Positions 1 through 64,000 of a stretch of 64,000 bases of DNA are shown here, piece after piece; within the stretch, counting starts at the first letter, position 1, and every line of letters begins with the position of its first letter. The stretch is taken from NCBI RefSeq assembly GCF_000948985.2, contig NZ_CP059733.1:2108001-2172000 (forward strand), given 5' to 3'. The notes under the pieces are model-generated. The model saw only the letters and a list, made by a program, of their open reading frames with translations. It did no database searches and was not told the DNA's origin. The position numbers were made by a program, and so were the translations under genes. The DNA is from Thalassomonas viridans (GTDB lineage: Bacteria > Pseudomonadota > Gammaproteobacteria > Enterobacterales > Alteromonadaceae).

Positions 1-1
1 G

Positions 2-472
2 TTTAAGGACAAGTCACAAAGCAAATATTTATGGACGGAGGGAATTTTTGAAGATTATGACCTGGTGGTGTCCTCGGTGCAGCTCTCTTTTGAATATCAA
101 ACCCCCGAGTCCATGACAGGGCAAACCATAGTCGGGGTGACAGGGTATTATTATTACGGTGTCGATGAACTGGTGCATCAGCAAAAAATCGTGCGGGTGG
201 ATGTTGAAAATGAGCACCGGCTGCTGGAAATGATCATCTTAGGGCGGGTCAACATAGGCATTATCGGCCATGCCACCCTGCTGTCGATATTGGCGGATAA
301 TGAAAGCTGGCGTGAGCGTTTGCATTTGTCAAAAAACACTTTCAGTAAAAAGTTTCTCCGCCGCATTCTGATACCTAAGTACTACCCCGAGCTTTTAAGG
401 GAACTGAACCCGCTGATATCCTCTGTCATTAACAGCCGGGAATGGCAAAAAGTGCTGCAATCCTATTACTGA
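2..472 (+). CDS. Periplasmic substrate-binding-like protein, 3' part
   Basis: The reading frame is open from the first bases, so the gene starts outside the window; a GTG in frame at 65 is internal. About 156 residues are visible. They read like the second lobe of an extracellular solute-binding protein of the SBP_bac_3 type: a stretch around VGVTGYYYYGVDE, then a typical closing segment on tyrosine- and proline-containing helices (IPKYYPELLRELNPLI). Proteins like this without permease genes nearby are common in Alteromonadales and may be sensory or orphan binding proteins. The ligand cannot be told. The family call is by overall resemblance only. Confidence 0.6.
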   Translation, partial: FKDKSQSKYLWTEGIFEDYDLVVSSVQLSFEYQTPESMTGQTIVGVTGYYYYGVDELVHQQKIVRVDVENEHRLLEMIILGRVNIGIIGHATLLSILADNESWRERLHLSKNTFSKKFLRRILIPKYYPELLRELNPLISSVINSREWQKVLQSYY

Positions 473-608
473 TTTTCAGATCTGGTTCGGGCCCGTAAAT
501 AAACATGTAATTTCAATAGTATAAAAATCACAGCTGCCCTGGTTGTTTATAAAATCCCCACAAGGATCAATTTTATATTGACGGCACCGGGTTTTTAAAT
601 TAATTTTA

Positions 609-624
609 TGTAAGCGCTTTCACG
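609..624. promoter_or_regulatory. LacI-family operator-like site 1
   Basis: TGTAAGCGCTTTCACG, an almost symmetrical site with an AAGCGCTT core. It is the distal of two such sites in the 302-bp gap before the TonB receptor gene. The same core occurs twice before the beta-glucosidase gene near 40.6 kb, next to a LacI-type gene. Confidence 0.75.
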
Positions 625-672
625 CAAAAAATTTGCAATAGTCTTGTCATAAATATTTTTTTTATCATAAGG

Positions 673-687
673 TGGAAGCGCTTTCAT
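673..687. promoter_or_regulatory. LacI-family operator-like site 2
   Basis: TGGAAGCGCTTTCAT, about 90 bp upstream of the receptor start. Its centre lies 64 bp (about six helical turns) from the first site, which would allow one repressor to occupy both. The rest of the 473-774 gap is AT-rich and shows no gene. Confidence 0.75.
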
Positions 688-774
688 TTTTTGGGTTGCG
701 AAACAGAAAATAAAGTAAAGAAGAGCGATCTGGATACCCACAATAATAATGATTGACAAGCTCGGGGAAAAAAC

Positions 775-3700
775 ATGATTCAAAGAAGGTTTAAGAAAAA
801 TAAGCTGGCGACCACGCTTTCGGTGATCCTGGGGGCCACAGCCGTTGCACCTGTTTTAACCGTAAATGCACAGGAGCAGGCGGAAAAACAAATTGAAGTA
901 ATACAGGTAACGGGGATGCGTTCAAGCATCAAGGAATCTACCCGTTTAAAGCGTGATGCCGTCGGGGTAGTAGATGCCATTTCAGCAGAAGACATAGGTA
1001 AATTCCCCGATACCAACCTGGCCGAGTCTTTACAACGTATTACCGGGGTATCCATAGACAGAAGCAATGGCGAAGGCAGCCGGGTAACGGTGCGCGGCTT
1101 TGGCCCGCAATTTAACATGGTTACCCTGAACGGCCGCGCCATGCCGGCATCATCCTTACCCGAAGGGGGGGGAGCTTCCGATAACCGGGCTTATGATTTC
1201 CAGAACCTTGCCTCAGATGCGATTAAATCCGTTGAAGTATATAAAACCGGCAAAGCGTCAATCGCCACCGGCGGCATAGGGGCATCGATTAATATCAATA
1301 CCGCCAAGCCGCTGGACAATCCCGGCCTGCAAACCAGTTTCGGCTCCAAGGCGCTGTACGATACCAGCGTCCGCGACGGCGTCAGGGATTATAACGATAA
1401 AGTGACCCCGGAATTTTCCGGCCTGATCAGCTGGACCGACGAAGAGGAAGTGTTCGGCGCCTCGGTCAATGCCAGCTTCTCCGAACGTCACAGCAGCGCC
1501 ACCGGCGCCACCATCAATAACTGGAGCAACCGTACCTACGACGGCTCCATTAACCGTGAAGTGAGCGAACCTTATACGGTGGATGGTGTGACCTATCCCG
1601 CCTCCAACATTGTTAACGGCCCTGAGATGGGGGAGGCTTACCAGCTACCCTCCGATATCGCCTACCGTCTTGAAGATACCCAGCGCGAGCGTACCAATGC
1701 CCAGTTAACCCTGCAATACCGTCCGCTGGAAAATGTCACCACCACCTTAGATTACACCTATACCAAGCTGGACTCCCAGGTGCATTCCTCGGATCTTTCC
1801 GGCTGGTTCGACTCTTATGTCGGCACCGCGGAATTTACCGAAGGGCTGAACCCGACGCCGGAAGTGTATATCGAAAACCGTAATGAAAATCCGCCGCGGG
1901 ACGTCGCCCTGAAACAGATTCATTATAACTCCCTCACCGAAGACAAATCCCTGGGCTTGAATATCAACTGGGAAGTGACGGACGAGTTCACCCTGACCCT
2001 GGATGCCCATGATTCCGAGTCGGTCAGTAAACCTACCGAAGGGTACGGCAACGCCTTAACCGTCGGCATAGGCTCCAACGTCCATAAGAGCGTAGGGGCC
2101 ATCTATGGCAGCAGCGGCTTGCCTTCGATGCAGGTGGTGTTCGATGACTGTGATCCCCGGGTTGCCACCCAGGACGGCGTAGGCGGCTATAACTGTAACG
2201 GCCAGCTGGATGTCTCGGATGTGGGCACAACCATGATGCAAACCGCCTTTTCCAACAACGACAATGAAATCCAGCAAATCCGTCTGGACGGCGAATATGA
2301 GTTTGAAAACGGCAGCATCAACTTTGGTATTGAATCGCGCAAGATGGAAAATACCACCATCCAGTCCAATACCGGCAACCAGACCATGGGGGGCTGGAGT
2401 GCTTCTAACGCCGGTGAACTACCGGAAGGTTTCCTGGATCCTATCGACTTCAACGACTCCCTTGACGATTATAAAATCAAAGACGGCTGGACCCAGGGCT
2501 ATCGCGGCGACGCTAAAGAAATCGGCCAGTGGGCGGCGGAAAAATACGATCTGGAATTTGGCCGCAATCCTAACGAGTCTAACCACAGGGTGATCGAAGA
2601 AGACATTACCGCCCTTTATTTTGAAATCAACCTCGACGGCGAACTGGGCGACATGCCATTTCATATGAGTGCCGGCCTGCGTTATGAAAGCACGGATTCC
2701 AAGTCATCCGCCAAATCCGCGATACCGACGGCAATCCAGTGGGACAGTAATAACGATACCCAGGTGATACAGGGCAGTTTTGCCGATGCCGAAAGCTATA
2801 GCGTGTCCAACAGCTATGATCACCTGCTGCCGAGCTTTGATTTTGACCTGACCGTAGTAGAAAACGTCATCACCCGTTTCTCCTACAGCAAAACCATAGC
2901 ACGCCCCAGTTATGGCCAGTTAGACGCGCAAACGGCGATTAACGGCGGCCCGGCCCTGCCGACCATCCTGGATGACCAGGTATACGGCAGCGCCAACTCG
3001 GGTAACCCGGAACTGGTGCCGCTTGAATCCGACAACCTGGATTTATCGGTGGAATGGTATTTTGAAGATACCAGTTATGTTTCCGCCGGTTACTATGAAA
3101 AACGGGTGGAAAATTTTGTCGGCACCGAGCCGCTGATCGCCAACTTCTTCGACTTAAGGGATGTTACCAACGGCCCGCGCGCCGAGCAGGCGATAGCGGA
3201 ACTGGCAGCCCTGGGCATCACCAACCCGGACGATACCCAGTTGTTTTCTATGGTCGCCGCCAACGAACTCGGGGTAGCGTATGACTCCATGACGGCGCTG
3301 GAATTTGAAGATGCCATCGACATTCTGCCCAACAGCGATGACCCGCAAATGATGTTCCGCTATAACGCGCCGGTCAACAACAAGGAAGCCAAGGTTTACG
3401 GCTGGGAGTTTGCCCTGCAGCACTTCTTCGGCGATACAGGTTTTGGTATGCAGGCCAACTACACCATAGTGAAAGGGGATATAGGTTTTGATGTCAGCTC
3501 AGACGAAGTCCAGTTTGCCCTGCAGGGGTTAAGCGATACCGCCAACCTGGTCTTGCTCTATGAAAAAGACGACATCACGGTGCGCCTGGCCTACAACTGG
3601 CGTGACGAATTCCTGGAAAATGCCAACCGCAGCGCGGGTGAGCCGGAATTTGTTGAAGCCTATGACCAGATTGATATGAGCGCCAGTTATCAGGTGAACG

Positions 3701-3837
3701 ATAACTTCTCGGTGTCCTTTGCCGGTATCAACCTTACCGGTGAAGATATCCGCAAACATGGCCGTAACAAAAACCAGTTTACCTTCGGCGAAGAATCCGA
3801 GCCCCGCTATGAAATCGGCGCCCGGTATACCTTCTAA
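775..3837 (+). CDS. TonB-dependent receptor, carbohydrate-type
   Basis: Outer-membrane receptor of 1020 residues, importing a ligand with energy from TonB. A signal peptide (basic start, hydrophobic run, cleavage near residue 32) is followed by a TonB-box-like segment IEVIQVTG (40-47), a plug domain (about 60-180, with NLAESLQRITGVSIDR and VTVRGFG) and a long beta-barrel that ends in Phe (RYTF). Length and plug style match the large receptors of the TIGR01782 type that marine and plant-associated Proteobacteria use for sugars. Two LacI-type operators lie upstream and the SapC/halogenase genes follow after a terminator. The substrate is probably a beta-glucoside or an oligosaccharide, by inference from the shared operators. 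Confidence 0.93.
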   Translation: MIQRRFKKNKLATTLSVILGATAVAPVLTVNAQEQAEKQIEVIQVTGMRSSIKESTRLKRDAVGVVDAISAEDIGKFPDTNLAESLQRITGVSIDRSNGEGSRVTVRGFGPQFNMVTLNGRAMPASSLPEGGGASDNRAYDFQNLASDAIKSVEVYKTGKASIATGGIGASININTAKPLDNPGLQTSFGSKALYDTSVRDGVRDYNDKVTPEFSGLISWTDEEEVFGASVNASFSERHSSATGATINNWSNRTYDGSINREVSEPYTVDGVTYPASNIVNGPEMGEAYQLPSDIAYRLEDTQRERTNAQLTLQYRPLENVTTTLDYTYTKLDSQVHSSDLSGWFDSYVGTAEFTEGLNPTPEVYIENRNENPPRDVALKQIHYNSLTEDKSLGLNINWEVTDEFTLTLDAHDSESVSKPTEGYGNALTVGIGSNVHKSVGAIYGSSGLPSMQVVFDDCDPRVATQDGVGGYNCNGQLDVSDVGTTMMQTAFSNNDNEIQQIRLDGEYEFENGSINFGIESRKMENTTIQSNTGNQTMGGWSASNAGELPEGFLDPIDFNDSLDDYKIKDGWTQGYRGDAKEIGQWAAEKYDLEFGRNPNESNHRVIEEDITALYFEINLDGELGDMPFHMSAGLRYESTDSKSSAKSAIPTAIQWDSNNDTQVIQGSFADAESYSVSNSYDHLLPSFDFDLTVVENVITRFSYSKTIARPSYGQLDAQTAINGGPALPTILDDQVYGSANSGNPELVPLESDNLDLSVEWYFEDTSYVSAGYYEKRVENFVGTEPLIANFFDLRDVTNGPRAEQAIAELAALGITNPDDTQLFSMVAANELGVAYDSMTALEFEDAIDILPNSDDPQMMFRYNAPVNNKEAKVYGWEFALQHFFGDTGFGMQANYTIVKGDIGFDVSSDEVQFALQGLSDTANLVLLYEKDDITVRLAYNWRDEFLENANRSAGEPEFVEAYDQIDMSASYQVNDNFSVSFAGINLTGEDIRKHGRNKNQFTFGEESEPRYEIGARYTF

Positions 3838-3871
3838 GGTCTAGTCGTTAAAGGCTGTTAACCAGAATAAC

Positions 3872-3906
3872 GCCGCTTTACTAAGCAATTAATAAAGCGG
3901 CTTTTC
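3872..3906 (+). terminator. Rho-independent terminator after the receptor gene
   Basis: Stem GCCGCTTTA (3872-3880) pairs with TAAAGCGGC (3893-3901) and is followed by CTTTT. It lies 35 bp past the receptor stop codon. Confidence 0.8.
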
Positions 3907-3930
3907 AGCCTGAAAAGCGCAACAGCAAAA

Positions 3931-4081
3931 AGATGTTTTTTAAAAGAACTCAAAGGGACGGTTAGCTGAGGTAATAACACCCTTACTTTAAGGCTCCTCT
4001 CCCGGGCCAGGTCTGAGGTATTAATACCGTTTTAAACAGCTACATGGACAACGGACTCTTGAGTTCTTTTAAAAAACGTCT
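3931..4081. repeat. Inverted repeat, 23-bp arms, 151 bp overall
   Basis: The left arm at 3931-3953 and the right arm at 4059-4081 are inverted copies with one mismatch; the inner 19 bp (GTTTTTTAAAAGAACTCAA) match perfectly. About 105 bp separate the arms. No clear target duplication is seen. It could be a small miniature element or a long leader hairpin before the SapC gene. Confidence 0.6.
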
Positions 4082-4127
4082 TGAAAAATCACTAACACGC
4101 TCAGCTGCGGGCACATAGGGGGCAATT

Positions 4128-4868
4128 ATGGCGAATGCAATGCGGTTAAACCACCTTGAACACAAAAACTTGCGGGTCAATAGCAAGAAGTCCGTCAGGC
4201 TGGGGGACAATGTCACCAGCACTTTGACTTACCCGAGCGAGTTTATCGATATCCAAAGGGAATACCCGATTCTATTCAGTAAAAATCCGCAAACCGGAGA
4301 ATTCCAGTCCGTGGTATTACTGGGCCTGGAAAAAGACGAAAACCTGTTTCTTAAACGGGGTAAATGGCATGCCGGTTATATTCCCGCGGTGATAGCCAAA
4401 GGGCCTTTCCTTATAGGTTTCGAACCGCAAAACGTCAACGGGGAGCAGGTCAGTACCCCGGTGATTTATGTCGACATGGCCAGCCCCAGGGTCAGCATGG
4501 CCGAAGATGAAAGCAAGGGGGAAGGCGAAGCCCTGTTCCTGGAAAATGGTGAACAAAGCCCTTATTTGCAGCACATCACCCGGGCACTGGCTACCATTAA
4601 TGACGGCGCCGGGATCAGTAAAGCCATGTTTGATGCCTTTAGCCGTTACGACCTGATCGAAGCTGTGAACCTGGACATCACCCTAAACAACGGCAAGCAA
4701 ATAAACCTCGGCGGCAATTACACCATCCACGAAGAAAAGCTGGCGGCGCTGGACGGTGAAGCCCTGGTACAGCTGAATAAAGCGGGATTCTTATCCCTGG
4801 CTTTTGCCGTGGCGGCTTCACTGGGCAATGTCAGAAAATTGATCGATTTAAAAAACGCCACCTTATAG
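4128..4868 (+). CDS. SapC family protein
   Basis: Protein of 246 residues that reads throughout like the SapC family (Pfam PF07277), recognisable from the N-terminal run on LNHLEHKNLRV and the later EYPILFSKN and DGAGISKAMFDAFSRYDLIEAV segments. The family is named after an S-layer-associated protein of Campylobacter, but in Alteromonadales, Caulobacter and xanthomonads such genes usually sit beside TonB receptors and tryptophan-halogenase-like genes in sugar-uptake loci, as here. Its biochemical role is not established. A GGGGG Shine-Dalgarno 7 bp upstream supports the ATG. It heads a likely three-gene unit with the methyltransferase and halogenase-like gene. Confidence 0.85.
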   Translation: MANAMRLNHLEHKNLRVNSKKSVRLGDNVTSTLTYPSEFIDIQREYPILFSKNPQTGEFQSVVLLGLEKDENLFLKRGKWHAGYIPAVIAKGPFLIGFEPQNVNGEQVSTPVIYVDMASPRVSMAEDESKGEGEALFLENGEQSPYLQHITRALATINDGAGISKAMFDAFSRYDLIEAVNLDITLNNGKQINLGGNYTIHEEKLAALDGEALVQLNKAGFLSLAFAVAASLGNVRKLIDLKNATL

Positions 4869-4905
4869 CACCCTTAAAAATAAAAAGAATAACAGCAGGT
4901 TGGAT

Positions 4906-5586
4906 ATGAGCAGCTTACAAGACTTTATCAAATGGAATGAAGCCAAGTGGGAAAGTAAAAATCAGCAAATGTACCAGGGGAAGAGCGATAATCGTTGGCC
5001 CTGGTTCAGCGAGGAGTTGGATCCCGACATCGGCGACTTCCTGCAAGTGCACAATATTCACAGCGCGAAAATGCTTGATCTCGGCACCTGCAGCGGCAGC
5101 CAGGCGATAGCCCTGGCAAAAATGGGTTATCAGGTGGTGGGTTCAGATATTTCCGGAACCGCCCTGGCTAAGGCCAAAAACAAGGCGCAAAACTTGCCCT
5201 GGCAATCACAAGTTGAATTTGTATTAGATGATATCTTAGACAGCCGGCTTGCCCCGGGGCAATTCGATTTTATTTTAGACCGCGGCTGTTTTCACTCCGT
5301 CTGCTGTATCAGCACCAAGAAATATATCGCCAACCTGCTAAAACTGCTGAAACCCGACGGCAAGGTTTTGCTGAAAACCATGAGTTTACAGGAAACCCGC
5401 TTCAGTGATTATGATGTATTTGCCGGGCAGAAAATTCCCATGCCTTACCGTTTCGACGACGAGATTTTGCATAATGTGTTTAGCGAGAGTTTCCATATCG
5501 AAAAAATCACCGACAGCTATTTTTATAGTTCGGTGATCAAGCCTCCGGCCCGGGCCAAACTGGCGGTTTTATCGAAAAAAGCTTGA
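4906..5586 (+). CDS. Class I SAM-dependent methyltransferase
   Basis: Methyltransferase of 226 residues with a Rossmann fold: motif I is DLGTCSGS (58-65), the second-strand acidic residue is in GSDIS (about 81), and a later strand reads FDFILDRGCFHSV. The substrate is not evident. The gene lies 37 bp after SapC and before the halogenase-like gene, a slot where a cupin-type gene often sits in such loci, so it may act on the same metabolite. A TTG six bases upstream is also possible, but ATG with the preceding AGGTTGG is preferred. Confidence 0.8.
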   Translation: MSSLQDFIKWNEAKWESKNQQMYQGKSDNRWPWFSEELDPDIGDFLQVHNIHSAKMLDLGTCSGSQAIALAKMGYQVVGSDISGTALAKAKNKAQNLPWQSQVEFVLDDILDSRLAPGQFDFILDRGCFHSVCCISTKKYIANLLKLLKPDGKVLLKTMSLQETRFSDYDVFAGQKIPMPYRFDDEILHNVFSESFHIEKITDSYFYSSVIKPPARAKLAVLSKKA

Positions 5587-5613
5587 TCCGGATGCCTGAG
5601 ATATAGTGATGAT

Positions 5614-5627
5614 TGAAAACGCTTACA
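5614..5627. promoter_or_regulatory. LacI-type operator-like site before the halogenase gene
   Basis: TGAAAACGCTTACA, an imperfect match to the TGWAAGCGCTTWCA sites at 609, 673, 40553 and 40620. It lies 79 bp before the preferred ATG of the halogenase-like gene, so this gene may have its own promoter and belong to the same regulon. Confidence 0.6.
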
Positions 5628-5705
5628 TTTAATCGTTTACCCGGGCGTCCGGCTATGGTATTTAATAGTAGCAAAATGCAGGCAGTAACTTCAGGGAAAC
5701 CAAAC

Positions 5706-7205
5706 ATGCAAACAGTTAGCAATAATAATAAGAAGATTCAACGTGTTGTGATCGCAGGCGGCGGCAGTGCCGGCTGGATGACCGCAGCATCCCTGTCAAA
5801 GCTGCTGGGTAAAAGCCTGGATGTGACCCTGATCGAATCGGAAGCCATCGGCCGCATTGGCGTCGGTGAAGCTACCATACCGCCGCTGCGCACCTTTAAT
5901 GAGCTGCTGGGCATCAATGAGCAGCATTTTATGAAAACCGTGCGCGGCACTTTTAAGCTGGGGATCGAATTTAAAAACTGGGGCAGGTTAAACGACAGTT
6001 ATATCCACTCTTTCGGCGATACCGGACGTATCTGCTGGGCGGGAGAGTTCCAGCACTTCTGGCTGGCGGGGCTGAAAAAAGGCATTGCCGACGAGTTTGG
6101 CGCTTACTGCCCGGAACATGCCGCCGCCAAAGCGGGTAAGTTTCTGGGGTCGAGAGACTCTAAGCTCGACTATGCCTATCATATCGATGCCGGTTTATAC
6201 GCCGATTATTTAAAACAGCTGGCGCTCGGCAAAGGGGTTAAGCGCCTGGAAGGCAAAATTGAAGATGTCGGCATAGATCCGCAATCCGGTTATATCACCA
6301 CTTTATCGCTTGATAACGGTGCTGTGGTGGAAGGGGACCTATTCATTGATTGCACCGGCTTTGCCGCCCGGTTAATCGAAGGGGCGTTAAATACCGGCTT
6401 TGAAAGTTACGGCCATTTGATCCCCTGCGACACCGCGGTGGCGGTGCAAACCGAGAAGGCGGGAGAGCCCAGGCCCTATACCCAGGCGATTGCCCATGAG
6501 TGGGGCTGGCAGTGGCGTATTCCGCTGCAACACAGGGTAGGTAACGGCCTGGTTTTTTGCAGCCGCTATACCTCAGAAGAAGAGGCCATTGCCGCCCTGA
6601 TGAACAACCTGGAAAGCCCGGCCATTACCGAGCCTAAAGTGTTCCGCTACAAAACCGGCCGCCGCCTTAAGGGCTGGAATAAAAACTGTATCGCCATCGG
6701 CCTGGCCAGCGGTTTTGTTGAACCGGTGGAATCTACCGCCATTCATCTGGTGATGGCGTCTATTCTGCGCCTGATGAAGTTATTTCCCCACCATGAGATC
6801 TGCCAGGCGAATATCGATGAGTATAACAACCAGACCCGGGAAGAAATGGAGCGCATCCGCGACTTTATCATCCTGCATTACAAGGCCACCGAGCGCGATG
6901 ACAGTCCCTTCTGGCGTTACTGCAAAAATATGGAAGTGCCGTCAACTTTGGCCCACAGGATGGAGCTGTTTAAAAACACCGCGCGGGTGTGCATTACCCA
7001 GAGCGAGTTGTTCCGCCTGGACTCCTGGACCCAGGTGATGATGGGGCAGGGCATCATGCCGGAAAATTATCACCAGATAGTGGACCAGATGAGTGAAGCC
7101 GAGCTGGCTAAATTTCTCGGCGGTATCAAGGGCCAGGTGGATGCCCGGGTGGCAAGCATGCCAAGCCATCAGGAATTTATTAACCACTATTGTAGGGCGC
7201 TGTGA
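5706..7205 (+). CDS. Tryptophan-halogenase-like flavin-dependent protein
   Basis: Protein of 499 residues of the PrnA/RebH-type flavin-dependent halogenase family. The FAD-binding glycine motif is GGGSAGW (18-24). The catalytic lysine equivalent is K84 in GTFKLGIEF, the WxWxIP signature is at 268-273, and the second catalytic glutamate equivalent is E342 in VEPVESTAI. All residues thought necessary for halogenation are therefore present. Many members beside TonB receptors are linked by context to sugar uptake and their reaction is unknown. ATG 5706 is chosen over a TTG at 5613 because the FAD motif then starts at the usual distance and the upstream stretch holds an operator-like site. Confidence 0.9.
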   Translation: MQTVSNNNKKIQRVVIAGGGSAGWMTAASLSKLLGKSLDVTLIESEAIGRIGVGEATIPPLRTFNELLGINEQHFMKTVRGTFKLGIEFKNWGRLNDSYIHSFGDTGRICWAGEFQHFWLAGLKKGIADEFGAYCPEHAAAKAGKFLGSRDSKLDYAYHIDAGLYADYLKQLALGKGVKRLEGKIEDVGIDPQSGYITTLSLDNGAVVEGDLFIDCTGFAARLIEGALNTGFESYGHLIPCDTAVAVQTEKAGEPRPYTQAIAHEWGWQWRIPLQHRVGNGLVFCSRYTSEEEAIAALMNNLESPAITEPKVFRYKTGRRLKGWNKNCIAIGLASGFVEPVESTAIHLVMASILRLMKLFPHHEICQANIDEYNNQTREEMERIRDFIILHYKATERDDSPFWRYCKNMEVPSTLAHRMELFKNTARVCITQSELFRLDSWTQVMMGQGIMPENYHQIVDQMSEAELAKFLGGIKGQVDARVASMPSHQEFINHYCRAL

Positions 7206-7234
7206 TTAATCGATTGCAGGCCGGTATCTGTCCG

Positions 7235-8131
7235 TTATCCGGCTTGATACTCTTCCTTAAGTAAACCCATGATCCAGTTGTGCAGGGGGTCCTGGCTGGA
7301 TCTGGGATGCCAGGCGGCAATAACATCAAAATTAATCAGCTTTTCATTCAGGTTGAGCTGCACCAACCGGTTATCCTGTATTGCTCTTGAAGGCAGAAAG
7401 GCAATGGCTCCCGTGGTTGCGATATAACCGGGGACAACGGAAAAACAGGGGGCCGAGATGACAACATTACGGGTTAATCCGGCTTGCTCAAAAAGGCTGT
7501 CGATGGAACCTTTGAAATTGGGCCTGGAAGGGGAAGCGATAATCTGCGCTTCATGTGCGATATCCTGTAAGCTTAATTCCCGGCCGCTTAAATGGGACTG
7601 TTCGCCCGCGACACAGACATGATGCTCGGTGAACAAAGTGAGATAGGGATAAGAAGCGGGAATATAATCGGGAAAAGCAATGGCCAGATTGACCCGGCTG
7701 TTGACCATAAGCTCATGCAGGTTGTCGATATCGAAATCCCGGATAATGATTTTCAGCCCGGGGGCAAAATGTCTTATTTTTGCAAGTAACGCAGGTAGCA
7801 CCACTTGCTGGGCATAGTCGGTTGCGGCAATCACATACGTGGCATCGACGGTTGCAGGATCAAAGGTATCCGGGTCAAGCAGGCCTTCAAAGCCAGCCAG
7901 TAAAGCGGCTATTTTCACGCCGAGTGCTTCGGCGACCGGTGTTGGGATCAAGCCGTTACTTTTTCGCAGAAACAGCCTGTCATCGAAAATATCCCTCAGT
8001 TTCCTCAGTTGGTCGCTGACCGCCTGTTGGGTAAGGCCGACCTGGCTTGCCACGCGGGACACATTGCGCTCATGCAGCAATGCCTGGAATATTCTCAGTT
8101 GTTTGATTTCCAACCTGTTTATCTTGCTCAA
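7235..8131 (-). CDS. LysR-family transcriptional regulator
   Basis: Regulator of 298 residues. The N-terminal winged helix-turn-helix spans about residues 10-65 (LRIFQALLHERNVSRVASQVGLTQQAVSDQLRKL with DRLFLR), followed by a periplasmic-binding-protein-like effector domain. No in-frame ATG lies upstream before a stop, so TTG at 8131 is the likely start, with AGAG upstream. The start region overlaps an operator-like sequence that recurs before the SDR gene at 8594, so autoregulation and control of the SDR are likely. Confidence 0.88.
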   Translation of the reverse strand: MSKINRLEIKQLRIFQALLHERNVSRVASQVGLTQQAVSDQLRKLRDIFDDRLFLRKSNGLIPTPVAEALGVKIAALLAGFEGLLDPDTFDPATVDATYVIAATDYAQQVVLPALLAKIRHFAPGLKIIIRDFDIDNLHELMVNSRVNLAIAFPDYIPASYPYLTLFTEHHVCVAGEQSHLSGRELSLQDIAHEAQIIASPSRPNFKGSIDSLFEQAGLTRNVVISAPCFSVVPGYIATTGAIAFLPSRAIQDNRLVQLNLNEKLINFDVIAAWHPRSSQDPLHNWIMGLLKEEYQAG

Positions 8132-8180
8132 ACTTGTATCTCTAACAAATCTTATCTGTTTCTAATTGTATCTTGGCAGA
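8130..8180. promoter_or_regulatory. LysR-type operator region, copy A
   Basis: Begins AACTTGTATCTCTAACAAAT and contains TCTGTTTCT, TTGTA and TTGGCAGAT in the same order as copy B at 8481-8530. It covers the LysR start codon and lies 100-150 bp upstream of the small lipoprotein gene, so it could serve both directions. Confidence 0.65.
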
Positions 8181-8278
8181 TTTAACATAGCTAGCCATGA
8201 AGACCTGAATTGCCGCTCCCGGCTTTTTGATTGCACTAATTTAAGAGCATTAGGCGGACAAGATTACAGAGGTAGAAA

Positions 8279-8479
8279 ATGAAAAAATATAATGTGTTAC
8301 TTGCGGCGCTGCTGACTGCAAGTTGTAGTGTGACTGAACCGCTCAAACAACCCCTTTATCCGGAAGCTAAAGGCGTCCATGCCGGTAATGCCGGTAATGC
8401 CGGGGCAACATGTAAAACCATTTACCGCCATAAGAGAACCCCGGTCAGGCAATGCCAGCCGGTAAAACAGAACAAATAG
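8279..8479 (+). CDS. Small predicted lipoprotein
   Basis: A 66-residue protein with a short signal peptide (MKKYNVLLAALLTASC) ending in a lipobox-like cysteine at residue 16, so it is probably lipid-anchored. The mature part is hydrophilic, contains a GNAGNAG repeat and two further cysteines (TCKTIY, RQCQP). A good Shine-Dalgarno (AGAGG) precedes the ATG. No family is recognised. It lies between the two copies of the LysR-type operator and in front of the SDR gene, so it probably belongs to the same regulatory unit. Confidence 0.6.
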   Translation: MKKYNVLLAALLTASCSVTEPLKQPLYPEAKGVHAGNAGNAGATCKTIYRHKRTPVRQCQPVKQNK

Positions 8480-8480
8480 A

Positions 8481-8530
8481 ACTTGTATCTTTTACAAGGT
8501 TTGTCTGTTTCTGTTTGTAGCCTGGCCGCT
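8481..8530. promoter_or_regulatory. LysR-type operator region, copy B
   Basis: CTTGTA-TCTTT-TACAAG at 8482-8498 is a perfect inverted repeat fitting the T-N11-A LysR box. The following TCTGTTTCT, TTGTA and CTGGC match copy A in order and spacing. It lies about 65-110 bp before the SDR start. Confidence 0.7.
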
Positions 8531-8593
8531 ATATGCTGGCCATATTGCCGTTACCGGCATGATTGAAATTTTTAATGATTAAGAGGTTATGTA

Positions 8594-9202
8594 ATGAAAA
8601 CAATTATTGTCATCGGCGCTCAGGGTAAAATGGGCCAGGCTGCCCTTACCGGTTTAGGTAAGCATAAAGTGATCACCGCAAGCCGCTCGGGCGAGGGCTG
8701 TGATTATAAAGTGGATATTACCAATGAAGCATCCGTCAGGCGCTTGTTCGAACAAGTGGGTCATTTTGATGCCGTGGTTAATACCGTTGGCTTTTGTGAA
8801 TATACCGGCTTTGTCGAGATGACAGAGCAGCAGTGGATGACCACGGTTATGAGCAAAATGATGGGGCAAATCAACCTGGTGCGCATCGGCCAGGAATATA
8901 TCGCCGATAACGGCTCTTTCACTCTGATTTCAGGGATCTTAAACGTCAAGCCTATCCCGTTTGCAATAGCGGATGCCACCACCAGCGGGGCGATAGATAC
9001 CTTTGTTAAATGTGTCGCCCTTGAAATGCCCAGGGGGATCCGGGTCAATGCGGTAAACCCGACGGTACTGGAAGAAGCCTGGGAGGTGTATGGTGAAATG
9101 ATGCCCGGATTCCAACCGGTGCCAGGTGCCTTGGTCGGTAAAGCGTTTGAGCGTGCCGTTGATGGCTTCCTCAATGGTGAAGTACTTTTTGTTGATGCTT
9201 AA
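8594..9202 (+). CDS. Short-chain dehydrogenase/reductase-like protein
   Basis: A 202-residue NAD(P)-binding protein. The N-terminal glycine motif is IGAQGKMGQAAL (7-18), and later segments FDAVVNTVGF, FTLISGIL and RGIRVNAVNPTVL match the short-chain dehydrogenase fold. The usual catalytic YxxxK is not seen; the region reads ADATTSGAIDTFVK, as in a subgroup of compact SDRs. Start ATG follows AAGAGGTT. The upstream operator and the LysR gene suggest a local LysR-SDR control pair. The substrate is unknown. Confidence 0.85.
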   Translation: MKTIIVIGAQGKMGQAALTGLGKHKVITASRSGEGCDYKVDITNEASVRRLFEQVGHFDAVVNTVGFCEYTGFVEMTEQQWMTTVMSKMMGQINLVRIGQEYIADNGSFTLISGILNVKPIPFAIADATTSGAIDTFVKCVALEMPRGIRVNAVNPTVLEEAWEVYGEMMPGFQPVPGALVGKAFERAVDGFLNGEVLFVDA

Positions 9203-9243
9203 TGCTTTTCTTTGAGCCGTGACACAGCTAACCGGCAAGCTCG

Positions 9244-9277
9244 GCAGCTGTTATTTGTTGAGTCAAATAACAGCTGC
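9244..9277. terminator. Strong hairpin, likely terminator after the SDR gene
   Basis: GCAGCTGTTATTTG (9244-9257) and CAAATAACAGCTGC (9264-9277) form a perfect 14-bp stem with a 6-nt loop. No long T run follows directly, so an alternative role is possible. Confidence 0.6.
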
Positions 9278-9406
9278 GGGCGCTGCTGTTTGGCAGGGGA
9301 AAATATCAGCCTAAGCCTTTCCATGTATGCCAGGTGTGTTTTGTCTCTGGCGTCAGCCAGTCATGATATAAACACTTTTGCTAAAATAATATTGCCAATT
9401 TCCAAG

Positions 9407-9436
9407 TTTACCTGAACGGGTTTTGTAAGATATAAT
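9407..9436 (+). promoter_or_regulatory. Sigma-70-like promoter for the response regulator
   Basis: TTTACC (9407-9412), an 18-bp spacer and a perfect TATAAT (9431-9436), 38 bp before the response regulator start. Confidence 0.6.
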
Positions 9437-9474
9437 CGCCCGATCAATTGGCTAAAACGATTAAGTTTCTACGT

Positions 9475-10098
9475 ATGAAATCTTCTCAAATGACTAAAGT
9501 ATTTATCGCCGATGATCATGATTTATTTCGTAGTGGTTTATCTATGCTGCTGGCCGGTAATGGTTACCAGGTGGTCGGTGAAGCCAAATCTACCGATGAG
9601 CTCAAAGAAATTGCCGGTGCCGCTGAGGTTGATATTTTTATCTTAGACTGTCAAATGCCAAGCGAAGGCCCTGTGGCTATGTTGCAATGGTTGCAGTTGA
9701 AATACCCGGCCAGTAAGGTGCTTTTTTTGACGGGATTGGTCGCCGGCGGTTTGTTTCGCCAGCTTATCAGCCTGAAAGCGTCTGGCCTGGTCAGCAAAGT
9801 CAGTGATATTGATGCTGTGCTTGAAGCGCTGGCTTGTTGTTTACGGGGGGAGCAGTATATTTCCGATGAGCTGCAATCCTTGCTGGAAGAGGCCGAAGAG
9901 GTGCTGACGCCTAAGGAATCAAAAGTTTTTGAGTATCTGTTGCAGGGAAAGTCCAACCGGGAAATTGCCGAGATTTTGTTTAATAGCGAGCGTACCATTA
10001 ATATTCACCGGGCCAATATAATGAAAAAATTCCATGCCCATTCTATTGTCGAACTAATTGAAATTGCCAATAAAAAAGGTTACTACCGGGTACCTTAA
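9475..10098 (+). CDS. NarL/LuxR-type response regulator
   Basis: Two-component response regulator of 207 residues. The receiver domain has the acidic pair in IADDHDLF, the phospho-acceptor aspartate at about D58 in FILDCQMP, and a conserved lysine in GLVSKVSD. A C-terminal LuxR-type helix-turn-helix begins at LTPKESKVFEYLLQGKSNREIA. Neither ATG 9475 nor ATG 9490 has a strong Shine-Dalgarno. A histidine kinase gene without an adjacent regulator lies 0.9 kb downstream on the other strand (10977-12896) and is a candidate partner. Confidence 0.9.
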   Translation: MKSSQMTKVFIADDHDLFRSGLSMLLAGNGYQVVGEAKSTDELKEIAGAAEVDIFILDCQMPSEGPVAMLQWLQLKYPASKVLFLTGLVAGGLFRQLISLKASGLVSKVSDIDAVLEALACCLRGEQYISDELQSLLEEAEEVLTPKESKVFEYLLQGKSNREIAEILFNSERTINIHRANIMKKFHAHSIVELIEIANKKGYYRVP

Positions 10099-10129
10099 CT
10101 TTCCTCTTTTTGTTTTTTATCTGACCAAT

Positions 10130-10147
10130 ATAGAGCGGCCGCTCTAT
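10130..10147. promoter_or_regulatory. 18-bp perfect palindrome, possible operator
   Basis: ATAGAGCGGCCGCTCTAT is perfectly symmetrical. A copy with a single change (ATAGAGCGGCCCCTCTAT) lies at 13290-13307, upstream of the histidine kinase gene. This copy is between the response regulator and the gene at 10386. Confidence 0.5.
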
Positions 10148-10385
10148 GGTTGTTTCAGGTGAAAGTTGTCATCATTCGCCCCGTTGATAGTGTTGTTAAA
10201 GCTATGGCGGTTAGTGCACCAGATAAAAATAAACTGATGTTACTTATCTGCATTCCCGGAATCTGTTTCACGTCCTGAAAAACTTGTGTACCTCATTTCG
10301 TTTTGTATTACGCCGGCTCACGGCAACATTTCTTTACTCTATACATGAAATCTTACTTGGTAAAAATAGCAAAGGGGAAGTTGAG

Positions 10386-10805
10386 TTGTACCTGTTAATG
10401 TTAAAGTATGTGAAGCTCAGGCTGGCACAAGGCCTGGCCTTGTTGTTAAGTGTTGTTTTTTTCAGTGCCGGTGCCGGTGAAAGTTTAACCTTAGCCAGTC
10501 CGGCGACTGTTAATGATGCGGGGGGAAGCAATGGTGCTTTCCAAGTTATAAAGCTGGAAAATACCGCAGTAAAGCCGGGAGATAGTGTACAAACACCATC
10601 AGTACTCACGGCTGCTATTGACCCCGCCGCCGGGGGGGGAGCTATTATCACCTGGCAAAAGTCAATGGATGTGACAGCTGCAAAAAAACCTGATGTTAGC
10701 TTGCCGCCGGTAACAGGAAACAATGCCGGTCTTCTTTCCCTGGGCTGCTTTCTTTTTTCGCTGCTGTTAATCCTTAGAAGAAAATATTTATATTTGTTCC
10801 GCTAA
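10386..10805 (+). CDS. Small secreted protein with C-terminal sorting-like tail
   Basis: Unrecognised protein of about 140 residues. An N-terminal hydrophobic signal (LALLLSVVFFSAGAG) is followed by a Ser/Thr/Ala-rich middle, and the end is tripartite: LPPVTG, a short membrane span (LLSLGCFLFSLLLIL), then RRK. This resembles C-terminal sorting signals such as LPxTG or the proteobacterial CTERM types, but matches none exactly. TTG 10386 has AAGGGGAA at good spacing; ATG 10398 is an alternative. The frame is open further upstream to GTG 10284. Confidence 0.5.
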   Translation: MYLLMLKYVKLRLAQGLALLLSVVFFSAGAGESLTLASPATVNDAGGSNGAFQVIKLENTAVKPGDSVQTPSVLTAAIDPAAGGGAIITWQKSMDVTAAKKPDVSLPPVTGNNAGLLSLGCFLFSLLLILRRKYLYLFR

Positions 10806-10976
10806 TATATTGTGTTACCAGAAGTTTATCTGGGATTTTCAACCCCAAAGGCAATGCCTCAGGTCCACTTTTGCAACGGCTCTCACACTCTTTTCTTCCC
10901 CGAAATCCGGTAAGCAAATGCGCCGGATTATGACTCGAAATCAGGGTAGGCAAAGGACTTGCCTGTCTTTTCATTT

Positions 10977-12896
10977 TTATTCTTTATGATTGATTTGAGG
11001 CAAGTTGATACTAAAGCAGCAGCCCTTGCCTTGTTCAGAAGCAATTTTTAACCGATAGCCTTCTTTGGCACACAGCTCTTTAACGCTATACATTCCCAGG
11101 CCAAAACCTTGCTGTTGTAACCGGAGTTTGTCCAGCTGCTCAAACGGGCGGCTGATTCTTTCAAGAACCTGGCTGGAAATGCCCGGACCGTTATCCAACA
11201 CTTGAATCTCCAAAGCCTGCTGCCTTCGCCTGACCCCTATGAAGACTTTGCCTTTACCGGCATAGCGGATGGCATTGGTGATCAGGTTATCGAGAATTCT
11301 CGATAGAACATAATAAGAAGCAAACACTTTCAGTGAGCTTGGTACAAACTTGAGAGTGAGTTGTGCCTTGTCGGCCAGGGGGGAGTGGCGCCAATAAAGG
11401 TCGTCAAACAGCTGTTGTATTTGGATATGACCGGTTATTTCCCGGTATTCCCCTTTAGCGGTATTGATAATGCTGGTAAATAAATTCTGGGTATAGTTGA
11501 TGGTATTATCTATATGCTCGAATAACTTTGTATTTTCCTGTTTATTGATTGATTTTATTGCCATTTTTAATGTGGCGATAGGCTGGGCCATGTCATGGGT
11601 ATGGGTGGCATAGTCGAGAATGCGTTGCTGGCTCTCGGCAAGGAGGCGGTTTTTTTCTTCTTTCATCCTGGCCAGTTGCCGTGACGATTCTAATTGCTGC
11701 TGCAAGCTGGTTTGCTGTTGCCGGTTCATCAGATGTTCGCGATAGGCAAGTATGACCACAAACATCAGCACTTCTAATACAAAGCCTGTTTTGGGTATGG
11801 TAAAGCTATGTACGTGCAGGGGAAAATCAATATGATTAAGCCTTATTACAAACAGGACATTGATAAAACCGACATGGAATAACAGGTTGAAACTATAGAG
11901 TCTTGCCAGGGGTAAATGACGTTTTAAGGCAAGATAGATAGTTGCCAGGGAAACCACCGCGGCAATAGGTGAAAGTATCAGCACCAGGGGAACAGGGTTT
12001 ATGACCGGGCTTATGGCAATAATCGCCAAAGCCGAACAAACAATTGCCAGGTACATCCGGTATAAGTAGGGAATATTTCTTTTCAGCCTTAAGATGTGGG
12101 CAATAAAAAGAAAATAAGATACCAGCACCATTAAAATAGTTCCGGCCGGTAGCTGGGGATAGACATAGTGATAGTTTAACCAGCTATATTGAAGCGTGTA
12201 GCCGGATATGTCGGCCAGGAACAAGATGCCAAATAAAATGAAACACAATAAATAAGCCGAACTTCTTTTCGGGCGTATCAGCATTTGCATGGCAATAATA
12301 CCGAAACAGAATAATAAAGCCCCAAACACCATGCCGTTAAATAAATTGCTTTCGGTTAAGTAATGGGCCAGGGCTGTGGGAGAAAATAATTCAAGCGAGT
12401 GAATATCGAAAGTATCTGAGTAAGTCAGGTACAAAGTTAATTGTTCACCGGCTTTTAACTTTATGGGGATAATTAGCATGGCTTCCTGGACCGTCCGATC
12501 GGCAAACGAGTTGCTATCATCCAACGCCAGTATTTGTTTTGACTGGTTGTTACTGACACTAAAGATTTTAAATTGCGGAATCCAGGAAGTGCCCGTATGC
12601 AGATACCAGGTAAGATCTTCTGCACTTTCGTTTTTTACGGCAGTTTTTATCCAGATCGTATGGGGCCAGGGGGTAAGCCTTTTTTCGGCTAACGGTACAA
12701 ATTCGTGGTCTAGTCTAATCAGCTGTTCAAGAGTCTGTTGTTCTGAATTATCGAGATAGTATTTAGCATAGGGAGCAAGATCAAAATGATCGGCATCGTG
12801 TGGTAACGCCGTATATTGCTGTGCGTAAGCCGGGTGAAGTTGGCTTATTATCAGTAAGAAACAGACGGCAAAAAGTTTTATTTCGAGTGCTTTCAC
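10977..12896 (-). CDS. 7TMR-DISM sensor histidine kinase
   Basis: Membrane histidine kinase of 639 residues. It has a signal peptide (1-25), a periplasmic 7TMR-DISM extracellular domain (about 30-165), seven membrane spans (about 185-385), a coiled-coil linker rich in Gln (390-425), a dimerisation domain with phospho-acceptor H434 in HDMAQP, and a HATPase domain with N-box ILDNLITNAIRYA (534-546), DNGPG (568-572) and GFGLG (597-601). No receiver or output domain is fused, so a separate regulator is needed; the NarL-type gene at 9475 is the nearest. GTG 12896 is the start, with AAGG upstream. Confidence 0.93.
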   Translation of the reverse strand: MKALEIKLFAVCFLLIISQLHPAYAQQYTALPHDADHFDLAPYAKYYLDNSEQQTLEQLIRLDHEFVPLAEKRLTPWPHTIWIKTAVKNESAEDLTWYLHTGTSWIPQFKIFSVSNNQSKQILALDDSNSFADRTVQEAMLIIPIKLKAGEQLTLYLTYSDTFDIHSLELFSPTALAHYLTESNLFNGMVFGALLFCFGIIAMQMLIRPKRSSAYLLCFILFGILFLADISGYTLQYSWLNYHYVYPQLPAGTILMVLVSYFLFIAHILRLKRNIPYLYRMYLAIVCSALAIIAISPVINPVPLVLILSPIAAVVSLATIYLALKRHLPLARLYSFNLLFHVGFINVLFVIRLNHIDFPLHVHSFTIPKTGFVLEVLMFVVILAYREHLMNRQQQTSLQQQLESSRQLARMKEEKNRLLAESQQRILDYATHTHDMAQPIATLKMAIKSINKQENTKLFEHIDNTINYTQNLFTSIINTAKGEYREITGHIQIQQLFDDLYWRHSPLADKAQLTLKFVPSSLKVFASYYVLSRILDNLITNAIRYAGKGKVFIGVRRRQQALEIQVLDNGPGISSQVLERISRPFEQLDKLRLQQQGFGLGMYSVKELCAKEGYRLKIASEQGKGCCFSINLPQINHKE

Positions 12897-13435
12897 TATG
12901 GCCTTAAAATCGTGTAATGAAAGTTTAAAACCAGCAGCTGCTAATATGCTTGCTCGGGAAATATCCTGCTAAAACTATGTTAGCCTTTGCTGTATATTAA
13001 ACAAGGTTTAGCGTACCTGGGCTGGTTTGTACGCTAATTACCGGGTAATACTTTTTTATTTACCGGCCTTGGCATTTTCATCTCAACAAAGGAATGTTTC
13101 TCTCCTTACGGGGCTAAAAACAAACCCGGTCCCCTTTGTTTTACTGACAACCGGGATAAAATGCGCTTGAGGTTTAATGACAGCGGCTTAAGTTCGTACC
13201 AAAGAGCTAAATATTTCCTCGTTTGAATTTTTGGGAGTATATTTCTCAGCTGCTGGAATAACAAAGGGTTTTTAGGTGAAAAGCCATAAATAGAGCGGCC
13301 CCTCTATGTCGGTGAATGTTTTTCATACAAGTTGTTTTTTATCCTGGCAAGGCTGAAAAAGAAACTCGACAGGCGTTAAAAAGTTATCGCTATGCGGATT
13401 AACTTGAGTTTTGCCAATGTTACGGGTAAAGCCGG
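12897..13435. other. Intergenic region with two symmetric sites, no gene seen
   Basis: No convincing coding frame is seen. It holds an inverted repeat TTAGCGTAC (13008-13016) / GTACGCTAA (13029-13037) and the ATAGAG...CTCTAT near-palindrome at 13290-13307. A terminator for the immunity gene that ends at 13436 may lie here but no clear one is visible. Confidence 0.5.
13290..13307. promoter_or_regulatory. Near-palindrome, second copy of the 10130 site
   Basis: ATAGAGCGGCCCCTCTAT, 17 of 18 bases identical to the site at 10130-10147. It lies about 390 bp upstream of the histidine kinase start. Confidence 0.45.
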
Positions 13436-14020
13436 TTAACCTATCCAGTCTTGCGGGTGGACAAACACTATGCCTTTAAGTTGTAGCGGCTCCAGCGCCT
13501 GGCGTACCGAGTCGTGGACGACAATGCCGTTAGGGGCTTCATGTAGCCGGAAAAAGAGCTGGCCCATGGCTTTGTCTTCGTCAATAACAAGCGAGTCGAA
13601 GTCGATAAGTATAGGGTCATCGGAGTCATCCATGTCACAGTCCGAGGCATCGAGATCCGCACAGGCGATTCTGCCGATAATATTAACAGCCAGGTATTTC
13701 TCTTCGACCGGGTTATCTGAAATATCCAGGAGCCTGGCCGGGTAAGTTTCAATATTATTGACCCCGGCATCGGCCAGGGCGGATAACATGCGCTCACTCA
13801 TCAGGGGGATCGACGGCGGAAAGAAGTCGGTCAGGCCGGTGCCGCCGCCGGGGTCTAACCTGAAAATTAATGGTTCTTTAATGTCTAGATTCAGCAGGCT
13901 GCCGGATAGCCAGTCGGTTAACCCCGAAGCCGAAAGCTGCCTGAGATCCGGTTGTTCGCCGATCACCGCCCGCTTTGTGCCTTCGGGTTCGCGTACTTCA
14001 AGCATCCAATACATATTCAT
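13436..14020 (-). CDS. Imm11/DUF1629-like immunity protein
   Basis: A 194-residue cytoplasmic acidic protein. The C-terminal half (FFRLHEAPNGIVVHDSVRQAL ... GIVFVHPQDW) matches the DUF1629/Imm11 pattern of immunity proteins in polymorphic toxin systems. It lies 15 bp downstream of the AHH nuclease gene in the same direction, in the usual order toxin then immunity. It would bind and block that nuclease. Assignment rests on sequence pattern and position. Confidence 0.75.
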   Translation of the reverse strand: MNMYWMLEVREPEGTKRAVIGEQPDLRQLSASGLTDWLSGSLLNLDIKEPLIFRLDPGGGTGLTDFFPPSIPLMSERMLSALADAGVNNIETYPARLLDISDNPVEEKYLAVNIIGRIACADLDASDCDMDDSDDPILIDFDSLVIDEDKAMGQLFFRLHEAPNGIVVHDSVRQALEPLQLKGIVFVHPQDWIG

Positions 14021-14035
14021 ATTTTAATTCCCGGG

Positions 14036-14902
14036 TTATTTCTTTAACTTTTTGGTTAAGTTCTCAGCGTGTGAAGAAGTAAAAATGGGAGGGCGCCACC
14101 CGCTTGGTGAACCGCACAGCATTTGGGCAAACTTTCTGGAAATGCCGTGTAACCACTCGACCACTTTGTAGGGGGGAGGGATATCGGGTTTGGCTTTCGG
14201 TCCCGCTTCCGGACAGCGCATTTTATGCATCTTGACCGCATTAAAGAGCTTATCCAGCCTTTGTTTTATATGTTCGCTGTAATTCTGATGCGAGTCATGA
14301 AACTGGCGCCTGGTGTCGTACATGGCTGCCTCGGCCATAGAAAACTTTTGTGTCGAGTGCGCTTTGGATAATTTACCCCAGCTGATACCGGCGATAGGAT
14401 CGACATTTCTGTAACCGGCGTAAAAGTGCTCTATGATAGTCGGCAGCCAGATGCCATTTTCCTGGCCGTTGACGTTGTAGCCGATATCGCCGGTAATAGT
14501 GCCTTTTTCTTTCTCTATAACTTCAAGGATAGGGTGTTGATATTTGCCCTTAAGCGATGCCCGGCCCGGAATGCAATGGTGGGGATTATTTCTGACTTCC
14601 GATATTTCTTCTTTGCCTGTTTCCGGATGCTGATAGACCACGCACCATTGCTGGCTGCCGGGGGCGGTAGAACCGGGTTCCGGCAGGCCGAGAATATCGC
14701 CTTTATGGCAAGCTTTACGAAGCTTTTTCGAATCATTTTTCAGATCATTGGTTCTTGATTCATGCTCGGGTTCGGCACAGAAAGGACAGGTCTTTTCTTT
14801 GTGTTGTTCCGTTTGTATTTGTTCAATACAAACGGCTTCTCCGATGTCACACATGCTTTGTCGGCTCGACTGAAAACATTGTCTGTTCAAGTTATAGCGC
14901 AT
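14036..14902 (-). CDS. AHH-domain nuclease toxin
   Basis: A 288-residue predicted toxin nuclease. Residues 39-42 (CPFC) suggest a small metal-binding knuckle. The core NPHHCIPGRASLKG (107-119), followed by KGTITGDIGYNVNGQENGIWLP (133-154) and FHDSHQNYSEHIKQRLD (201-217), matches the AHH branch of HNH/ENDO-VII nucleases used as toxin tips in polymorphic and type VI effectors; HH is at 108-109. No PAAR, VgrG or Rhs gene is near, and the protein lacks a signal peptide, so it is an orphan cargo-type toxin. An alternative start is Met17. Confidence 0.8.
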   Translation of the reverse strand: MRYNLNRQCFQSSRQSMCDIGEAVCIEQIQTEQHKEKTCPFCAEPEHESRTNDLKNDSKKLRKACHKGDILGLPEPGSTAPGSQQWCVVYQHPETGKEEISEVRNNPHHCIPGRASLKGKYQHPILEVIEKEKGTITGDIGYNVNGQENGIWLPTIIEHFYAGYRNVDPIAGISWGKLSKAHSTQKFSMAEAAMYDTRRQFHDSHQNYSEHIKQRLDKLFNAVKMHKMRCPEAGPKAKPDIPPPYKVVEWLHGISRKFAQMLCGSPSGWRPPIFTSSHAENLTKKLKK

Positions 14903-15112
14903 TATCGGTTTTATACCAGTAATGCGTACCCGGACAGCCTTATTACGGCATACAACCTGGTTGCGGGCATTTTAATGGTGCAGTGCTTTTTTATCCGTTA
15001 CCGCCAATAACCCAATGGCTATTTTTCCCTGTCAGGAGAGTTGTATCTCCAATGTTAAATTTTTGTTCGTCTTAATTTACTTTTTTACTTGTAGATAAAC
15101 TGGCAATACTTT

Positions 15113-15128
15113 AAAGTAGCGCTACTTT
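15113..15128. promoter_or_regulatory. Perfect 16-bp palindrome before the siderophore receptor
   Basis: AAAGTAGCGCTACTTT, immediately upstream of the Fur-like site. It may be the operator of a second regulator of iron uptake. Confidence 0.4.
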
Positions 15129-15131
15129 TAA

Positions 15132-15150
15132 TAATAATGGTTCTCATTTG
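15132..15150. promoter_or_regulatory. Fur-box-like site
   Basis: TAATAATGGTTCTCATTTG resembles the Fur consensus with its ATAATnnTTCTCATT pattern. It lies 16 bp before the ATG of a siderophore receptor gene, where iron-bound Fur would block transcription. Confidence 0.6.
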
Positions 15151-15165
15151 TATTCAAGGTTTGTT

Positions 15166-17334
15166 ATGAACTCCAATCCCTGGCGTCCCTCAAAAAAGAT
15201 CACTTTAAAAAAATCACTGCTGGCATCAGCAATCACTCTGGTATTTTCTCCTGCTGTTGTTGCAGAGAAAGTATCGCTAGAGGAATCTCCCCCCAATTTT
15301 GAACAAAACATGGAAATCATCCAGGTTAGCGGCCGGGCGGCCCAGTATTATTTTGTTGAAGAGTCGGCGATGGCTACCAAGACACCCACTAACTATATGG
15401 ATTTACCCCAGTCGGTGCAGGTTTTAAGCCAGGAGTTGATCAGCGATCAGGCGGCAAAGCAGACTTCGGATTTGTACCGTTCAATATCCGGTATGACCCA
15501 GTTCAGCTACTCAGGTGTTACCGCCAGGGGCTTTCGCCAGGATCAGGTCAGATACGACGGTGTTCAGGGCGACCCCTATTCAGGCTTTTCTATTCCACAG
15601 CTCTTTAACGTTGAGCGGGTGGAAGTGTTAAAAGGGCCAACCGGCATGTTGTACGGCGCTGGCCAGCCGGGCGGGCTATTGAATTATGTTACTAAAAAGC
15701 CCAAGTTCAGTCAGGCATCTGAAATAACCCTGGTTTCCGGCAATGACGATTTGTTTGGCGCTTATGCCGACACTACCGGTGCTTTAGATGCCGATGCCAG
15801 CTTAGCCTATCGCTTGGGGGGCTTTTACCAAACCAAAGAAGGTTTCCGCAATAATACCGATGAACAGAATACCCTGTTGTCCGGTGCTTTGACCTGGGTG
15901 GTTAATGACCGGCTGGACTTGACCCTGCAATATGATTTTATCGATCAGGACTTAGGCGGCCACAGGCTAAGGGGCGTTCCAGTGGACGATAACGGTAATT
16001 TTCTTACCGACATCAGCTATAACGCCAATGAAAAAAGCGATTATCAGAGATTACAGGCCAATGTCTGGCAACTTATCGCCAACAGTGAAATATCGGATAA
16101 CCTGACTAACCGTACTGTAGTACGGGTTCTTGATAATCGCAGAACACAGCAATACCATGAAAACCGCGGCCTGGCTGACGATGGCCGTACCATGACCCGC
16201 GAATTCCGCGATCAGTTAAGGGAAAATAAAGACTGGAGTATTACCACGGACTTTGTTTATCAAACCACCTTGGCTGATATGGAACATACCTGGCTTTTTG
16301 GCGCCGATTATTTTATCGGAGAGCTTCATTATGAGAACAACTTTGGCCGCGGAGCACAGTCGCTGATCCCGGACCTGGATATCATCAACCCGGTTTACGG
16401 TGCAGACACCAGCTCTTACCTTTTACTGGAAAGGCCGCATACCGACAGCGAAACCATACGTCAGGGAATTTATGTCCAAGATCAGATCCGGTTAAATGAG
16501 CAATGGCTGGCAATAGCCGGTTTGCGTTACGACAGGTTTGAAGATAAAGATATCAATGCCGGTTTTAAGACCACAGATAACAGCACCAGTCCGCGAGTGG
16601 GCATTATTTATCAGCCGGACGATGAAACTTCTGTTTTTGCCAATATCACCCGGGGCTTTGCGCCGCAAAGCCTTTATAATCAGCAGGAGTCTGATCTTGA
16701 TAATGATGTGGTCGGCGAGCTTAAGGCGGAAACCAGCATCCAGCATGAGTTGGGTATCAAAAACCAGTGGTTAGACGGTAGTTTACTGAGCACGATAACC
16801 GCCTATCGTATCGTCAAAGACAATGTCAGCTCCTGGAACCCGGCGGATACCGGTTTTAATGACGGCATTCCCGCCCTGCTGCAGATAGGTGAAGTGACCA
16901 GTGAAGGGTTAGAGATAGACCTGGTCGGGGATATCACGGAAAACTGGACAGGTACGGTGAATTACGCCTACAACAGGGCGAAAATAACCGGCGGTGCACC
17001 GGGTGACCTTACCAACTCTATCGGTGACGAATTTGCCAATGCCCCGGATCATACCTTGGGGGTATGGACCCGCTGGGATCTACCGGGTATTGCTTCATCT
17101 TTTGCCGTCGGTTTCGATTATGTCAGCGAGCGCCTGAGTTTAAGCGGACAAAAAGTTAAACCTTATACCGTCTGGGATGCCAGCTGGCGCAGCGAGTTTA
17201 ACGGGATTGAAATGCAAATCAACCTGAAAAACCTGTTTGACAAGGAATATGCCACCAGCGGCTTTAACGAGCGCAACGGCCACTTCCCGGGCGAGCCCCG
17301 CAGCATTCAGTTGCAGTTGAGCTATTCGCTGTAA
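15166..17334 (+). CDS. TonB-dependent siderophore receptor
   Basis: Outer-membrane receptor of 722 residues of the TIGR01783 siderophore type (FhuE/FoxA-like). It has a signal peptide, a TonB-box-like segment (MEIIQVSG), a plug with DLPQSVQVLSQELISDQ, ISGMTQFSYSGVTARGFRQDQVRYDG and VERVEVLKGPTGMLYGAGQPGGLLNYVTKKP, and a barrel ending in Leu (QLQLSYSL). ATG 15166 with AAGG upstream is preferred over TTG 15148. A Fur-like site precedes it and a PepSY membrane protein follows after 48 bp, a common pair for iron uptake. No siderophore synthesis gene is nearby, so a xenosiderophore is likely. Confidence 0.93.
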   Translation: MNSNPWRPSKKITLKKSLLASAITLVFSPAVVAEKVSLEESPPNFEQNMEIIQVSGRAAQYYFVEESAMATKTPTNYMDLPQSVQVLSQELISDQAAKQTSDLYRSISGMTQFSYSGVTARGFRQDQVRYDGVQGDPYSGFSIPQLFNVERVEVLKGPTGMLYGAGQPGGLLNYVTKKPKFSQASEITLVSGNDDLFGAYADTTGALDADASLAYRLGGFYQTKEGFRNNTDEQNTLLSGALTWVVNDRLDLTLQYDFIDQDLGGHRLRGVPVDDNGNFLTDISYNANEKSDYQRLQANVWQLIANSEISDNLTNRTVVRVLDNRRTQQYHENRGLADDGRTMTREFRDQLRENKDWSITTDFVYQTTLADMEHTWLFGADYFIGELHYENNFGRGAQSLIPDLDIINPVYGADTSSYLLLERPHTDSETIRQGIYVQDQIRLNEQWLAIAGLRYDRFEDKDINAGFKTTDNSTSPRVGIIYQPDDETSVFANITRGFAPQSLYNQQESDLDNDVVGELKAETSIQHELGIKNQWLDGSLLSTITAYRIVKDNVSSWNPADTGFNDGIPALLQIGEVTSEGLEIDLVGDITENWTGTVNYAYNRAKITGGAPGDLTNSIGDEFANAPDHTLGVWTRWDLPGIASSFAVGFDYVSERLSLSGQKVKPYTVWDASWRSEFNGIEMQINLKNLFDKEYATSGFNERNGHFPGEPRSIQLQLSYSL

Positions 17335-17382
17335 TCTTTTGAAGCCGGATGTTCGCATCCGGCACTTTGCTGTTAAACGATC

Positions 17383-18498
17383 ATGATAGACAGGAAAAAG
17401 TGGCATAAATGGCATAGCCTGGCCGGCATTAAATTTTCTATATTGATCTGCTTTATTCTGGTCACCGGCACCTTTGCGGTTGTTTCCCATGAAATCGACT
17501 GGTTAACCAACGCCAGCCAGCGGGTGTGGCCGCAGGTGACCAATGATAAAGTGAACTGGCCGGCTATCTACAGCAGCGCCATAAAAATCAATCCGATAGA
17601 TCCTGTGATCAGCTTGCACGCTCCCCTGGATCCCTGGTTCGCGGCTCAAGTCCTGCGCCGCAATGCTAAGGGAGACAGATACCGGCAGTTTTTCCACCCG
17701 GTTTCCGGCCGGTACCAGGGGGATGGCCGCTGGTATAACTGGCAGCGCTTTTTTAGAATGAGCCACCGGCACCTTATGTTGCCCACCCTATATGGCATCA
17801 CCCTGGTTTGTTGCCTGGGGCTGGTGATGTTTGTGTCTATGATTTCCGGCATGGTCATTTACCCGAAATGGTGGCGGGGTTTTTTCCGAAAGCCAAGAAC
17901 CGGCAGTTGTAAAGCCTTTTGGAACGATGTGCACCGTTTGTTTGGTTTATGGAGCAGCTGGTTGCTTTTGGTGGTTTGCCTGACCGGCATCTGGTACCTG
18001 TTGGAATTATGGGGTTTAAGGGCACATGTTCCACAAGAGCATTATCAGTTGTCGCCGCAGGCAGAGGCGGAAGCCGTCAGGCCTTCAGCCGCCGCTTTTA
18101 CCGATATAATCAGTCGGGTGCCTCAGTATCACACTAACCTGGCGATTAAACGTATTCGGCTGCCGGAGCGACCGGGCGAGTCAGTGATAGTGGAAGGACA
18201 AGATGGCACTAAGCTGGTGCGCGACCGTGCCAATAATGTTGAATTTGATCCCGTCAGCGCCCAATACCTGGCAAGGCGTTATGCCTCAGGGCAGAGTTTT
18301 CATGTCCGTATTTCTGAAGCGGCCGACCCCTTACATTTCGGCACTTTCGCGGGCATTTATTCCAAAGCGGTTTATTTTTTCTTTGGTGTCTTATTAAGCG
18401 CCCTGGCAATTTCCGGCACTTACCTTTACGGCTTGCGCCATACCAGGGTCCATCGCACTATACCTGTGGAAGGGAGCAAAGTATGGCGTTCCTCATGA
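17383..18498 (+). CDS. PepSY-associated TM protein
   Basis: Inner-membrane protein of 371 residues with about four membrane spans (near residues 17-35, 130-155, 180-200, 325-345) and PepSY-like segments between them (IDPVISLHAPLDPWFAAQVL; WYNWQRFFRMSHRHLMLP; EAADPLHFGTFAGIYSK). Conserved histidines (KWHSLAGI, DVHRLFGLWSSW, MSHRHL, DPLHFG) fit haem-binding, reductase-like members that sit beside siderophore receptors and are thought to help release iron in the periplasm. It is probably co-transcribed with the receptor. Confidence 0.88.
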   Translation: MIDRKKWHKWHSLAGIKFSILICFILVTGTFAVVSHEIDWLTNASQRVWPQVTNDKVNWPAIYSSAIKINPIDPVISLHAPLDPWFAAQVLRRNAKGDRYRQFFHPVSGRYQGDGRWYNWQRFFRMSHRHLMLPTLYGITLVCCLGLVMFVSMISGMVIYPKWWRGFFRKPRTGSCKAFWNDVHRLFGLWSSWLLLVVCLTGIWYLLELWGLRAHVPQEHYQLSPQAEAEAVRPSAAAFTDIISRVPQYHTNLAIKRIRLPERPGESVIVEGQDGTKLVRDRANNVEFDPVSAQYLARRYASGQSFHVRISEAADPLHFGTFAGIYSKAVYFFFGVLLSALAISGTYLYGLRHTRVHRTIPVEGSKVWRSS

Positions 18499-18504
18499 CA
18501 GGCC

Positions 18505-18594
18505 ATGAGCAAAGGACGCTGGCTGTCTTTAGTTTTTGTCTGCGTATCTTTTGGTTTAACCCTGCTGATTTTTACCCCGGTTGCCTTGGTATAA
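18505..18594 (+). CDS. 29-residue single-span membrane peptide
   Basis: Short frame reading MSKGRWLSLVFVCVSFGLTL and continuing LIFTPVALV: a basic start followed by one membrane span. It begins 6 bp after the PepSY stop codon, with AGG close by. Size, hydrophobicity and coupling suggest a companion of the PepSY protein; no family is known to me. Confidence 0.45.
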   Translation: MSKGRWLSLVFVCVSFGLTLLIFTPVALV

Positions 18595-18662
18595 AGGCTA
18601 AATCCGTTTATCTGCACCCGGTAATCAAATTTGTGAAATAACCGGCTTATGATAAACAGAGC

Positions 18663-19226
18663 CTAAGCGCTGATGCCGGAAAACAAGGTTTGTACCGCAG
18701 ACTCTGCCGCCTCTGTGGCATCACATTCCCTGGCGCGTACCAGGTACCAGCCGGCATAAATTAAACTGTCGATCATGGTCACTATCCAGGTGGTGGTTAA
18801 ATTGGTATTGATCTCTCCCGCCTGTTTCCCCTGTTCCACCAGCTGGGCCAACTCTGCCAGCTGCCGGTTATAAATACCGGTGACTTCGGGATCATTTTCG
18901 GCAATGCTCCACAGGGACAATAAAAAATGGAAACGGTTGGCTAGCGGCATGACCGCGTGCAATAAGGCTTCTATGGCTGCACGCCCTTTGAGGTTTTTTG
19001 CTTTTAATGGCTCCGTGGCCTTATCCGTCAGGGTCAGGGACTCCCGCGCCAGCTCCTGGATTAACTGCTCCCGGGTTTCAAAATGCCGGTACAGGGTGGC
19101 CCGGCCGACACCGGCAATGGCCGCCACTTCGGTCAGGCTGGCGTTGGGGTTGATCAGGAAGACTTCTATGCCTGCGTTTAACAGCGCCTGGCGGGAGCGG
19201 TTTGCCCTGGGATCGGATAGTTTCAT
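18663..19226 (-). CDS. TetR-family transcriptional repressor
   Basis: Repressor of 187 residues. The N-terminal helix-turn-helix is in SLTEVAAIAGVGRATLYRHFETREQLIQEL (about 30-59), followed by an all-helical ligand domain. It is divergent from the Rieske oxygenase gene, with two strong symmetric sites in the shared gap (19256-19285 and 19291-19320). It most likely represses both itself and the oxygenase until a substrate-like ligand binds. Confidence 0.9.
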   Translation of the reverse strand: MKLSDPRANRSRQALLNAGIEVFLINPNASLTEVAAIAGVGRATLYRHFETREQLIQELARESLTLTDKATEPLKAKNLKGRAAIEALLHAVMPLANRFHFLLSLWSIAENDPEVTGIYNRQLAELAQLVEQGKQAGEINTNLTTTWIVTMIDSLIYAGWYLVRARECDATEAAESAVQTLFSGISA

Positions 19227-19255
19227 GCTAAATTCTGCTTTGGTTATGGCTCGGC

Positions 19256-19285
19256 TTTGTATGATACATTATTGTATCATACAAA
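19256..19285. promoter_or_regulatory. TetR operator-like palindrome 1
   Basis: A perfect inverted repeat: TTTGTATGATACA (19256-19268), spacer TTAT, TGTATCATACAAA (19273-19285). It lies 30 bp upstream of the TetR start codon. Confidence 0.8.
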
Positions 19286-19290
19286 ATTGA

Positions 19291-19320
19291 CAGATATGAT
19301 ACGTTTGCGTCTCATATCTG
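19291..19320. promoter_or_regulatory. TetR operator-like palindrome 2
   Basis: CAGATATGATACG (19291-19303), spacer TTTG, CGTCTCATATCTG (19308-19320): 12 of 13 pairs match. It shares the ATGATAC half-site and the 4-bp spacer with the first operator. Confidence 0.7.
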
Positions 19321-19419
19321 GGTGTGGGTGTAAGTACCAGATTTTGCCTGCATGTAAATTCACACTTTCCTGATATTGGGGCTTTACTTTATTGACCAAC
19401 AACCAAGCTTAGGTGACGT

Positions 19420-20577
19420 ATGCAAGATTTATTAAACGCCTACCGGCAAGAAGCGCAGGCGGGCCTGTTTGAGGCCAAAGCGCTGCCGTTCGCCGTCTAT
19501 CACGACAGGGAGATTGCCGAACTCGAAACCAACAAGGTGTTTCGCTGTGACTGGAATTTTGCCTGCGCCGAGCAGGCCCTGGCCGATGCGGGCAGCTATT
19601 ATGCTTTTGATTTAGCGGGTGAGGCGGTAGTGATCATCCGTGGCCAAGACAAGCAACTGCGGGCCATGTCGAACAATTGCCGTCACCGGGGCACGCCTTT
19701 GCTGGATGAAGGTTTCGGTGAAGTGGGTAATAATATTTCCTGCCCTTACCATGCCTGGACTTATGACGATAAGGGCAATTTTAAAGGCGCTCCCATGCCG
19801 GGCCAGGTTACCCTGGATAAGCAGGCACATTGTTTACCTCAGTTCAGGCTTGAAAGCTGGCAGGGTCTGTTGTTTATTAACCTGGACAGCCAGGCGCAGC
19901 CCCTGTCGGAACGTTTTTCAGGTATTGAAGAATATATTGCCGTCTACCAGCCGGAGCGCTTTAACAGCTATGGCGGCGGTGAGGTGGAGCACTGGCGGGC
20001 GAACTGGAAGGTGGTGATGGAAAACGCCCTGGAAAGTTACCATATTTTTAAGGTGCATAAAGAAACCCTGGAACCCGTGACACCCACCAAACTGGCCTAT
20101 TATGTTGCCGGCTCTGCCGCCTGGACCATCACCGGCGGCAAGCTGGTTGATGATGTCGGTACGCTTACCAAATGGCTCAGGGGCAAATATCCCCGGGCTT
20201 ATGATCATTATCAGTTGATTTTTCTGCCGCCGTCCCTGGTGATGATCCTCGATTATGACTCCCTGTCCTGGCTGCATGTATTGCCCGACGGTCCCGAGAC
20301 CTGCGTCATCCGCTCCGGAACGATTTTTCCCGAGTCACTGTTTAAGGAAGACCAGGCAAGCCAGGCGTTTACCCGGGCCTTTTTCCGGGAAGATAAAAAA
20401 ATCTGCGAGCGGGTGCAAAAGGGCATGCATTCGAAAATCGGCAAAGGCGGCAAGCTGGTTGAGATGGAAAGGAGCGTGGTGGATTTTCACCAGTATCTGG
20501 CAGCTATGCTGTTTGCTGCCGAAACCGATGACTTTTATGAAGATGAAAATGCCGCTTTGTTTCTCGGCGAAGAATAA
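19420..20577 (+). CDS. Rieske non-haem iron oxygenase, alpha subunit
   Basis: Oxygenase subunit of 385 residues. The Rieske [2Fe-2S] ligands are C87 and H89 (CRH) and C108 and H111 (CPYH). The catalytic iron site is in ENALESYHIFKVH, with E205, H208 and H213. A glutamate in place of the usual bridging aspartate is typical of the choline/carnitine monooxygenase group (CntA, choline monooxygenase), so a quaternary amine is a fair substrate guess. No reductase gene adjoins, so an unlinked partner must supply electrons. It is controlled by the divergent TetR. Confidence 0.9.
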   Translation: MQDLLNAYRQEAQAGLFEAKALPFAVYHDREIAELETNKVFRCDWNFACAEQALADAGSYYAFDLAGEAVVIIRGQDKQLRAMSNNCRHRGTPLLDEGFGEVGNNISCPYHAWTYDDKGNFKGAPMPGQVTLDKQAHCLPQFRLESWQGLLFINLDSQAQPLSERFSGIEEYIAVYQPERFNSYGGGEVEHWRANWKVVMENALESYHIFKVHKETLEPVTPTKLAYYVAGSAAWTITGGKLVDDVGTLTKWLRGKYPRAYDHYQLIFLPPSLVMILDYDSLSWLHVLPDGPETCVIRSGTIFPESLFKEDQASQAFTRAFFREDKKICERVQKGMHSKIGKGGKLVEMERSVVDFHQYLAAMLFAAETDDFYEDENAALFLGEE

Positions 20578-20603
20578 AATACTTGGGTGAAAGCAATATC
20601 CGG

Positions 20604-21077
20604 TTATAGCCAGCGCCTGACGCGCTTTTTATAAGCCAGGTATTGCTCGCCAAATTTTCGCTCTAAATAAGCTTCTTCCTTTTTGATTGCCAGCAGGTAT
20701 ACCACCCAGGCGGAAGGGAGAAAGCTGATCAGGACCCAGACACTGTTATAGAACAGCCCTAAGCCGACAGTGATCAGGCAAAAAGAGCTATAGATAGGGT
20801 TGCGGGAATAGGCGAAATAGCCGCTGCTGATAATGGCGGTTGTGGGTTTCCAGGGTTCTATGCTGGTGTCGGCCCGTTTAAAGGCGCGGCTGATATGGAA
20901 AGTAACCGCAAATCCCGCCACCGCCAGGGCGCCGCCAAAATACTTAAGCCAGCTTATGTCGGCAATAGCCAGCGGCCAGTAACGGTTTATGCCGCCGCCG
21001 AGCAGCATAAACAGCAGGAAAACCAGCGGCGGCGGAAACTTTACCGCTGCGCCTTTGTTGCCGTCTTTAACGTCCAT
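20604..21077 (-). CDS. Isoprenylcysteine methyltransferase family membrane protein
   Basis: Integral membrane protein of 157 residues with about four spans. The C-terminal signature SRNPIYSSFCLITVGLGL ... KKEEAYLERKFGEQYLAYKKRVRRWL is that of the isoprenylcysteine carboxyl methyltransferase / phospholipid methyltransferase family. The bacterial substrate is unknown. GGGAAG precedes the ATG. It converges on the oxygenase gene with a 26-bp gap. Confidence 0.85.
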   Translation of the reverse strand: MDVKDGNKGAAVKFPPPLVFLLFMLLGGGINRYWPLAIADISWLKYFGGALAVAGFAVTFHISRAFKRADTSIEPWKPTTAIISSGYFAYSRNPIYSSFCLITVGLGLFYNSVWVLISFLPSAWVVYLLAIKKEEAYLERKFGEQYLAYKKRVRRWL

Positions 21078-21363
21078 ATTCTTCCCGGGTGAAAGCTGTT
21101 TTTTAATGAGTTTAATACCATACCTTTCATAGGGTTACAGAAAGCGTACAGATGGGTGTACAGCAGCCCCAAATAAGCCTCGAAATATTTGTATTTCCAA
21201 CAGGATTTTTCCCACATTCTGTACTATTACATATGGTGATATTTCAACCATAGGAGGTACTTTAAAACCCCAATTAACCCATAAATAATTTAACCAGGCG
21301 CTACCCCTGAGTGCACCACCACCCAGAGGCAGCTGACCACAACAGATATCAGAGGTATCCATT

Positions 21364-21525
21364 ATGGCTACATGTAATGATAAGTCAGAGTTTTGCTCGC
21401 CTAAAGCTTTTTTTAAAGCTTTTTCAACAGCTTCCTCTATTGCCGCAAGGCACCCGGCCCGTCAACTGCACACGCAACAGCCAGTCTTAATGCCGATTGT
21501 GAAAGGAGGGCAGTACCATGTCTGA
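21364..21525 (+). CDS. 53-residue small protein, overlaps the next gene
   Basis: Short frame starting MATCNDKSEFCSPKAFFKAF and ending MPIVKGGQYHV, with AGAGG 8 bp before the ATG. Its last 8 bases overlap the start of the gene at 21518, whose Shine-Dalgarno (GGAGGG) lies inside this frame, so the two are probably translationally coupled. Two cysteines lie near the N terminus and the rest is basic and polar. No family is recognised. The roughly 250 bp upstream hold no other supported gene. Confidence 0.5.
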   Translation: MATCNDKSEFCSPKAFFKAFSTASSIAARHPARQLHTQQPVLMPIVKGGQYHV

Positions 21526-21784
21526 TTTCAACTCAGGTGCCGAAACCGAAAGAGATCTCGGCAGGGAAGTCTTCAAGCTGATGGATGAATTTGAGCAGTT
21601 CAACGGCAAAAGCTCATTTCTCTGCGATGCTTTTGCTGCGGTTGCCGCCAACCCGGAATGCATCGATGAACTAACCAGCTACGGCCTGGACTTTTATGCC
21701 ATCTGGCTGAAAAGCCAGATCTCGGACTTTAACGGCAGGATACGCAGGCTTCACGAGCAGGTGAATAGCCAACAGGAAAATTGA
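21518..21784 (+). CDS. 88-residue acidic helical protein, unknown
   Basis: Small soluble protein, acidic at the start (MSDFNSGAETERDLGREVF) and largely helical by composition (KLMDEFEQFNGKSSFLCDAF; YGLDFYAIWLKSQISDFNGR). A strong Shine-Dalgarno GGAGGG sits 7 bp upstream and a terminator follows 10 bp after the stop, so the gene is real and ends an operon. No family is recognised. Its coupling to the 53-residue frame suggests a two-component small-protein unit, but no toxin or antitoxin motif is evident. Confidence 0.7.
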   Translation: MSDFNSGAETERDLGREVFKLMDEFEQFNGKSSFLCDAFAAVAANPECIDELTSYGLDFYAIWLKSQISDFNGRIRRLHEQVNSQQEN

Positions 21785-21794
21785 TTTTCCATAA

Positions 21795-21822
21795 AATAGC
21801 CCGGTTCAAGGACCGGGCTATT
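21795..21822. terminator. Bidirectional terminator
   Basis: AATAGCCCGGT (21795-21805) and ACCGGGCTATT (21812-21822) form a perfect 11-bp stem with a 6-nt loop between convergent genes. Confidence 0.8.
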
Positions 21823-21834
21823 CTTGTGCTTTTG

Positions 21835-22693
21835 TTATTGTCCCTTTTTCGCAATCGGGATATGCAAAGCCATCTCACTTGCAGGGTCTGCGACATTGTA
21901 TCCCGGCGGGTAGAGTTCAAAGTCGGGTTTTTCGACATAATCGTAATCGGACTTGGGCAGCCAGCTGCCCCAGATATATTTCAGGGTCTGGTCCAGGTTG
22001 CTTATCGGCCCTTTGTGAATAAATTTGGCGTACATCTGCTCCGGCAGCTCCCTGGCGGTCATGCCTTCGGGAATATCGTCGAAATTGGCCACCGGCGCGC
22101 TGCATACATAGCTGAACCTGACCTCGTCGCCGTCTTCTTCATAGGATTCATAAATACCGAAAGACTCATCGCCAATGCGGTTTTTAATCTTATCCCGGTA
22201 AGGACGAAAGGCGGACCAGAGACGGGGCAGGCTAAAATCGGCGCTGTCGTATTGCTGCGCTATGCCCACCAGCTTCATGGCCGGGCGGGTAATAATTTCC
22301 GGCTCCATGGAAAGCTCGTTTTGCAGAAAGTGCAGTATATGCGGGCTGAACTGGTCTTTGTACAGCAATCTGAAAGGATCGTTTTGTTTGCGGTACTGGG
22401 GCCGGGGTGATGTTAAACAGCCCCTTAAAAGCGCGGGTAAAGGCTTCCTGCGAGTCGAACTGGCACTCCAGGGCAAGCTCCAGTATGCCTATGTCTTCGC
22501 CCAGCAGTCTTTTCGCGGCTACCGTGAGCCTGCGCTTGCGCAAATATTCCTTCGGGGTATCGCCCACCAGGGCCTTGAAGATGCGGCTGAAATGGTAGGT
22601 GGAATAATGGGACGCTGCGGCCACTTCATGCACCGAAATCTTGTCATATAAATGTTGTTCAATAAAATCAATGCTCTTAAAGAAGCGTTGCAT
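21835..22693 (-). pseudogene. AraC-family regulator with GyrI-like domain, frameshifted
   Basis: The N-terminal frame (from 22693) carries an AraC DNA-binding domain: ISVHEVAAASHYSTYHFSRIFKALVGDTPKEYLRKRR and a second helix-turn-helix to FNITP. The C-terminal frame (to 21835) continues with YRKQNDPF and a Rob/GyrI-like effector-binding domain ending in IPIAKK. The frames join at a run of four G at 22398-22401; removing one base would restore FNITPAQYRKQNDPF. So one extra base splits a gene of about 285 codons. It could be a true mutation, phase variation or a sequencing error. A miniature element lies directly upstream. Confidence 0.85.
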
Positions 22694-22708
22694 ACTGATA
22701 TCTCCTTA

Positions 22709-22963
22709 TACCAAACGTAATAAAGAATTGCTCAAGATTCAATGAGGATAAACAGTCAAGTTCACAGCTTTATTGCTCCAGACTAAAGCTAAGCACCTGC
22801 ATCTATGCAGGCGAGATGCGTGATTGATCCCAACATGGATGTTGGCTATTAGGGCAACGCAGGAGCAGTTTGCCGAGCAATAGCTAGCTATTGGGATTGA
22901 GCACAACGCAGAAGTTGACTGTTTAGACCATTGAAGGTGATCGATTCATTATTTCGTTTGGTA
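22709..22963. mobile_element. MITE-like element 1, 255 bp
   Basis: The ends are inverted copies: TACCAAACGTAATAAAGAAT at the left and the reverse of TACCAAACGAAATAATGAAT at the right, with more patchy pairing inward (TTCAATG, TAAACAGTCAA). A direct repeat TTA flanks both ends (22706-22708 and 22964-22966), like a target duplication. There is no coding capacity. It sits in the promoter region of the AraC-type pseudogene. Confidence 0.7.
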
Positions 22964-23039
22964 TTATTTAGTTGCCTGGTGATCTCCGGAAAACACGCAT
23001 GATATAGGGTTTTCCGGAGAGGTTCCGGTTTTTTCTCGG

Positions 23040-23357
23040 TTAAATGCGCTCACTGGTAATGTAAAAGCGAATATGGTTAAAGCCCCGGTCCCTAAGGGGT
23101 ACTAAGGCCTCGTAAGCCGGGTCTTTAAAAAAGTCCATAATAGCATCTCTGCTTGGAAAAGAGACCACCATAAATACCGCCGGGATTTGCTGCGTGTCTC
23201 GGGTATCGGCCAGTGAGGTTTCAACATCGTAGGTGGCGATAGGCACGGCGCCATGTGCTTTGGCGATAGCCGGCACCTGGCTGGAATAGGCCTGCAGGGA
23301 TTCCATTTCCTTCGGGTTTGGCCTGGCTTCTATATGTAAAAAAACGGGTAGCGTCAT
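23040..23357 (-). CDS. DUF1330-like small protein
   Basis: A 105-residue protein resembling the DUF1330 / dimeric alpha-beta barrel group (VFMVVSFPSRDAIMDFFKDPAYEALVPLRDRG). Such proteins are small stress- or catabolism-associated dimers of unknown reaction. ATG 23357 with GGAGAAAC upstream is chosen over an in-frame TTG at 23369. It follows the DUF4345 gene in the same direction with a 75-bp gap. Confidence 0.75.
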   Translation of the reverse strand: MTLPVFLHIEARPNPKEMESLQAYSSQVPAIAKAHGAVPIATYDVETSLADTRDTQQIPAVFMVVSFPSRDAIMDFFKDPAYEALVPLRDRGFNHIRFYITSERI

Positions 23358-23432
23358 AGGTTTCTCCAAAGTGATAATTAAGTGGGCGAACGGCTTGGAG
23401 CCGGTTTTCAGCCGTTCGCTGCCGGGGCCTGT

Positions 23433-23897
23433 TTATACTGCTCTGCGCAGGCTGTTTTGCGTGTTAACAATACGCATATGCCAGATAACCAGAAGTGGAA
23501 TAACCACTAATTCAATAACGGTCGGGCCGACTACCTGAGGGTCAACAACGCCGTACTCCAGGATATTGGTTGCCCGGCCCAGGCCGCCGATAAACATGGC
23601 CAGGGCCGAAAAGTGGAACAGGGTGGAGTGTTGTTCGATGTTTCTTAAGAAAAACATCAAGATTAAGCCCTGGGTGAAAAACACGCCGAAGCCGAATCTG
23701 TATTGGTTATCGACAAAGCCCCTGAGCATGCTCTCGCCGTTAAATATCAGCTCGCCGCCTGCCAGGGCGGCACTGCCGTTGATACCGCCGAAGGTGCTTG
23801 CTCCGCCGGGGATAAAACAAATTACGGCCAGGATGGCGATGAAGAGTTGGAATACTTTTCTTTCGGTCTTGGCTAATCGAGAGTTGGCATAAGTCAT
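23433..23897 (-). CDS. DUF4345 membrane protein
   Basis: Inner-membrane protein of 154 residues with four predicted spans (near 15-32, 66-85, 95-112, 120-140) and the DUF4345 pattern (SMLRGFVDNQYRFGFGVFFTQGLI; GGLGRATNILEYG). Function unknown. ATG 23897 with AGGAAG 6 bp upstream is chosen over an upstream extension. It is divergent from the SDR gene at 24082, sharing a 184-bp control region. Confidence 0.8.
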   Translation of the reverse strand: MTYANSRLAKTERKVFQLFIAILAVICFIPGGASTFGGINGSAALAGGELIFNGESMLRGFVDNQYRFGFGVFFTQGLILMFFLRNIEQHSTLFHFSALAMFIGGLGRATNILEYGVVDPQVVGPTVIELVVIPLLVIWHMRIVNTQNSLRRAV

Positions 23898-24081
23898 ATT
23901 TAGCTTCCTATATTTTGGGTTGTGTATTTGCCTGTAACTGATGGCTGAAATCTTATAGAAAGCGCAGCGGTGTTTTTTGATATCCATTACATTTGTCTCA
24001 TCGCAAACAGGCGGGGTCCTGAACCAGGTGTCCGCGCTTAACTTGAAACATTTTTAAGAACAGAGCAGAGAAGGTGAGAGC

Positions 24082-24996
24082 ATGTTAAAAACTATTTTGA
24101 TCACAGGTGCAAACGCGGGCTTAGGTAAAGAGAGTGCAAAACAGCTGGCCCAACAGGACGGCGTAGAGAAAATTTATCTGGGTTGCCGCAACCTGGAAAA
24201 AGCCAAGCAGGCCAAACGTGAGCTGGAAAGGGAGACGGGAAAATCCATTTTTGAAATCCTGCTTATCGACGTTTCCGACCTGGATTCGGTCAAAGCTGCC
24301 GTTGTTAACCTGCCCGAGCCGGTTGAAGGTCTGGTTATGAATGCCGGCGGCACCGGCGGCAAACGTTTTAACGATACAACCAAAGACGGCGTTACCCAGA
24401 TATTTGCCGTTAACCTTTTGGGGCATGTGGCCCTGACCGACGAGCTGTTAAAGGCGAGAAAACTCACCAAAACCGCTTTATATGCCGGTTCGGAAGTGGC
24501 GAGGGGCGTGAAGGAAATGGGCATGAAACGCCCGGATCTGAAAACCTCGTCGGTAGATGAATTTGCTTCCATCTGTAACGGCGTATTCTTTGGCAAAACC
24601 AATGATGCTACCGTGCCTTACGGCCCGATAAAATACATGGCGGCCCTGTGGATGTCGTCTATCGCCCGCCAGCATCCGGACATTCGTTTTATTACCATGA
24701 GCCCGGGGGCGACCACCGGCACCGAAGGTTTTAACACCCTGTCGCCTGTTAAACAGTATGTGATGAAGGGCATGATGAAAGTCATGTTATGGTTAGGCAA
24801 GGTACACAAACTGGAAGTTGGCGCACAGCGTTATGTAGACGGTTTGTTCAACCAGAGCTATAAAAGCGGCGGTTTTTATGCGAGCCAGTCGGGCCTTACC
24901 GGTCCTATCGGCGACCAGGGAGTGCTGTTTGCCGACCTGAACAATGAAACCTTCCAGGATAATGCCAACGAAGCCATCCACAGGTTTATCAAATAA
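24082..24996 (+). CDS. Short-chain dehydrogenase/reductase
   Basis: NAD(P)-dependent oxidoreductase of 304 residues. The cofactor motif is TGANAGLG (8-15), the strand motif is LVMNAGG, and the active-site YxxxK is in VPYGPIKYM. Length and overall pattern are like the long SDRs related to protochlorophyllide reductase and retinol dehydrogenases. Start ATG has GAAGGTGAGA upstream. The substrate is unknown. A bidirectional terminator follows at 25036. Confidence 0.88.
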   Translation: MLKTILITGANAGLGKESAKQLAQQDGVEKIYLGCRNLEKAKQAKRELERETGKSIFEILLIDVSDLDSVKAAVVNLPEPVEGLVMNAGGTGGKRFNDTTKDGVTQIFAVNLLGHVALTDELLKARKLTKTALYAGSEVARGVKEMGMKRPDLKTSSVDEFASICNGVFFGKTNDATVPYGPIKYMAALWMSSIARQHPDIRFITMSPGATTGTEGFNTLSPVKQYVMKGMMKVMLWLGKVHKLEVGAQRYVDGLFNQSYKSGGFYASQSGLTGPIGDQGVLFADLNNETFQDNANEAIHRFIK

Positions 24997-25035
24997 CAGG
25001 ACTGGCTGCTGGCTTTATAGCGCTTCCAAAAAAAT

Positions 25036-25067
25036 AAAACCTGTTAGCCGTATGGCTAGCAGGTTTT
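25036..25067. terminator. Bidirectional terminator
   Basis: AAAACCTGTTAGCC (25036-25049) and GGCTAGCAGGTTTT (25054-25067) pair over 14 bp with one G-T pair and a 4-nt loop; T-rich on one side and A-rich on the other. Confidence 0.85.
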
Positions 25068-25109
25068 TTGGGTTTAGCATCAGGTAAAGACCCGTTCGTA
25101 AAAGCAGTG

Positions 25110-25706
25110 TTAGTCCCGGTAACCCCAGGGGGCGGCAGGGGCTGTAACCGGTTTGGTCAGGTCAAAGTCTACCCTGAATTCACGGCCCTGGCGGATTAAA
25201 CGGTAGGTGAACTTTTCCGGATAAATGTACATTTGCCAGGTATTGCCGATAGATTGCGGAATACCGCTTTTGACAAACAGCTCTTTTGAGTACTGATCGG
25301 CAGGGAAAGACTGTACCTGGGCCCAGCCGGCATCCTGGGTATGGCCGCCGTACATGGTGGACTCGTCATCCGAACCGTCCTTTTTACGGTGGTCGTGCTT
25401 GAGGGAGATGCCAGAGCCGGTTTTGGTTAATATCCAGGTGCGCGAGGCGTCGTCGCCGACATGGAAAGGGATTTGCAGCTCGCGCTCTGAGCATTTTCTG
25501 ACATGCATAATAAGTTTATTTTTGGAAAAACTGCTGCCGGGGGCATTATCCACCGTTACCTTGCCTTCATAGGCCTTGCCGCAATGTTGGCTGATGTTGT
25601 TGAAAAAGGCGTCATGGGTATCAATGGATACCAGAGGGGCCTCGGCATGGCTGGCGGTACTGGCTGCCAGGGATAACAAAGCGCCGGTGAGAAGTGTTTT
25701 TTTCAT
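25110..25706 (-). CDS. Secreted hypothetical protein
   Basis: A 198-residue protein with a clean signal peptide (MKKTLLTGALLSLAASTASHA, cleavage near 21) and AAGGAGA before ATG 25706. The mature part has two cysteines that may pair (HCGKAYEGK and RKCSERE), a basic-acidic HDHRKKDGSDDES stretch, and a final aromatic segment. Similar exported proteins of unknown function occur in Alteromonadales. No enzyme motif is visible. Confidence 0.7.
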   Translation of the reverse strand: MKKTLLTGALLSLAASTASHAEAPLVSIDTHDAFFNNISQHCGKAYEGKVTVDNAPGSSFSKNKLIMHVRKCSERELQIPFHVGDDASRTWILTKTGSGISLKHDHRKKDGSDDESTMYGGHTQDAGWAQVQSFPADQYSKELFVKSGIPQSIGNTWQMYIYPEKFTYRLIRQGREFRVDFDLTKPVTAPAAPWGYRD

Positions 25707-25807
25707 TTTAATCTCCTTAGGTTGCCTGGCACTATAGAGGCAAGTTAAGCAGACATCAAATGAATATATAATTTCCGGTTTCTTTGGCGCCATAGAATCA
25801 TTCGTTA

Positions 25808-26034
25808 ACCTGAACTCGGGTTAAGATGAGCCAGCTAATCCACAAATAACAATGACTTAACCATTATGCTCTTCATTTAATACATAATAATTATTCATCA
25901 TGGCACCAGTGCTGCGCTTTTAATGGTTATCAAGGCAAACTTGCGCACGAATAGCGGGCTATTAGAAGCAAGTTTAACGCCGAGAACCATTAAAAGCGCG
26001 GCGCTGGCTGGTTTAGATTAACCCGAGTTCAGGT
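25808..26034. mobile_element. MITE-like element 2, 227 bp
   Basis: Perfect 17-bp terminal inverted repeats: ACCTGAACTCGGGTTAA (25808-25824) and its reverse complement (26018-26034). A perfect 6-bp direct repeat TCGTTA flanks them (25802-25807 and 26035-26040). A second inverted pair lies inside: GCGCTTTTAATGGTT (25914-25928) and AACCATTAAAAGCGC. There is no coding frame. The right end lies about 115 bp before the SRPBCC gene. Confidence 0.8.
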
Positions 26035-26150
26035 TCGTTATTAACATTTTAAAAATATTAATAAATTTTTTGCTCCTGATGCTAACCTTTCATATAGGAA
26101 AACCGCATGGCCGGAATTTACGCCAACAGCTACATAAGGAGCAGACAAGC

Positions 26151-26549
26151 ATGCGCAGTGTTATATCACAAACCATTACCTTGCCGGCTCCGGCTCAAGA
26201 GTTATTTGAGATGTATTTAGATTCTGCTCGGCATCAGGAAATTACCGGAGCGCCCGTTACCATAGCCAAAGAGCCAGGGGCAGAATTTCGCGCTTTTGAC
26301 GGCGTACTCAGCGGCACAATACTGGTCGTGAGTAGTCCGGATCTCATTGTGCAATCCTGGCGTTCGACAGCGTTTAAAGCGGATGATCCGGATTCAACCC
26401 TGATTCTCAATTTTGTTGCCGATAAAGCGTTTGGCCGGATTAATCTGGTTCATCTGGATGTGCCGAAACATGATTATGATGGCGTAACCCAGGGCTGGGA
26501 AAAGTTTTACTGGACCCCGTGGCGGGAATATTTAAAGGGCAGGGGATAA
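26151..26549 (+). CDS. SRPBCC/AHSA1-like domain protein
   Basis: A 132-residue protein of the START/AHSA1 superfamily (hydrophobic-ligand or stress-related fold): ALYFEM-type N-terminal LPAPAQELFEMYLDSARHQEITG, central FRAFDGVLSGTILVVSSPDLIVQSWRS, and a closing WEKFYWTPWREYL. AAGGAG lies 9 bp before ATG 26151, so the upstream in-frame start at 26070 is rejected. No partner gene adjoins. Confidence 0.8.
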   Translation: MRSVISQTITLPAPAQELFEMYLDSARHQEITGAPVTIAKEPGAEFRAFDGVLSGTILVVSSPDLIVQSWRSTAFKADDPDSTLILNFVADKAFGRINLVHLDVPKHDYDGVTQGWEKFYWTPWREYLKGRG

Positions 26550-26577
26550 TGATTCAGGTTTGGATTACCGGATAAGC

Positions 26578-26620
26578 CCGGACAGTCGATAACTGATAGT
26601 CGTTACTTATAACTGTCCGG
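26578..26620. terminator. Hairpin after the SRPBCC gene
   Basis: CCGGACAGT (26578-26586) and ACTGTCCGG (26612-26620) pair perfectly over 9 bp with a 25-nt loop. No strong T run follows, so its role as a terminator is tentative. Confidence 0.45.
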
Positions 26621-26673
26621 TGCTTTGCTCGGCTTAGTTGTTTACTCCGTCTTAGTTCTGTTAAAAAGTTCTG

Positions 26674-27039
26674 TTAAAAGCCGCTTTCAAAAGAAGCTGT
26701 GGCCGAGGCGGTATCCCAGGTGCCGTCCTGGTAAAGCACGGTTGCTCGTGCGGTGTAGGTTTTATAGGCGCGAATGCTGATGGAACAGGACGAGCCGGAC
26801 ACGCCGCAGCTTGAGGCAGCGCCGCTCCAAATCACCTGGTTGATGGGTTTACCGGTTGAACCGGCAATCCTGAACACCGCCGTGGTTCTCGATTGCCCCC
26901 ACACCACCGCAAAACACTGGTTAGGCGTGAAAGAGTCGTATGCCTGGGTATCCACATAACACTCCATAGTAGCGGCCGATGCATGAGCTGCAACGAATGA
27001 TGAGGCAAGTACCAGGCCTGCGCCGATTAATTTTTTCAT
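26674..27039 (-). CDS. Small secreted protein
   Basis: A 121-residue exported protein: signal peptide MKKLIGAGLVLASSFVAAHA with cleavage near residue 22, preceded by AGGGGAC. The mature part has four cysteines (MECYVD, NQCFAV, SSCGVSGSSC) that could form two disulphides, and a Ser/Thr/Ala-rich beta-type pattern. No family is recognised. It stands alone. Confidence 0.7.
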   Translation of the reverse strand: MKKLIGAGLVLASSFVAAHASAATMECYVDTQAYDSFTPNQCFAVVWGQSRTTAVFRIAGSTGKPINQVIWSGAASSCGVSGSSCSISIRAYKTYTARATVLYQDGTWDTASATASFESGF

Positions 27040-27735
27040 ATGATGTCCCCTAAAGGTAAATAGTGGCATTGCTTTAGTTAGTATCACCCGACCGTTATAG
27101 TCAGGCTCTGTGTTGCCGCCCGGCCGGTGACGGCATGGCGGACAACGAAGCGGTAAGGCTCAAGCCGTAGCCGCTTCATTGGTACTAGTGTCGCTAAAGG
27201 GGAAATGATCTCACCGGCGTTAAAAGAAAATTTATGCCGCCCGGACTCCGGGTCATGCAGAGGCTGAGGAAAATCGGGCTAACTCATAGAAGTAATTACA
27301 AATTTTTTACTGCGAGGCCAAATATCTTGTTTTTTAGCTTAGTGATATAAATAGGTAAATATAGCTTGCCCTGGATGCCGGGGCCTGTGGGTTGGTTAAT
27401 GCTGGAGGTCGTCAATCAGTTTGTTAGTTATATGTCGCCGGACCGGGGAATGGTAGCTATTATGTGCAGAAGGATTATCCCGATGAAATCGGGAGAGAAT
27501 TAGCCGTCAGATATGATGACATTTAGCTGATATTTTTTAGTAGGTGCTGTTAATCGTTAATCTGTACCGGTTCTTTGAATTCAGACAGCAGCCTGGGAAA
27601 GGCTGATACCTGGAAAATCTGTTTTGCCGGCTAACAACAATGAAATTTGCTGAAATGGAATGACTTGGTTTTGACCATGGCAGTAGTTTATAGAAGTCTT
27701 ATGCCGCCATCCGTGAACACTGCAGGTTTTTTTGA
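27040..27735. other. Long intergenic region, no gene seen
   Basis: About 700 bp with no supported frame on either strand. It contains a hairpin built on GAAGCGG (27147-27153) and CCGCTTC (27171-27177). The sequence may include decayed coding material, but nothing recognisable. Confidence 0.5.
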
Positions 27736-28737
27736 TTAATTGCGGTTTCTACTTCTGCTTCTTTCCCTTTTACGTACCGTTCCGCGAGGGTTTCTATCTC
27801 GTCCTGTCCATATTCTTGGCTCATCAGGGAATTCCCTTTCTTCCGAGCGTGTCCGTTCTACACGTTCGGATAGATCTGACCTGGCCTTAATGCCGGCCTG
27901 TGCTGAGGTCAGTTTTTTCGTTTTTGTCAGTTTTTTTGGGAACCCTCTTCCTTGAGCCAGGGTCAGCGAAGCCAGGTGGCGCCTGCGCCTCCTATGCTCA
28001 CTCGCGGTTCTGCATTGTTCTAGAATAATAGCCTCCTTTAATTCTGTCTCGATATAAGCTTGCATACTTCTCGATTCCATCAGCGTTTGGCTGATAAAGC
28101 CGGCCCAGCCAATTTCCCCGGCTCCGGGAAGTATCGGAGGATAAAAGGCAAAACCACGCTCTTCCTGCGGCGAAAGCAGTTCATCTGCACCTATATCCCG
28201 CAGGGCCATAGTAAAGTGCTTTATCCAAGCCTCCCCCATAACACTGTACTGGATACCTAAAATGGCTTTTATCGGGTCATTATCCGATCCTTTGGAAGAG
28301 TTACAATTGCGGCAGGCGAGCAGCAGGTTATCCAGATCGTTGGAATAGGCATAGGCTGCCCATTTCGTCGGAAACCAGTTAGTGTTGAGCTGTATAAAAA
28401 AACCGTCTTCATAAAGTGCCCGCTGCGCGGCATCTTGGGCGTGGACAGCTAACTGTTCCAGGATTTTTTTAAAAGGCGTGCAGTGCTCAATTGTCAGGTC
28501 GGCAAGGGGTTTGAACTGGCCGCAAAGAAAGCACATACATAGGTTACGCACCCCTTCGCCCATAGGATATGCCAGGTTGTAATCTTTTGCAGTGTTAAAA
28601 ATAGAGTTTTTCATGCCTGAAGCCCAGGGAGGGCGTTTGGCAGAGGTATAGGTATTTTTACTGTTTGTGTCGGCGGCTGGCATGCCTTTGGTTGCTAATG
28701 CCGTTGCCGATAAGTTAGGAGTACCTGGAGGCAGCAT
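27736..28737 (-). CDS. HNH endonuclease with basic tail
   Basis: A 333-residue HNH-family nuclease. The core is CFLCGQFKPLADLTIEHCTPFKK (69-91) with C69/C72 and H85, then NLLLACRNCNSSKGSDND (137-154) with C142/C145; the four cysteines suggest a structural zinc. The C-terminal 80 residues are very rich in Arg, Lys, Ser and Glu and end RKRERSRSRNRN, a likely nucleic-acid-binding tail. No restriction, methylase or mobile gene adjoins. No strong Shine-Dalgarno precedes the ATG; Met42 is an alternative. It may be a defence or toxin nuclease or a domesticated enzyme. Confidence 0.8.
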   Translation of the reverse strand: MLPPGTPNLSATALATKGMPAADTNSKNTYTSAKRPPWASGMKNSIFNTAKDYNLAYPMGEGVRNLCMCFLCGQFKPLADLTIEHCTPFKKILEQLAVHAQDAAQRALYEDGFFIQLNTNWFPTKWAAYAYSNDLDNLLLACRNCNSSKGSDNDPIKAILGIQYSVMGEAWIKHFTMALRDIGADELLSPQEERGFAFYPPILPGAGEIGWAGFISQTLMESRSMQAYIETELKEAIILEQCRTASEHRRRRRHLASLTLAQGRGFPKKLTKTKKLTSAQAGIKARSDLSERVERTRSEEREFPDEPRIWTGRDRNPRGTVRKRERSRSRNRN

Positions 28738-28868
28738 AGTAAAAGTTTCTTGCTTAACTTTGCCTAATAAACATAGACGGTTTTAGGACATTTTGTTTTG
28801 TGGTGAAGAAATTATTAGTTTGGATACAGATATCGCAGGAATAACGGATTTCACCCCTGAATCTGAAG

Positions 28869-28973
28869 TCAGAGCAGGCCGGATTTATTGCCGTAAAAAA
28901 TATCTGCCCCCAGGTAGAGCTTGATATTGCTTTCCAGCATATAACTCAGCTTGGTCTGTACCGAGCTATCAAT
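28869..28973 (-). pseudogene. Remnant of an outer-membrane beta-barrel protein
   Basis: A 34-codon open stretch between stops reads IDSSVQTKLSYMLESNIKLY and LGADIFYGNKSGLL, resembling the last strands of outer-membrane proteins of the DUF1302 type (alternating hydrophobic residues, G-D-F-G loop). No start codon or upstream homologous sequence is present. The rest of the 28738-29169 gap shows no gene. It is probably a decayed gene end. Confidence 0.4.
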
Positions 28974-29169
28974 TTAAGTCCAGGCCACATCATATATCAG
29001 GCATTCAAAAACTAATTTACAAGCAACGAAAATATCACATATGCAGATCTTTAAGTTTGTCTTTGTGTTTGGAGTGCGCTTTTAACAAAGTGCTCATTGA
29101 TAAGGCACAGTGTTCAAAGCGCTTTTAGATTGAATAAAATTTAAAATCGAAAGGTCAGCAGCCTCCGGA

Positions 29170-30528
29170 TTATTCCGCCTGCGGTATTTTTAACGTTTGC
29201 CCGACTCGTATGATATTTGAGGTGAGATTATTCGTCTTTTTTAACTCTCTTACCGACACCTTATATTGATGGGCAACAACAGACAGGGATTCGCCCCGGG
29301 CGACTTTATGCTCCGTTACCCTGCTGGCCGCAGTCAAATTGCCGCTGGGCGGGTTTTGGGTAAAGTAAGTATCTACCGCCGTATATATGGCTTTTGCCAA
29401 TTTTTGCTGATGGGCAGAGCTGTTGAGGTTCTTCTCATCTTTCGGGTTGGAGATAAAACCGGTTTCGATCAAAACCGATGGGATATCAGGGGCTTTAAGT
29501 ACTGCCAGGCTTAACCCTTCCGGCTTTTTCTTATGTAGCTTAGTGACCTTTTTTAATTGCTTAAGAACATGGGTAGCAAATTCATAACTACTTTTCATTG
29601 TGTGTTCTTTTTTCATATCCGCAAGGGTAATGGCCAGATTGGTATCTTTGGTTTTTTTAATGGTTTCACCTGCACCGCCCAGGAGCTCAGACTCTTTTTG
29701 ACGATTGGCGATCAAGCGGGCAAATTCAGAGTTTGCCCTTCTTGTCGACTGCACCAACACCGAGGCGCCGCTCGGTTTGGGAGAGGTAAAGGCATCGGCG
29801 TGGATGGAAATTAATAAATCGGCCTTATTTTTACGTGCTAATTTAGGCTTGCGGTCATGCGTAACATAATAGTCGCCTTGGCGGATCATAAAGGCTTTCA
29901 TGCCCGGATGATTATTTATCAGTGCCGCTAATTTCCTGGCGATTTTAAGGGTGACGTGTTTTTCATAACTGCCTTTGGCGCCGATAGAGCCGGGATCATC
30001 GCCGCCATGGCCTGCAACTATGGCAACAACAATATCGCGTTTTGCGTCAGGACTTGTGTTGTCCACGTTTTTAGGGACACGGTTTTTATCATATAAATCG
30101 ATAACTAAACGGTTTCCGTACTGGCCTATCGGCGCTAATGGAAACACGGTTAACTGGTAGTTATCGGCAAGTTCCAAAACGATACGTGTTGAATTTTTAT
30201 TTTTCGGCTTACTTTTTCGTATTCTTTTAATGCGGCGGTCATCTTTAATGATGTTCTGGAAGGAGATAAGCGATCTACTGTCCTTAAAATCAATAACCAA
30301 GCGTTGTGGGGACGACAAACTAAAGTATTTATAATCAGGTTTTTTACTTAAATCGAAAACAACACGGGTGCTTTCCGGCGCGGGCCAGATACGTATGCCG
30401 TTAATGCTGTTAGCCGCATGAGCCTGAAAACAAACACATAAGGTAACGAAGAGTAATAGTTGTTTTAGCGCATAAAACAAAGATGAAGCATAACCAAAAT
30501 TCTTTTTGCTTTTGTTATATGTAATCAA
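29170..30528 (-). CDS. N-acetylmuramoyl-L-alanine amidase with AMIN and LysM domains
   Basis: Periplasmic cell-wall amidase of 452 residues (AmiB/AmiC type) that cleaves the amide between MurNAc and L-Ala during daughter-cell separation. It has a signal region (about 18-38), an AMIN domain (42-148), an Amidase_3 domain (167-388) with zinc ligands H174, E189 and H243 and catalytic E355, and a C-terminal LysM domain (406-448, HKVARGESLSVVAHQYKVS). The usual amiB neighbours (tsaE, mutL) are absent, so this is probably a paralogue. TTG 30528 with AAGGGA is the start. Confidence 0.93.
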   Translation of the reverse strand: MITYNKSKKNFGYASSLFYALKQLLLFVTLCVCFQAHAANSINGIRIWPAPESTRVVFDLSKKPDYKYFSLSSPQRLVIDFKDSRSLISFQNIIKDDRRIKRIRKSKPKNKNSTRIVLELADNYQLTVFPLAPIGQYGNRLVIDLYDKNRVPKNVDNTSPDAKRDIVVAIVAGHGGDDPGSIGAKGSYEKHVTLKIARKLAALINNHPGMKAFMIRQGDYYVTHDRKPKLARKNKADLLISIHADAFTSPKPSGASVLVQSTRRANSEFARLIANRQKESELLGGAGETIKKTKDTNLAITLADMKKEHTMKSSYEFATHVLKQLKKVTKLHKKKPEGLSLAVLKAPDIPSVLIETGFISNPKDEKNLNSSAHQQKLAKAIYTAVDTYFTQNPPSGNLTAASRVTEHKVARGESLSVVAHQYKVSVRELKKTNNLTSNIIRVGQTLKIPQAE

Positions 30529-30573
30529 TGAATTCCCTTAGATAAACTCTAGACTGCAGGTACTGCTAATGCT

Positions 30574-30622
30574 CGCAGCATGGGGGAAAATGGAGACAAA
30601 GTCTTTTTGCCCCATGGCTGCG
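30574..30622. terminator. Hairpin between two minus-strand genes
   Basis: CGCAGCATGGGG (30574-30585) and CCCCATGGCTGCG (30610-30622) pair with one bulge. It lies just after the end of the gene at 30634 (reading leftward) and before the amidase gene, so it may separate their transcripts. Confidence 0.5.
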
Positions 30623-30633
30623 CTTGTTAAATT

Positions 30634-31116
30634 TTAAAACGGCATGCCATTGTTAATTGGCACGGCATATACGTTTTCTCTGGATGTTTGTCCCCGATAA
30701 ACCCTGGCGTGCGCCACTAAAGCTTGCCTGCGGGTTGAATCCTGTTTCCATCTGATAAAGCCATGCCCGGCATCATAAGCCGGTTTTTTAACTATCAGCG
30801 CATAAGACTTATGGGCAGGTATGGTAAATACTGCGGTATTACCTTCAGCATTTTCCGTGTAATCAGACAAATCCGTAGGGTACATGCTGATAACCCCGGT
30901 ATTAATAACATTATTATCTGTGATTATGGTACCGTTTTGCGCATATAAATCTACCTCTACATTTACATCCTTTTCGGTAATATTCGATAAGTAAATATAC
31001 GTATAAAATCCCGTGCCGTCAGTGACAAAATTTGGAATCACGGCACTCCCGCTGGCGGCCAGAACGCTACCAGAGAAAATGAAAGAGGCTAACACGCCAA
31101 TAAATTTTAATTTCAT
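30634..31116 (-). CDS. Secreted hypothetical protein, beta-rich
   Basis: A 160-residue exported protein: signal peptide MKLKFIGVLASFIFSGSVLA (cleavage near 20) and AAGGAA before the ATG. The mature part has alternating beta-type segments (GFYTYIYLSNITEKDVNVEVDLYAQNGTII; NTAVFTIPAHKSYALIVKKP), like bacterial sandwich domains that decorate surfaces, and no cysteine. No family is recognised. It lies upstream of the amidase gene but a hairpin separates them. Confidence 0.7.
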   Translation of the reverse strand: MKLKFIGVLASFIFSGSVLAASGSAVIPNFVTDGTGFYTYIYLSNITEKDVNVEVDLYAQNGTIITDNNVINTGVISMYPTDLSDYTENAEGNTAVFTIPAHKSYALIVKKPAYDAGHGFIRWKQDSTRRQALVAHARVYRGQTSRENVYAVPINNGMPF

Positions 31117-31466
31117 CTTCTATTCCTTATGTGATGAATTCCCAAAAAATTTAACATTATATTACAGAGACGTTTTAGCAATCTCCACCGGGTAACCTTT
31201 ATTTACTTTACATAAATGGCGAATATTTACAATAAAATCAATTTGATGAAACGTTTATAGACTTTGACATCTAATTTTACCTCCTATCCCGGATTGAAAA
31301 TAAAGCTGCCTGATAAGATTGGTATCTGTGTGTGTTTCCAGCCGTATACCAACCGGTGATTTGTATAAAAATGAAAGAAAATTTCCTTTATCCATATTCA
31401 CTCCATATTTCAGATCATTAATGAATAGATTACTAAGGTAAATAGAAAATTAAGCGTGATAAATAA
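31117..31466. other. AT-rich intergenic region, no gene seen
   Basis: About 350 bp between divergent genes, rich in A and T. It must hold promoters for both sides, but no site stands out. Confidence 0.5.
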
Positions 31467-31832
31467 ATGCAAAAAATAATGCTTGTTGAAGACAACCGGG
31501 AAATTTCCGGGCCGCTGATGAAGTTATTGACGGTGAAAGGCTTTATCGCTTCCCTGTGTGAGCGGGGCGACCTGGCGGTGAATGAGATAAAAAAATTCCA
31601 GCCGGACTTGCTTTTGCTGGATGTCAAACTGCCCGGGCTCGATGGTTTTGAAATTTGCCAAAAGGTGCGGCAGTTCTCGCAACTGCCGGTGATCTTTATG
31701 TCGGCCGTGGTCAGTACCGACATGCACATTAAAGCCTTTAAACTCGGGGCGGATGACTTTTTGGATAAGCCTTTTTGTATGTCGGAGTTATTGCTGCGCA
31801 TTAATGCGGTGCTAAAAAGAAGCCACGATTAA
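31467..31832 (+). CDS. Stand-alone receiver-domain response regulator
   Basis: A 121-residue receiver domain only: acidic residues in LVEDN, phospho-acceptor D52 in LLLLDVKLPG, conserved Thr/Ser position in FMSAVV and Lys in DKPF. It ends right after the domain (NAVLKRSHD), where an OmpR-type protein would continue into its DNA-binding part, so it is either a natural CheY-like regulator or a truncated gene. A histidine kinase and a full OmpR-type regulator follow, so it may share or modulate that phosphorelay. Confidence 0.88.
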   Translation: MQKIMLVEDNREISGPLMKLLTVKGFIASLCERGDLAVNEIKKFQPDLLLLDVKLPGLDGFEICQKVRQFSQLPVIFMSAVVSTDMHIKAFKLGADDFLDKPFCMSELLLRINAVLKRSHD

Positions 31833-31979
31833 CCGAAAAAGTTTTTTGTGAATTAAGCAATCAATGTTTTAATAGGCGCTGCCGGATAAAGGGGGAAATT
31901 ATGCGTGTTTATTGTACGCTTTGCCCCTTTTTTCAGGGAACGTCATAGCTATAAGGAAATAACGGGCAGTTTACCTATC

Positions 31980-34094
31980 ATGACTTTTTATCTTAAGAAC
32001 TTCTTGGCTGTTGTTGTCTTTATGTTAAGCCAGACGGTTGTCGCCGCTTCGCAATCGCCGGCGTCACTGGAAAACCGTCTTGAGACACTCACCGGCCAGG
32101 CAAGAATTCCCGTGCTGATCGAGTTAGCCAAGCATTATGTCGACGCCGATCCCGAAAAGGCGAGTACATTGGCGCAAGAAACGCGGCAGCTGCTTGACCG
32201 TTATCCGAATACCTCACAGTCATTGTTGATCAACCACCACCTGGCCACCGCCTATTTTAACCTGGGGGAAACCGAGCAGGCAGCGGCGCTGGTGATTGAA
32301 AACGAAAAGCTGGCCCAGGTTAAGGGCAACCTGGATGAAAAAGCCACGGCGGCTAAAGATATCGCGTATTCCATCATGAATAAGGATGGCAATTATCTAA
32401 AAGCCATCGAATATTTCCAGCAGGCGCTCAAGGATTACCGGGAGCTGGAACATTCTTATGGGATAGGTTTGACCCTGGGCGATATCGGGCTGATGTATTA
32501 TTACAACGGCAATTATGAGCAGGCGCTGGCTTATTATAACCAGGCGCTGGAACAAAGCGGTTACCTGAAAAAGCTGGAAGCCACCCGTACCTACAGCGAT
32601 ATTGCCCAGGTTTATATGCACTATGGCCGTTATCATGAGGCTATTCCCCACTATAACCAGGCCCTGGCCCATGCCCGCCGGTTTGAGCAGCCCTCCTGGG
32701 TTGCCGAGCAGTTGCTCAGCGCCGGCGTCGCTTATTTGATGGACAAAAATAACGATAAGGCCATTGCTTATTTAAATGAGGCGCTGGTGCTGGCAGAAAA
32801 TGCGGATGACAAACACAAGCTGTTTTTCATCAACAAGCGCCTGGGGGAGGCGTACCGCAGCGAGGAAGAATACTCCCGGGCGCTGGAATACCATAACCGT
32901 GCCCTTGTTGCGGCAACGGACATGGACAGCAAAGCCCTGATCATTCAGAGCCAGATCGACCTGGGGATTATTTATTCCTGGCTGGAGCAGTATGAAACCT
33001 CCATGGACTATTACCAGCAGGCTCTGACCATGGCGGTTGAGGTAGACCACCTGGATATGAAGATAGAAGCCCACAAGAATGTTTCCGAGCTTTACAAACA
33101 GTTAAACAACCACGAAAAAGCCTATGAACATCTGGCGGAGCACCATAAATTCAAGGCCCAGCAGACGGCGCAGGCGCACCAGGAGCAGGTCAGCGGCTTG
33201 TCCGATACCTTTAAAACCGAGCAGATCGTTAATGAATTTAAGCTGTTGACCCATCAGGAAGAGCTGGCGCAGCTGAAATTTCAGCACCAGCGGAATTATC
33301 TTCTGGCCGGTTTTATAGCACTGGCGCTGCTGGTGGCCTTCTTTTTCTACCGGCAAAACCAGCAGCGCCGCCTGGTGGGCGAGCGGGCCCTGATGATGTC
33401 GGATCTGGTGGAAAGGAAAAACCAGCTGCTGGCGGATGTTTCCCATGAACTGCGCACACCGCTGACGGTACTGCAGTTAAAGGTGGAAGCGCTGCAGCAT
33501 AACCTGGTTAAGGATGTGCCCGCTTCCTATGACGGCCTGATCGTGAAAATCCGAGAGATCAACCGCCTGATCAGCGATATTTACCAGGTGGCGCAATCGG
33601 ATATCGGCGCGCTGAAACTGGATCTGGCGGAGCACAATTGCCTGGCGACCTTAACCTCGTGGACAGAGGAACTGGCGGAAACGGTGACGGCAAAAGGTTT
33701 TAAGTGGTCGCAAAGTATCGATATCGCGGATGATGTTGATATCTGCTTCGACAAAGACAAGGTTAAACAGGTGATCTGTAACCTGGTAGACAACAGCATG
33801 ACCTATACCGACTTGCCCGGCCAGATAGTATTTGATACCCGGGTGAGAAAAGATCAGCTTGATATCCGTATCCAGGACAGTGCGCCTGGTGTCCGCCAGC
33901 ATGAATTGCCGCTTATTTTTGAGCGCTTATACCGGGTGGAGACATCTCGCAGCCGGGCTACGGGAGGATCGGGATTGGGTCTTTCTATTTGTAAAAGTAT
34001 TATTGAAGCACACAGGGGAACAATTATGTCTTCAGATAGCCATTATAAAGGATTGGCCATCACCATTCATTTGCCATTGAGCCAGGCGGAGTAG
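31980..34094 (+). CDS. TPR-containing sensor histidine kinase
   Basis: Histidine kinase of 705 residues. It has a signal peptide (MTFYLKNFLAVVVFMLSQTVVAA), then about eight tetratricopeptide repeats (about 40-400, for example YSIMNKDGNYLKAIEYFQQALKDY), a membrane span near 440-458 (YLLAGFIALALLVAFFFYR), a HisKA domain with H489 in VSHELRTPL, and a HATPase domain with ICNLVDNSMTY, DSAPGV and GGSGLGLSICKSI. The kinase core is close to the BaeS type. The TPR sensor probably reads a protein partner in the periplasm. The upstream GTG at 31905 is rejected because it would place residues ahead of the signal peptide. Confidence 0.92.
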   Translation: MTFYLKNFLAVVVFMLSQTVVAASQSPASLENRLETLTGQARIPVLIELAKHYVDADPEKASTLAQETRQLLDRYPNTSQSLLINHHLATAYFNLGETEQAAALVIENEKLAQVKGNLDEKATAAKDIAYSIMNKDGNYLKAIEYFQQALKDYRELEHSYGIGLTLGDIGLMYYYNGNYEQALAYYNQALEQSGYLKKLEATRTYSDIAQVYMHYGRYHEAIPHYNQALAHARRFEQPSWVAEQLLSAGVAYLMDKNNDKAIAYLNEALVLAENADDKHKLFFINKRLGEAYRSEEEYSRALEYHNRALVAATDMDSKALIIQSQIDLGIIYSWLEQYETSMDYYQQALTMAVEVDHLDMKIEAHKNVSELYKQLNNHEKAYEHLAEHHKFKAQQTAQAHQEQVSGLSDTFKTEQIVNEFKLLTHQEELAQLKFQHQRNYLLAGFIALALLVAFFFYRQNQQRRLVGERALMMSDLVERKNQLLADVSHELRTPLTVLQLKVEALQHNLVKDVPASYDGLIVKIREINRLISDIYQVAQSDIGALKLDLAEHNCLATLTSWTEELAETVTAKGFKWSQSIDIADDVDICFDKDKVKQVICNLVDNSMTYTDLPGQIVFDTRVRKDQLDIRIQDSAPGVRQHELPLIFERLYRVETSRSRATGGSGLGLSICKSIIEAHRGTIMSSDSHYKGLAITIHLPLSQAE

Positions 34095-34098
34095 CACT

Positions 34099-34770
34099 AT
34101 GGCCGATATTCTTATTGTTGAAGATGATTTAGAAATTGCCGAGAATGTTGCGCTGTTTTTACAGGCCAGCAATTTTACCACCCGTCACCTGGAAACCGGT
34201 GAGCATGTGGTGGCAACCGTTAAGGAAAAAGAGCCGGACCTGATCCTGCTGGATTTGATGCTGCCTGTGATGGACGGCCTGGAATGCTGCAAGCAGATCC
34301 GTACCTTCTCGGATGTGCCTATCGTGATGCTGACGGCAAAAACCCAGGAGATCAGCCGATTGATCGGGCTGGAAGCCGGGGCCGATGATTATATCTGCAA
34401 ACCTTTCAGTGCCCCCGAGCTGGTGCTGCGCATCAAAGCCATATTAAAGCGTACCTTAAAGCAGAAAGTCGAGGTGGTGGATGAAGGCTTAAAGCTGAAC
34501 ATGGACAGCTTCCGCCTCAGTTACCGGGGGCAGGGGATTGAATTGACCCATCTTGAGTTCAACCTGTTTTCCCTGCTGTACCAGCACCCCCAGCGGATTT
34601 ATTCCCGGGCGCAAATCCTTGATTTGGCATACCCGGATATGCGGGATATTTCCGATCGCGCCATCGACAGCCATGTAAAAAACATCCGGCTGAAGGCGAA
34701 AAAAATCGGCCTGGAAACTAATATTATCGAGTCTGTGTACGGCGCGGGTTACCGCTATGTTCAGCCGTAA
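34099..34770 (+). CDS. OmpR/BaeR-like response regulator
   Basis: Response regulator of 223 residues: receiver domain with phospho-acceptor D52 in LILLDLMLPVMDG and Lys in YICKPFSAPEL, and a C-terminal winged helix (LNMDSFRLSYRGQGIELTHLEFNLF to YGAGYRYVQP). It starts 4 bp after the TPR kinase stop and is surely its partner. The pair is similar in core sequence to BaeSR, though the sensor differs. Confidence 0.93.
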   Translation: MADILIVEDDLEIAENVALFLQASNFTTRHLETGEHVVATVKEKEPDLILLDLMLPVMDGLECCKQIRTFSDVPIVMLTAKTQEISRLIGLEAGADDYICKPFSAPELVLRIKAILKRTLKQKVEVVDEGLKLNMDSFRLSYRGQGIELTHLEFNLFSLLYQHPQRIYSRAQILDLAYPDMRDISDRAIDSHVKNIRLKAKKIGLETNIIESVYGAGYRYVQP

Positions 34771-34810
34771 TGTGCAACCGTAAGCGGCTTGTTAGCTGCC
34801 TGAGCCTGGT

Positions 34811-35233
34811 TTACTCCGGCGTTTTTTCCGGATAGTTCGGGTGGCGGGGCAGCTGGTCGTGGATACTGCACCAGCTGGGACTGGACTGGGTCCAGATATG
34901 CTGCTCGGGCGCCGGCAGCCGGTCATTGTCGAGCACGCCGAGGGGAATGGCCAGCATGTGCGGATACTCGATAGACTCAAACCAGAGGGGGCTGCCGCAG
35001 TTCAGGCAAAAGCAGCGGATGCCGCGTCCGGAATTAAATTTGCCTATTTTGTTGTTTGCCGTGGTGACGTTCAGTTTCGCCGTTTCCGCCATGCCCCAGG
35101 CGGCGGGAGAGGTGCCGGCGAATTTGCGGCAGTTGCTGCAGTGGCAATAGCGCACGCCGCTAATGCCGCCGTCTAAGGTAAAACAGACGGATTTGCACAG
35201 GCAAGTGCCCTGTAGTTGCTGCTGGTGTGGCAT
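34811..35233 (-). CDS. GFA-family zinc protein
   Basis: A 140-residue protein of the GFA family (glutathione-dependent formaldehyde-activating enzyme-like). Zinc-binding cysteines are seen in GTCLCKSVCF, YCHCSNCRK and FCLNCGSPLW. Most members have no confirmed reaction. It is the last gene of a three-gene minus-strand set with an NTF2-like and a YCII-like protein; the gap to the former is 5 bp. Confidence 0.88.
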   Translation of the reverse strand: MPHQQQLQGTCLCKSVCFTLDGGISGVRYCHCSNCRKFAGTSPAAWGMAETAKLNVTTANNKIGKFNSGRGIRCFCLNCGSPLWFESIEYPHMLAIPLGVLDNDRLPAPEQHIWTQSSPSWCSIHDQLPRHPNYPEKTPE

Positions 35234-35238
35234 CCGGG

Positions 35239-35613
35239 TTACTCCTCATCAAACGGCGGGCAAAGCGTGCCCTGGTGGAAAAGCATCTGCCAGCTGTCGC
35301 CGCTGCGCCGCCACAGGGAGCTGCGCAGGGAATAGCTGGTTTGTCCGCTGCCGGCTTTGAGCATAGTGGATTTATAAATCAGCTGCACCACCTGATCGCC
35401 GAGCCGGCGCAATTCAAAATCCCGGGCCGAAAATTCAGGCGGTGTTTCCTGCGGCAGCCGCTCAAGAACTTCTGCTTTGCCGAAACGCCTGCCTGAGCCG
35501 ACAAACTCCAGGAAATCATCGCTGATCAGCCGGTTGAGTTCAGACCGGGAGCGCCTGACTTCGGGTTTAAGCAGGGCCAGTTCAAGAGCGGTGATTTCAT
35601 CCTGTAGGTTCAC
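35239..35613 (-). CDS. NTF2-like (DUF4440) protein
   Basis: A 124-residue protein of the SnoaL/NTF2-like fold: LELALLKPEVRRSRSELNRLISDDFLEFVGSGRRFGKAEVLE, then VQLIYKSTMLKAG and SSLWRRSGDSWQMLFHQGT. Such proteins are small cone-shaped ligand binders or isomerase relatives. GTG 35613 is preferred; the frame extends to a TTG at 35655, which would overlap the preceding gene. Function unknown. Confidence 0.78.
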   Translation of the reverse strand: MNLQDEITALELALLKPEVRRSRSELNRLISDDFLEFVGSGRRFGKAEVLERLPQETPPEFSARDFELRRLGDQVVQLIYKSTMLKAGSGQTSYSLRSSLWRRSGDSWQMLFHQGTLCPPFDEE

Positions 35614-35641
35614 GGTTATGGCCTTTTGGTTTTTAAATAAG

Positions 35642-35956
35642 TTATTGCATATCAATGATTTCAGCTATCTCTATGCTACCATTGCTGGCGAGGATGGGGC
35701 AAGCTTTGGCATGGGCGCAGGCCTCCTCTATATTGTCGGCGGCGATCAGGCTATAGCCGCTGGCCGGGTTGCTGCCGCCGTTATTGACGATACTGCCGTC
35801 ACTGGTGACTGTGGTGGATAAACCTACGGGGTTGCCGCTGTCGATCACCGCATCCCCCATGCCGGCAAACCAGTTCCGCCATGCCTGCATCACGCTTTCA
35901 AGTTCCTCGGGGGCCGCTTCTTCGCCGCCGTGGTAAACAAAAAGATAATTCGCCAT
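35642..35956 (-). CDS. YCII-related (DGPF) protein
   Basis: A 104-residue protein of the YCII-related, dimeric alpha-beta barrel family: MANYLFVYHGG, AWRNWFAGMGDAVIDSGNPVG, SGYSLIAADNIEEACAHAKACPIL. These are often next to ECF sigma factors, but none is seen here. AAAGGAC precedes the ATG. It leads the three-gene minus-strand set. Confidence 0.85.
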   Translation of the reverse strand: MANYLFVYHGGEEAAPEELESVMQAWRNWFAGMGDAVIDSGNPVGLSTTVTSDGSIVNNGGSNPASGYSLIAADNIEEACAHAKACPILASNGSIEIAEIIDMQ

Positions 35957-36111
35957 GTTAATGTCCTTTTCTTAATGAGTTGCCATTAAAAAATAGTGTA
36001 AATTTTAACAATAGGCGAATGCAGATATTGTCACCTTAATGAAAAAACATTAAGGTGCCTTTTCCGTATTATGGATTTTGTCACCCGGACTTTTATAGCT
36101 AATCAATTGAA

Positions 36112-36675
36112 ATGAAAATCTTTATTAAAAACATGGTGTGCGGGCGCTGTAAGTTTGTGATTGAAAATGAACTTAAGGCGCTGGGGATAAAACTTTTGTC
36201 AGTCAATCTGGGAGAAGTTGACTTTGGCAAGGAGATACCTGAGCCGGCGCAACTTGAGATTTTCCGCAGCCGCATCGAAGCTTTAGGGTTTGAGCAGATC
36301 AATGATAAAAAAGGCCGGTTAATCGAGCAGACCAAAAAACATGTTATTGCCCTGGTGCAGCAGCCCATGGGGGAGAAGGTCAAGTTATCCCGCTTTTTAT
36401 CCGAGCATATTTTTAAAGATTACAATTATTTAAGTAACCTGTTTTCTGCCGTGGAAGGCGTCACCATAGAGCAGTTTTATATCCAGCAGAAAATAGAAAA
36501 AGCCAAAGAGCTGCTGGTTTATGATGAGCTTTCCCTCACGGAAATCGCTTTTCGCCTCGACTATTCCAGCGTTGCCCACCTGAGCAACCAGTTTAAAAAA
36601 ATCACCGGATTAACCCCTACCGATTTTAAGGCCAATTGCGGCCCGCAGGCGAGAAAAGCCATCGACAAGCTATAA
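36112..36675 (+). CDS. AraC-family regulator with N-terminal HMA-like metal domain
   Basis: A 187-residue fused regulator. The N terminus (1-65) reads as a heavy-metal-associated domain with CGRC (C10, C13); the rest carries an AraC-type helix-turn-helix (YNYLSNLFSAVEGVTIEQFYIQQKIEKAKELL and LSLTEIAFRLDYSSVAHLSNQFKKITGLTP). It lies directly before CopA, so it most likely senses copper ions with its HMA domain and switches on the copper genes, in place of the usual MerR-type CueR. Confidence 0.85.
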   Translation: MKIFIKNMVCGRCKFVIENELKALGIKLLSVNLGEVDFGKEIPEPAQLEIFRSRIEALGFEQINDKKGRLIEQTKKHVIALVQQPMGEKVKLSRFLSEHIFKDYNYLSNLFSAVEGVTIEQFYIQQKIEKAKELLVYDELSLTEIAFRLDYSSVAHLSNQFKKITGLTPTDFKANCGPQARKAIDKL

Positions 36676-36771
36676 ACCGTAAATCCTGCAACAGATAGCC
36701 AAAATCCTGTAACGGCTTTTCCCCGGCTTTGTTTCATACTGCTGTTATCATAATTTGATGGACACCAGTTG

Positions 36772-39027
36772 ATGAGTAAAGCTTTGTATTTATCCATAGA
36801 AGGCATGAGCTGCGCCGGTTGTGTTGCCTCGATCGAAAAGGCGATTAAAGGCGTGGACTCGGTCACTTCCGCCACTGTTAACTTTGCCGAGCATACAGCC
36901 ACCGTTGAGGGGGATATTGCTGCCGGGGCCGTGATTGCGGCAATCCGCTCGGCCGGTTATCAGGCCCGTGAGCTGGGGGGCAGCCATGATGAAGCCGAGA
37001 AAGAAGAGGCCGAGTTTGCCTATTACCGGCAGCTGTTAAAGCGGGCGGCATTCGCCGCCCTGGTGGGGGCGCCGTTATTTATTGCCGGTATGGCGGGTTT
37101 GTTGCCGCCGCTGACCGCCGACAACGGCCCGTTATTCTGGTGGGGGATCGCGCTGGCGACCCTGGCGGTTATGGTTTACTCCGGCGGGCATTTTTTTCTC
37201 GGCGCGGTTAAATCGGTGAGGCAGCATAATGCCAATATGGACCTGCTGATCGCCCTGGGCACCGGCACCGCCTGGCTTTATTCCCTGGCCATCGTCATCC
37301 GGCCTGAGTTAGTACCCGCTTTGGCGCAACATGTCTATTTTGAAGCGGCCGCGGTGATCCTGGCGTTAATTAATCTTGGCTCGGCACTTGAGATGCGGGC
37401 GCGGGGCAAAACCTCGCAGGCGATAAAGCAGCTTATCGGCCTGCAGCCGAAAACCGCCTGTGTCGTCCGCGATAACGGCGAAGTGAATATGCTTATCGAA
37501 GCGCTGGTTCCCGGCGATATTATACGGGTAAAGCCGGGGGAGCGTATTGCGGTTGACGGCATAGTGACCCGGGGACATTCCCGCCTGGATGAGTCTATGA
37601 TCAGCGGCGAGCCTATGGCGGTACAAAAGCAGCCGGGGGACAGGGTGCTTGCGGGCACCATCAACAAGTCCGGCAGTTTCCTGTTTCAGGCTGAGCGCAT
37701 AGGTAAAGACACCACTTTGGCGCAGATCATCGACATGGTGCGTACGGCCCAGTCGTCCAAACCGGCCATCGGCCGTTTGGTGGATAAAATTGCCGCGATA
37801 TTTGTACCTGCCGTGCTTATTGTTGCGGTGTTAACCTTGCTTGCCTGGCTTAACTTTTCCGGCAGTGAGCAGGCACTGACATACGCGGTAGTGACTATGA
37901 TGACGGTGCTGATCATTGCCTGCCCCTGCGCTTTGGGGTTGGCGACACCTATCTCTATTATGGCGGGAGTCGGCAAGGCGGCCCTGTCTCAGATCCTGAT
38001 CCGCAACGGCGATGCCCTGCAGCAGGCGGGCAGGCTGGATACCATAGTGCTGGATAAAACCGGCACGGTAACCCGGGGTCGACCTGATGTGACTAAAGTG
38101 CTTCCCCTGGGGAGCTGGCAACAGGAGACTTTATTGCTATGGGCGGCCAGCGCCGAGGCCGGTTCGGAGCACCCGTTGGCAGAGGCAATCGTGCTGGCGG
38201 CCAAAGCGCAGCAGCTGAGCATGTTGCCGGTTTCGGACTTTGAGGCTGTTGCCGGGCAGGGGATATCGGCAAAAGTTGAAGCTAAGTCCGTGCTGCTGGG
38301 CACCCGTAAGTTAATGCAAAGCCATGATATAGATATCCGGGCGTTGTCCGGGCAGGCGGAAGAGCTGGAGCAGCAGGCCAATACGGTGATCTTTATTGCG
38401 GTTGGCGGCGAGCCGGCGGGTATCATAGGGGTGGCGGATGTTATCAAAGATGACTCTGTTGCCGCCGTGAAACGCATGCAGCGGCTGGGGCTGGAGGTGA
38501 TGCTGCTAACCGGTGATAACTATGCCACCGCCAATGCCGTTGCCCGGCAGCTCGGCATAGATAAGGTGATTGCCGAAGTGTTGCCGCAGGAGAAGGCCGG
38601 GCAAATCGCCCGTTTGCAGGAGAGTGGGAAAACCCTTGCTATGGTGGGGGACGGGATCAATGACGCGCCTGCGCTGGCATTGGCGGATGTCGGTTTTGCC
38701 ATAGGCACAGGCACGGATGTTGCCATTGAAAGTGCCGATATTACTTTGATGTCGGGTTCTTTGCACGGTGTGGCGGATGCCGTGGAAATTTCCCGGGCAA
38801 CGGTGAAAAACATCAAGCAAAACCTGTTTGGCGCTTTTATTTATAACGGTTTAGGCATACCGGTTGCGGCAGGTGTTCTTTTTCCCTTTACCGGTGTCTT
38901 GCTCAACCCTATGCTGGCGGGCGCCGCCATGGCCCTGTCATCCCTGACCGTGGTGAGTAATGCCAACCGTTTACGTTTTTTTAAACCATCCGGTGACCGG
39001 GTTTTGTCGAAGGAGGAAGAGTTATGA
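36772..39027 (+). CDS. copA: Copper-exporting P-type ATPase
   Basis: P1B-type ATPase of 751 residues that pumps Cu(I) out of the cytoplasm. One N-terminal HMA domain (GMSCAGC, C14 and C17), eight membrane spans with the CPC metal site (IIACPCALG), the TGE-like actuator motif SGEP, the phosphorylation motif DKTGT, the SEHPLAEA nucleotide-binding histidine motif, and GDGINDAPAL. ATG 36772 follows the in-frame TTG at 36769 and fits the HMA start. Its last bases overlap the ATG of the next small gene (ATGA). Confidence 0.95.
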   Translation: MSKALYLSIEGMSCAGCVASIEKAIKGVDSVTSATVNFAEHTATVEGDIAAGAVIAAIRSAGYQARELGGSHDEAEKEEAEFAYYRQLLKRAAFAALVGAPLFIAGMAGLLPPLTADNGPLFWWGIALATLAVMVYSGGHFFLGAVKSVRQHNANMDLLIALGTGTAWLYSLAIVIRPELVPALAQHVYFEAAAVILALINLGSALEMRARGKTSQAIKQLIGLQPKTACVVRDNGEVNMLIEALVPGDIIRVKPGERIAVDGIVTRGHSRLDESMISGEPMAVQKQPGDRVLAGTINKSGSFLFQAERIGKDTTLAQIIDMVRTAQSSKPAIGRLVDKIAAIFVPAVLIVAVLTLLAWLNFSGSEQALTYAVVTMMTVLIIACPCALGLATPISIMAGVGKAALSQILIRNGDALQQAGRLDTIVLDKTGTVTRGRPDVTKVLPLGSWQQETLLLWAASAEAGSEHPLAEAIVLAAKAQQLSMLPVSDFEAVAGQGISAKVEAKSVLLGTRKLMQSHDIDIRALSGQAEELEQQANTVIFIAVGGEPAGIIGVADVIKDDSVAAVKRMQRLGLEVMLLTGDNYATANAVARQLGIDKVIAEVLPQEKAGQIARLQESGKTLAMVGDGINDAPALALADVGFAIGTGTDVAIESADITLMSGSLHGVADAVEISRATVKNIKQNLFGAFIYNGLGIPVAAGVLFPFTGVLLNPMLAGAAMALSSLTVVSNANRLRFFKPSGDRVLSKEEEL

Positions 39028-39149
39028 AGCTTTTGCTGGTAAACCTGACGGGACTTTTTGTTATTTTATTGATTATCTGGTGGTTTTGGCTGGCTCCTAA
39101 CCATGTTTCACCGCCAAAAGACAACAGTAAAAAGCAGCAGGGCCGTTAA
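39024..39149 (+). CDS. 41-residue membrane peptide coupled to CopA
   Basis: A short frame with one membrane span (MKLLLVNLTGLFVILLIIWW followed by FWLAPNHVSPP) and a Lys/Gln-rich tail. Its ATG overlaps the CopA stop as ATGA, and AAGGAGGAAGAG lies upstream, so translation is coupled. It may be a regulatory or assembly subunit of the pump or a small periplasm-facing copper helper. No family is recognised. Confidence 0.7.
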   Translation: MKLLLVNLTGLFVILLIIWWFWLAPNHVSPPKDNSKKQQGR

Positions 39150-39422
39150 CAGGGAACGTCCTTTTGGGTGTTTCGGCTAAAATTCGGCTAAGCTTACTCC
39201 AAAGCCTGTTTATGTAATTCCTTTCTCAAGCTGGGCAGGCTTTAACAATCGCCGTGGTGGGCCGGATAATTGCCGGTAATCAAGCCCCGGTGGTTAATCT
39301 TCAACAAGTAATCTGAAAATAATGGGCAAAGATGTCCGTCCTTTGAAAGAGGAATTCTCATTTTTGGTATGAGGTAGCGAGCGTTTTTAAGCAGCGGTCG
39401 CATCCTGAGATGAGGAGTAAGT

Positions 39423-40331
39423 ATGGCGCTTTCGATTTGGGACGTGGCAGATATTATGTCCCGCTGGTTGATCTACATGGGGGTGGCCGCTGCCATCGGT
39501 GGTCCCTTTATCGCTGCTTTGGTGCGTGCCGGCGCCAATATCCAGGCAATTATCCGCTATATCCGCCTGTGTCTGTATCTGGGCATCTCGGCGGCGGCGG
39601 TGAACTTTTTCATTGGCGTGGGGGCGGCCGCGCAAACGGGCTTTTTCGGCATGTTTGACGGCGAAAGCCTCAGCCGGCTCTGGCAGGGGGCGCCCGGTGA
39701 TGCCCTGGTGTGGCGCTTATTTGGCTTTGCCGCCATCGCCGCCTTGTTTTTGCTGCATTTAAGGAGAAAGCCCTCGGCCCGCGCCTCGAACCGGAAGCTG
39801 TTTTTGCTGTGTTACTGTAGCGGTATTTTGGCGCTGAGTTATTCTTTTACCCTGCTGGGCAACACCGCCGAGCTGGGTACCGGCGCGAGTGTTATGATGA
39901 TGCTGCATATTATTGCTTCGGCCTGGTGGCTCGGGGCCTTATATCCCTTGCTGATTTGTTACCAGCTGCTTAACCTGCCCAGCCTATATAAGGTTATGCG
40001 GTTTTTTGGCCAGCTGACCATGATAATGGTGCCTTTGCTGCTGCTTGGCGGCGGGATATTGCTCAGCCAGGTGCTGGCCAGCCCGGAAGACCTGTTTACC
40101 ACGACTTACGGGCAAATCATGTTATTGAAATTAACCACAGTCACTACGGTGTTTATGCTGGTGGTAGTGCATAAGCATAAATATAAGCACAGCCTGGTGC
40201 CTGTGTTAAATCAGGTGCAGGTGCTGACCCTGAAGAAAAACTCCATTATCAGCGAGCTGTTCCTGGCGGATATTATTTTGGTGATCACGGCGGTATTATC
40301 CAGCATTCTCGGACCTGTGGTGCTCCCCTAA
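39423..40331 (+). CDS. CopD-like copper membrane protein
   Basis: An integral membrane protein of 302 residues with about eight spans, matching the CopD/PcoD family (MSRWLIYMGVAAAIGGPF; ASVMMMLHIIASAWWLGALYPLLICYQLL; GQIMLLKLTTVTTVFMLV). Intramembrane histidine (HIIASAWW) is typical. Members help move copper across the inner membrane. GAGGAG precedes the ATG. It follows CopA after 270 bp with no gene. Confidence 0.88.
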   Translation: MALSIWDVADIMSRWLIYMGVAAAIGGPFIAALVRAGANIQAIIRYIRLCLYLGISAAAVNFFIGVGAAAQTGFFGMFDGESLSRLWQGAPGDALVWRLFGFAAIAALFLLHLRRKPSARASNRKLFLLCYCSGILALSYSFTLLGNTAELGTGASVMMMLHIIASAWWLGALYPLLICYQLLNLPSLYKVMRFFGQLTMIMVPLLLLGGGILLSQVLASPEDLFTTTYGQIMLLKLTTVTTVFMLVVVHKHKYKHSLVPVLNQVQVLTLKKNSIISELFLADIILVITAVLSSILGPVVLP

Positions 40332-40337
40332 AAGTTT

Positions 40338-40364
40338 CCCCGGCGGGCGTCCTGCCGGCCGGGG
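40338..40364 (+). terminator. Terminator-like hairpin after CopD
   Basis: CCCCGGC (40338-40344) pairs with GCCGGGG (40358-40364), then ATTTATTGTTT. Confidence 0.55.
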
Positions 40365-40552
40365 ATTTATTGTTTAAGCTGGCTTTTGGCTTACGCTAAC
40401 TTTACTTCCCGACAGGCCGTAATAGGCGATAAAACCGTAACACAGGACGGGCGGGGAAAAAGACGCCTGTATGCCGGCCGGTAAACTTCACAGGCTATTT
40501 TCATCAACATGATTAAAAGCGGTTGATCTTTAATCCGGAAAACACTAACCTG

Positions 40553-40572
40553 AAATGAAAGCGCTTTCATTT
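40553..40572. promoter_or_regulatory. LacI-family operator, perfect palindrome
   Basis: AAATGAAAGCGCTTTCATTT, a perfect 20-bp palindrome about 150 bp before the beta-glucosidase start. Confidence 0.85.
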
Positions 40573-40619
40573 GTTGTTGAAAGCATTGGAAACCAGAAGT
40601 AAAAAATTTTCAAGTAATC

Positions 40620-40633
40620 TGTAAGCGCTTACA
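40620..40633. promoter_or_regulatory. LacI-family operator, second palindrome
   Basis: TGTAAGCGCTTACA, a perfect 14-bp palindrome 64 bp downstream (centre to centre) of the first, the same spacing as the pair before the TonB receptor. A half-like ATGTAAGC follows near 40659. Confidence 0.85.
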
Positions 40634-40720
40634 TTTTTGTTTTTTTATCTGAAATAAAATGTAAGCAGTGAATACTTGGGGATTTTTTATAAGCTCACCC
40701 AACAGGCAGCTATGTAGATT

Positions 40721-42061
40721 ATGACTAAAATTTCTTTACCCGTTAATTCGCCCATGCTCTCCCCGGATTTTACCTATGGTGTCGCTACGGCTTCATTCCA
40801 GATCGAAGGGGGGGCCGGGCACAGGTTGGCCAGTATCTGGGATCGTTTTTGCACAACCGAGGGGAAAATAGCCGACGGCTCCAACGGGGAGGTCGCCTGC
40901 GACCATTTCAACCTGTGGCGTCAGGATATTGAGCTGATCGAATCTTTAGGGGTGGATGCCTACCGTTTGTCTGTCTCCTGGCCGCGGGTGATCACCTTAG
41001 AAGGCGAACTGAACCGGGCCGGGGTGGATTTCTACTTGGGGATTCTCGATGAATTAAAGCGTAAAAATATCAAAGCCTTTGTAACCTTATACCACTGGGA
41101 CCTGCCGCAGCACCTGGAAGATAACGGCGGCTGGCTAAACCGGGAAACCGCTTACCGTTTTCGTGATTATGTCGACCTGATCACTAAGGCTTTCGGCGAC
41201 CGGGTTTATGCCTACGCCACGTTAAACGAACCTTTTTGCAGCGCTTACCTGGGATATGAAGCCGGTGTCCATGCCCCGGGTATTGTCGGCAAGGAATACG
41301 GCAAAAAAGCCGCCCACCATTTGCTGCTGGCCCACGGCCTGGCGATGCAAGTGCTGGCAAAAAACAGCCCGGAGAGCCTAAGCGGCATAGTGCTTAATTT
41401 CACCCCCTGTTATCCGGCGTCAGAGCGGGCGGAAGATAAGGCCGCCGCCCATTTTGCCGACGACTATTTTAACCAGTGGTATATCAAACCTTTGTTCGAC
41501 GGCGAGTACCCGGAACTTCTCTCCCGGCTGCCGGCAGGGCATCATCCGGACATCCGGGAAGGGGATATGGCGATTATCAGCCATCCGGTGGACTTTTTGG
41601 GGGTCAACTATTACACCCGGGCCATTTACCGGGGGGATCAGACGCAAGACTTTGTACAGCTGCCGGCGCCTGAGCCGATCACGGATATCGGCTGGGAAAT
41701 CTATCCTAAGGCCCTGACTAAATTACTGGTTTCCCTGAACGAACAATATCCGCTGCCGCCGGTGTACATCACAGAGAACGGCGCCGCCATGGCCGATAAG
41801 CTGACGGACGGTTCCGTTAACGACCTAGATCGGATAGATTACTACCACAGCCATCTCAATGCGGTGCACGATGCCATAGAGCAGGGGGTGGATATCCGCG
41901 GCTATTTTGCCTGGTCCCTGATGGATAACTTCGAATGGGCGGAAGGCTATCTTAAGCGTTTCGGTATCGTTCACGTGGATTATGCCAGCCAGCAAAGAAC
42001 CGTTAAAGCCAGCGGCATCGCCTATAAAAACCTGATAAGCCAGAGAGTGGCAAACCAATAA
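40721..42061 (+). CDS. GH1 beta-glucosidase
   Basis: Cytoplasmic glycoside hydrolase family 1 enzyme of 446 residues. It opens with the GH1 pattern DFTYGVATASFQIEGG; the acid/base E170 is in TLNEPFC and the nucleophile E352 is in YITENGAA. It splits cellobiose or another short beta-glucoside by retention. No signal peptide, so the substrate must enter first, presumably through the symporter gene 31 bp downstream. Two LacI operators lie upstream, and the LacI gene is in the same unit. Confidence 0.95.
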   Translation: MTKISLPVNSPMLSPDFTYGVATASFQIEGGAGHRLASIWDRFCTTEGKIADGSNGEVACDHFNLWRQDIELIESLGVDAYRLSVSWPRVITLEGELNRAGVDFYLGILDELKRKNIKAFVTLYHWDLPQHLEDNGGWLNRETAYRFRDYVDLITKAFGDRVYAYATLNEPFCSAYLGYEAGVHAPGIVGKEYGKKAAHHLLLAHGLAMQVLAKNSPESLSGIVLNFTPCYPASERAEDKAAAHFADDYFNQWYIKPLFDGEYPELLSRLPAGHHPDIREGDMAIISHPVDFLGVNYYTRAIYRGDQTQDFVQLPAPEPITDIGWEIYPKALTKLLVSLNEQYPLPPVYITENGAAMADKLTDGSVNDLDRIDYYHSHLNAVHDAIEQGVDIRGYFAWSLMDNFEWAEGYLKRFGIVHVDYASQQRTVKASGIAYKNLISQRVANQ

Positions 42062-42091
42062 CAAGAATAACCAGCATCAAAGGACAGCAGT

Positions 42092-43420
42092 ATGATCAGT
42101 ATCAGAGAAAAAATCGCCTACGGTTTGGGGGATACCGCCAGCAACATCATTTTCCAGACCGTGATGATGTTTTTATTACTCTTTTACACTGATGTTATGG
42201 GCTTGTCGCCGGCAACCGTCGGCACCATGTTTTTAGTGGTGCGTATCTTTGATGCCGTTACCGATCCCCTGATGGGCAATCTTGCCGACCGCACCAGGAG
42301 CCGCTGGGGCCAGTTCAGGCCCTACCTGCTGTGGCTGGCATTTCCCTTTGCCATCATCAGTATTCTGGCTTTTACCACCCCGGACTTATCCGGCGAGAAT
42401 AAGCTGATATATGCCTTTGTGACTTATACCTTGCTGATGCTGGCCTATACCGCCATCAATATTCCCTATTCGGCGCTGGGGGGAGTATTGACCGCAGATG
42501 CCAAAGAGCGGGTAACGGTACAGTCATACCGCTTTGTTTTCGGCATGCTGGGCGGGGTGATAGTGGCGGGGGCGACTATGCCTATGGTGCAGTGGTTCGG
42601 GCAGGGGGATACCGCCAAAGGTTACCAGCTGACCATGGTAACCATGAGTACTTTGGGACTGGTGATGTTTCTCTTGTGCTTTATCGGCACCAAAGAGCGC
42701 ATCTCCCAGCCGGAAAACCAGGTGACTTCTTTTAAAGCCAGTATGCGCTCCCTGTGGCAAAACGACCAGTGGCGCATTTTGTGTGCGGCCGCTTTTTTCT
42801 TGCTGGCCGGGCAGGTGCTGCGTTTTACCCTGGCGGTTTATTATGTGAAATACTTTCTCGGCCGCGAAGATCTGATCACTTACTTTTTAACCCTGGGGGT
42901 GGTCGGCAGCATGGTGGGCTGCGCCGTGGCCCAGCCGCTGGCCAAAAGGGTGTGTAAAATCAAGGCCTATATTGCCCTGCAAACCATCGCCGCCTGTATC
43001 TGCGCCTTAAGTTTCTTTATCAGGGGCGACCAGCTGGTATTGGCCTTTGTCGCCTTTATCGCCTGGAAGTTTTTCCTGGATATGGCGACGCCCCTGCTGT
43101 GGGCAAAAATGGCGGATACCATAGATTACGGCCACCAGAAAACCGGGATCCGCATCACCGGCCTGGTGTATTCCAGCGTGGTTTTCTTTATCAAGATGGG
43201 GGTGGCTTTAGGCGGCGCCGCCGCCGGCTGGCTGCTGGCCTTTTACGGCTACCAGGCGGATGTGGCGCAAACCCAGGCCACCAAACAGGGCATACTTATC
43301 TCTTTCACCCTGCTGCCGGCAACCGGTTCTTTTATCGTCGCCTGGGTGATGCGCAAATACACCTTAAATGACGAAAAAATTGAGCATATTCAAAGCGAAC
43401 TTAAGGCTGTGGCTAGTTAA
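42092..43420 (+). CDS. GPH-family sugar:cation symporter
   Basis: An inner-membrane transporter of 442 residues with twelve spans, of the glycoside-pentoside-hexuronide family (MelB-like): IREKIAYGLGDTASNIIFQTVMMFLLLFYTDVMGLSP, then FDAVTDPLMGNLADRTRSRWGQFRPYLL. It probably brings in the beta-glucoside cut by the upstream GH1 enzyme. AAAGGACAG lies before the ATG. Confidence 0.93.
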   Translation: MISIREKIAYGLGDTASNIIFQTVMMFLLLFYTDVMGLSPATVGTMFLVVRIFDAVTDPLMGNLADRTRSRWGQFRPYLLWLAFPFAIISILAFTTPDLSGENKLIYAFVTYTLLMLAYTAINIPYSALGGVLTADAKERVTVQSYRFVFGMLGGVIVAGATMPMVQWFGQGDTAKGYQLTMVTMSTLGLVMFLLCFIGTKERISQPENQVTSFKASMRSLWQNDQWRILCAAAFFLLAGQVLRFTLAVYYVKYFLGREDLITYFLTLGVVGSMVGCAVAQPLAKRVCKIKAYIALQTIAACICALSFFIRGDQLVLAFVAFIAWKFFLDMATPLLWAKMADTIDYGHQKTGIRITGLVYSSVVFFIKMGVALGGAAAGWLLAFYGYQADVAQTQATKQGILISFTLLPATGSFIVAWVMRKYTLNDEKIEHIQSELKAVAS

Positions 43421-43489
43421 GGCGGAAGGGAGTATGTTAGTATTTGCCACAACTAATTTTTAACACTTGCCTTAACGTGCCGGAGTATT

Positions 43490-44488
43490 ATGGCGACTAT
43501 ATATGAAGTATCAAAACTAGCCGGGGTGTCCCTGGCGACGGTTTCCAGGGTCACCAGCAATAACGCGCTGGTCAGCGAGAAAACCCGGCAGAAAGTTATG
43601 GATGCCATGGAGCAGCTAGGCTACCGTCCCAACTCCATCGCCCAGTCGCTGGCGTCCCGGCGCACCAACAGCGTCGGTATCCTGGTTTCCGAGCTGCACG
43701 GCCCCTTTTTTGGCCAGATGATGTCGGGCATAGAAACCGAGCTCAGGGCCGCCGGCAAGCATGTTATTATCACCACAGGGCACAGTGAGGAAGATAAAGA
43801 AAAAGACGGCATTGAATTTCTTAAAAGCAGAAACTGCGATGCCCTGATAGTGCATGTGGAAGCCGTTTCCGATGACTATCTCAGGGACCTGTGCCGGGGA
43901 GATATTCCCGTTTATATCATGAGCCGCCTGGTGCCGGAGCTGGAAGAAAACTGTATCAGCCTGGATAACGAGCTCGGTGGTTATCTGGCTACCAAGGCGG
44001 TGATTGACCAGGGACACACGGATATCGCCTATATTGCCGGCCAGCAGTTTAAAGCGGATGCCCGTAACCGTTTAATCGGCCATAAACGGGCGCTGGCAGA
44101 GCACAATATTCCTTTTAAGGACTCCCTGGTGTATATGGGAGACTTTAAAGAAACCGGCGGCAGCGAAGGCCTGAAACATTTTGTCGATAACAAGCAAAGC
44201 TTTACCGCCCTGGTATGCGCCAACGATGAAATTGCCTCGGGAGCCATGACTTGTGCCCGTGAACTCGGCTTTGCCCTGCCGCAGGATTTATCTGTTATCG
44301 GCTTTGATAATGTCATCCTGGCCCGCTATATGTACCCTAAGCTCACCACTATAGACAACCCTGTGAATGAGATGGGGCAAATGGCGGCCAAACTGGTGCT
44401 GAAAAATGTCTACCAGCAGGACAAGCTGGTGATAAAACAAATCTTTGAGCCCGGCCTGATCTCCCGGGATTCGGTACTGTCCAGGTAA
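43490..44488 (+). CDS. LacI-family repressor
   Basis: A 332-residue repressor with an N-terminal LacI helix-turn-helix (MATIYEVSKLAGVSLATVSR and GYRPNSIAQSLASRRTNSVGILVSEL) and a sugar-binding domain of the periplasmic-binding-protein fold (NELGGYLATKAVIDQGHTDIAYIAG; LSVIGFDNVILARYMYPKLTTI). Last gene of the beta-glucoside operon. The AAGCGCTT palindromes near 0.65, 5.6 and 40.6 kb are the expected type of target. Confidence 0.93.
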   Translation: MATIYEVSKLAGVSLATVSRVTSNNALVSEKTRQKVMDAMEQLGYRPNSIAQSLASRRTNSVGILVSELHGPFFGQMMSGIETELRAAGKHVIITTGHSEEDKEKDGIEFLKSRNCDALIVHVEAVSDDYLRDLCRGDIPVYIMSRLVPELEENCISLDNELGGYLATKAVIDQGHTDIAYIAGQQFKADARNRLIGHKRALAEHNIPFKDSLVYMGDFKETGGSEGLKHFVDNKQSFTALVCANDEIASGAMTCARELGFALPQDLSVIGFDNVILARYMYPKLTTIDNPVNEMGQMAAKLVLKNVYQQDKLVIKQIFEPGLISRDSVLSR

Positions 44489-44539
44489 AATCCTGTCAAT
44501 GGACCCGGCCCAGCCTCCGCCAGAGCTGGGTCGTTTCAA

Positions 44540-44986
44540 CTAGCGCTCTAAAATCACAGGCCCTGTACCTTGTTGTGCCAGGGTATCCTCCGGATTATAA
44601 AGCGGGCAATTTTTCATTGACAGGCAGCCGCAGCCGATACAGCCGGTAAGGGAATCCCTTAACTTTTCCATATAGGCGATACGCCGGTTCAGCTGTTGCT
44701 GCCATTGCCCGGACAACCCGGCCCAGTCGTCTTTGTCCGGAGTGCGCTGATCCGGCAACTGCTTAAAGATTTTCTGAAGATTGGCCAGGGTAATGCCGAT
44801 TTTCTGGGCCGCCTTGATCACTGAAATACGCCGTAAAACATCACGTTTGTAACGGCGCTGGTTGCCCTGGTTGCGCCAGCTGCGGATCAGGCCTTTTTCT
44901 TCATAAAAATGCAAAGCCGATACCTTAATGCCGCAACGTTTTGCCACTTGCCCTACCGAGAGATTAGCTTCTTCATGTGGTGCCAT
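44540..44986 (-). CDS. soxR: Redox-sensing activator SoxR
   Basis: MerR-family [2Fe-2S] regulator of about 148 residues. The helix-turn-helix is in LSVGQVAKRCGIKVSALHFYEEKGLI; the cluster ligands are in CIGCGCLSMKNC, with the same CxxCxCx5C spacing as E. coli SoxR. An N-terminal extension from a TTG at 45028 is possible; ATG 44986 gives a length nearer the usual 154. A SoxR-type promoter lies at 45056-45086, pointing away from soxR to the small gene at 45143, and SoxS is absent, as in most non-enteric bacteria. Confidence 0.93.
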   Translation of the reverse strand: MAPHEEANLSVGQVAKRCGIKVSALHFYEEKGLIRSWRNQGNQRRYKRDVLRRISVIKAAQKIGITLANLQKIFKQLPDQRTPDKDDWAGLSGQWQQQLNRRIAYMEKLRDSLTGCIGCGCLSMKNCPLYNPEDTLAQQGTGPVILER

Positions 44987-45055
44987 TGCCTGTTTTTCCC
45001 CTGAGTTTTCATTTATCTGTTTTGCCAAGTTTTTTCATATTATTGAAAAAAGTGC

Positions 45056-45086
45056 TTTACCTCAACCTAACCTGAGGTTTTAAGGT
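45056..45086 (+). promoter_or_regulatory. SoxR-dependent promoter
   Basis: CCTCAACCTAACCTGAGG (45060-45077) fits the SoxR box. It lies between a -35-like TTTACC (45056-45061) and a -10-like TAAGGT (45081-45086), with the over-long 19-bp spacer that SoxR promoters need for activation by DNA distortion. It reads toward the small gene at 45143. Confidence 0.85.
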
Positions 45087-45142
45087 GTGCATATCAAAAC
45101 GAATCGGGGACATTCCCGGCAGCAATTTCAGGAGATAAGCAG

Positions 45143-45244
45143 ATGCAAAACATGACCCAGGAAAACCTACAGCAAACTTTGGCGGGCAATCATTTCCTTA
45201 ACCGTTTTTACCGTGTATTTAACGGTGCCATGAGCGGCAAATAA
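45143..45244 (+). CDS. 33-residue SoxR-linked microprotein
   Basis: Short frame starting MQNMTQENLQQTLAGNHFLN and ending RFYRVFNGAMSGK. AGGAGA lies 7 bp before the ATG. It is the first gene downstream of the SoxR promoter and thus a probable member of the oxidative or redox-cycling stress response. It is soluble-looking, with aromatic residues in the second half and no cysteine. The similar second half at 45301-45402 shows that a tandem duplication took place and which part mattered: AGxxFxNxFxxVxxGxMSxK. No family is known to me. Confidence 0.7.
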   Translation: MQNMTQENLQQTLAGNHFLNRFYRVFNGAMSGK

Positions 45245-45300
45245 CGTCGGGCAGGCAAAAAGGGTTATGACTAACAGTTAAAATAACGGGGGTAAATCAG

Positions 45301-45402
45301 ATGAACAATATCAAGCAAATATAAGTGGATAATAACACGGCAGGGACTTATTTTTTTAACGTCTTTTGCTGTGTGTACCACGGCACTATGAGTAGTAAAT
45401 AA
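45301..45402 (+). pseudogene. Decayed tandem copy of the 33-residue microprotein
   Basis: In frame from ATG 45301: MNNIKQI, a TAA stop, then VDNNTAGTYFFNVFCCVYHG and TMSSK with a stop. The C-terminal pattern (AGxxFxNxFxxVxxGxMSxK) and total length of 34 codons match the gene at 45143. The stop at codon 8 breaks the frame, but a GTG directly after it could restart a 25-residue peptide. Confidence 0.6.
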
Positions 45403-45574
45403 AGCATAGACAGTATGGGGAAGAGGGATTTAAGCCTTGGCAGGAGAGTGCTGATAAGGCGTTCGCCGGGGCTAAAGTGCTATAACCATTTGCGTTATGT
45501 GGACAAACCGGATGATCACTCAGTGACGGTTATCTGAGTTTTGAATGGTGAAAGATTTTTTCAGGAGCGAAAAT

Positions 45575-45604
45575 AAAAAATGCAACTCAGAGAGTCGCAT
45601 TTTT
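45575..45604 (-). terminator. Terminator of the CsrB-like RNA
   Basis: On the minus strand: AAAAATGC, ACT/AGT inner pairs with one mismatch, a CTCTG-like loop, GCATTTTTT. The T run is at 45580-45575. Confidence 0.85.
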
Positions 45605-45885
45605 CTACTAGCTTATTTGTGCATCCTGCACCCTTTAGTGTCCTTCATTTCCCTGAAAACCTGTCCATGGCTTATATTGCGTATCCTTACACCTTCCAAA
45701 CCATCCCGGGCAATATATCGTCCTGATATATTCACATAACTGTGTGTTCCCTGGCTTTCCCTGGCCACTTGTATCTATCTTCCTGACAGATACCTGTCCG
45801 TGTTTTCCTTTTGTGATGTCCTTTCACATGACTTCATCCTGAAGCCTTCCTTTAAGGCGTCCTGCCTTGCGTCGTCCTGACAAGG
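45575..45885 (-). ncRNA. csrB: CsrB/RsmZ-like regulatory RNA
   Basis: Read on the minus strand, this region of about 310 nt carries about 18 GGA motifs, many as CAGGA or AAGGA in the loops of small hairpins (for example AATATATC-AGGAC-GATATATT around 45713-45733, GTATCT-GTCAGGAAGAT-AGATAC around 45771-45793, TGTGA-AAGGACA-TCACA around 45812-45828). It ends in a terminator with a run of six T. There is no protein frame. This is the layout of CsrB-family RNAs that bind and titrate CsrA/RsmA. The 5' end near 45885 is set by a -10-like TAATAT (45894-45889) and is approximate. Confidence 0.85.
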
Positions 45886-46050
45886 TAAATATTACGTGAA
45901 TGTAACTATTTTTTTAGGTTAATAATCGGTATGTTTTGCCGGGATAGTGTAAATATATTTTTACGATCGTGGTTTTTATTTTATATTTCAGATGGTTATT
46001 CTTGGTGGAATAGAAATAACGTCGGCAAATGCCATGATGTCGCACCCGTT

Positions 46051-46068
46051 TGTAGGATATGTCTTACA
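46051..46068. promoter_or_regulatory. GacA/UvrY-type upstream activating site
   Basis: TGTAGGATATGTCTTACA differs by one base from TGTAAG-N6-CTTACA, the box bound by GacA/UvrY/VarA upstream of csrB-type genes. It lies about 165-185 bp upstream of the predicted RNA start, the usual distance. The 45403-46159 gap holds no supported protein gene. Confidence 0.75.
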
Positions 46069-46159
46069 AACAAACAGGGCTATCGGACATTAGCCTATAC
46101 CGGGAATATTTTCCCGGAACAGGGTTTTGGCAACAAGCCGGCTGTTTTCGGGTTAAAAG

Positions 46160-46819
46160 TTATTCGGCCCTGGCTTCTTTGAGCTCAACCCGGCTTGTTT
46201 GCGGGCCGGCAAAGCCTTGCAGTAGCGCGTATTGGGCAAAGTAATAGCTGATCATAATAAAAAACTGTGCTTGGGGGATGGTCAGATAAAATTTATTTAA
46301 TCCTATCAGGGCATCGGAGGCCACAAAAGATAAGCCGCCGATCACCATCCAGGCATTGGACTTTTCCGAGAGCAGGGCACAGATGGCCATCACCAGTAAA
46401 ATGCTGATATAGGCAATAACGGGTATCAGCAATTCCCCCAGTCCCGGCAGCAGAAGGCTAAGCACTAAGCCGCCGCCCGCCAGATAAGCAAGGATAGCGT
46501 AGGTTTTGCCGCCATTGGACTTGGCAACCGGCATCAGGGCAAGGATATAGGCGATATGGGCGATAAAAAATGCCCCTAAGCCAAAAATAAACCAGTTGTT
46601 GCTGTCATATCCGAGAAAAAAATCCCCGAACACGGAAAACACTAACCCGGTCAGGAATAATTTCTGGGTTTTATCCGCCGGCCAGCGGCTTACCGCAAAA
46701 ATCAATAACGCCACCGGCAGCATTTTCACCAGCCAGTGTCCCGGGTAAGGGGGGAGCAGGATTGAAATACAGTACAGGGTGGCAGCAAAGATAAACAATA
46801 ATTTTATTCTTGGGCTCAT
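46160..46819 (-). CDS. YhhN/lysoplasmalogenase-family membrane protein
   Basis: A membrane protein of 219 residues with about eight spans, matching the YhhN family (FSVFGDFFLGYDSNNWFIFGLGAFFIAHIAYI; LSFVASDALIGLNKFYL). The mammalian relative TMEM86B cleaves the vinyl-ether bond of lysoplasmalogens; the bacterial role is unproven. Conserved acidic residues in GDFFLG and ASDALIG are present. It stands alone. Confidence 0.87.
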   Translation of the reverse strand: MSPRIKLLFIFAATLYCISILLPPYPGHWLVKMLPVALLIFAVSRWPADKTQKLFLTGLVFSVFGDFFLGYDSNNWFIFGLGAFFIAHIAYILALMPVAKSNGGKTYAILAYLAGGGLVLSLLLPGLGELLIPVIAYISILLVMAICALLSEKSNAWMVIGGLSFVASDALIGLNKFYLTIPQAQFFIMISYYFAQYALLQGFAGPQTSRVELKEARAE

Positions 46820-46919
46820 ATGGGGTCACATCCGGTGATAAGTTACAGCTAACGTTAAGTAATGTCTGATGTTTTCCAGTGTACCCCCATGCGGATAAAA
46901 TATCACCCGGGGATTTCGC

Positions 46920-47837
46920 CTAAGGTTTTGGTCCGTGATGCAAGTTGCGGATCAGGCCGGTCAGCCATTGGTGGCTGGCTTTACCTGAGTTGAGTTTGTG
47001 CCAGTACAGGTTGAGCTGGTAGTCGGGCACAGTAAGCGGCGGGTTGAAAAGCTCAATATCCAGGTGCTGCAGCATTTGCTCTGCCACCAGGCGGGGCAGG
47101 GTCAGCAGCAGATCTGAATGTAAAATGGTATAGGGGGCGGCGAGTACGCTGGTGAGCTGCAGCGCCACATGACGTTTTTTTTGCAGTTTTGCCAGGGCCA
47201 GATCTACCACCGCCTGCTTTTCCCCCCAGGGGGAGATCCGGACATGGGACAAGGCTAAAAAGGTTTCCAAGTCCAGGCCCTGCTTAAGTGCCGGGTGGTT
47301 TTTTCTGGCGATGGTGCAATAGCTGTCTTCAAGCCAGGTTTGATGGGCAATTGTGCTTGAATCTTCTATTTCGTGGCTAAAACCCAGGGCAAAATCCAGC
47401 TCGCCCGTGATTAATTTCTCTGCCGGAATTTTATTGTCGGCGGAATAAACGGTGACCTTGATCTTGGGGGCCAGTTTGTTGATCAGGCCGATCAGCCGGG
47501 GTAAGAGGCTGTATTCGGTATAGTCGGTGGCGGCAAAGGTCAGTTCCAGTTCGCTGTGTTCGGGGGAGAACCCGGCATTGGTGTTGATGCCGCTATGCAA
47601 TATGTCCAGGGCCTGGCTGACACTGCCCGCCAGTTGTTGCGCCCTGTGGGTGGGGGTCATCACATTATTGATGCGCACAAAGAGTTCATCTCCCAGGCGT
47701 TTGCGCAGCCGGGTCAGGCCATGGCTGAACGCCGACTGGCTCAGGCAAATTTCATCGGCGGCAGCACTCACCGAACGGTGGCGGTACAGGGCATCGAATA
47801 ACACCAGTAGATTAAGATCGAGCTGATATAAGTCCAT
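46920..47837 (-). CDS. LysR-family transcriptional regulator
   Basis: A 305-residue regulator. The helix-turn-helix is in LNLLVLFDALYRHRSVSAAADEICLSQSAFSHGLTRLRKRLGDELF, followed by the effector domain. It is divergent from a GNAT gene at 47966, which it may control. The style (NLLVLFDAL, MTPTHRAQQL) is of the NodD/LeuO-like branch. The ligand is unknown. Confidence 0.9.
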   Translation of the reverse strand: MDLYQLDLNLLVLFDALYRHRSVSAAADEICLSQSAFSHGLTRLRKRLGDELFVRINNVMTPTHRAQQLAGSVSQALDILHSGINTNAGFSPEHSELELTFAATDYTEYSLLPRLIGLINKLAPKIKVTVYSADNKIPAEKLITGELDFALGFSHEIEDSSTIAHQTWLEDSYCTIARKNHPALKQGLDLETFLALSHVRISPWGEKQAVVDLALAKLQKKRHVALQLTSVLAAPYTILHSDLLLTLPRLVAEQMLQHLDIELFNPPLTVPDYQLNLYWHKLNSGKASHQWLTGLIRNLHHGPKP

Positions 47838-47965
47838 AATGAATATTATACATATAACTATGTAGATAATGCACTGTTCTCATAAAGGCAGGAAGAGTAT
47901 CATGCCTGCTTATTTGCATCAGCGGGCTTAAACGCAAGCCTGCTTTAGACTCAGCGGAGCAGTGA

Positions 47966-48448
47966 ATGAGTTCTCTTACCATACGTCCGGCCGTGGCACA
48001 GGATGCGGCCCTGATTTTACATTTCATCACCGAACTGGCTATTTATGAAAAAGCCGAGCATGAGGTACTGGCAACCGAGGAAAGCATCAAATCTTCCATG
48101 TTTAATGACAACCCCCATGTCTTTGGTTTGATTTGCGAGCGCGACGGCCAGGCGATAGGTTTTGCGGTGTACTTTTATAATTATTCCACCTGGCTGGCAA
48201 AACCCGGCTTATACCTTGAAGACTTATATGTTTCCCCCGAGCACAGGGGCGCGGGGGCCGGTAAGCTGTTGCTCAAGAAAATGGCGCAAATTGCCCTGGA
48301 AAAGGGCTGCGGTCGTTTTGAGTGGAGCTGCCTGGACTGGAACAAACCGTCCCGGGATTTTTACGAGTCAATCGGCGCGGTATCCCAGGATGAGTGGGTC
48401 GGCTACCGTATGTCGGGGCAGACGTTAACGGACTTTGCCCGGGGGTAA
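47966..48448 (+). CDS. GNAT-family N-acetyltransferase
   Basis: An acetyltransferase of 160 residues using acetyl-CoA. The CoA-binding motif is LYVSPEHRGAGAGKLLLKKM, and SCLDWNKPSRDFYESIGA is typical of the spermidine/diamine acetyltransferase-like GNATs. Residues 1-20 (MSSLTIRPAVAQDAALILHF) are the usual N-terminal strand and helix. The substrate, perhaps a polyamine or amino compound, is not proven. Confidence 0.92.
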   Translation: MSSLTIRPAVAQDAALILHFITELAIYEKAEHEVLATEESIKSSMFNDNPHVFGLICERDGQAIGFAVYFYNYSTWLAKPGLYLEDLYVSPEHRGAGAGKLLLKKMAQIALEKGCGRFEWSCLDWNKPSRDFYESIGAVSQDEWVGYRMSGQTLTDFARG

Positions 48449-48539
48449 TCTATTGCCGGGTTTTGGCAGGCTTTTGAGTAAACGGCCGTGCAGCGTTTTT
48501 ATTAAATCGCCGCACGGCAAATGCTTTGCCGGATGAAGC

Positions 48540-49541
48540 TTATACCTTAACGATTATTTTGCCCATCTGCCGGTTCGATTCCATATACTTGTGGGCTTCC
48601 TGAATCTCGTCAAAAGCAAAAACCCTGTCTATGACAGGCACCAGCTTTTGCTCTTCAAAGAAGGGCAATAAAGCCGATTTTGCCTGCGCCAGGCGGTTTT
48701 TATTTTGTGTCAGTTCAAACAGGGTATAGCCGCGTATGGTCAGGCCCTTGGCCAAAGCGGTAAACAGCGGATAAGGGGTCGGCCTGCTATCCAGGGCACC
48801 GTATTCGATAATGATGCCGGCATTCGCCGCAACCTGCGCCAGCTGTTCCAGCAAAGGTCCGCCGACGGGATCAAAAATTACCTTCACTCCCTGGCCTGCG
48901 GTGATTTCTTCACAGCGGGCCACCAGGTCCTGGCTGTCGGTCTGGATCACATGATCGGCGCCCTGTTCCAGTAAAAAGTCGACCTTGGCACTGCCGCGGG
49001 TGGCGGCGATCACTTTCGCGCCCAGGCTTTTGCCCAGTTGAATCGCCGCCACGCCGACACTGCTGCTGGCGGCGGTGATCAGTAAATACTGTCCGGCCTG
49101 CAGGTCGGCCAGCTCCACCAGGGCGCCGTAGGCGGTCAGGTACTGCATCCAGATTGCGGTGCTTTGTTCGGCTGAAAAAACCGTAGGTGACTTTGCCACC
49201 GCATGTACGGGCACGACGGCGCTTTCGCCGTACACGCCGTATTGGCTCATGGAAAAAGCCGGGATAGTGCTGACCCTGTCGCCCGCTTTGAACTCGTTGA
49301 CCCCGGGGCCGACTGCATCTATGACTCCGGATGCCTCATAGCCGATACGGGAAGGCAGTTTCGGCGTATCTAAATAAGCGCCGTTTCTGAACATGACTTC
49401 GGCGCGGTTGAGGCCGAACGCTTCGACTTTTAAACGTACCTCATTTTCTCCCGGCTCGGATAAGGGAAGCGGTTCAATCTCCAGTACCGAGGCATCGCCG
49501 GTTTGGTGGAAGCGGACGGTTTTTACAGTGGTTTTGTTCAT
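48540..49541 (-). CDS. Zinc-independent MDR oxidoreductase (quinone reductase-like)
   Basis: A 333-residue member of the medium-chain dehydrogenase family. GroES-like N-terminal half (GENEVRLKVEAFGLNRAEVMFRNGAY; IGYEASGVIDAVGPGVNEFKAGDRV) and a nucleotide-binding half (LITAASSSVGVAAIQLGKSLGAKVIAATR). The catalytic-zinc cysteine is replaced (GLNRAE), as in quinone oxidoreductases, so it probably reduces quinones or enones with NADPH. It is divergent from a LysR gene at 49696. Confidence 0.9.
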   Translation of the reverse strand: MNKTTVKTVRFHQTGDASVLEIEPLPLSEPGENEVRLKVEAFGLNRAEVMFRNGAYLDTPKLPSRIGYEASGVIDAVGPGVNEFKAGDRVSTIPAFSMSQYGVYGESAVVPVHAVAKSPTVFSAEQSTAIWMQYLTAYGALVELADLQAGQYLLITAASSSVGVAAIQLGKSLGAKVIAATRGSAKVDFLLEQGADHVIQTDSQDLVARCEEITAGQGVKVIFDPVGGPLLEQLAQVAANAGIIIEYGALDSRPTPYPLFTALAKGLTIRGYTLFELTQNKNRLAQAKSALLPFFEEQKLVPVIDRVFAFDEIQEAHKYMESNRQMGKIIVKV

Positions 49542-49695
49542 GGGGATTCCTTAATACTGTTAACGATGGGCGTTGCTGTCTTTGCAGCCGGCTCGACTGC
49601 TGTAATATTGACATAGCTTAAGGTGGAGTAAATAATTGCACAATATCCGAAAAACAAACTCATTGTTTTGTTTTTTTAAACAATGGGCGAGCTTT

Positions 49696-50610
49696 ATGAA
49701 TAACCTTAAACTTTTGCCCTGGCTGTTAACCTTTGCCGAGGTGGCCAGGCATAAATCTTTTACTTTGGCTGCCCGGCAACTGGGCCTGAGCAAGTCGGCG
49801 GTGAGCCAGCAGATAAAGCGGCTGGAGCAGCATGTGGGCCAGCAACTGTTGTCCCGCCATACCCGGGGCATGTCGTTAACCGGGATAGGCGAGAAACTGC
49901 TGGCCCGCTGTGAATTGTTGCAGGCCCAGGTGGATCTGGCCCTGGAAGAGCTCAACAGCTCTAAGGAGGCGCCTTCCGGCATTTTTGCCCTGACCATTCC
50001 CCATTCCTGCGAGCGGGACATAGTGATCCCCGCCCTGAATCAGTTGTGTGTGGAATTTCCGAAAATTGAACCGAAAATCCTGGTTACCGACCAGGCAAAA
50101 GATCTGATCAAGGACAAGCTGGACGTGGCTATTTACGGCGGTAAGTTAAAAGACAGCAATTACCGGGCATTGCCCATCGGCAGCATGCGGGAGGTGTTTT
50201 GTGCCGCACCCGGCTATATTTCGCAACAAGGTTTGCCGGCAAGTCCTCAAGATGCCCCTTTACACAGATGGATTTCGCCTCCCTGGCAGGGGCGCAATAT
50301 TACCTTTTATCCCAACCATGATCTCAGCAACGGCGTATCCATGCCGATAACCGCTTTTGCCCATACCAATACCTTGCCCAGCGCCCTGGAAATGGCGTTA
50401 CAGAACATGGGCATTGCCCTGCTGCCGGAAGTGGTATTGCAGGCGCATATCCGCGAAGGGCGTTTGCTCAGGGTTTTACCTGCCTATCAGGGCAGCCAGT
50501 GGGATTTTTATCTGGTGCACAGGTTTCAGGGGGAAAAACCGCTTCATATCACCCGTTTCTACCAGCTGGTAAGGCACTTTTTCGCCAAGGCCCACCTGGG
50601 TATAGATTAA
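49696..50610 (+). CDS. LysR-family transcriptional regulator
   Basis: A 304-residue regulator: helix-turn-helix in LLTFAEVARHKSFTLAARQLGLSKSAVSQQIKRLEQHVGQQLLSR, then a substrate-binding-like domain of the CrgA/AaeR-like branch. It is divergent from the MDR oxidoreductase, with a 154-bp shared gap, and most likely controls it. ATG 49696 is preferred; a TTG at 49636 would add 20 residues atypical for the family. Confidence 0.9.
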   Translation: MNNLKLLPWLLTFAEVARHKSFTLAARQLGLSKSAVSQQIKRLEQHVGQQLLSRHTRGMSLTGIGEKLLARCELLQAQVDLALEELNSSKEAPSGIFALTIPHSCERDIVIPALNQLCVEFPKIEPKILVTDQAKDLIKDKLDVAIYGGKLKDSNYRALPIGSMREVFCAAPGYISQQGLPASPQDAPLHRWISPPWQGRNITFYPNHDLSNGVSMPITAFAHTNTLPSALEMALQNMGIALLPEVVLQAHIREGRLLRVLPAYQGSQWDFYLVHRFQGEKPLHITRFYQLVRHFFAKAHLGID

Positions 50611-50814
50611 CCCCAAAAGCACGCTTTTTTCCCGCCGTTTTGCCCAAGGGGGCAAAAGCCATATTTGTGCCATATTTCTGCCACAATTGAACAGGGCATT
50701 GCCACAACAAGACGCTAACACAATGATAAAATTTAACTTATCTATAACCTGGCTGTGGTTTAGCCGGCGGCTGCCGGCTTATCCGCCGCTGTTGAACCTT
50801 TGCAGGAAAGTCAT

Positions 50815-50937
50815 TTGTTAGTTGAATTTATCTCGGTCAGTGCTTTTGCCTTATTTAGTGCGCCATTTGCGGGTTACCTGGTTGCCCTGCAGCTTATCAC
50901 CCTGATTCAAAGCAAAAACACCGGCAAAAATCTTTAG
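50815..50937 (+). CDS. 40-residue hydrophobic peptide
   Basis: Short frame from a TTG with AGGAAAG upstream: LLVEFISVSAFALFSAPFAG, then YLVALQLITLIQSKNTGKNL. One membrane span with a basic tail. It ends 23 bp before the hydrolase gene. Real coding is plausible from the Shine-Dalgarno and composition, but the start is weak. No family is known. Confidence 0.4.
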   Translation: MLVEFISVSAFALFSAPFAGYLVALQLITLIQSKNTGKNL

Positions 50938-50960
50938 CTTTTAAATTATGGAACTTTAGC

Positions 50961-51668
50961 GTGTTGTTTATCAAATCCCGTACGGTGTCCGGCTCCCGGC
51001 ACCATAAATTTTTCCGCCGGTTAACGGCTTTTGTTGTTTTTCTCCTGGTTGCCAAAACAGCCGCTGCCGGGCAGGTTTTTACCGCTTTTCCGGAAAAGGT
51101 TAAGCCCGGGGAAAAATATGTTTTCTATTCCCATGGCTTTATTGTCGAAGGCACCAATCCCAGGCCGGAAAACAAGCGCTGGGGGATTTACGAGTTTCCG
51201 GCGGTCAAGCGGGCCCTTTCGGACCCCGGCTATAACCTGATTGCCTATCACAGGCCGGCGAAAACCCATCCGGTTAAGTTCGCCGAAAAAATGGCCGGGG
51301 ATATCCGCACCTTGATCCGCCACGGGGTTAACGCCCGGGATATTTACCTGGTGGGATTTTCCCGGGGCGGGGCGATTTCGATATTAACCAGTAATCTGTT
51401 AAAGCTGGAGCAGATCAACCTGGTGATCCTGGCAGGTTGTTCCAAATACATGAAAAACAATCCCCAGTACCGTATGTACGGCAAGGTCTATTCCATTTAT
51501 GAAACCAGCGACGGTGTCGGCTCGTGCGACTTTGTGATCGAGCGCAGCCCGCAGGTTTTGGGTTTTGAAGAGATAGCCATCAGCACAGGCAAAGAGCACG
51601 GCGCTTTTTATCGTCCGATACCGCAATGGCTAGTGCCGGTAAAACGCTGGCTTAACGGCGACGCTTAA
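50961..51668 (+). CDS. Alpha/beta-hydrolase, exported
   Basis: A 235-residue hydrolase: basic start, one hydrophobic signal or anchor (residues 21-36), then an alpha/beta fold with YSHGFIVEGTN as oxyanion region and nucleophile motif GFSRGGA. A late EHGAFYRP supplies the catalytic histidine. The esterase or peptidase substrate is unknown. It lies 3 bp before the PBP2 gene, so the two are co-transcribed; a link to cell-wall work is possible but not shown. GTG 50961 is the start taken. Confidence 0.75.
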   Translation: MLFIKSRTVSGSRHHKFFRRLTAFVVFLLVAKTAAAGQVFTAFPEKVKPGEKYVFYSHGFIVEGTNPRPENKRWGIYEFPAVKRALSDPGYNLIAYHRPAKTHPVKFAEKMAGDIRTLIRHGVNARDIYLVGFSRGGAISILTSNLLKLEQINLVILAGCSKYMKNNPQYRMYGKVYSIYETSDGVGSCDFVIERSPQVLGFEEIAISTGKEHGAFYRPIPQWLVPVKRWLNGDA

Positions 51669-51671
51669 CCT

Positions 51672-53600
51672 ATGACCAACACCGGCCTGCTAAAGAACCA
51701 CGATGTCGAAGCTAAGGTGTTTTCTGCGCGCATGATACTGGCTTTTGCCGGGGCCCTGTTGTTGTTGCTTCTGTTGTTTTACAACCTTTATAGCCTGCAG
51801 GTGAAGCATTATCAAAAGTACCAGACCCGTTCCAACGAAAACCGCATCAAGGTGTTGCCGGTAGCCCCTAACCGGGGACGGATATTCGATCGTAACGGCG
51901 TTTTGCTGGCGGATAATACCCCGGTTTACAGCCTGGAGCTGATCCCGGAACAGGTCAGCGATATCAATAACACCCTGGTCCGATTACAAAACCTGTTGGG
52001 CCTTAGTGATGAAGATATCGCCCGGGCGGAGAAAAATATCAAAGGTAAACGCCGTTTCAATACCATAGAAGTCAAGGGGCGTTTAAGTGAGCAGGAGCGG
52101 GCGCGTTTTGCGGTGGATCAGCACAATTTTCCCGGGGTATTTATCGATGCCAGGTTAAGGCGCGATTACCCCTTTGCCGAGCTGACCACCCATGCCCTGG
52201 GGTATGTCGGGCGTATAAACCAGCGGGATCTGGACAAACTGGAGCAGCTGGAGGTCGCCGACAATTATGCCGCCACCCGCAATATCGGCAAACTCGGCCT
52301 GGAAAAATCCTACCAGCAGGAGCTGCACGGCATCATAGGCAGCGAAAAGGTGGAGGTGAATAACCAGGGGCGGGTGATCCGCACTCTGGATGTTACTCCG
52401 CCCGTGCCGGGAACGGATTTGACCCTGACCTTAGATATCGAACTGCAGATGATTGCCAAACGGGCGCTAACCGGCAAACGCGGCGCCGTAGTGGCGATAG
52501 ATCCCCGCGACGGCGCTTTGCTGGCCATGTACAGCAATCCCAGTTACGATCCCAATCCTTTTGTCCACGGCATCAGTTCTGCCGATTATAAAAAACTGCT
52601 TTCAAAGGACCGGCCTTTGCTGAACCGGGTGACCCAGGGGGTCTATCCGCCGGCCTCCACCATCAAACCCTTTTTGGGCCTGGCGGGACTGGCCCATGGC
52701 GTGATCACCCAAGACACCCGGATCAATGATCCCGGCTGGTACCAGTTGAAAAATGTCAAACGTAAATTTCGCGATCACTTAAGCTGGGGCCATGGAAAAA
52801 TAGACCTGCACCGGGCGCTGATGAAATCCTGCAATACCTATTTTTATCACCTGGCGTTTGAGCTCGGTATCAATAATATTGCCGATATGATGGAAAAGTT
52901 TGGTTTCGGTGAAAAAACCGGGATCGATATCGAAGAGGAATACCAGGCGGTACTGCCGAGCCGTTACTGGAAACGCGCCCAACACAACCAGCCCTGGTAC
53001 CAGGGGGATACCATCAATATCGGCATAGGCCAGGGCTTTTGGGTAGTAACCCCGCTGCAGCTGGCGCAGGCGACGGCTATTTTGGTTAACCGCGGTGAAG
53101 TGAAAACACCGCATTTATTACTGTCCCGGCAGGGGGCTGTGGTGGCAGGGGACTTGCCGCCGGAAGAAACAGGTGCCGGCCCGGTTAATGCCTTAGAGGA
53201 AGAGCGGCCGCCGCTGCCGCTGGTGCAGGCCAGGCACTGGGACATTATTTTAAATGCCATGCATGATACGGTGCAGGTTAAAGGGGGCACCGGCTATCAG
53301 GCCTTTAAGGGCAGCTTTTATGACGCCGCCGGTAAATCCGGCACCGCCGAGCTGGTGGGCCTGGATGAAAACCAGAAATACGAGGATATTAAAAGCTCGG
53401 AGCATTTGCGCGACAATGCCATGTTTATTGCCTATGCCCCGTTCGACAAGCCGGAAATTGTTGTGGCGGTGGCGCTGGAAAATTCCGGCCACGGCGGCGT
53501 TTCTGCAGGTCCTGTCGCCAGGCAGGTGATGGATCAATATTTTGCCCACAGGAGTTTTATCTCCCGTGCCGATGCCGCAGGGCAAAATTCCGGACAATGA
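51672..53600 (+). CDS. mrdA: Penicillin-binding protein 2 (paralogue)
   Basis: A class B transpeptidase of 642 residues that cross-links peptidoglycan during elongation. One membrane anchor (residues 20-40), dimerisation domain with NRGRIFDRNGVLLADN, then the transpeptidase domain with STIK (S329, K332), SCN (386-388) and KSGT (555-558), all catalytic motifs intact. The usual mrdA neighbours (rodA, rlmH, rsfS) are absent and a hydrolase gene precedes it, so this is likely a second PBP2. Confidence 0.93.
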   Translation: MTNTGLLKNHDVEAKVFSARMILAFAGALLLLLLLFYNLYSLQVKHYQKYQTRSNENRIKVLPVAPNRGRIFDRNGVLLADNTPVYSLELIPEQVSDINNTLVRLQNLLGLSDEDIARAEKNIKGKRRFNTIEVKGRLSEQERARFAVDQHNFPGVFIDARLRRDYPFAELTTHALGYVGRINQRDLDKLEQLEVADNYAATRNIGKLGLEKSYQQELHGIIGSEKVEVNNQGRVIRTLDVTPPVPGTDLTLTLDIELQMIAKRALTGKRGAVVAIDPRDGALLAMYSNPSYDPNPFVHGISSADYKKLLSKDRPLLNRVTQGVYPPASTIKPFLGLAGLAHGVITQDTRINDPGWYQLKNVKRKFRDHLSWGHGKIDLHRALMKSCNTYFYHLAFELGINNIADMMEKFGFGEKTGIDIEEEYQAVLPSRYWKRAQHNQPWYQGDTINIGIGQGFWVVTPLQLAQATAILVNRGEVKTPHLLLSRQGAVVAGDLPPEETGAGPVNALEEERPPLPLVQARHWDIILNAMHDTVQVKGGTGYQAFKGSFYDAAGKSGTAELVGLDENQKYEDIKSSEHLRDNAMFIAYAPFDKPEIVVAVALENSGHGGVSAGPVARQVMDQYFAHRSFISRADAAGQNSGQ

Positions 53601-53920
53601 GCTTTTCTGCCGGCATCAGCCGGGCAATTTCCCGGGGCAATACAAGTAATACCAGTTGGTGAAATTTATTTGTTATTATTTCCATCGATTTGTTAATGGC
53701 TTAGTTGCCATAGGACAAAAATAAAAATAATAGAGGGCACGGAAGCATTATAGCCGGGTTGAGCGGGCTATAGATTAGAGAAAATAACATACTGATTTTC
53801 GGTGACGGAATGAATAGTGTTGGCCAGCCGCAAGGCTTATGGCGCCGGCGTTTTATATTACATAACCCCTTTTGTGTTATTGCCTGAAACACAGGGAAAA
53901 CCGAGTTGTAGGATCAGATC
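53601..53920. other. Intergenic region, no gene seen
   Basis: 320 bp without a supported frame on either strand; it must contain a promoter for the gene at 53921. Confidence 0.5.
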
Positions 53921-55201
53921 ATGTTAGAACTGATGGAATATCCGCTGTGGATGCAGCGCACCCGGGCCGGGTTCAACAAACCCAGAAGCAGCGCCCTGAA
54001 AAATATCGATAATAAGCTGAAAAACTACCATCTGCAGGGCAAAACCCCCCGCCTCAGGCAGGAAGTTGCCACCGCCGTCGACATCTGGCAGCAGGAAAAA
54101 GGCGTCGGCTGGAAAAACAGCATACGCAACAGCAATGGTGCGGTAACAGATCTGATCAAGCAAATTAATAACGAATTTGAGCTTTCCGAGCTGGATCAGA
54201 CCGCGCTCCGTTACCTGCAGGATCACCGCCGTCAATATATTGTCCATTTGTTTCAGGGGCGGGAAATAAAACTGTCCAGTAAGTTTTATACCGCCTATGA
54301 AATTACCACTTCGGCTTATCAGGCGGGCAGTGTCGCCAGCACGGCGTATAGCCAGGCGAAAAACCTGGTGTATCTGATTTTGGGTAAGGCGGCCAACGAC
54401 CCGGGGATGATGGCGCTGATCAAAGACATTCTCGGTAAGAGCCTGTCGGAGTTTATTACCGAAATTACTCCCGGGGTAGGGCTTGCCTATTCCACTTCCA
54501 TGGCGACCTATAACAGTTATCTGGCGCTTTCTGCCGCCCGCTCGGCCCACAGCATTAAAAATGCCGGGCAGGGCCTGTTACCCGGGGATCCCACTGCTGC
54601 TTTTCTGGCGGTGAAAAAACTGATCGAAAGGGAAAGAAATGCCTGCGCCGCCCACGCCGGTGTTTATGCCGTTGAAGCCACCGCCAAAGCCGCCGGGATC
54701 TTTCTGGATGCCGGTACGGCTACCGGTACCGCCGCCTCGGTTATCGGCATGACGTCGCGGCTACTAATCACCCTTTACCTGCTGAAAAAAGACTGGGACG
54801 AAATGCAGGCGGTCAAAGGCCTGTTCCAGAAACCCTGGGAGATAGACAACAGTCTGTTCGCCAAAAGCCCGTTGCTGGGCTGCTACTTCCTGTTAAGCGC
54901 CGATACCTGGGTGATAGTAAACCTGATCTGCAGTGATTTCGGCAAACCCGGCTACAAATACCAGGTGGAGCAGGCGGTGAAAAACCACTTAAACCCGCTG
55001 ATGGTGGTGGCGGGGCAATGTATCGTTAACCACAGAATGACCCTGACCGGCCCTGTGCCTAAACTGACGGTTGAACGCGAAGATGACCTGACCCAGATTG
55101 CCATCAGGGACGCCAAGCTGGCGGACCAAATCAGCAGCAGTTTGTATAACAAGTTATATAACAAGATTTTCCGGACCGAGCTTAAGGGATATTTTAAATA
55201 G
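53921..55201 (+). CDS. Unknown 426-residue protein with Ala/Gly-rich hydrophobic middle
   Basis: No signal peptide. The N-terminal part (25-85) is helical and ends in WQQEKGVGWKNSIRNSNGAV, a pattern I associate with the accessory N-terminal part of large secreted effectors, but this is a loose resemblance. The middle (125-275) is rich in small residues and hydrophobic helices (LGKSLSEFITEITPGVGLAY; AAGIFLDAGTATGTAASVIG), as in pore-forming or membrane-inserting proteins. The C terminus is mixed. A toxin-like role is a guess; no immunity gene is evident. Confidence 0.6.
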   Translation: MLELMEYPLWMQRTRAGFNKPRSSALKNIDNKLKNYHLQGKTPRLRQEVATAVDIWQQEKGVGWKNSIRNSNGAVTDLIKQINNEFELSELDQTALRYLQDHRRQYIVHLFQGREIKLSSKFYTAYEITTSAYQAGSVASTAYSQAKNLVYLILGKAANDPGMMALIKDILGKSLSEFITEITPGVGLAYSTSMATYNSYLALSAARSAHSIKNAGQGLLPGDPTAAFLAVKKLIERERNACAAHAGVYAVEATAKAAGIFLDAGTATGTAASVIGMTSRLLITLYLLKKDWDEMQAVKGLFQKPWEIDNSLFAKSPLLGCYFLLSADTWVIVNLICSDFGKPGYKYQVEQAVKNHLNPLMVVAGQCIVNHRMTLTGPVPKLTVEREDDLTQIAIRDAKLADQISSSLYNKLYNKIFRTELKGYFK

Positions 55202-55334
55202 CCCCGGGTTAAATAAAGTGTCAGAAAAACGTATATTTATGTAAGGCACGACTTTTGCTTACCTCTGGCGGTATTAATTTAATAATGTGTAAGAGCTAAG
55301 CTATATAGATAGATGCTCATTATAAGGAAGTCTT

Positions 55335-55709
55335 ATGGTAACGAATATCATTCTTGGTACTAATGACCTGGCCAGAGCCGAACAATTTTACGATTCCCTG
55401 CTGGCCCTTTTGGGTGCTAAACAAACAATAAAAAATGATAGTTCCATCCTGTGGAAGTCTGAAACGAACAGCGTTGGTATTGCGGTATGCATACCTTTTG
55501 ACGGCCTTCCCGCAAGTAACGGCAATGGCAGCATGGTAGGCCTTAAGGCTGAATCGTTTGATCACCTGAAAAACATCTATAATACTGCCCTGGTGTTAGG
55601 GGGCAGCTGTGAAGGGGAGCCGGAAGAGCGTGAACCCGGGGTGTATGCGGCTTATTTCAGGGACTTGGATCATAATAAATTTGGCGTGTTTTACCTGAGT
55701 GAAAAATAA
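55335..55709 (+). CDS. VOC-family (glyoxalase-like) protein
   Basis: A 124-residue protein of the vicinal-oxygen-chelate fold (glyoxalase/bleomycin-resistance/dioxygenase): starts IILGTNDLARAEQFYDSLLALLGA and ends YAAYFRDLDHNKFGVFYL. AAGGAAG precedes the ATG. Such small single proteins act on diverse substrates; this one is unassigned. Confidence 0.88.
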   Translation: MVTNIILGTNDLARAEQFYDSLLALLGAKQTIKNDSSILWKSETNSVGIAVCIPFDGLPASNGNGSMVGLKAESFDHLKNIYNTALVLGGSCEGEPEEREPGVYAAYFRDLDHNKFGVFYLSEK

Positions 55710-56070
55710 GCCCGGGTTTGATAAAACAGGTTATTGAGGAAAACCCTGTCCCGGTAACCTGCTGTTTGTTTATGAGCCGGAAAGTAACATGCCGGCTTTA
55801 TAGAGTAGCTTCCATAAATCCGCGATTGGCCGTGCTCAGGCAATAAAGCCGGAAGCGCCTGGCCTGGTGTACGCCACCTTATTCCTTCCTTTGTTTTCAA
55901 AGATTTTGCTTTGCGCCATAAAGCTTTGGTTTGCAGCTTGATTAGCCAGTTATGCATGTGTTCCAGCCTGTATTGAGGAGATAGACATAATAAAAATGAT
56001 TGACTCCTGTTGCATTTTTAATCATTATGCTCCGGCAAGATTAATCAATTTAAACAATAAGGAGAATTTG

Positions 56071-56109
56071 ATGATAGTGCTTAACCTGACGCCGGCGACA
56101 AAGATCTGA
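56071..56109 (+). CDS. 12-residue peptide, possible leader
   Basis: MIVLNLTPATKI with AAGGAG 7 bp before the ATG. The Shine-Dalgarno is strong but the frame is tiny, so it may be a leader or chance. It is the only hint of translation in the 55710-56384 gap. Confidence 0.25.
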   Translation: MIVLNLTPATKI

Positions 56110-56152
56110 GCTGAAAGTTAACCCGCCATTTCATTCTGGCTTTTGCCAAGTC

Positions 56153-56191
56153 ACTTAATGCAAGTGCTTAATGCAAGTACTTAATGCAAGC
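56153..56191. repeat. Three tandem 13-bp repeats
   Basis: Three copies of a 13-bp unit reading rCTTAATGCAAGy, at 56153, 56166 and 56179. Not a CRISPR array. The surrounding 55710-56384 gap has no supported larger gene. Confidence 0.8.
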
Positions 56192-56384
56192 AACTTCACA
56201 CTTGTAAGTTGAACTTGGTTTTATTTTTACAGCTTTGCTGTTTTCATATCAATGATCTTTGTGATCCCTTTGCCGTGCCTGTTTTCCTGAACCTATGAGA
56301 AAAGTATACCGGGAAAATTAGCACCAGAGATCTCCTTACGTCCGGCACCCGCTTATTTCTGTTACTTTTTGCCGGAGCAAAACA

Positions 56385-57428
56385 TTGAATTTTTCAACAT
56401 TACAGCCACTTGGCTGGTCAAACTATTTCTTACAACAAATGGCCCTGGCCGATACCATGACGGAAGATGGTCCCAGGCCTTTTCGTATCATGGCCATTTA
56501 CCGCAGCCGCATTGATGCCATAGGGGAGGCGGGGGAGCAGATCCTGGTCTGTCCCGAGCATTTTCAGCCGGTCAGGGAGCATATTGCCGTCGGGGACTGG
56601 GTGCTGGCGGTTAAACGCCATGAGCACTTTTATATCGATAAAATCCTGGTGGCGAAAAACCGCATTGAACGTTATTCGGGGCACGAATGCCAGCTGATTG
56701 CCGCCAACCTGGATTATTTATGGATTGTCACCAGCGCCAATGAAGATTTTAATCTTAAGCGTTTGCAGCGTTACCTGGCCCTGGCCTATGAATTTTCCGT
56801 CGAACCTGTATTGATACTGACGAAAACCGATTTGGCGGATAAAGCGCCGTATCTCAGGCAAGTCCGCTCCCTGAGCATAAGTGAAGTGCATGCCGTTTGT
56901 GCACATCAGGCAGAAACCCTGGCCCCCTTGTCGGCTTATTGCCACCCGGGAAATACCATAGCCCTGGTGGGCTCTTCCGGGGTGGGAAAATCGACTTTAG
57001 TCAATGCGGTTGCCGGGGGCAGGCAGCAGACCCGGGAGATACGTGACGGGGACGGTAAGGGCAAGCATACCACCACCAGCAGGCAGCTGTTTTTCAACGA
57101 GCAGCAGGTGGCCTTTATCGATACCCCGGGGATGCGGGAGCTGCAGCTTCCGGGAGCCGGATCTGGCATCAACCAGGCCTTTGCCGATATTCAGGAGCTG
57201 GCCTTGAGCTGTAAATTCAGCGATTGCCGTCACGGCACTGAACCCGGCTGTGCCGTGCAGGCGGCGATACTTGGCGGCAGCCTCAGCGAGCAGCATTTTG
57301 CCAATTATCAAAAGCTGCTGAAAGAGGATGCGTTTTTGCAGCGCCGGGATGCCGGGACTTATGCCATAAGGCAAGAGCAAAGGGCATTCGCTAAAGAGAT
57401 CAGCAGTCATAAAAAGGAAAAATGGTGA
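56385..57428 (+). CDS. rsgA: Ribosome small-subunit GTPase RsgA-like
   Basis: A circularly permuted GTPase of 347 residues. An OB-like N-terminal part, then the permuted order of G motifs: TKTD (G4), then GSSGVGKST (196-204, G1), HTTTSR (G2) and DTPGM (G3), with a zinc-binding CKFSDCRHGTEPGC near the end. RsgA releases late 30S assembly factors. Many Alteromonadales have a second copy; the usual neighbours (psd, orn) are absent here, so this may be the paralogue. TTG 56385 has GGAG upstream. Confidence 0.9.
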   Translation: MNFSTLQPLGWSNYFLQQMALADTMTEDGPRPFRIMAIYRSRIDAIGEAGEQILVCPEHFQPVREHIAVGDWVLAVKRHEHFYIDKILVAKNRIERYSGHECQLIAANLDYLWIVTSANEDFNLKRLQRYLALAYEFSVEPVLILTKTDLADKAPYLRQVRSLSISEVHAVCAHQAETLAPLSAYCHPGNTIALVGSSGVGKSTLVNAVAGGRQQTREIRDGDGKGKHTTTSRQLFFNEQQVAFIDTPGMRELQLPGAGSGINQAFADIQELALSCKFSDCRHGTEPGCAVQAAILGGSLSEQHFANYQKLLKEDAFLQRRDAGTYAIRQEQRAFAKEISSHKKEKW

Positions 57429-57465
57429 TTTCGCTGGTTATCAGGATGTGCCTTTGAACGGGAAG

Positions 57466-57493
57466 TAGCCGCTGTCTGTAGCGGCTATTTTTT
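57466..57493 (+). terminator. Terminator after rsgA
   Basis: TAGCCGCT (57466-57473) and AGCGGCTA (57480-57487) with a 6-nt loop, followed by six T. Confidence 0.9.
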
Positions 57494-57578
57494 ATTCGGC
57501 GTTATTTAGCCGGTTGTTAAGCCGGTCCGGGTATTATCGCTTATGATCAGGTAAGAGAGGGCGTCTGGGGATTGTGAT

Positions 57579-58247
57579 ATGCCGGCCGGGATTTTTGCAT
57601 TGGCGTGTTTATTTCTGCTGCTGATTTTGTGGCCATTGATCTTTATGGACATTATGCTGCTGGCTCTGGTAAAGCTGGGCATACCGCCTTTTTTCGGTTT
57701 GTTTGTTATCCTGGCGATTGTCGCCGGCAGCTTTATCAATATTCCGTTAAAGCGCTATCGCTTTCGCGAGCAGGTCAATCCCCGCTGGTCCGGATTATAT
57801 GGCTTAGATCCCCGTTTTTTGCCGTTAAGGCGAAAACACAATGAGATGGTGATTGCCGTCAATGTCGGGGGATGTGTGGTGCCTTTAGTGCTGGCCCTGT
57901 ATCAGCTGGGACGCCTGTTTATTGCCGGAGGCCTGTTGATGGCGGTGCTGGCGGTGTTTATCAATATCCTGATTTGTTATCACCTGTCTAAAGTCAAACC
58001 CGGGGTCGGTATCCTGTTGCCGGCGTTTTATCCCGGGATCATTGCCGGACTTTGCGGTTTATTGCTATATCCGCAAAATCCCTCCGCAGTGGCTTTTTGC
58101 TCGGGAATTCTCGGGCCTTTGATCGGTGCCGATTTATTCAACTTAAAACAAATTATCCGCTTAAGGACGGGCACTGCCAGCATAGGCGGCGCCGGTACTT
58201 TCGACGGTATCGTTATTTCCGGTTTTATCGCCTTGTTGCTTACCTGA
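57579..58247 (+). CDS. DUF1614 membrane protein
   Basis: An integral membrane protein of 222 residues with about six spans, matching DUF1614 (LVKLGIPPFFGLFVILAIVAGSFINIPL; IAVNVGGCVVPLVLAL; GGAGTFDGIVISGFIALLL). The family is common in bacteria and archaea and uncharacterised. It stands alone between rsgA and a LysR gene. Confidence 0.85.
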   Translation: MPAGIFALACLFLLLILWPLIFMDIMLLALVKLGIPPFFGLFVILAIVAGSFINIPLKRYRFREQVNPRWSGLYGLDPRFLPLRRKHNEMVIAVNVGGCVVPLVLALYQLGRLFIAGGLLMAVLAVFINILICYHLSKVKPGVGILLPAFYPGIIAGLCGLLLYPQNPSAVAFCSGILGPLIGADLFNLKQIIRLRTGTASIGGAGTFDGIVISGFIALLLT

Positions 58248-58285
58248 GCAGAATCCGGGTTCAATGTCTTATTGCCGGATATCCT

Positions 58286-59185
58286 TTATCCTGATTTGAA
58301 ACAGTTTTCCAGGTAATCGAGCAGCGCCCTTAATTTCGGCATGGCCCCCTTATGGCTGGGATAAAGAGCATATATATCGGCTTTTTTATAGTGCCACAGG
58401 GGCAAAAGGCGCAGCAGTTTCCCCCGGCTTACCGCCTGCTGGCCGATATAGTCGGGCAATAGCGCGATACCGGCATCATCCTGGGCCAGCCGGCATAAAA
58501 CATGAAAGTCATCGCAGCAAAAGGCCGGTTTGATTTCCACCTGATGTGCCTGTTTACCCTGAAACAGCTGCCATTGCCCTTTGTTTTCCACGCCTGTCAT
58601 TAATAAGGCGTCTAAGCCGGCAAGCTGCATGGGATCGTGTAGATCGCTGACTTTTATCTTTTTTGAGCGTAAATATCCCGGGCTGGCGTAAAGGTGCAAT
58701 TCCCGGGTGCAAAGTTTTTTCGCCACCAGCGCAGAGTCTTCCAGCTCACCCACCCTCAGGGTCAGGTCATAGCCTTCTTCGATCAGGTCGACCCGGCGGT
58801 TGGTGAGGTTCAGCTCCAGGCTGATCTCGGGATAGCGGCGTTTAAATTCCGCCAGGCAGGGGGATAATAGCCCCTGGCCGACGGCAACCGAGGTACAGAT
58901 TTTAAGCTTGCCCCGGGGGGAGGCCATTAAAGTATTCACCGACAATTCGGCGCTTTGCATTTCTTCCTGAATGCGCAGGCAATGCTGGTAATACACTTTT
59001 CCCACTTCCGTCAGGCGCTGGGCGCGGGTGGAGCGCTCCAGCAGGCGTGCTCCCAGGTTTTGTTCCAGCCGGGTGATTTTGCGGCTGATGTTGGATTTGG
59101 GCAGGCCATAGGCCAGGGCCGCGGCGGTGAAACTGCCTTTTTCCACTACGGTGGCAAACACCAGCATATCGTTCAGATTTTTCAC
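58286..59185 (-). CDS. LysR-family transcriptional regulator
   Basis: A 299-residue regulator: helix-turn-helix in LVFATVVEKGSFTAAALAYGLPKSNISRKITRLEQNLGARLLER, then a binding domain of the AaeR/DmlR type. It is divergent from the pirin gene at 59327, which together with the isochorismatase-like gene is its probable target. Confidence 0.92.
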   Translation of the reverse strand: MKNLNDMLVFATVVEKGSFTAAALAYGLPKSNISRKITRLEQNLGARLLERSTRAQRLTEVGKVYYQHCLRIQEEMQSAELSVNTLMASPRGKLKICTSVAVGQGLLSPCLAEFKRRYPEISLELNLTNRRVDLIEEGYDLTLRVGELEDSALVAKKLCTRELHLYASPGYLRSKKIKVSDLHDPMQLAGLDALLMTGVENKGQWQLFQGKQAHQVEIKPAFCCDDFHVLCRLAQDDAGIALLPDYIGQQAVSRGKLLRLLPLWHYKKADIYALYPSHKGAMPKLRALLDYLENCFKSG

Positions 59186-59326
59186 CTTCAGCCTCTCTTT
59201 TTTCTTATTGTTACCCTAAATGGAACATACATGTGCTTTTTAGCTTATATATCCTGTAAATGCAATTAGATAAGCTGTGCTCCGTTAATGAGTGACAACA
59301 GAAATAAACCTGAGCGGAGAGAGCCA

Positions 59327-60001
59327 ATGCGATTATTACATTTTAACGACCTGCCCCAGGGGGGCTTTGCCGGATTGAAAGAGCGTCAGCTGGTGATCGA
59401 CCCGAAAATCAACCGCGGCCGGGTCCATCCCACTGCCGCCAGCGGCATCGGCAATTTTGTTTACCTGGCGGACGCCAATTTTATGCCCAAGGGAGAAACC
59501 GGCATGCACCCCCACCGGGAAGTGGATGTGATTTCTGTGATGGTGGACGGGCGTATCAGCCATGCCGGTTCGTTAGAACACGGGCGGCAGCTTGATGCCG
59601 GTTCGGTGCAGGTGCAGCGCGCCGGCGGGGAAGGCTTCAGCCATAACGAAATCAATCCCGACAATGAAGAAAACAATATGATCCAGCTATGGGTACTGCC
59701 ACAGCAGCAAGGGGAAAAGGCCGGTTACAAGATTTACCAGCCGCAGGCGGGACAGCGTACCCGTATCTATGGCGGCAGCGGCGGACAAACAGACACCTTT
59801 GCCAGCGATACCCTGATTGACATTGCCCGGCCCCTGGCGGGCGAGCAACTGGAGTACAAAGGCAAAGTCATGGCCTATATCGTCCAGGGCTCTGCCAGTT
59901 TCAACGGACAAAGGGTCAAACCCCGCACCCTGGTGCGCAGCGACGGTTTAACGATCAAAGCGCAGTCGGACAGCAAGATCATCCTGATTTATGTCCGGTA
60001 A
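59327..60001 (+). CDS. Pirin-family bicupin
   Basis: A 224-residue pirin-like (YhaK-like) protein. The N-terminal cupin has MHPHREVDVISVMVDGRISHAGSLEH, with the metal-binding histidines, and SHNEINPD. Such proteins can act as quercetinase or redox sensors; the activity here is not proven. ATG 59327 with GGAGAG is preferred over ATG 59288, which lacks a Shine-Dalgarno. The isochorismatase-like gene follows after 78 bp. Confidence 0.88.
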   Translation: MRLLHFNDLPQGGFAGLKERQLVIDPKINRGRVHPTAASGIGNFVYLADANFMPKGETGMHPHREVDVISVMVDGRISHAGSLEHGRQLDAGSVQVQRAGGEGFSHNEINPDNEENNMIQLWVLPQQQGEKAGYKIYQPQAGQRTRIYGGSGGQTDTFASDTLIDIARPLAGEQLEYKGKVMAYIVQGSASFNGQRVKPRTLVRSDGLTIKAQSDSKIILIYVR

Positions 60002-60079
60002 AACATAAAACCCCAAAGATGAGGCCTGGTGCGGACCCGGCCGATTAACCCCGACTTATATTAACTAAAGGAGTAACCC

Positions 60080-60802
60080 ATGAAGACATTTAAAACCCTG
60101 ACGACTTTATTAACCGCGGCCACACTGGCATTAAGCACCATGAGCTGGGCAAAAAGCGAGACACCAGCGGATAAATTTTCCGAAACCTTAACCCCGGACA
60201 ATGCCGTGCTGGCGATGATAGATCACCAAACCGGCTTATTGGTGGGGGTCAGGGATCTGGATCCCATGCTGCTGAAAAACAATATCCGCGGCTTAACGGC
60301 CATGGCCAAGGTACTGGATCTGCCCAGTGTTATCACTTCCAGCTACCCGGACGGACCTAACGGGCCTATAATGCCGGATATCCTGGAAAATCTGCCCGAT
60401 GCCCCTGTGATTAACCGCCAGGGGGAAATCAATGCCTGGAAATCCCCCGCGTTTAAACAGGCCATTGAAAAAACCGGCCGCAAGAAGATCATTATGGCGG
60501 GCCTGGTGACCGACGTGTGCTTGTTATTCCCGGCCTTGAGCGCCGTGGCCGAAGGCTATGACGTTTATGCCGTGATTGACGCCTCGGGCACCTGGAACGA
60601 TACGGTGCAGCAAGCCGCCATTGTCCGCATGAGCCAGGCCGGGGTGAAAGTGACCACCTGGGGTTCTGTGCTGGCGGAGATCATGGATGACTGGCGCAGC
60701 CCTAAAGGCATGGAATTAGGCGGCGTACTGGGCGGCCATACTTCTTATGGCTGGGTGTATAACAGCTTTATGTCCCAGGCCGCCAAGGCAAACAAGCAGT
60801 AA
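60080..60802 (+). CDS. Exported isochorismatase-like hydrolase
   Basis: A 240-residue hydrolase with a signal peptide (MKTFKTLTTLLTAATLALST, cleavage near 24), so it is periplasmic. The cysteine hydrolase triad is visible: D in AMIDHQTGLLVG, K in NAWKSP, and the nucleophile Cys in VTDVCLLFP. It is closest to the YcaC-like group. AAGGAG precedes the ATG. It pairs with the pirin gene, a common combination. Confidence 0.9.
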   Translation: MKTFKTLTTLLTAATLALSTMSWAKSETPADKFSETLTPDNAVLAMIDHQTGLLVGVRDLDPMLLKNNIRGLTAMAKVLDLPSVITSSYPDGPNGPIMPDILENLPDAPVINRQGEINAWKSPAFKQAIEKTGRKKIIMAGLVTDVCLLFPALSAVAEGYDVYAVIDASGTWNDTVQQAAIVRMSQAGVKVTTWGSVLAEIMDDWRSPKGMELGGVLGGHTSYGWVYNSFMSQAAKANKQ

Positions 60803-60807
60803 TGGTC

Positions 60808-60840
60808 GATAGCGGGCAGTAGGGGTCACTGCCCGCTATC
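60808..60840 (+). terminator. Hairpin terminator after the hydrolase gene
   Basis: GATAGCGGGCAGT (60808-60820) and ACTGCCCGCTATC (60828-60840) form a perfect 13-bp stem with a 7-nt loop. Confidence 0.75.
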
Positions 60841-61049
60841 CCGCTCTTACCCTGAGCAGGCAGTGAGCCCTAAATTTCTTAGTGGATTAGCTGCTTGTTA
60901 TTCAATGAGTTATATCTTAATCTAGCGCGGTAAGCCGCGGGTAAAGCATAAGGTTTCGCGGATCGCTCCGGGCGATTTCAGCCATCGCCGTTATGTTTTG
61001 TTGCCTGCCTTCTTGTGTTCAGGGCCTTTTGCAGGTTCAAGAGGAAAAA

Positions 61050-61475
61050 ATGATATCTCTGATTTTAATTAACAGCCTGGTGGTGATTGCCGCCGTACTG
61101 ATACATTATGAATTTCTTTACCGCCTGAGCCGGTATCTTCCGAAAATGCAAATACATCACAGGTACCGGATTGTTTTTGGCGTACTCGGCGCCCTGACGG
61201 CCCATGCCGTCGAGATCTGGGTTTTTGCCTTTGCCTATTACTTTCTCAACCACAGCGACGCCTGGGGCCACCTGAGCGGCAATGTTACCGGCAGCTTGCT
61301 CGACTGCGGTTATTTCTCTTTTACGGTTTTTACCACCTTAGGTTTTGGCGATATACAGCCGGAGGGGGATTTAAGGTATCTGACCGGCATAGAGTCATTA
61401 ACCGGCCTGGTGCTGATCACCTGGACCGCTTCTTTTTTATATTACGAAATGCAAAGACACTGGGGGCTGGATTAA
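61050..61475 (+). CDS. Two-span ion-channel-like protein
   Basis: A 141-residue inner-membrane protein: spans near 5-22, 42-68 and 105-125, with the pore segment FTVFTTLGFGDIQPEGDLRY, where TLGFGD takes the place of the potassium selectivity filter TVGYGD. It belongs to the two-pore-helix ion-channel family. AAGAGGAAA precedes ATG 61050; an upstream extension is rejected. The TIR-domain protein follows after 180 bp, so a functional pair is possible. Confidence 0.82.
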   Translation: MISLILINSLVVIAAVLIHYEFLYRLSRYLPKMQIHHRYRIVFGVLGALTAHAVEIWVFAFAYYFLNHSDAWGHLSGNVTGSLLDCGYFSFTVFTTLGFGDIQPEGDLRYLTGIESLTGLVLITWTASFLYYEMQRHWGLD

Positions 61476-61655
61476 GCCGCCGCGGCCGTTTAAGAAGGAA
61501 AACCTGTTCATTAAGCGGATATCGGAGCAAGCCTTAGCCCTGTTTTCCGGTTTTTCACCTATAGTTTTCTCAGATCATGTTTTTACCGGAAAGGTCATGG
61601 CCGGCACGAAAAAACCTTGTGCCGGTGGTGATAAAGCCTGTGCTGGGGAAAAGAT

Positions 61656-63425
61656 ATGTCGGGGGAGATTTTTGTCAGCTACCGCTGGGGCGAGCAAAGC
61701 AAGGCCGCGGCATGGCAGCTTTATTCTGCTTTACAGCAAAAGCTGGGCAAAGACAGGATCGTTATCGATGTCAGGAGTGAGTTTACCGGCGAAAATATCC
61801 GCACAAAAATTTTGCAGGATTTAAAAGCCGCCAAGATATTGCTTGTGGTGATCCATCCGGACTGGATAGAAGGGATTCCGCAATTACATCATGAAGATAA
61901 TTACATAAAGCTGGAGATAGAAGCAGCAATAGAGCTGGGCTTGAGGATTATTCCTGTATTGCTGGAAGGCGCCGAAATGCCCGGCAAGGAAGTGCTTCCC
62001 GACAGTTTGTTTACCGTAGCCGATACCGGGGCATTTGCCATCACCGCGAGTGAAGCTTATGACCAGGCCGTAAACCGCCTGGCGTTAACCCTGAAAGCTC
62101 ACCTGCCGGGTAAAACCGTGGCCCTGCTGGAGTGGTTTGCCGATAAAAACAGCGCCGGCAATCTGGTGTTTGGGTTAATGATCGCCGCCGCCTTTTTGCT
62201 GTTTATCTCCAGAATGCTAGATATCCATATGCTTTATTTTACTACCAGTGTCCGGACCGATTTGGCCGGCGAGCAGGCGGACCGGGTGATTGAACGCGAG
62301 GGCGGGGTGCTGATGGCCTGGAACTGGTCTTTTGTGATCCTGGTGGTCATTCCCGCCATGACGCTTTTGTTCAGCAATACCTTGCGCCAGGGCAGGGAGC
62401 TGCTCGAACACCTGCGCATCAGGAAGATGCTGTTTTTTGTCGGTCCTGACAACCTAATGATGCCTATGGCCTCAAGAGGGCTTTGGGACAATATTGTGCG
62501 CCCGACCGCCGCCTGGTTCAGGTTCTTTGTGGTTCTAGGAGTCATACTGGCCATTGTGCAATGGTACCAATATTCCGGCCAGTGGTATTGGCAGGCATAT
62601 TCAAGGGAGCTTTTTTTACGGGTCAGCACCGGGGAAGACTGGCATATTGCCTGGGCTTTGGGGTTGGATAATTTGGCCCACTCCGGTCCTTATATTATCT
62701 CGTTCTCCCTGGTGATGTATTTGTTCTACACCATAAGTTCAGTAATCACCTATTCCTATTATGCCTTCTTGTTTAATTTTTTTTCGGAATTGTCGCAACT
62801 TACCAGCAGTGCCGGCGCCCGCGGCAGCCAGGTGCTGAAAATGGATGTTAACGACAGGGAGAGCGGGGGTTTAGCCGCCTTCAGGCAAATCCAGTCCTGC
62901 CATGCACAGTTTTGCCTGTGGAGCCTGGTTGCCATGTACCTGATGGCGCTGCGCAATGCCTATTTGCCCCATGTCTGCTATTTGCCGCAGGAGCTGCTGG
63001 CATATTTTGCCTCACCCGCGCAGGCCCTGGAGCAATGCGGCTCTATGGGGCGTTTTACCGCCAATATTTATCTCAGCTTTCAGTCTGTGATTCTTTCCCT
63101 GCTCAGGGGACAGCCGGACTTTTCCCTGTTGTTTTTTACCTATTCGGAGCCAAATTTATTTATTCTGGGATCGCTGTTTTATATGATCCTTATCGGCGGC
63201 TTTTTTTATCTGATCTCTTCCCGGATGCGTTCCATTGTCGAGTTGTCCCGGCGGCATGCCGGAGCCGGCACAGGAAATCGCCTGTTATCGGAGCTGAAAT
63301 CGGAAACCCGCAAAGTGCTGGTTATCCTGATGACAGGGGCCCTGTCTATCGTGTTTTTAAACCTTGGACCGCTTGTGTTATGTCTGGCAATGATATGGCT
63401 TTTTTTTAGGAGGAAAGCGCATTAA
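61656..63425 (+). CDS. TIR-domain multi-spanning membrane protein
   Basis: A 589-residue protein. The N-terminal TIR domain (about 3-140) begins EIFVSYRWGEQSKAAAWQL and has IKLEIEAAIELGLRIIPVLLEG, with a candidate catalytic glutamate at E87 or E89. Then come seven or eight membrane spans (near 165-185, 220-240, 290-305, 345-375, 420-440, 510-530, 555-585). TIR domains in bacteria often cleave NAD+ in anti-phage systems or act as scaffolds. Here the domain would sit in the cytoplasm on a membrane body. GGGGAAAAG precedes the ATG. No defence partner such as a sirtuin or cyclase is nearby. Confidence 0.85.
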   Translation: MSGEIFVSYRWGEQSKAAAWQLYSALQQKLGKDRIVIDVRSEFTGENIRTKILQDLKAAKILLVVIHPDWIEGIPQLHHEDNYIKLEIEAAIELGLRIIPVLLEGAEMPGKEVLPDSLFTVADTGAFAITASEAYDQAVNRLALTLKAHLPGKTVALLEWFADKNSAGNLVFGLMIAAAFLLFISRMLDIHMLYFTTSVRTDLAGEQADRVIEREGGVLMAWNWSFVILVVIPAMTLLFSNTLRQGRELLEHLRIRKMLFFVGPDNLMMPMASRGLWDNIVRPTAAWFRFFVVLGVILAIVQWYQYSGQWYWQAYSRELFLRVSTGEDWHIAWALGLDNLAHSGPYIISFSLVMYLFYTISSVITYSYYAFLFNFFSELSQLTSSAGARGSQVLKMDVNDRESGGLAAFRQIQSCHAQFCLWSLVAMYLMALRNAYLPHVCYLPQELLAYFASPAQALEQCGSMGRFTANIYLSFQSVILSLLRGQPDFSLLFFTYSEPNLFILGSLFYMILIGGFFYLISSRMRSIVELSRRHAGAGTGNRLLSELKSETRKVLVILMTGALSIVFLNLGPLVLCLAMIWLFFRRKAH

Positions 63426-63433
63426 CGGCCTGT

Positions 63434-63456
63434 GTGACATTTTTGTCACCTTTTTT
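63434..63456 (+). terminator. Terminator after the TIR gene
   Basis: GTGACA (63434-63439) and TGTCAC (63444-63449), loop TTTT, followed by C and six T. Confidence 0.8.
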
Positions 63457-63459
63457 GTC

Positions 63460-63503
63460 ATACAATACTGCGCCGGGTAAATATGCCCGGCGCAGTATTG
63501 TAT
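63460..63503. repeat. Perfect 18-bp hairpin before chrA
   Basis: The left arm ATACAATACTGCGCCGGG (63460-63477) and the exactly complementary right arm (63486-63503) are separated by TAAATATG. No T run follows. It may be a second terminator, a transcript-end stabiliser or a regulator site. Confidence 0.7.
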
Positions 63504-63530
63504 TAGGTAGTAAATCAAAGGTAGCTGTTG

Positions 63531-64000
63531 ATGTTTGATGTATTCAGGCAATTTTTCCTGTTGGGGCTTTTTAGTTTTGGCGGACCTGCCGCTCATATAG
63601 GTTATTTTCATAAGGCATTTGTCGTAAAAAGAAAATGGCTGGCGGAAGAAGAATTTGCCAACCTGGTGGCCATCAGCCATTTATTGCCGGGACCCGGCTC
63701 CAGCCAGGTAGGTTTTGCCATTGGCTACCACAGGCGTGGCCTTGGCGGCGCCTTGTGTGCTTTTGTTGGTTTTACCTTGCCGTCTGTGTTGTTAATGATG
63801 GGTTTTGCCTATTTTAGCCGGGTATTCGAGCATCATTTTGTTGTCGATAAAGTGATCCACGGGTTAAAACTGTTGGCGGTTATCGTGGTTGCCGATGCCG
63901 TGTTCGGCATGTTTAAAAGTTTTTGCCGTTGCTGCCTGACCCAGACCCTTTGCGTCCTGACCGCGATTGCTTTGTTACTTTTCCAGTCCATGGCGGCGCA
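63531..64000 (+). CDS. chrA: Chromate transporter ChrA, 5' part
   Basis: The frame is open to the window end, so only 156 residues are visible. They match the N-terminal half of the CHR family: FRQFFLLGLFSFGGPAAHIGYFHK, the EFANLVAISHLLPGPGSSQVGFAIGY signature, and hydrophobic spans. ChrA exports chromate or sulphate across the inner membrane. Start ATG 63531; there is no strong Shine-Dalgarno. Confidence 0.92.
   Translation, partial: MFDVFRQFFLLGLFSFGGPAAHIGYFHKAFVVKRKWLAEEEFANLVAISHLLPGPGSSQVGFAIGYHRRGLGGALCAFVGFTLPSVLLMMGFAYFSRVFEHHFVVDKVIHGLKLLAVIVVADAVFGMFKSFCRCCLTQTLCVLTAIALLLFQSMAA

Follow-up and report, generated by a model that had tools for sequence, protein, structure and literature searches.

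Redox-cycling compounds oxidise the 2Fe-2S cluster of SoxR, which then opens a promoter with a 19-bp spacer. In enteric bacteria, the gene behind the soxR-divergent SoxR box encodes SoxS, an AraC-type regulator of about 107 aa. The part of the published account drawn on here names SoxS as the only SoxR output in enterics and describes the targets in non-enteric bacteria as a few transporters and small-molecule-modifying enzymes, with no peptide target mentioned in that part (PMC4146615). Our own literature search, covering titles and abstract openings among the matches listed, returned no microprotein as a SoxR target.

We analysed a window of 64,000 nucleotides (the whole stretch of DNA under study, G000:C1:2108001-2172000) from a genome of 7.9 Mb. 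Its SoxR-type promoter (45056..45086, + strand) comprises a -35-like TTTACC at 45056-45061 and a -10-like TAAGGT at 45081-45086 with a 19-bp spacer between them, and the SoxR box, located by pattern as CCTCAACCTAACCTGAGG at 45060-45077, matches 11 of the 12 arm positions (CCTCAA/TTGAGG arms). The canonical box and spacer reported in a preliminary description of this DNA are thus confirmed, bar one arm base. The divergent gene on the - strand (44540..45028; longest frame from 45028, likely start codon at 44986) is soxR, since its product scores 216 bits against TIGR01950 (E 1.6e-64, cut-off 116.9) and carries the C-x2-C-x-C-x5-C iron-sulphur motif as CIGCGCLSMKNC. The same description had noted the absence of a soxS gene, which is correct of the locus, where the divergent gene is SoxR and not SoxS, and extends to the locus rather than to the whole genome. 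No AraC-type domain was matched by ORF1 or by the 25-aa second frame in NCBIfam, and Pfam returned no AraC.

The first short frame behind the SoxR box that bears a Shine-Dalgarno site (AGGAGA, 45130..45135, + strand; AGGAGAT in all four same-genus genomes) is ORF1, which starts with an ATG at 45143 and encodes a predicted 33-aa microprotein, MQNMTQENLQQTLAGNHFLNRFYRVFNGAMSGK (45143..45244, + strand). The strong Shine-Dalgarno site and the short gene had been described beforehand and are both present, as is the second copy that was said to lie 56 bp downstream and to keep AGxxFxNxFxxVxxGxMSxK: its ATG is at 45301, 56 nt past the first stop (45301..45402, + strand), behind a Shine-Dalgarno-like GGGGG (45288..45292, + strand). 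This copy had been called decayed. In the window's genome it is, with an in-frame stop at codon 8 (45322-45324) and two of the three residues of an invariant F-Y-R altered; in the three sister species it is an intact 33-aa frame. Behind it, a hairpin at 45433..45473 (+ strand) marks a possible transcript end; the segment 45400-45490 folds at -27.8 kcal/mol (z -2.75), and the hairpin has no U-run and was not classed as a terminator by a pattern scan. Farther on, at 45569-45902 of the - strand, lies a CsrB/RsmB-like small RNA (RF00018, 55.9 bits, E 7e-14, short of the gathering score, which is 71). It has a terminator-like hairpin at 45605-45575 and runs towards the microprotein unit.

The sister genomes (G001, G002 and G003) share one order of box, both Shine-Dalgarno sites, both frames and divergent soxR, and each frame runs unbroken through 33 codons, so that paired intact copies are the rule among the same-genus genomes seen and the window's genome is the exception. 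Averaged over all pairs of the four species, identity is 0.88 in the box and promoter, 0.62 in the UTR, 0.85 at the first Shine-Dalgarno site (45130-45142), 0.81 in ORF1, 0.68 in the spacer, 0.82 at the second site (45287-45300), 0.78 in ORF2 and 0.57 behind it. The variable columns of ORF1 fall 10/5/20 over the three codon positions. Changes found in the window alone, although few, are distributed 6/1/8 in ORF1 and 5/5/6 in ORF2, the latter fitting a frame that has ceased to be read. For copy 1, pN/pS lies between 0.13 and 0.31 in six species pairs, although third positions approach saturation in those pairs that include the window; it is 0.52 for copy 2 in the one pair computed, and 0.14 to 0.59 over the whole peptide in seven pairs from other genera, some of them above copy 1. 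Judged by its substitution pattern, copy 1 evolves like protein-coding sequence. These data also bear on the idea that the transcript is a dual-function or purely regulatory small RNA in which the frame is incidental. The distance from promoter to hairpin would suit a short transcript of this kind, but conservation peaks on the Shine-Dalgarno sites and frames and dips between them, changes cluster at third codon positions, and a search of the + strand of 44400-46200 against Rfam gave no family at E 1. We consider this reading highly improbable.

Relatives of ORF1 surfaced from reading the DNA upstream of soxR in other genomes, not from sequence search. Searched with TIGR01950, 395 genomes of the family yielded soxR in 201, 295 of the order in 102 and 229 of the class in 11, and 189 upstream regions were examined (110 from the family, 69 from the order and 10 from the class). 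These comprised the best-scoring loci plus 80 and 39 regions hand-picked to spread the genera and so are not a random sample; one of them, L193, repeats L089, leaving 188 sites, and another, L215, belongs to the second SoxR of the window's genome. A box with at least 10 of 12 arm bases is present in 172 of the 189 regions. Behind the soxR-divergent box, a microprotein was recognised in 57 of 189 regions from 25 genera and five families: 21 genera of family f1, the window's included, plus g57 (f6), g84 (f20), g67 (f16) and g117 (f7). The preliminary description had proposed a microprotein family behind SoxR boxes and had allowed that the proposal would fall if no related frame turned up elsewhere; with 54 of the 57 loci outside the window's genus, the proposal stands, and the family is wider than could be seen from this DNA alone. 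None of the 10 class-level regions has a microprotein, and by the tail rule (below) 115 of the 172 boxed regions are without one, indicating that it is dispensable in many lineages.

The 57 loci yield 59 peptides of 21-63 aa, of which 57 are different. Their shared C terminus is [FY]xxL[FY]NxTMxxK-stop, and the N terminus is free in both length and sequence. Among the 52 different sequences that end in MxxK, a set defined by M at -4 and K at -1, N occupies -7 in 41, T occupies -5 in 40, F or Y is at -8 in 42 and L at -9 in 32. A wider rule, with M or L at -4 and one S or P allowed after K, admitted the remaining 5 of the 57 different peptides; one second copy, at L065, failed the rule (K at -7) yet is intact. 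ORF1 belongs to this family: its C terminus, FYRVFNGAMSGK, fits the family end with A for T at -5 and V for L at -9, the commonest variants at those positions (8/52 and 7/52, respectively). The tail codons vary synonymously (T is ACT in 9, ACG in 7, ACC in 14 and ACA in 10; N is AAT in 28 and AAC in 13; K is AAA in 31 and AAG in 21), and all three stops occur (TAA 40, TAG 9, TGA 3), from which we infer that constraint acts on the peptide; such variation beneath a fixed tail is a further point against the small RNA. By sequence comparison, the conserved part is the predicted C-terminal helix with the tail rather than the protein as a whole.

The family set has 103 boxed regions. Their first frame with a Shine-Dalgarno site is short (at most 65 aa) in 57 cases and long in 44, and 2 regions have none; MxxK-stop ends 47 of these 57 short frames, and 10 end otherwise. 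Six loci with short first frames (L059, L070, L090, L093, L114 and L119) stand outside the 57 microprotein loci. Two of them, L090 and L114, look like relatives of the family. The other four (L059, L093, L119 and L070) have different ends behind their SoxR boxes, for example ...MTWQHK, ...WQNPTFHQVSARK and ...WQNPTFQHTSSKK, or a longer tailless frame; they could be relatives that have diverged, or they could form a second kind.

Frames of 33 codons are common, and a chance frame behind a genuine SoxR box had to be weighed. Short frames with a Shine-Dalgarno site end in MxxK in 52 of 67 cases within 200 nt behind the soxR-divergent box, compared with 0 of 50 on the opposite strand and 0 of 54 on the same strand farther along, at 250-800 nt. 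Together with the recurrence of both copies in place in all three same-genus genomes, these controls argue that the arrangement of box and frame is not due to chance, and the recurrence of the microprotein in 25 genera points the same way; the probability that we assign to a chance frame, which the sequence comparisons refute, is negligible.

A profile blind to the box, built from 25 members (alignment A2) and run on 295 family genomes at E 0.001, gave at least 37 matches in at least 34 genomes, 35 of them at the soxR-divergent site; many of these 35 come from genomes that supplied the profile. One match that does not is in G042 (L321, G042:C234), where a 30-aa frame far from soxR has its own SoxR box (11/12) with TTTACC in front; its ATG is 58 nt behind the start of the box, and an FMN-reductase-like gene is next. 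A weak match in G043 is interrupted by two stops and lacks a box within 1 kb (8/12 at best); it was counted as chance. The order-wide profile, also at E 0.001, matched in at least 4 of 237 genomes, all previously found; members found by reading in G494, G593, G073 and G594, genomes that may or may not be among the 237, are absent from the matches listed, and the counts are lower bounds. Outside the genus, the single 33-aa sequence and a genus profile produced weak matches, none convincing. The two of these that were inspected individually proved off target, L007 lying opposite a 429-aa frame and L030 having no listed frame over it. Among the 56 loci from the first searches, only the same-genus ones encode soxR.

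A search of 5.77 billion proteins, which requires shared 5-residue words and is not exhaustive, returned 10 relatives at E 10, all unnamed, hypothetical or uncharacterized. Identical entries for 6 of the 25 members of A2 are among these 10, and ORF1 of the window is absent from the matches, so the suggestion that the family had been missed by gene callers largely stands. Nothing better than E 0.05 was found in Pfam or NCBIfam, where stray weak matches of single members reached E 0.052 at best, and a sequence profile search of the PDB gave no match up to E 10.

A tree was built from 100 different SoxR proteins, 38 of which have a microprotein. Of these 38, 37 group within a single part of the tree that holds 66 rows (support 93/86), and the microprotein label requires at least 12 changes, against a mean of 30.8 when shuffled (0 of 500 shuffles as low); SoxR proteins are short, and many forks of the tree are open. 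One old origin followed by repeated loss is the simplest reading, though not a proven one. SoxR proteins with and without a microprotein (38 of the 100 with) differ at certain columns, but these track descent and we therefore make no claim of co-evolution.

The SoxR outputs of 20 genomes, four of the same genus and 16 others, were surveyed with the promoter pattern at up to 2 mismatches, a setting that misses weaker boxes. The search gave 10 boxes in the same-genus set and 43 in the others, and all 53 were read. A microprotein is found at 20 of the 53, one site per genome and always divergent from soxR (the sister species carry two frames at that one site), and at none of the 33 other sites. 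The reversed pattern hit nothing in any of the four same-genus genomes and between 0 and 3 sites per genome in the other 16. Five genomes (G014, G162, G126, G138 and G436) have a single box each; in G014, G162 and G436, where no close co-directional gene and no VOC homologue were found, the predicted microprotein is the only SoxR output visible to the box pattern. Other boxes were seen along the way. In two genomes of one genus (G154 and G197), SoxR-like boxes with 2 mismatches (L295, L296) precede a low-molecular-weight phosphatase-like gene. G000, G001 and G002 have a second SoxR (G000:C2:979224-979725, L239, plus L236 and L238), whose perfect divergent box stands before a 363-aa frame resembling an RND membrane fusion protein, with no microprotein. 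Approximately 25 kb before the window, at G000:C1:2082572-2082598 (L243), a SoxR-like box with 1 mismatch is flanked by a 144-aa MerR-type regulator lacking the SoxR cysteine spacing and by a 475-aa MFS-like frame.

Leader peptides of the TnaC type have a variable N terminus and a conserved end before the stop and often lie ahead of a functional gene. The microproteins have the same conserved end and free N terminus, a pattern typical of arrest peptides, and translation of the short frame, perhaps with pausing at its end, might control a downstream detoxification gene (VOC or FMN reductase). Here and elsewhere, the names VOC, FMN reductase, MFS and SoxS-like were assigned by eye. An LEHxN-type motif of a glyoxalase-like VOC is found downstream in 39 of the 57 microprotein loci, at a distance of at most 27 nt from the stop in 21 of them, where translational coupling is possible at some loci; the same motif occurs in 53 boxed regions without a microprotein. 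In the other 18 loci, another VOC-type frame is next in three (L126, L207 and L213), a 142-aa frame follows 162 nt on at L107 and a 199-aa open frame 22 nt on at L115; the G042 frame, as noted, precedes an FMN-reductase-like gene.

The remaining 13 loci, from seven genera, have no close co-directional gene. Nine of them show no co-directional frame of at least 80 aa in the 534-1,253 nt read, and at L062 a 59-aa frame 1,075 nt on runs off the end; in the other four (L117, L118, L147 and L155), a co-directional frame starts 432-473 nt on and runs off the stretch. In 8 of the 13, it is the opposite strand that carries the nearest frame of at least 80 aa. In the window, the sole co-directional candidate is a doubtful 83-aa frame 528 nt on, past the CsrB-like gene. 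A leader peptide is accordingly not the general explanation. Sixteen genomes in which no classic VOC follows the microprotein, and 5 controls, were searched for a VOC homologue (E 1e-5), and one was found in 8 of the 16 and in 5 of 5 controls; among the eight genomes without one, G333 and G218 carry a VOC-type gene of a different sort at a separate box. In the four same-genus genomes (G000-G003), the VOC homologue lies elsewhere in the genome with no box found there. The VOC homologue has its own SoxR box in G300 and G367, as does a different VOC-type gene in G333, G218, G344 and G363. These separate boxes, and the loci without VOC, suggest that VOC and microprotein both belong to SoxR biology and that the microprotein is independent of the VOC gene. 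We consider leader-peptide control unlikely.

The 57 different peptides are basic, with a mean net charge of +4.3 and none negative. In a 15-residue stretch of the tail, the hydrophobic moment exceeds that of composition-shuffled sequences by a mean of 1.6 sd (above 1 sd in 43 of 57). Cysteine occurs in only 21 of the 57, so that thiol chemistry is not a common theme. AlphaFold2 models the window peptide as one helix over residues 4-31 (mean pLDDT 72.7, pTM 0.30), which says little beyond 'helix'. A basic, amphipathic, predicted helix behind a stress-type promoter brings to mind TisB, an SOS-induced amphipathic membrane peptide, and by analogy the microprotein could act in or on the inner membrane to lower the proton motive force or the uptake of redox cyclers. 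However, the mean Eisenberg hydrophobicity of the window peptide stays between -0.29 and 0.15 in all 12-residue windows, unlike that of a transmembrane peptide, and the fixed NxTMxxK end points to a specific binding site over general membrane action. This, too, we regard as an unlikely account.

Our preferred reading, to which we assign a probability of approximately 0.8, is that the window frame is a real protein-coding member of a SoxR-box microprotein family and works by the mechanism proposed here. Its first part, that the frame is coding and belongs to a SoxR box, is very probable on the comparative data. Redox-cycling compounds would oxidise the SoxR 2Fe-2S cluster and open the promoter, in keeping with established knowledge of SoxR, giving a short mRNA for one peptide (two in the sister species). 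On its composition and a moderate-confidence model, the product would be a basic peptide with a variable N terminus and an amphipathic C-terminal helix ending in NxTMxxK. The fixed M at -4, K at -1 and stop, beside a free N terminus, suggest that the C-terminal helix and carboxyl end are recognised, and we propose that the redox response is tuned by their docking on a partner protein.

We favour a tuning or feedback part in the SoxR circuit, with SoxR itself or its Rsx/RseC reducing system as the likeliest partner, since the gene keeps its place at the soxR-divergent promoter while other SoxR targets are gained and lost; that one of these is the specific partner is put forward tentatively. The notion of a gene locked to soxR is weakened by the G042 microprotein, which lies away from soxR and shows that what the gene is tied to is the SoxR box, and not soxR in every case. 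More speculatively, and with considerable doubt, the microprotein could stand in for SoxS and alone pass on the SoxR signal, with its C-terminal helix and NxTMxxK end binding a fixed partner and setting either SoxR shut-off or a wider redox response. If so, SoxR signalling in genomes such as G014, G162 and G436 would depend wholly on a peptide 46-48 residues long. For a redox sensor of textbook standing, a widespread microprotein target would alter the view of what SoxR does in marine Alteromonadales-type bacteria. Genomes with a single box and one peptide output offer a simple genetic test system, and a small-frame search anchored on a regulator binding site can reveal families hidden from sequence searches and length cut-offs.

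Compared by description only, the microprotein resembles TisB in its length of about 30 aa, its helix and its predicted induction by stress, and differs in its regulator and, judged on the window peptide, in lacking transmembrane hydrophobicity. It resembles TnaC-type leaders in its variable N terminus, conserved end and frequent gene behind, and departs from them in the 13 of 57 loci, and the window, with no close co-directional gene and in the tandem duplication seen in one genus. MerD is a co-regulator in a MerR family context; if the feedback idea is right, the microprotein would likewise be a small product of a MerR-family-controlled unit that feeds back on it, although no MerD model matched any of 25 microproteins at E 1. 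Like non-enteric SoxR targets, it is encoded directly behind a SoxR box, often beside a VOC/glyoxalase-like or FMN-reductase-like gene, whereas those targets, in the part of the account considered, are transporters and enzymes and here the product is a peptide (PMC4146615). From SoxS it is set apart by its size (21-63 aa), by having no AraC match and by having no Pfam or NCBIfam match better than E 0.05. In family f18, SoxS-like frames (by eye) occupy the soxR-divergent place. It is this place, divergent from soxR, that the microprotein shares with SoxS, and in G014, G162 and G436 it shares with SoxS the standing of sole output, as far as boxes reveal.
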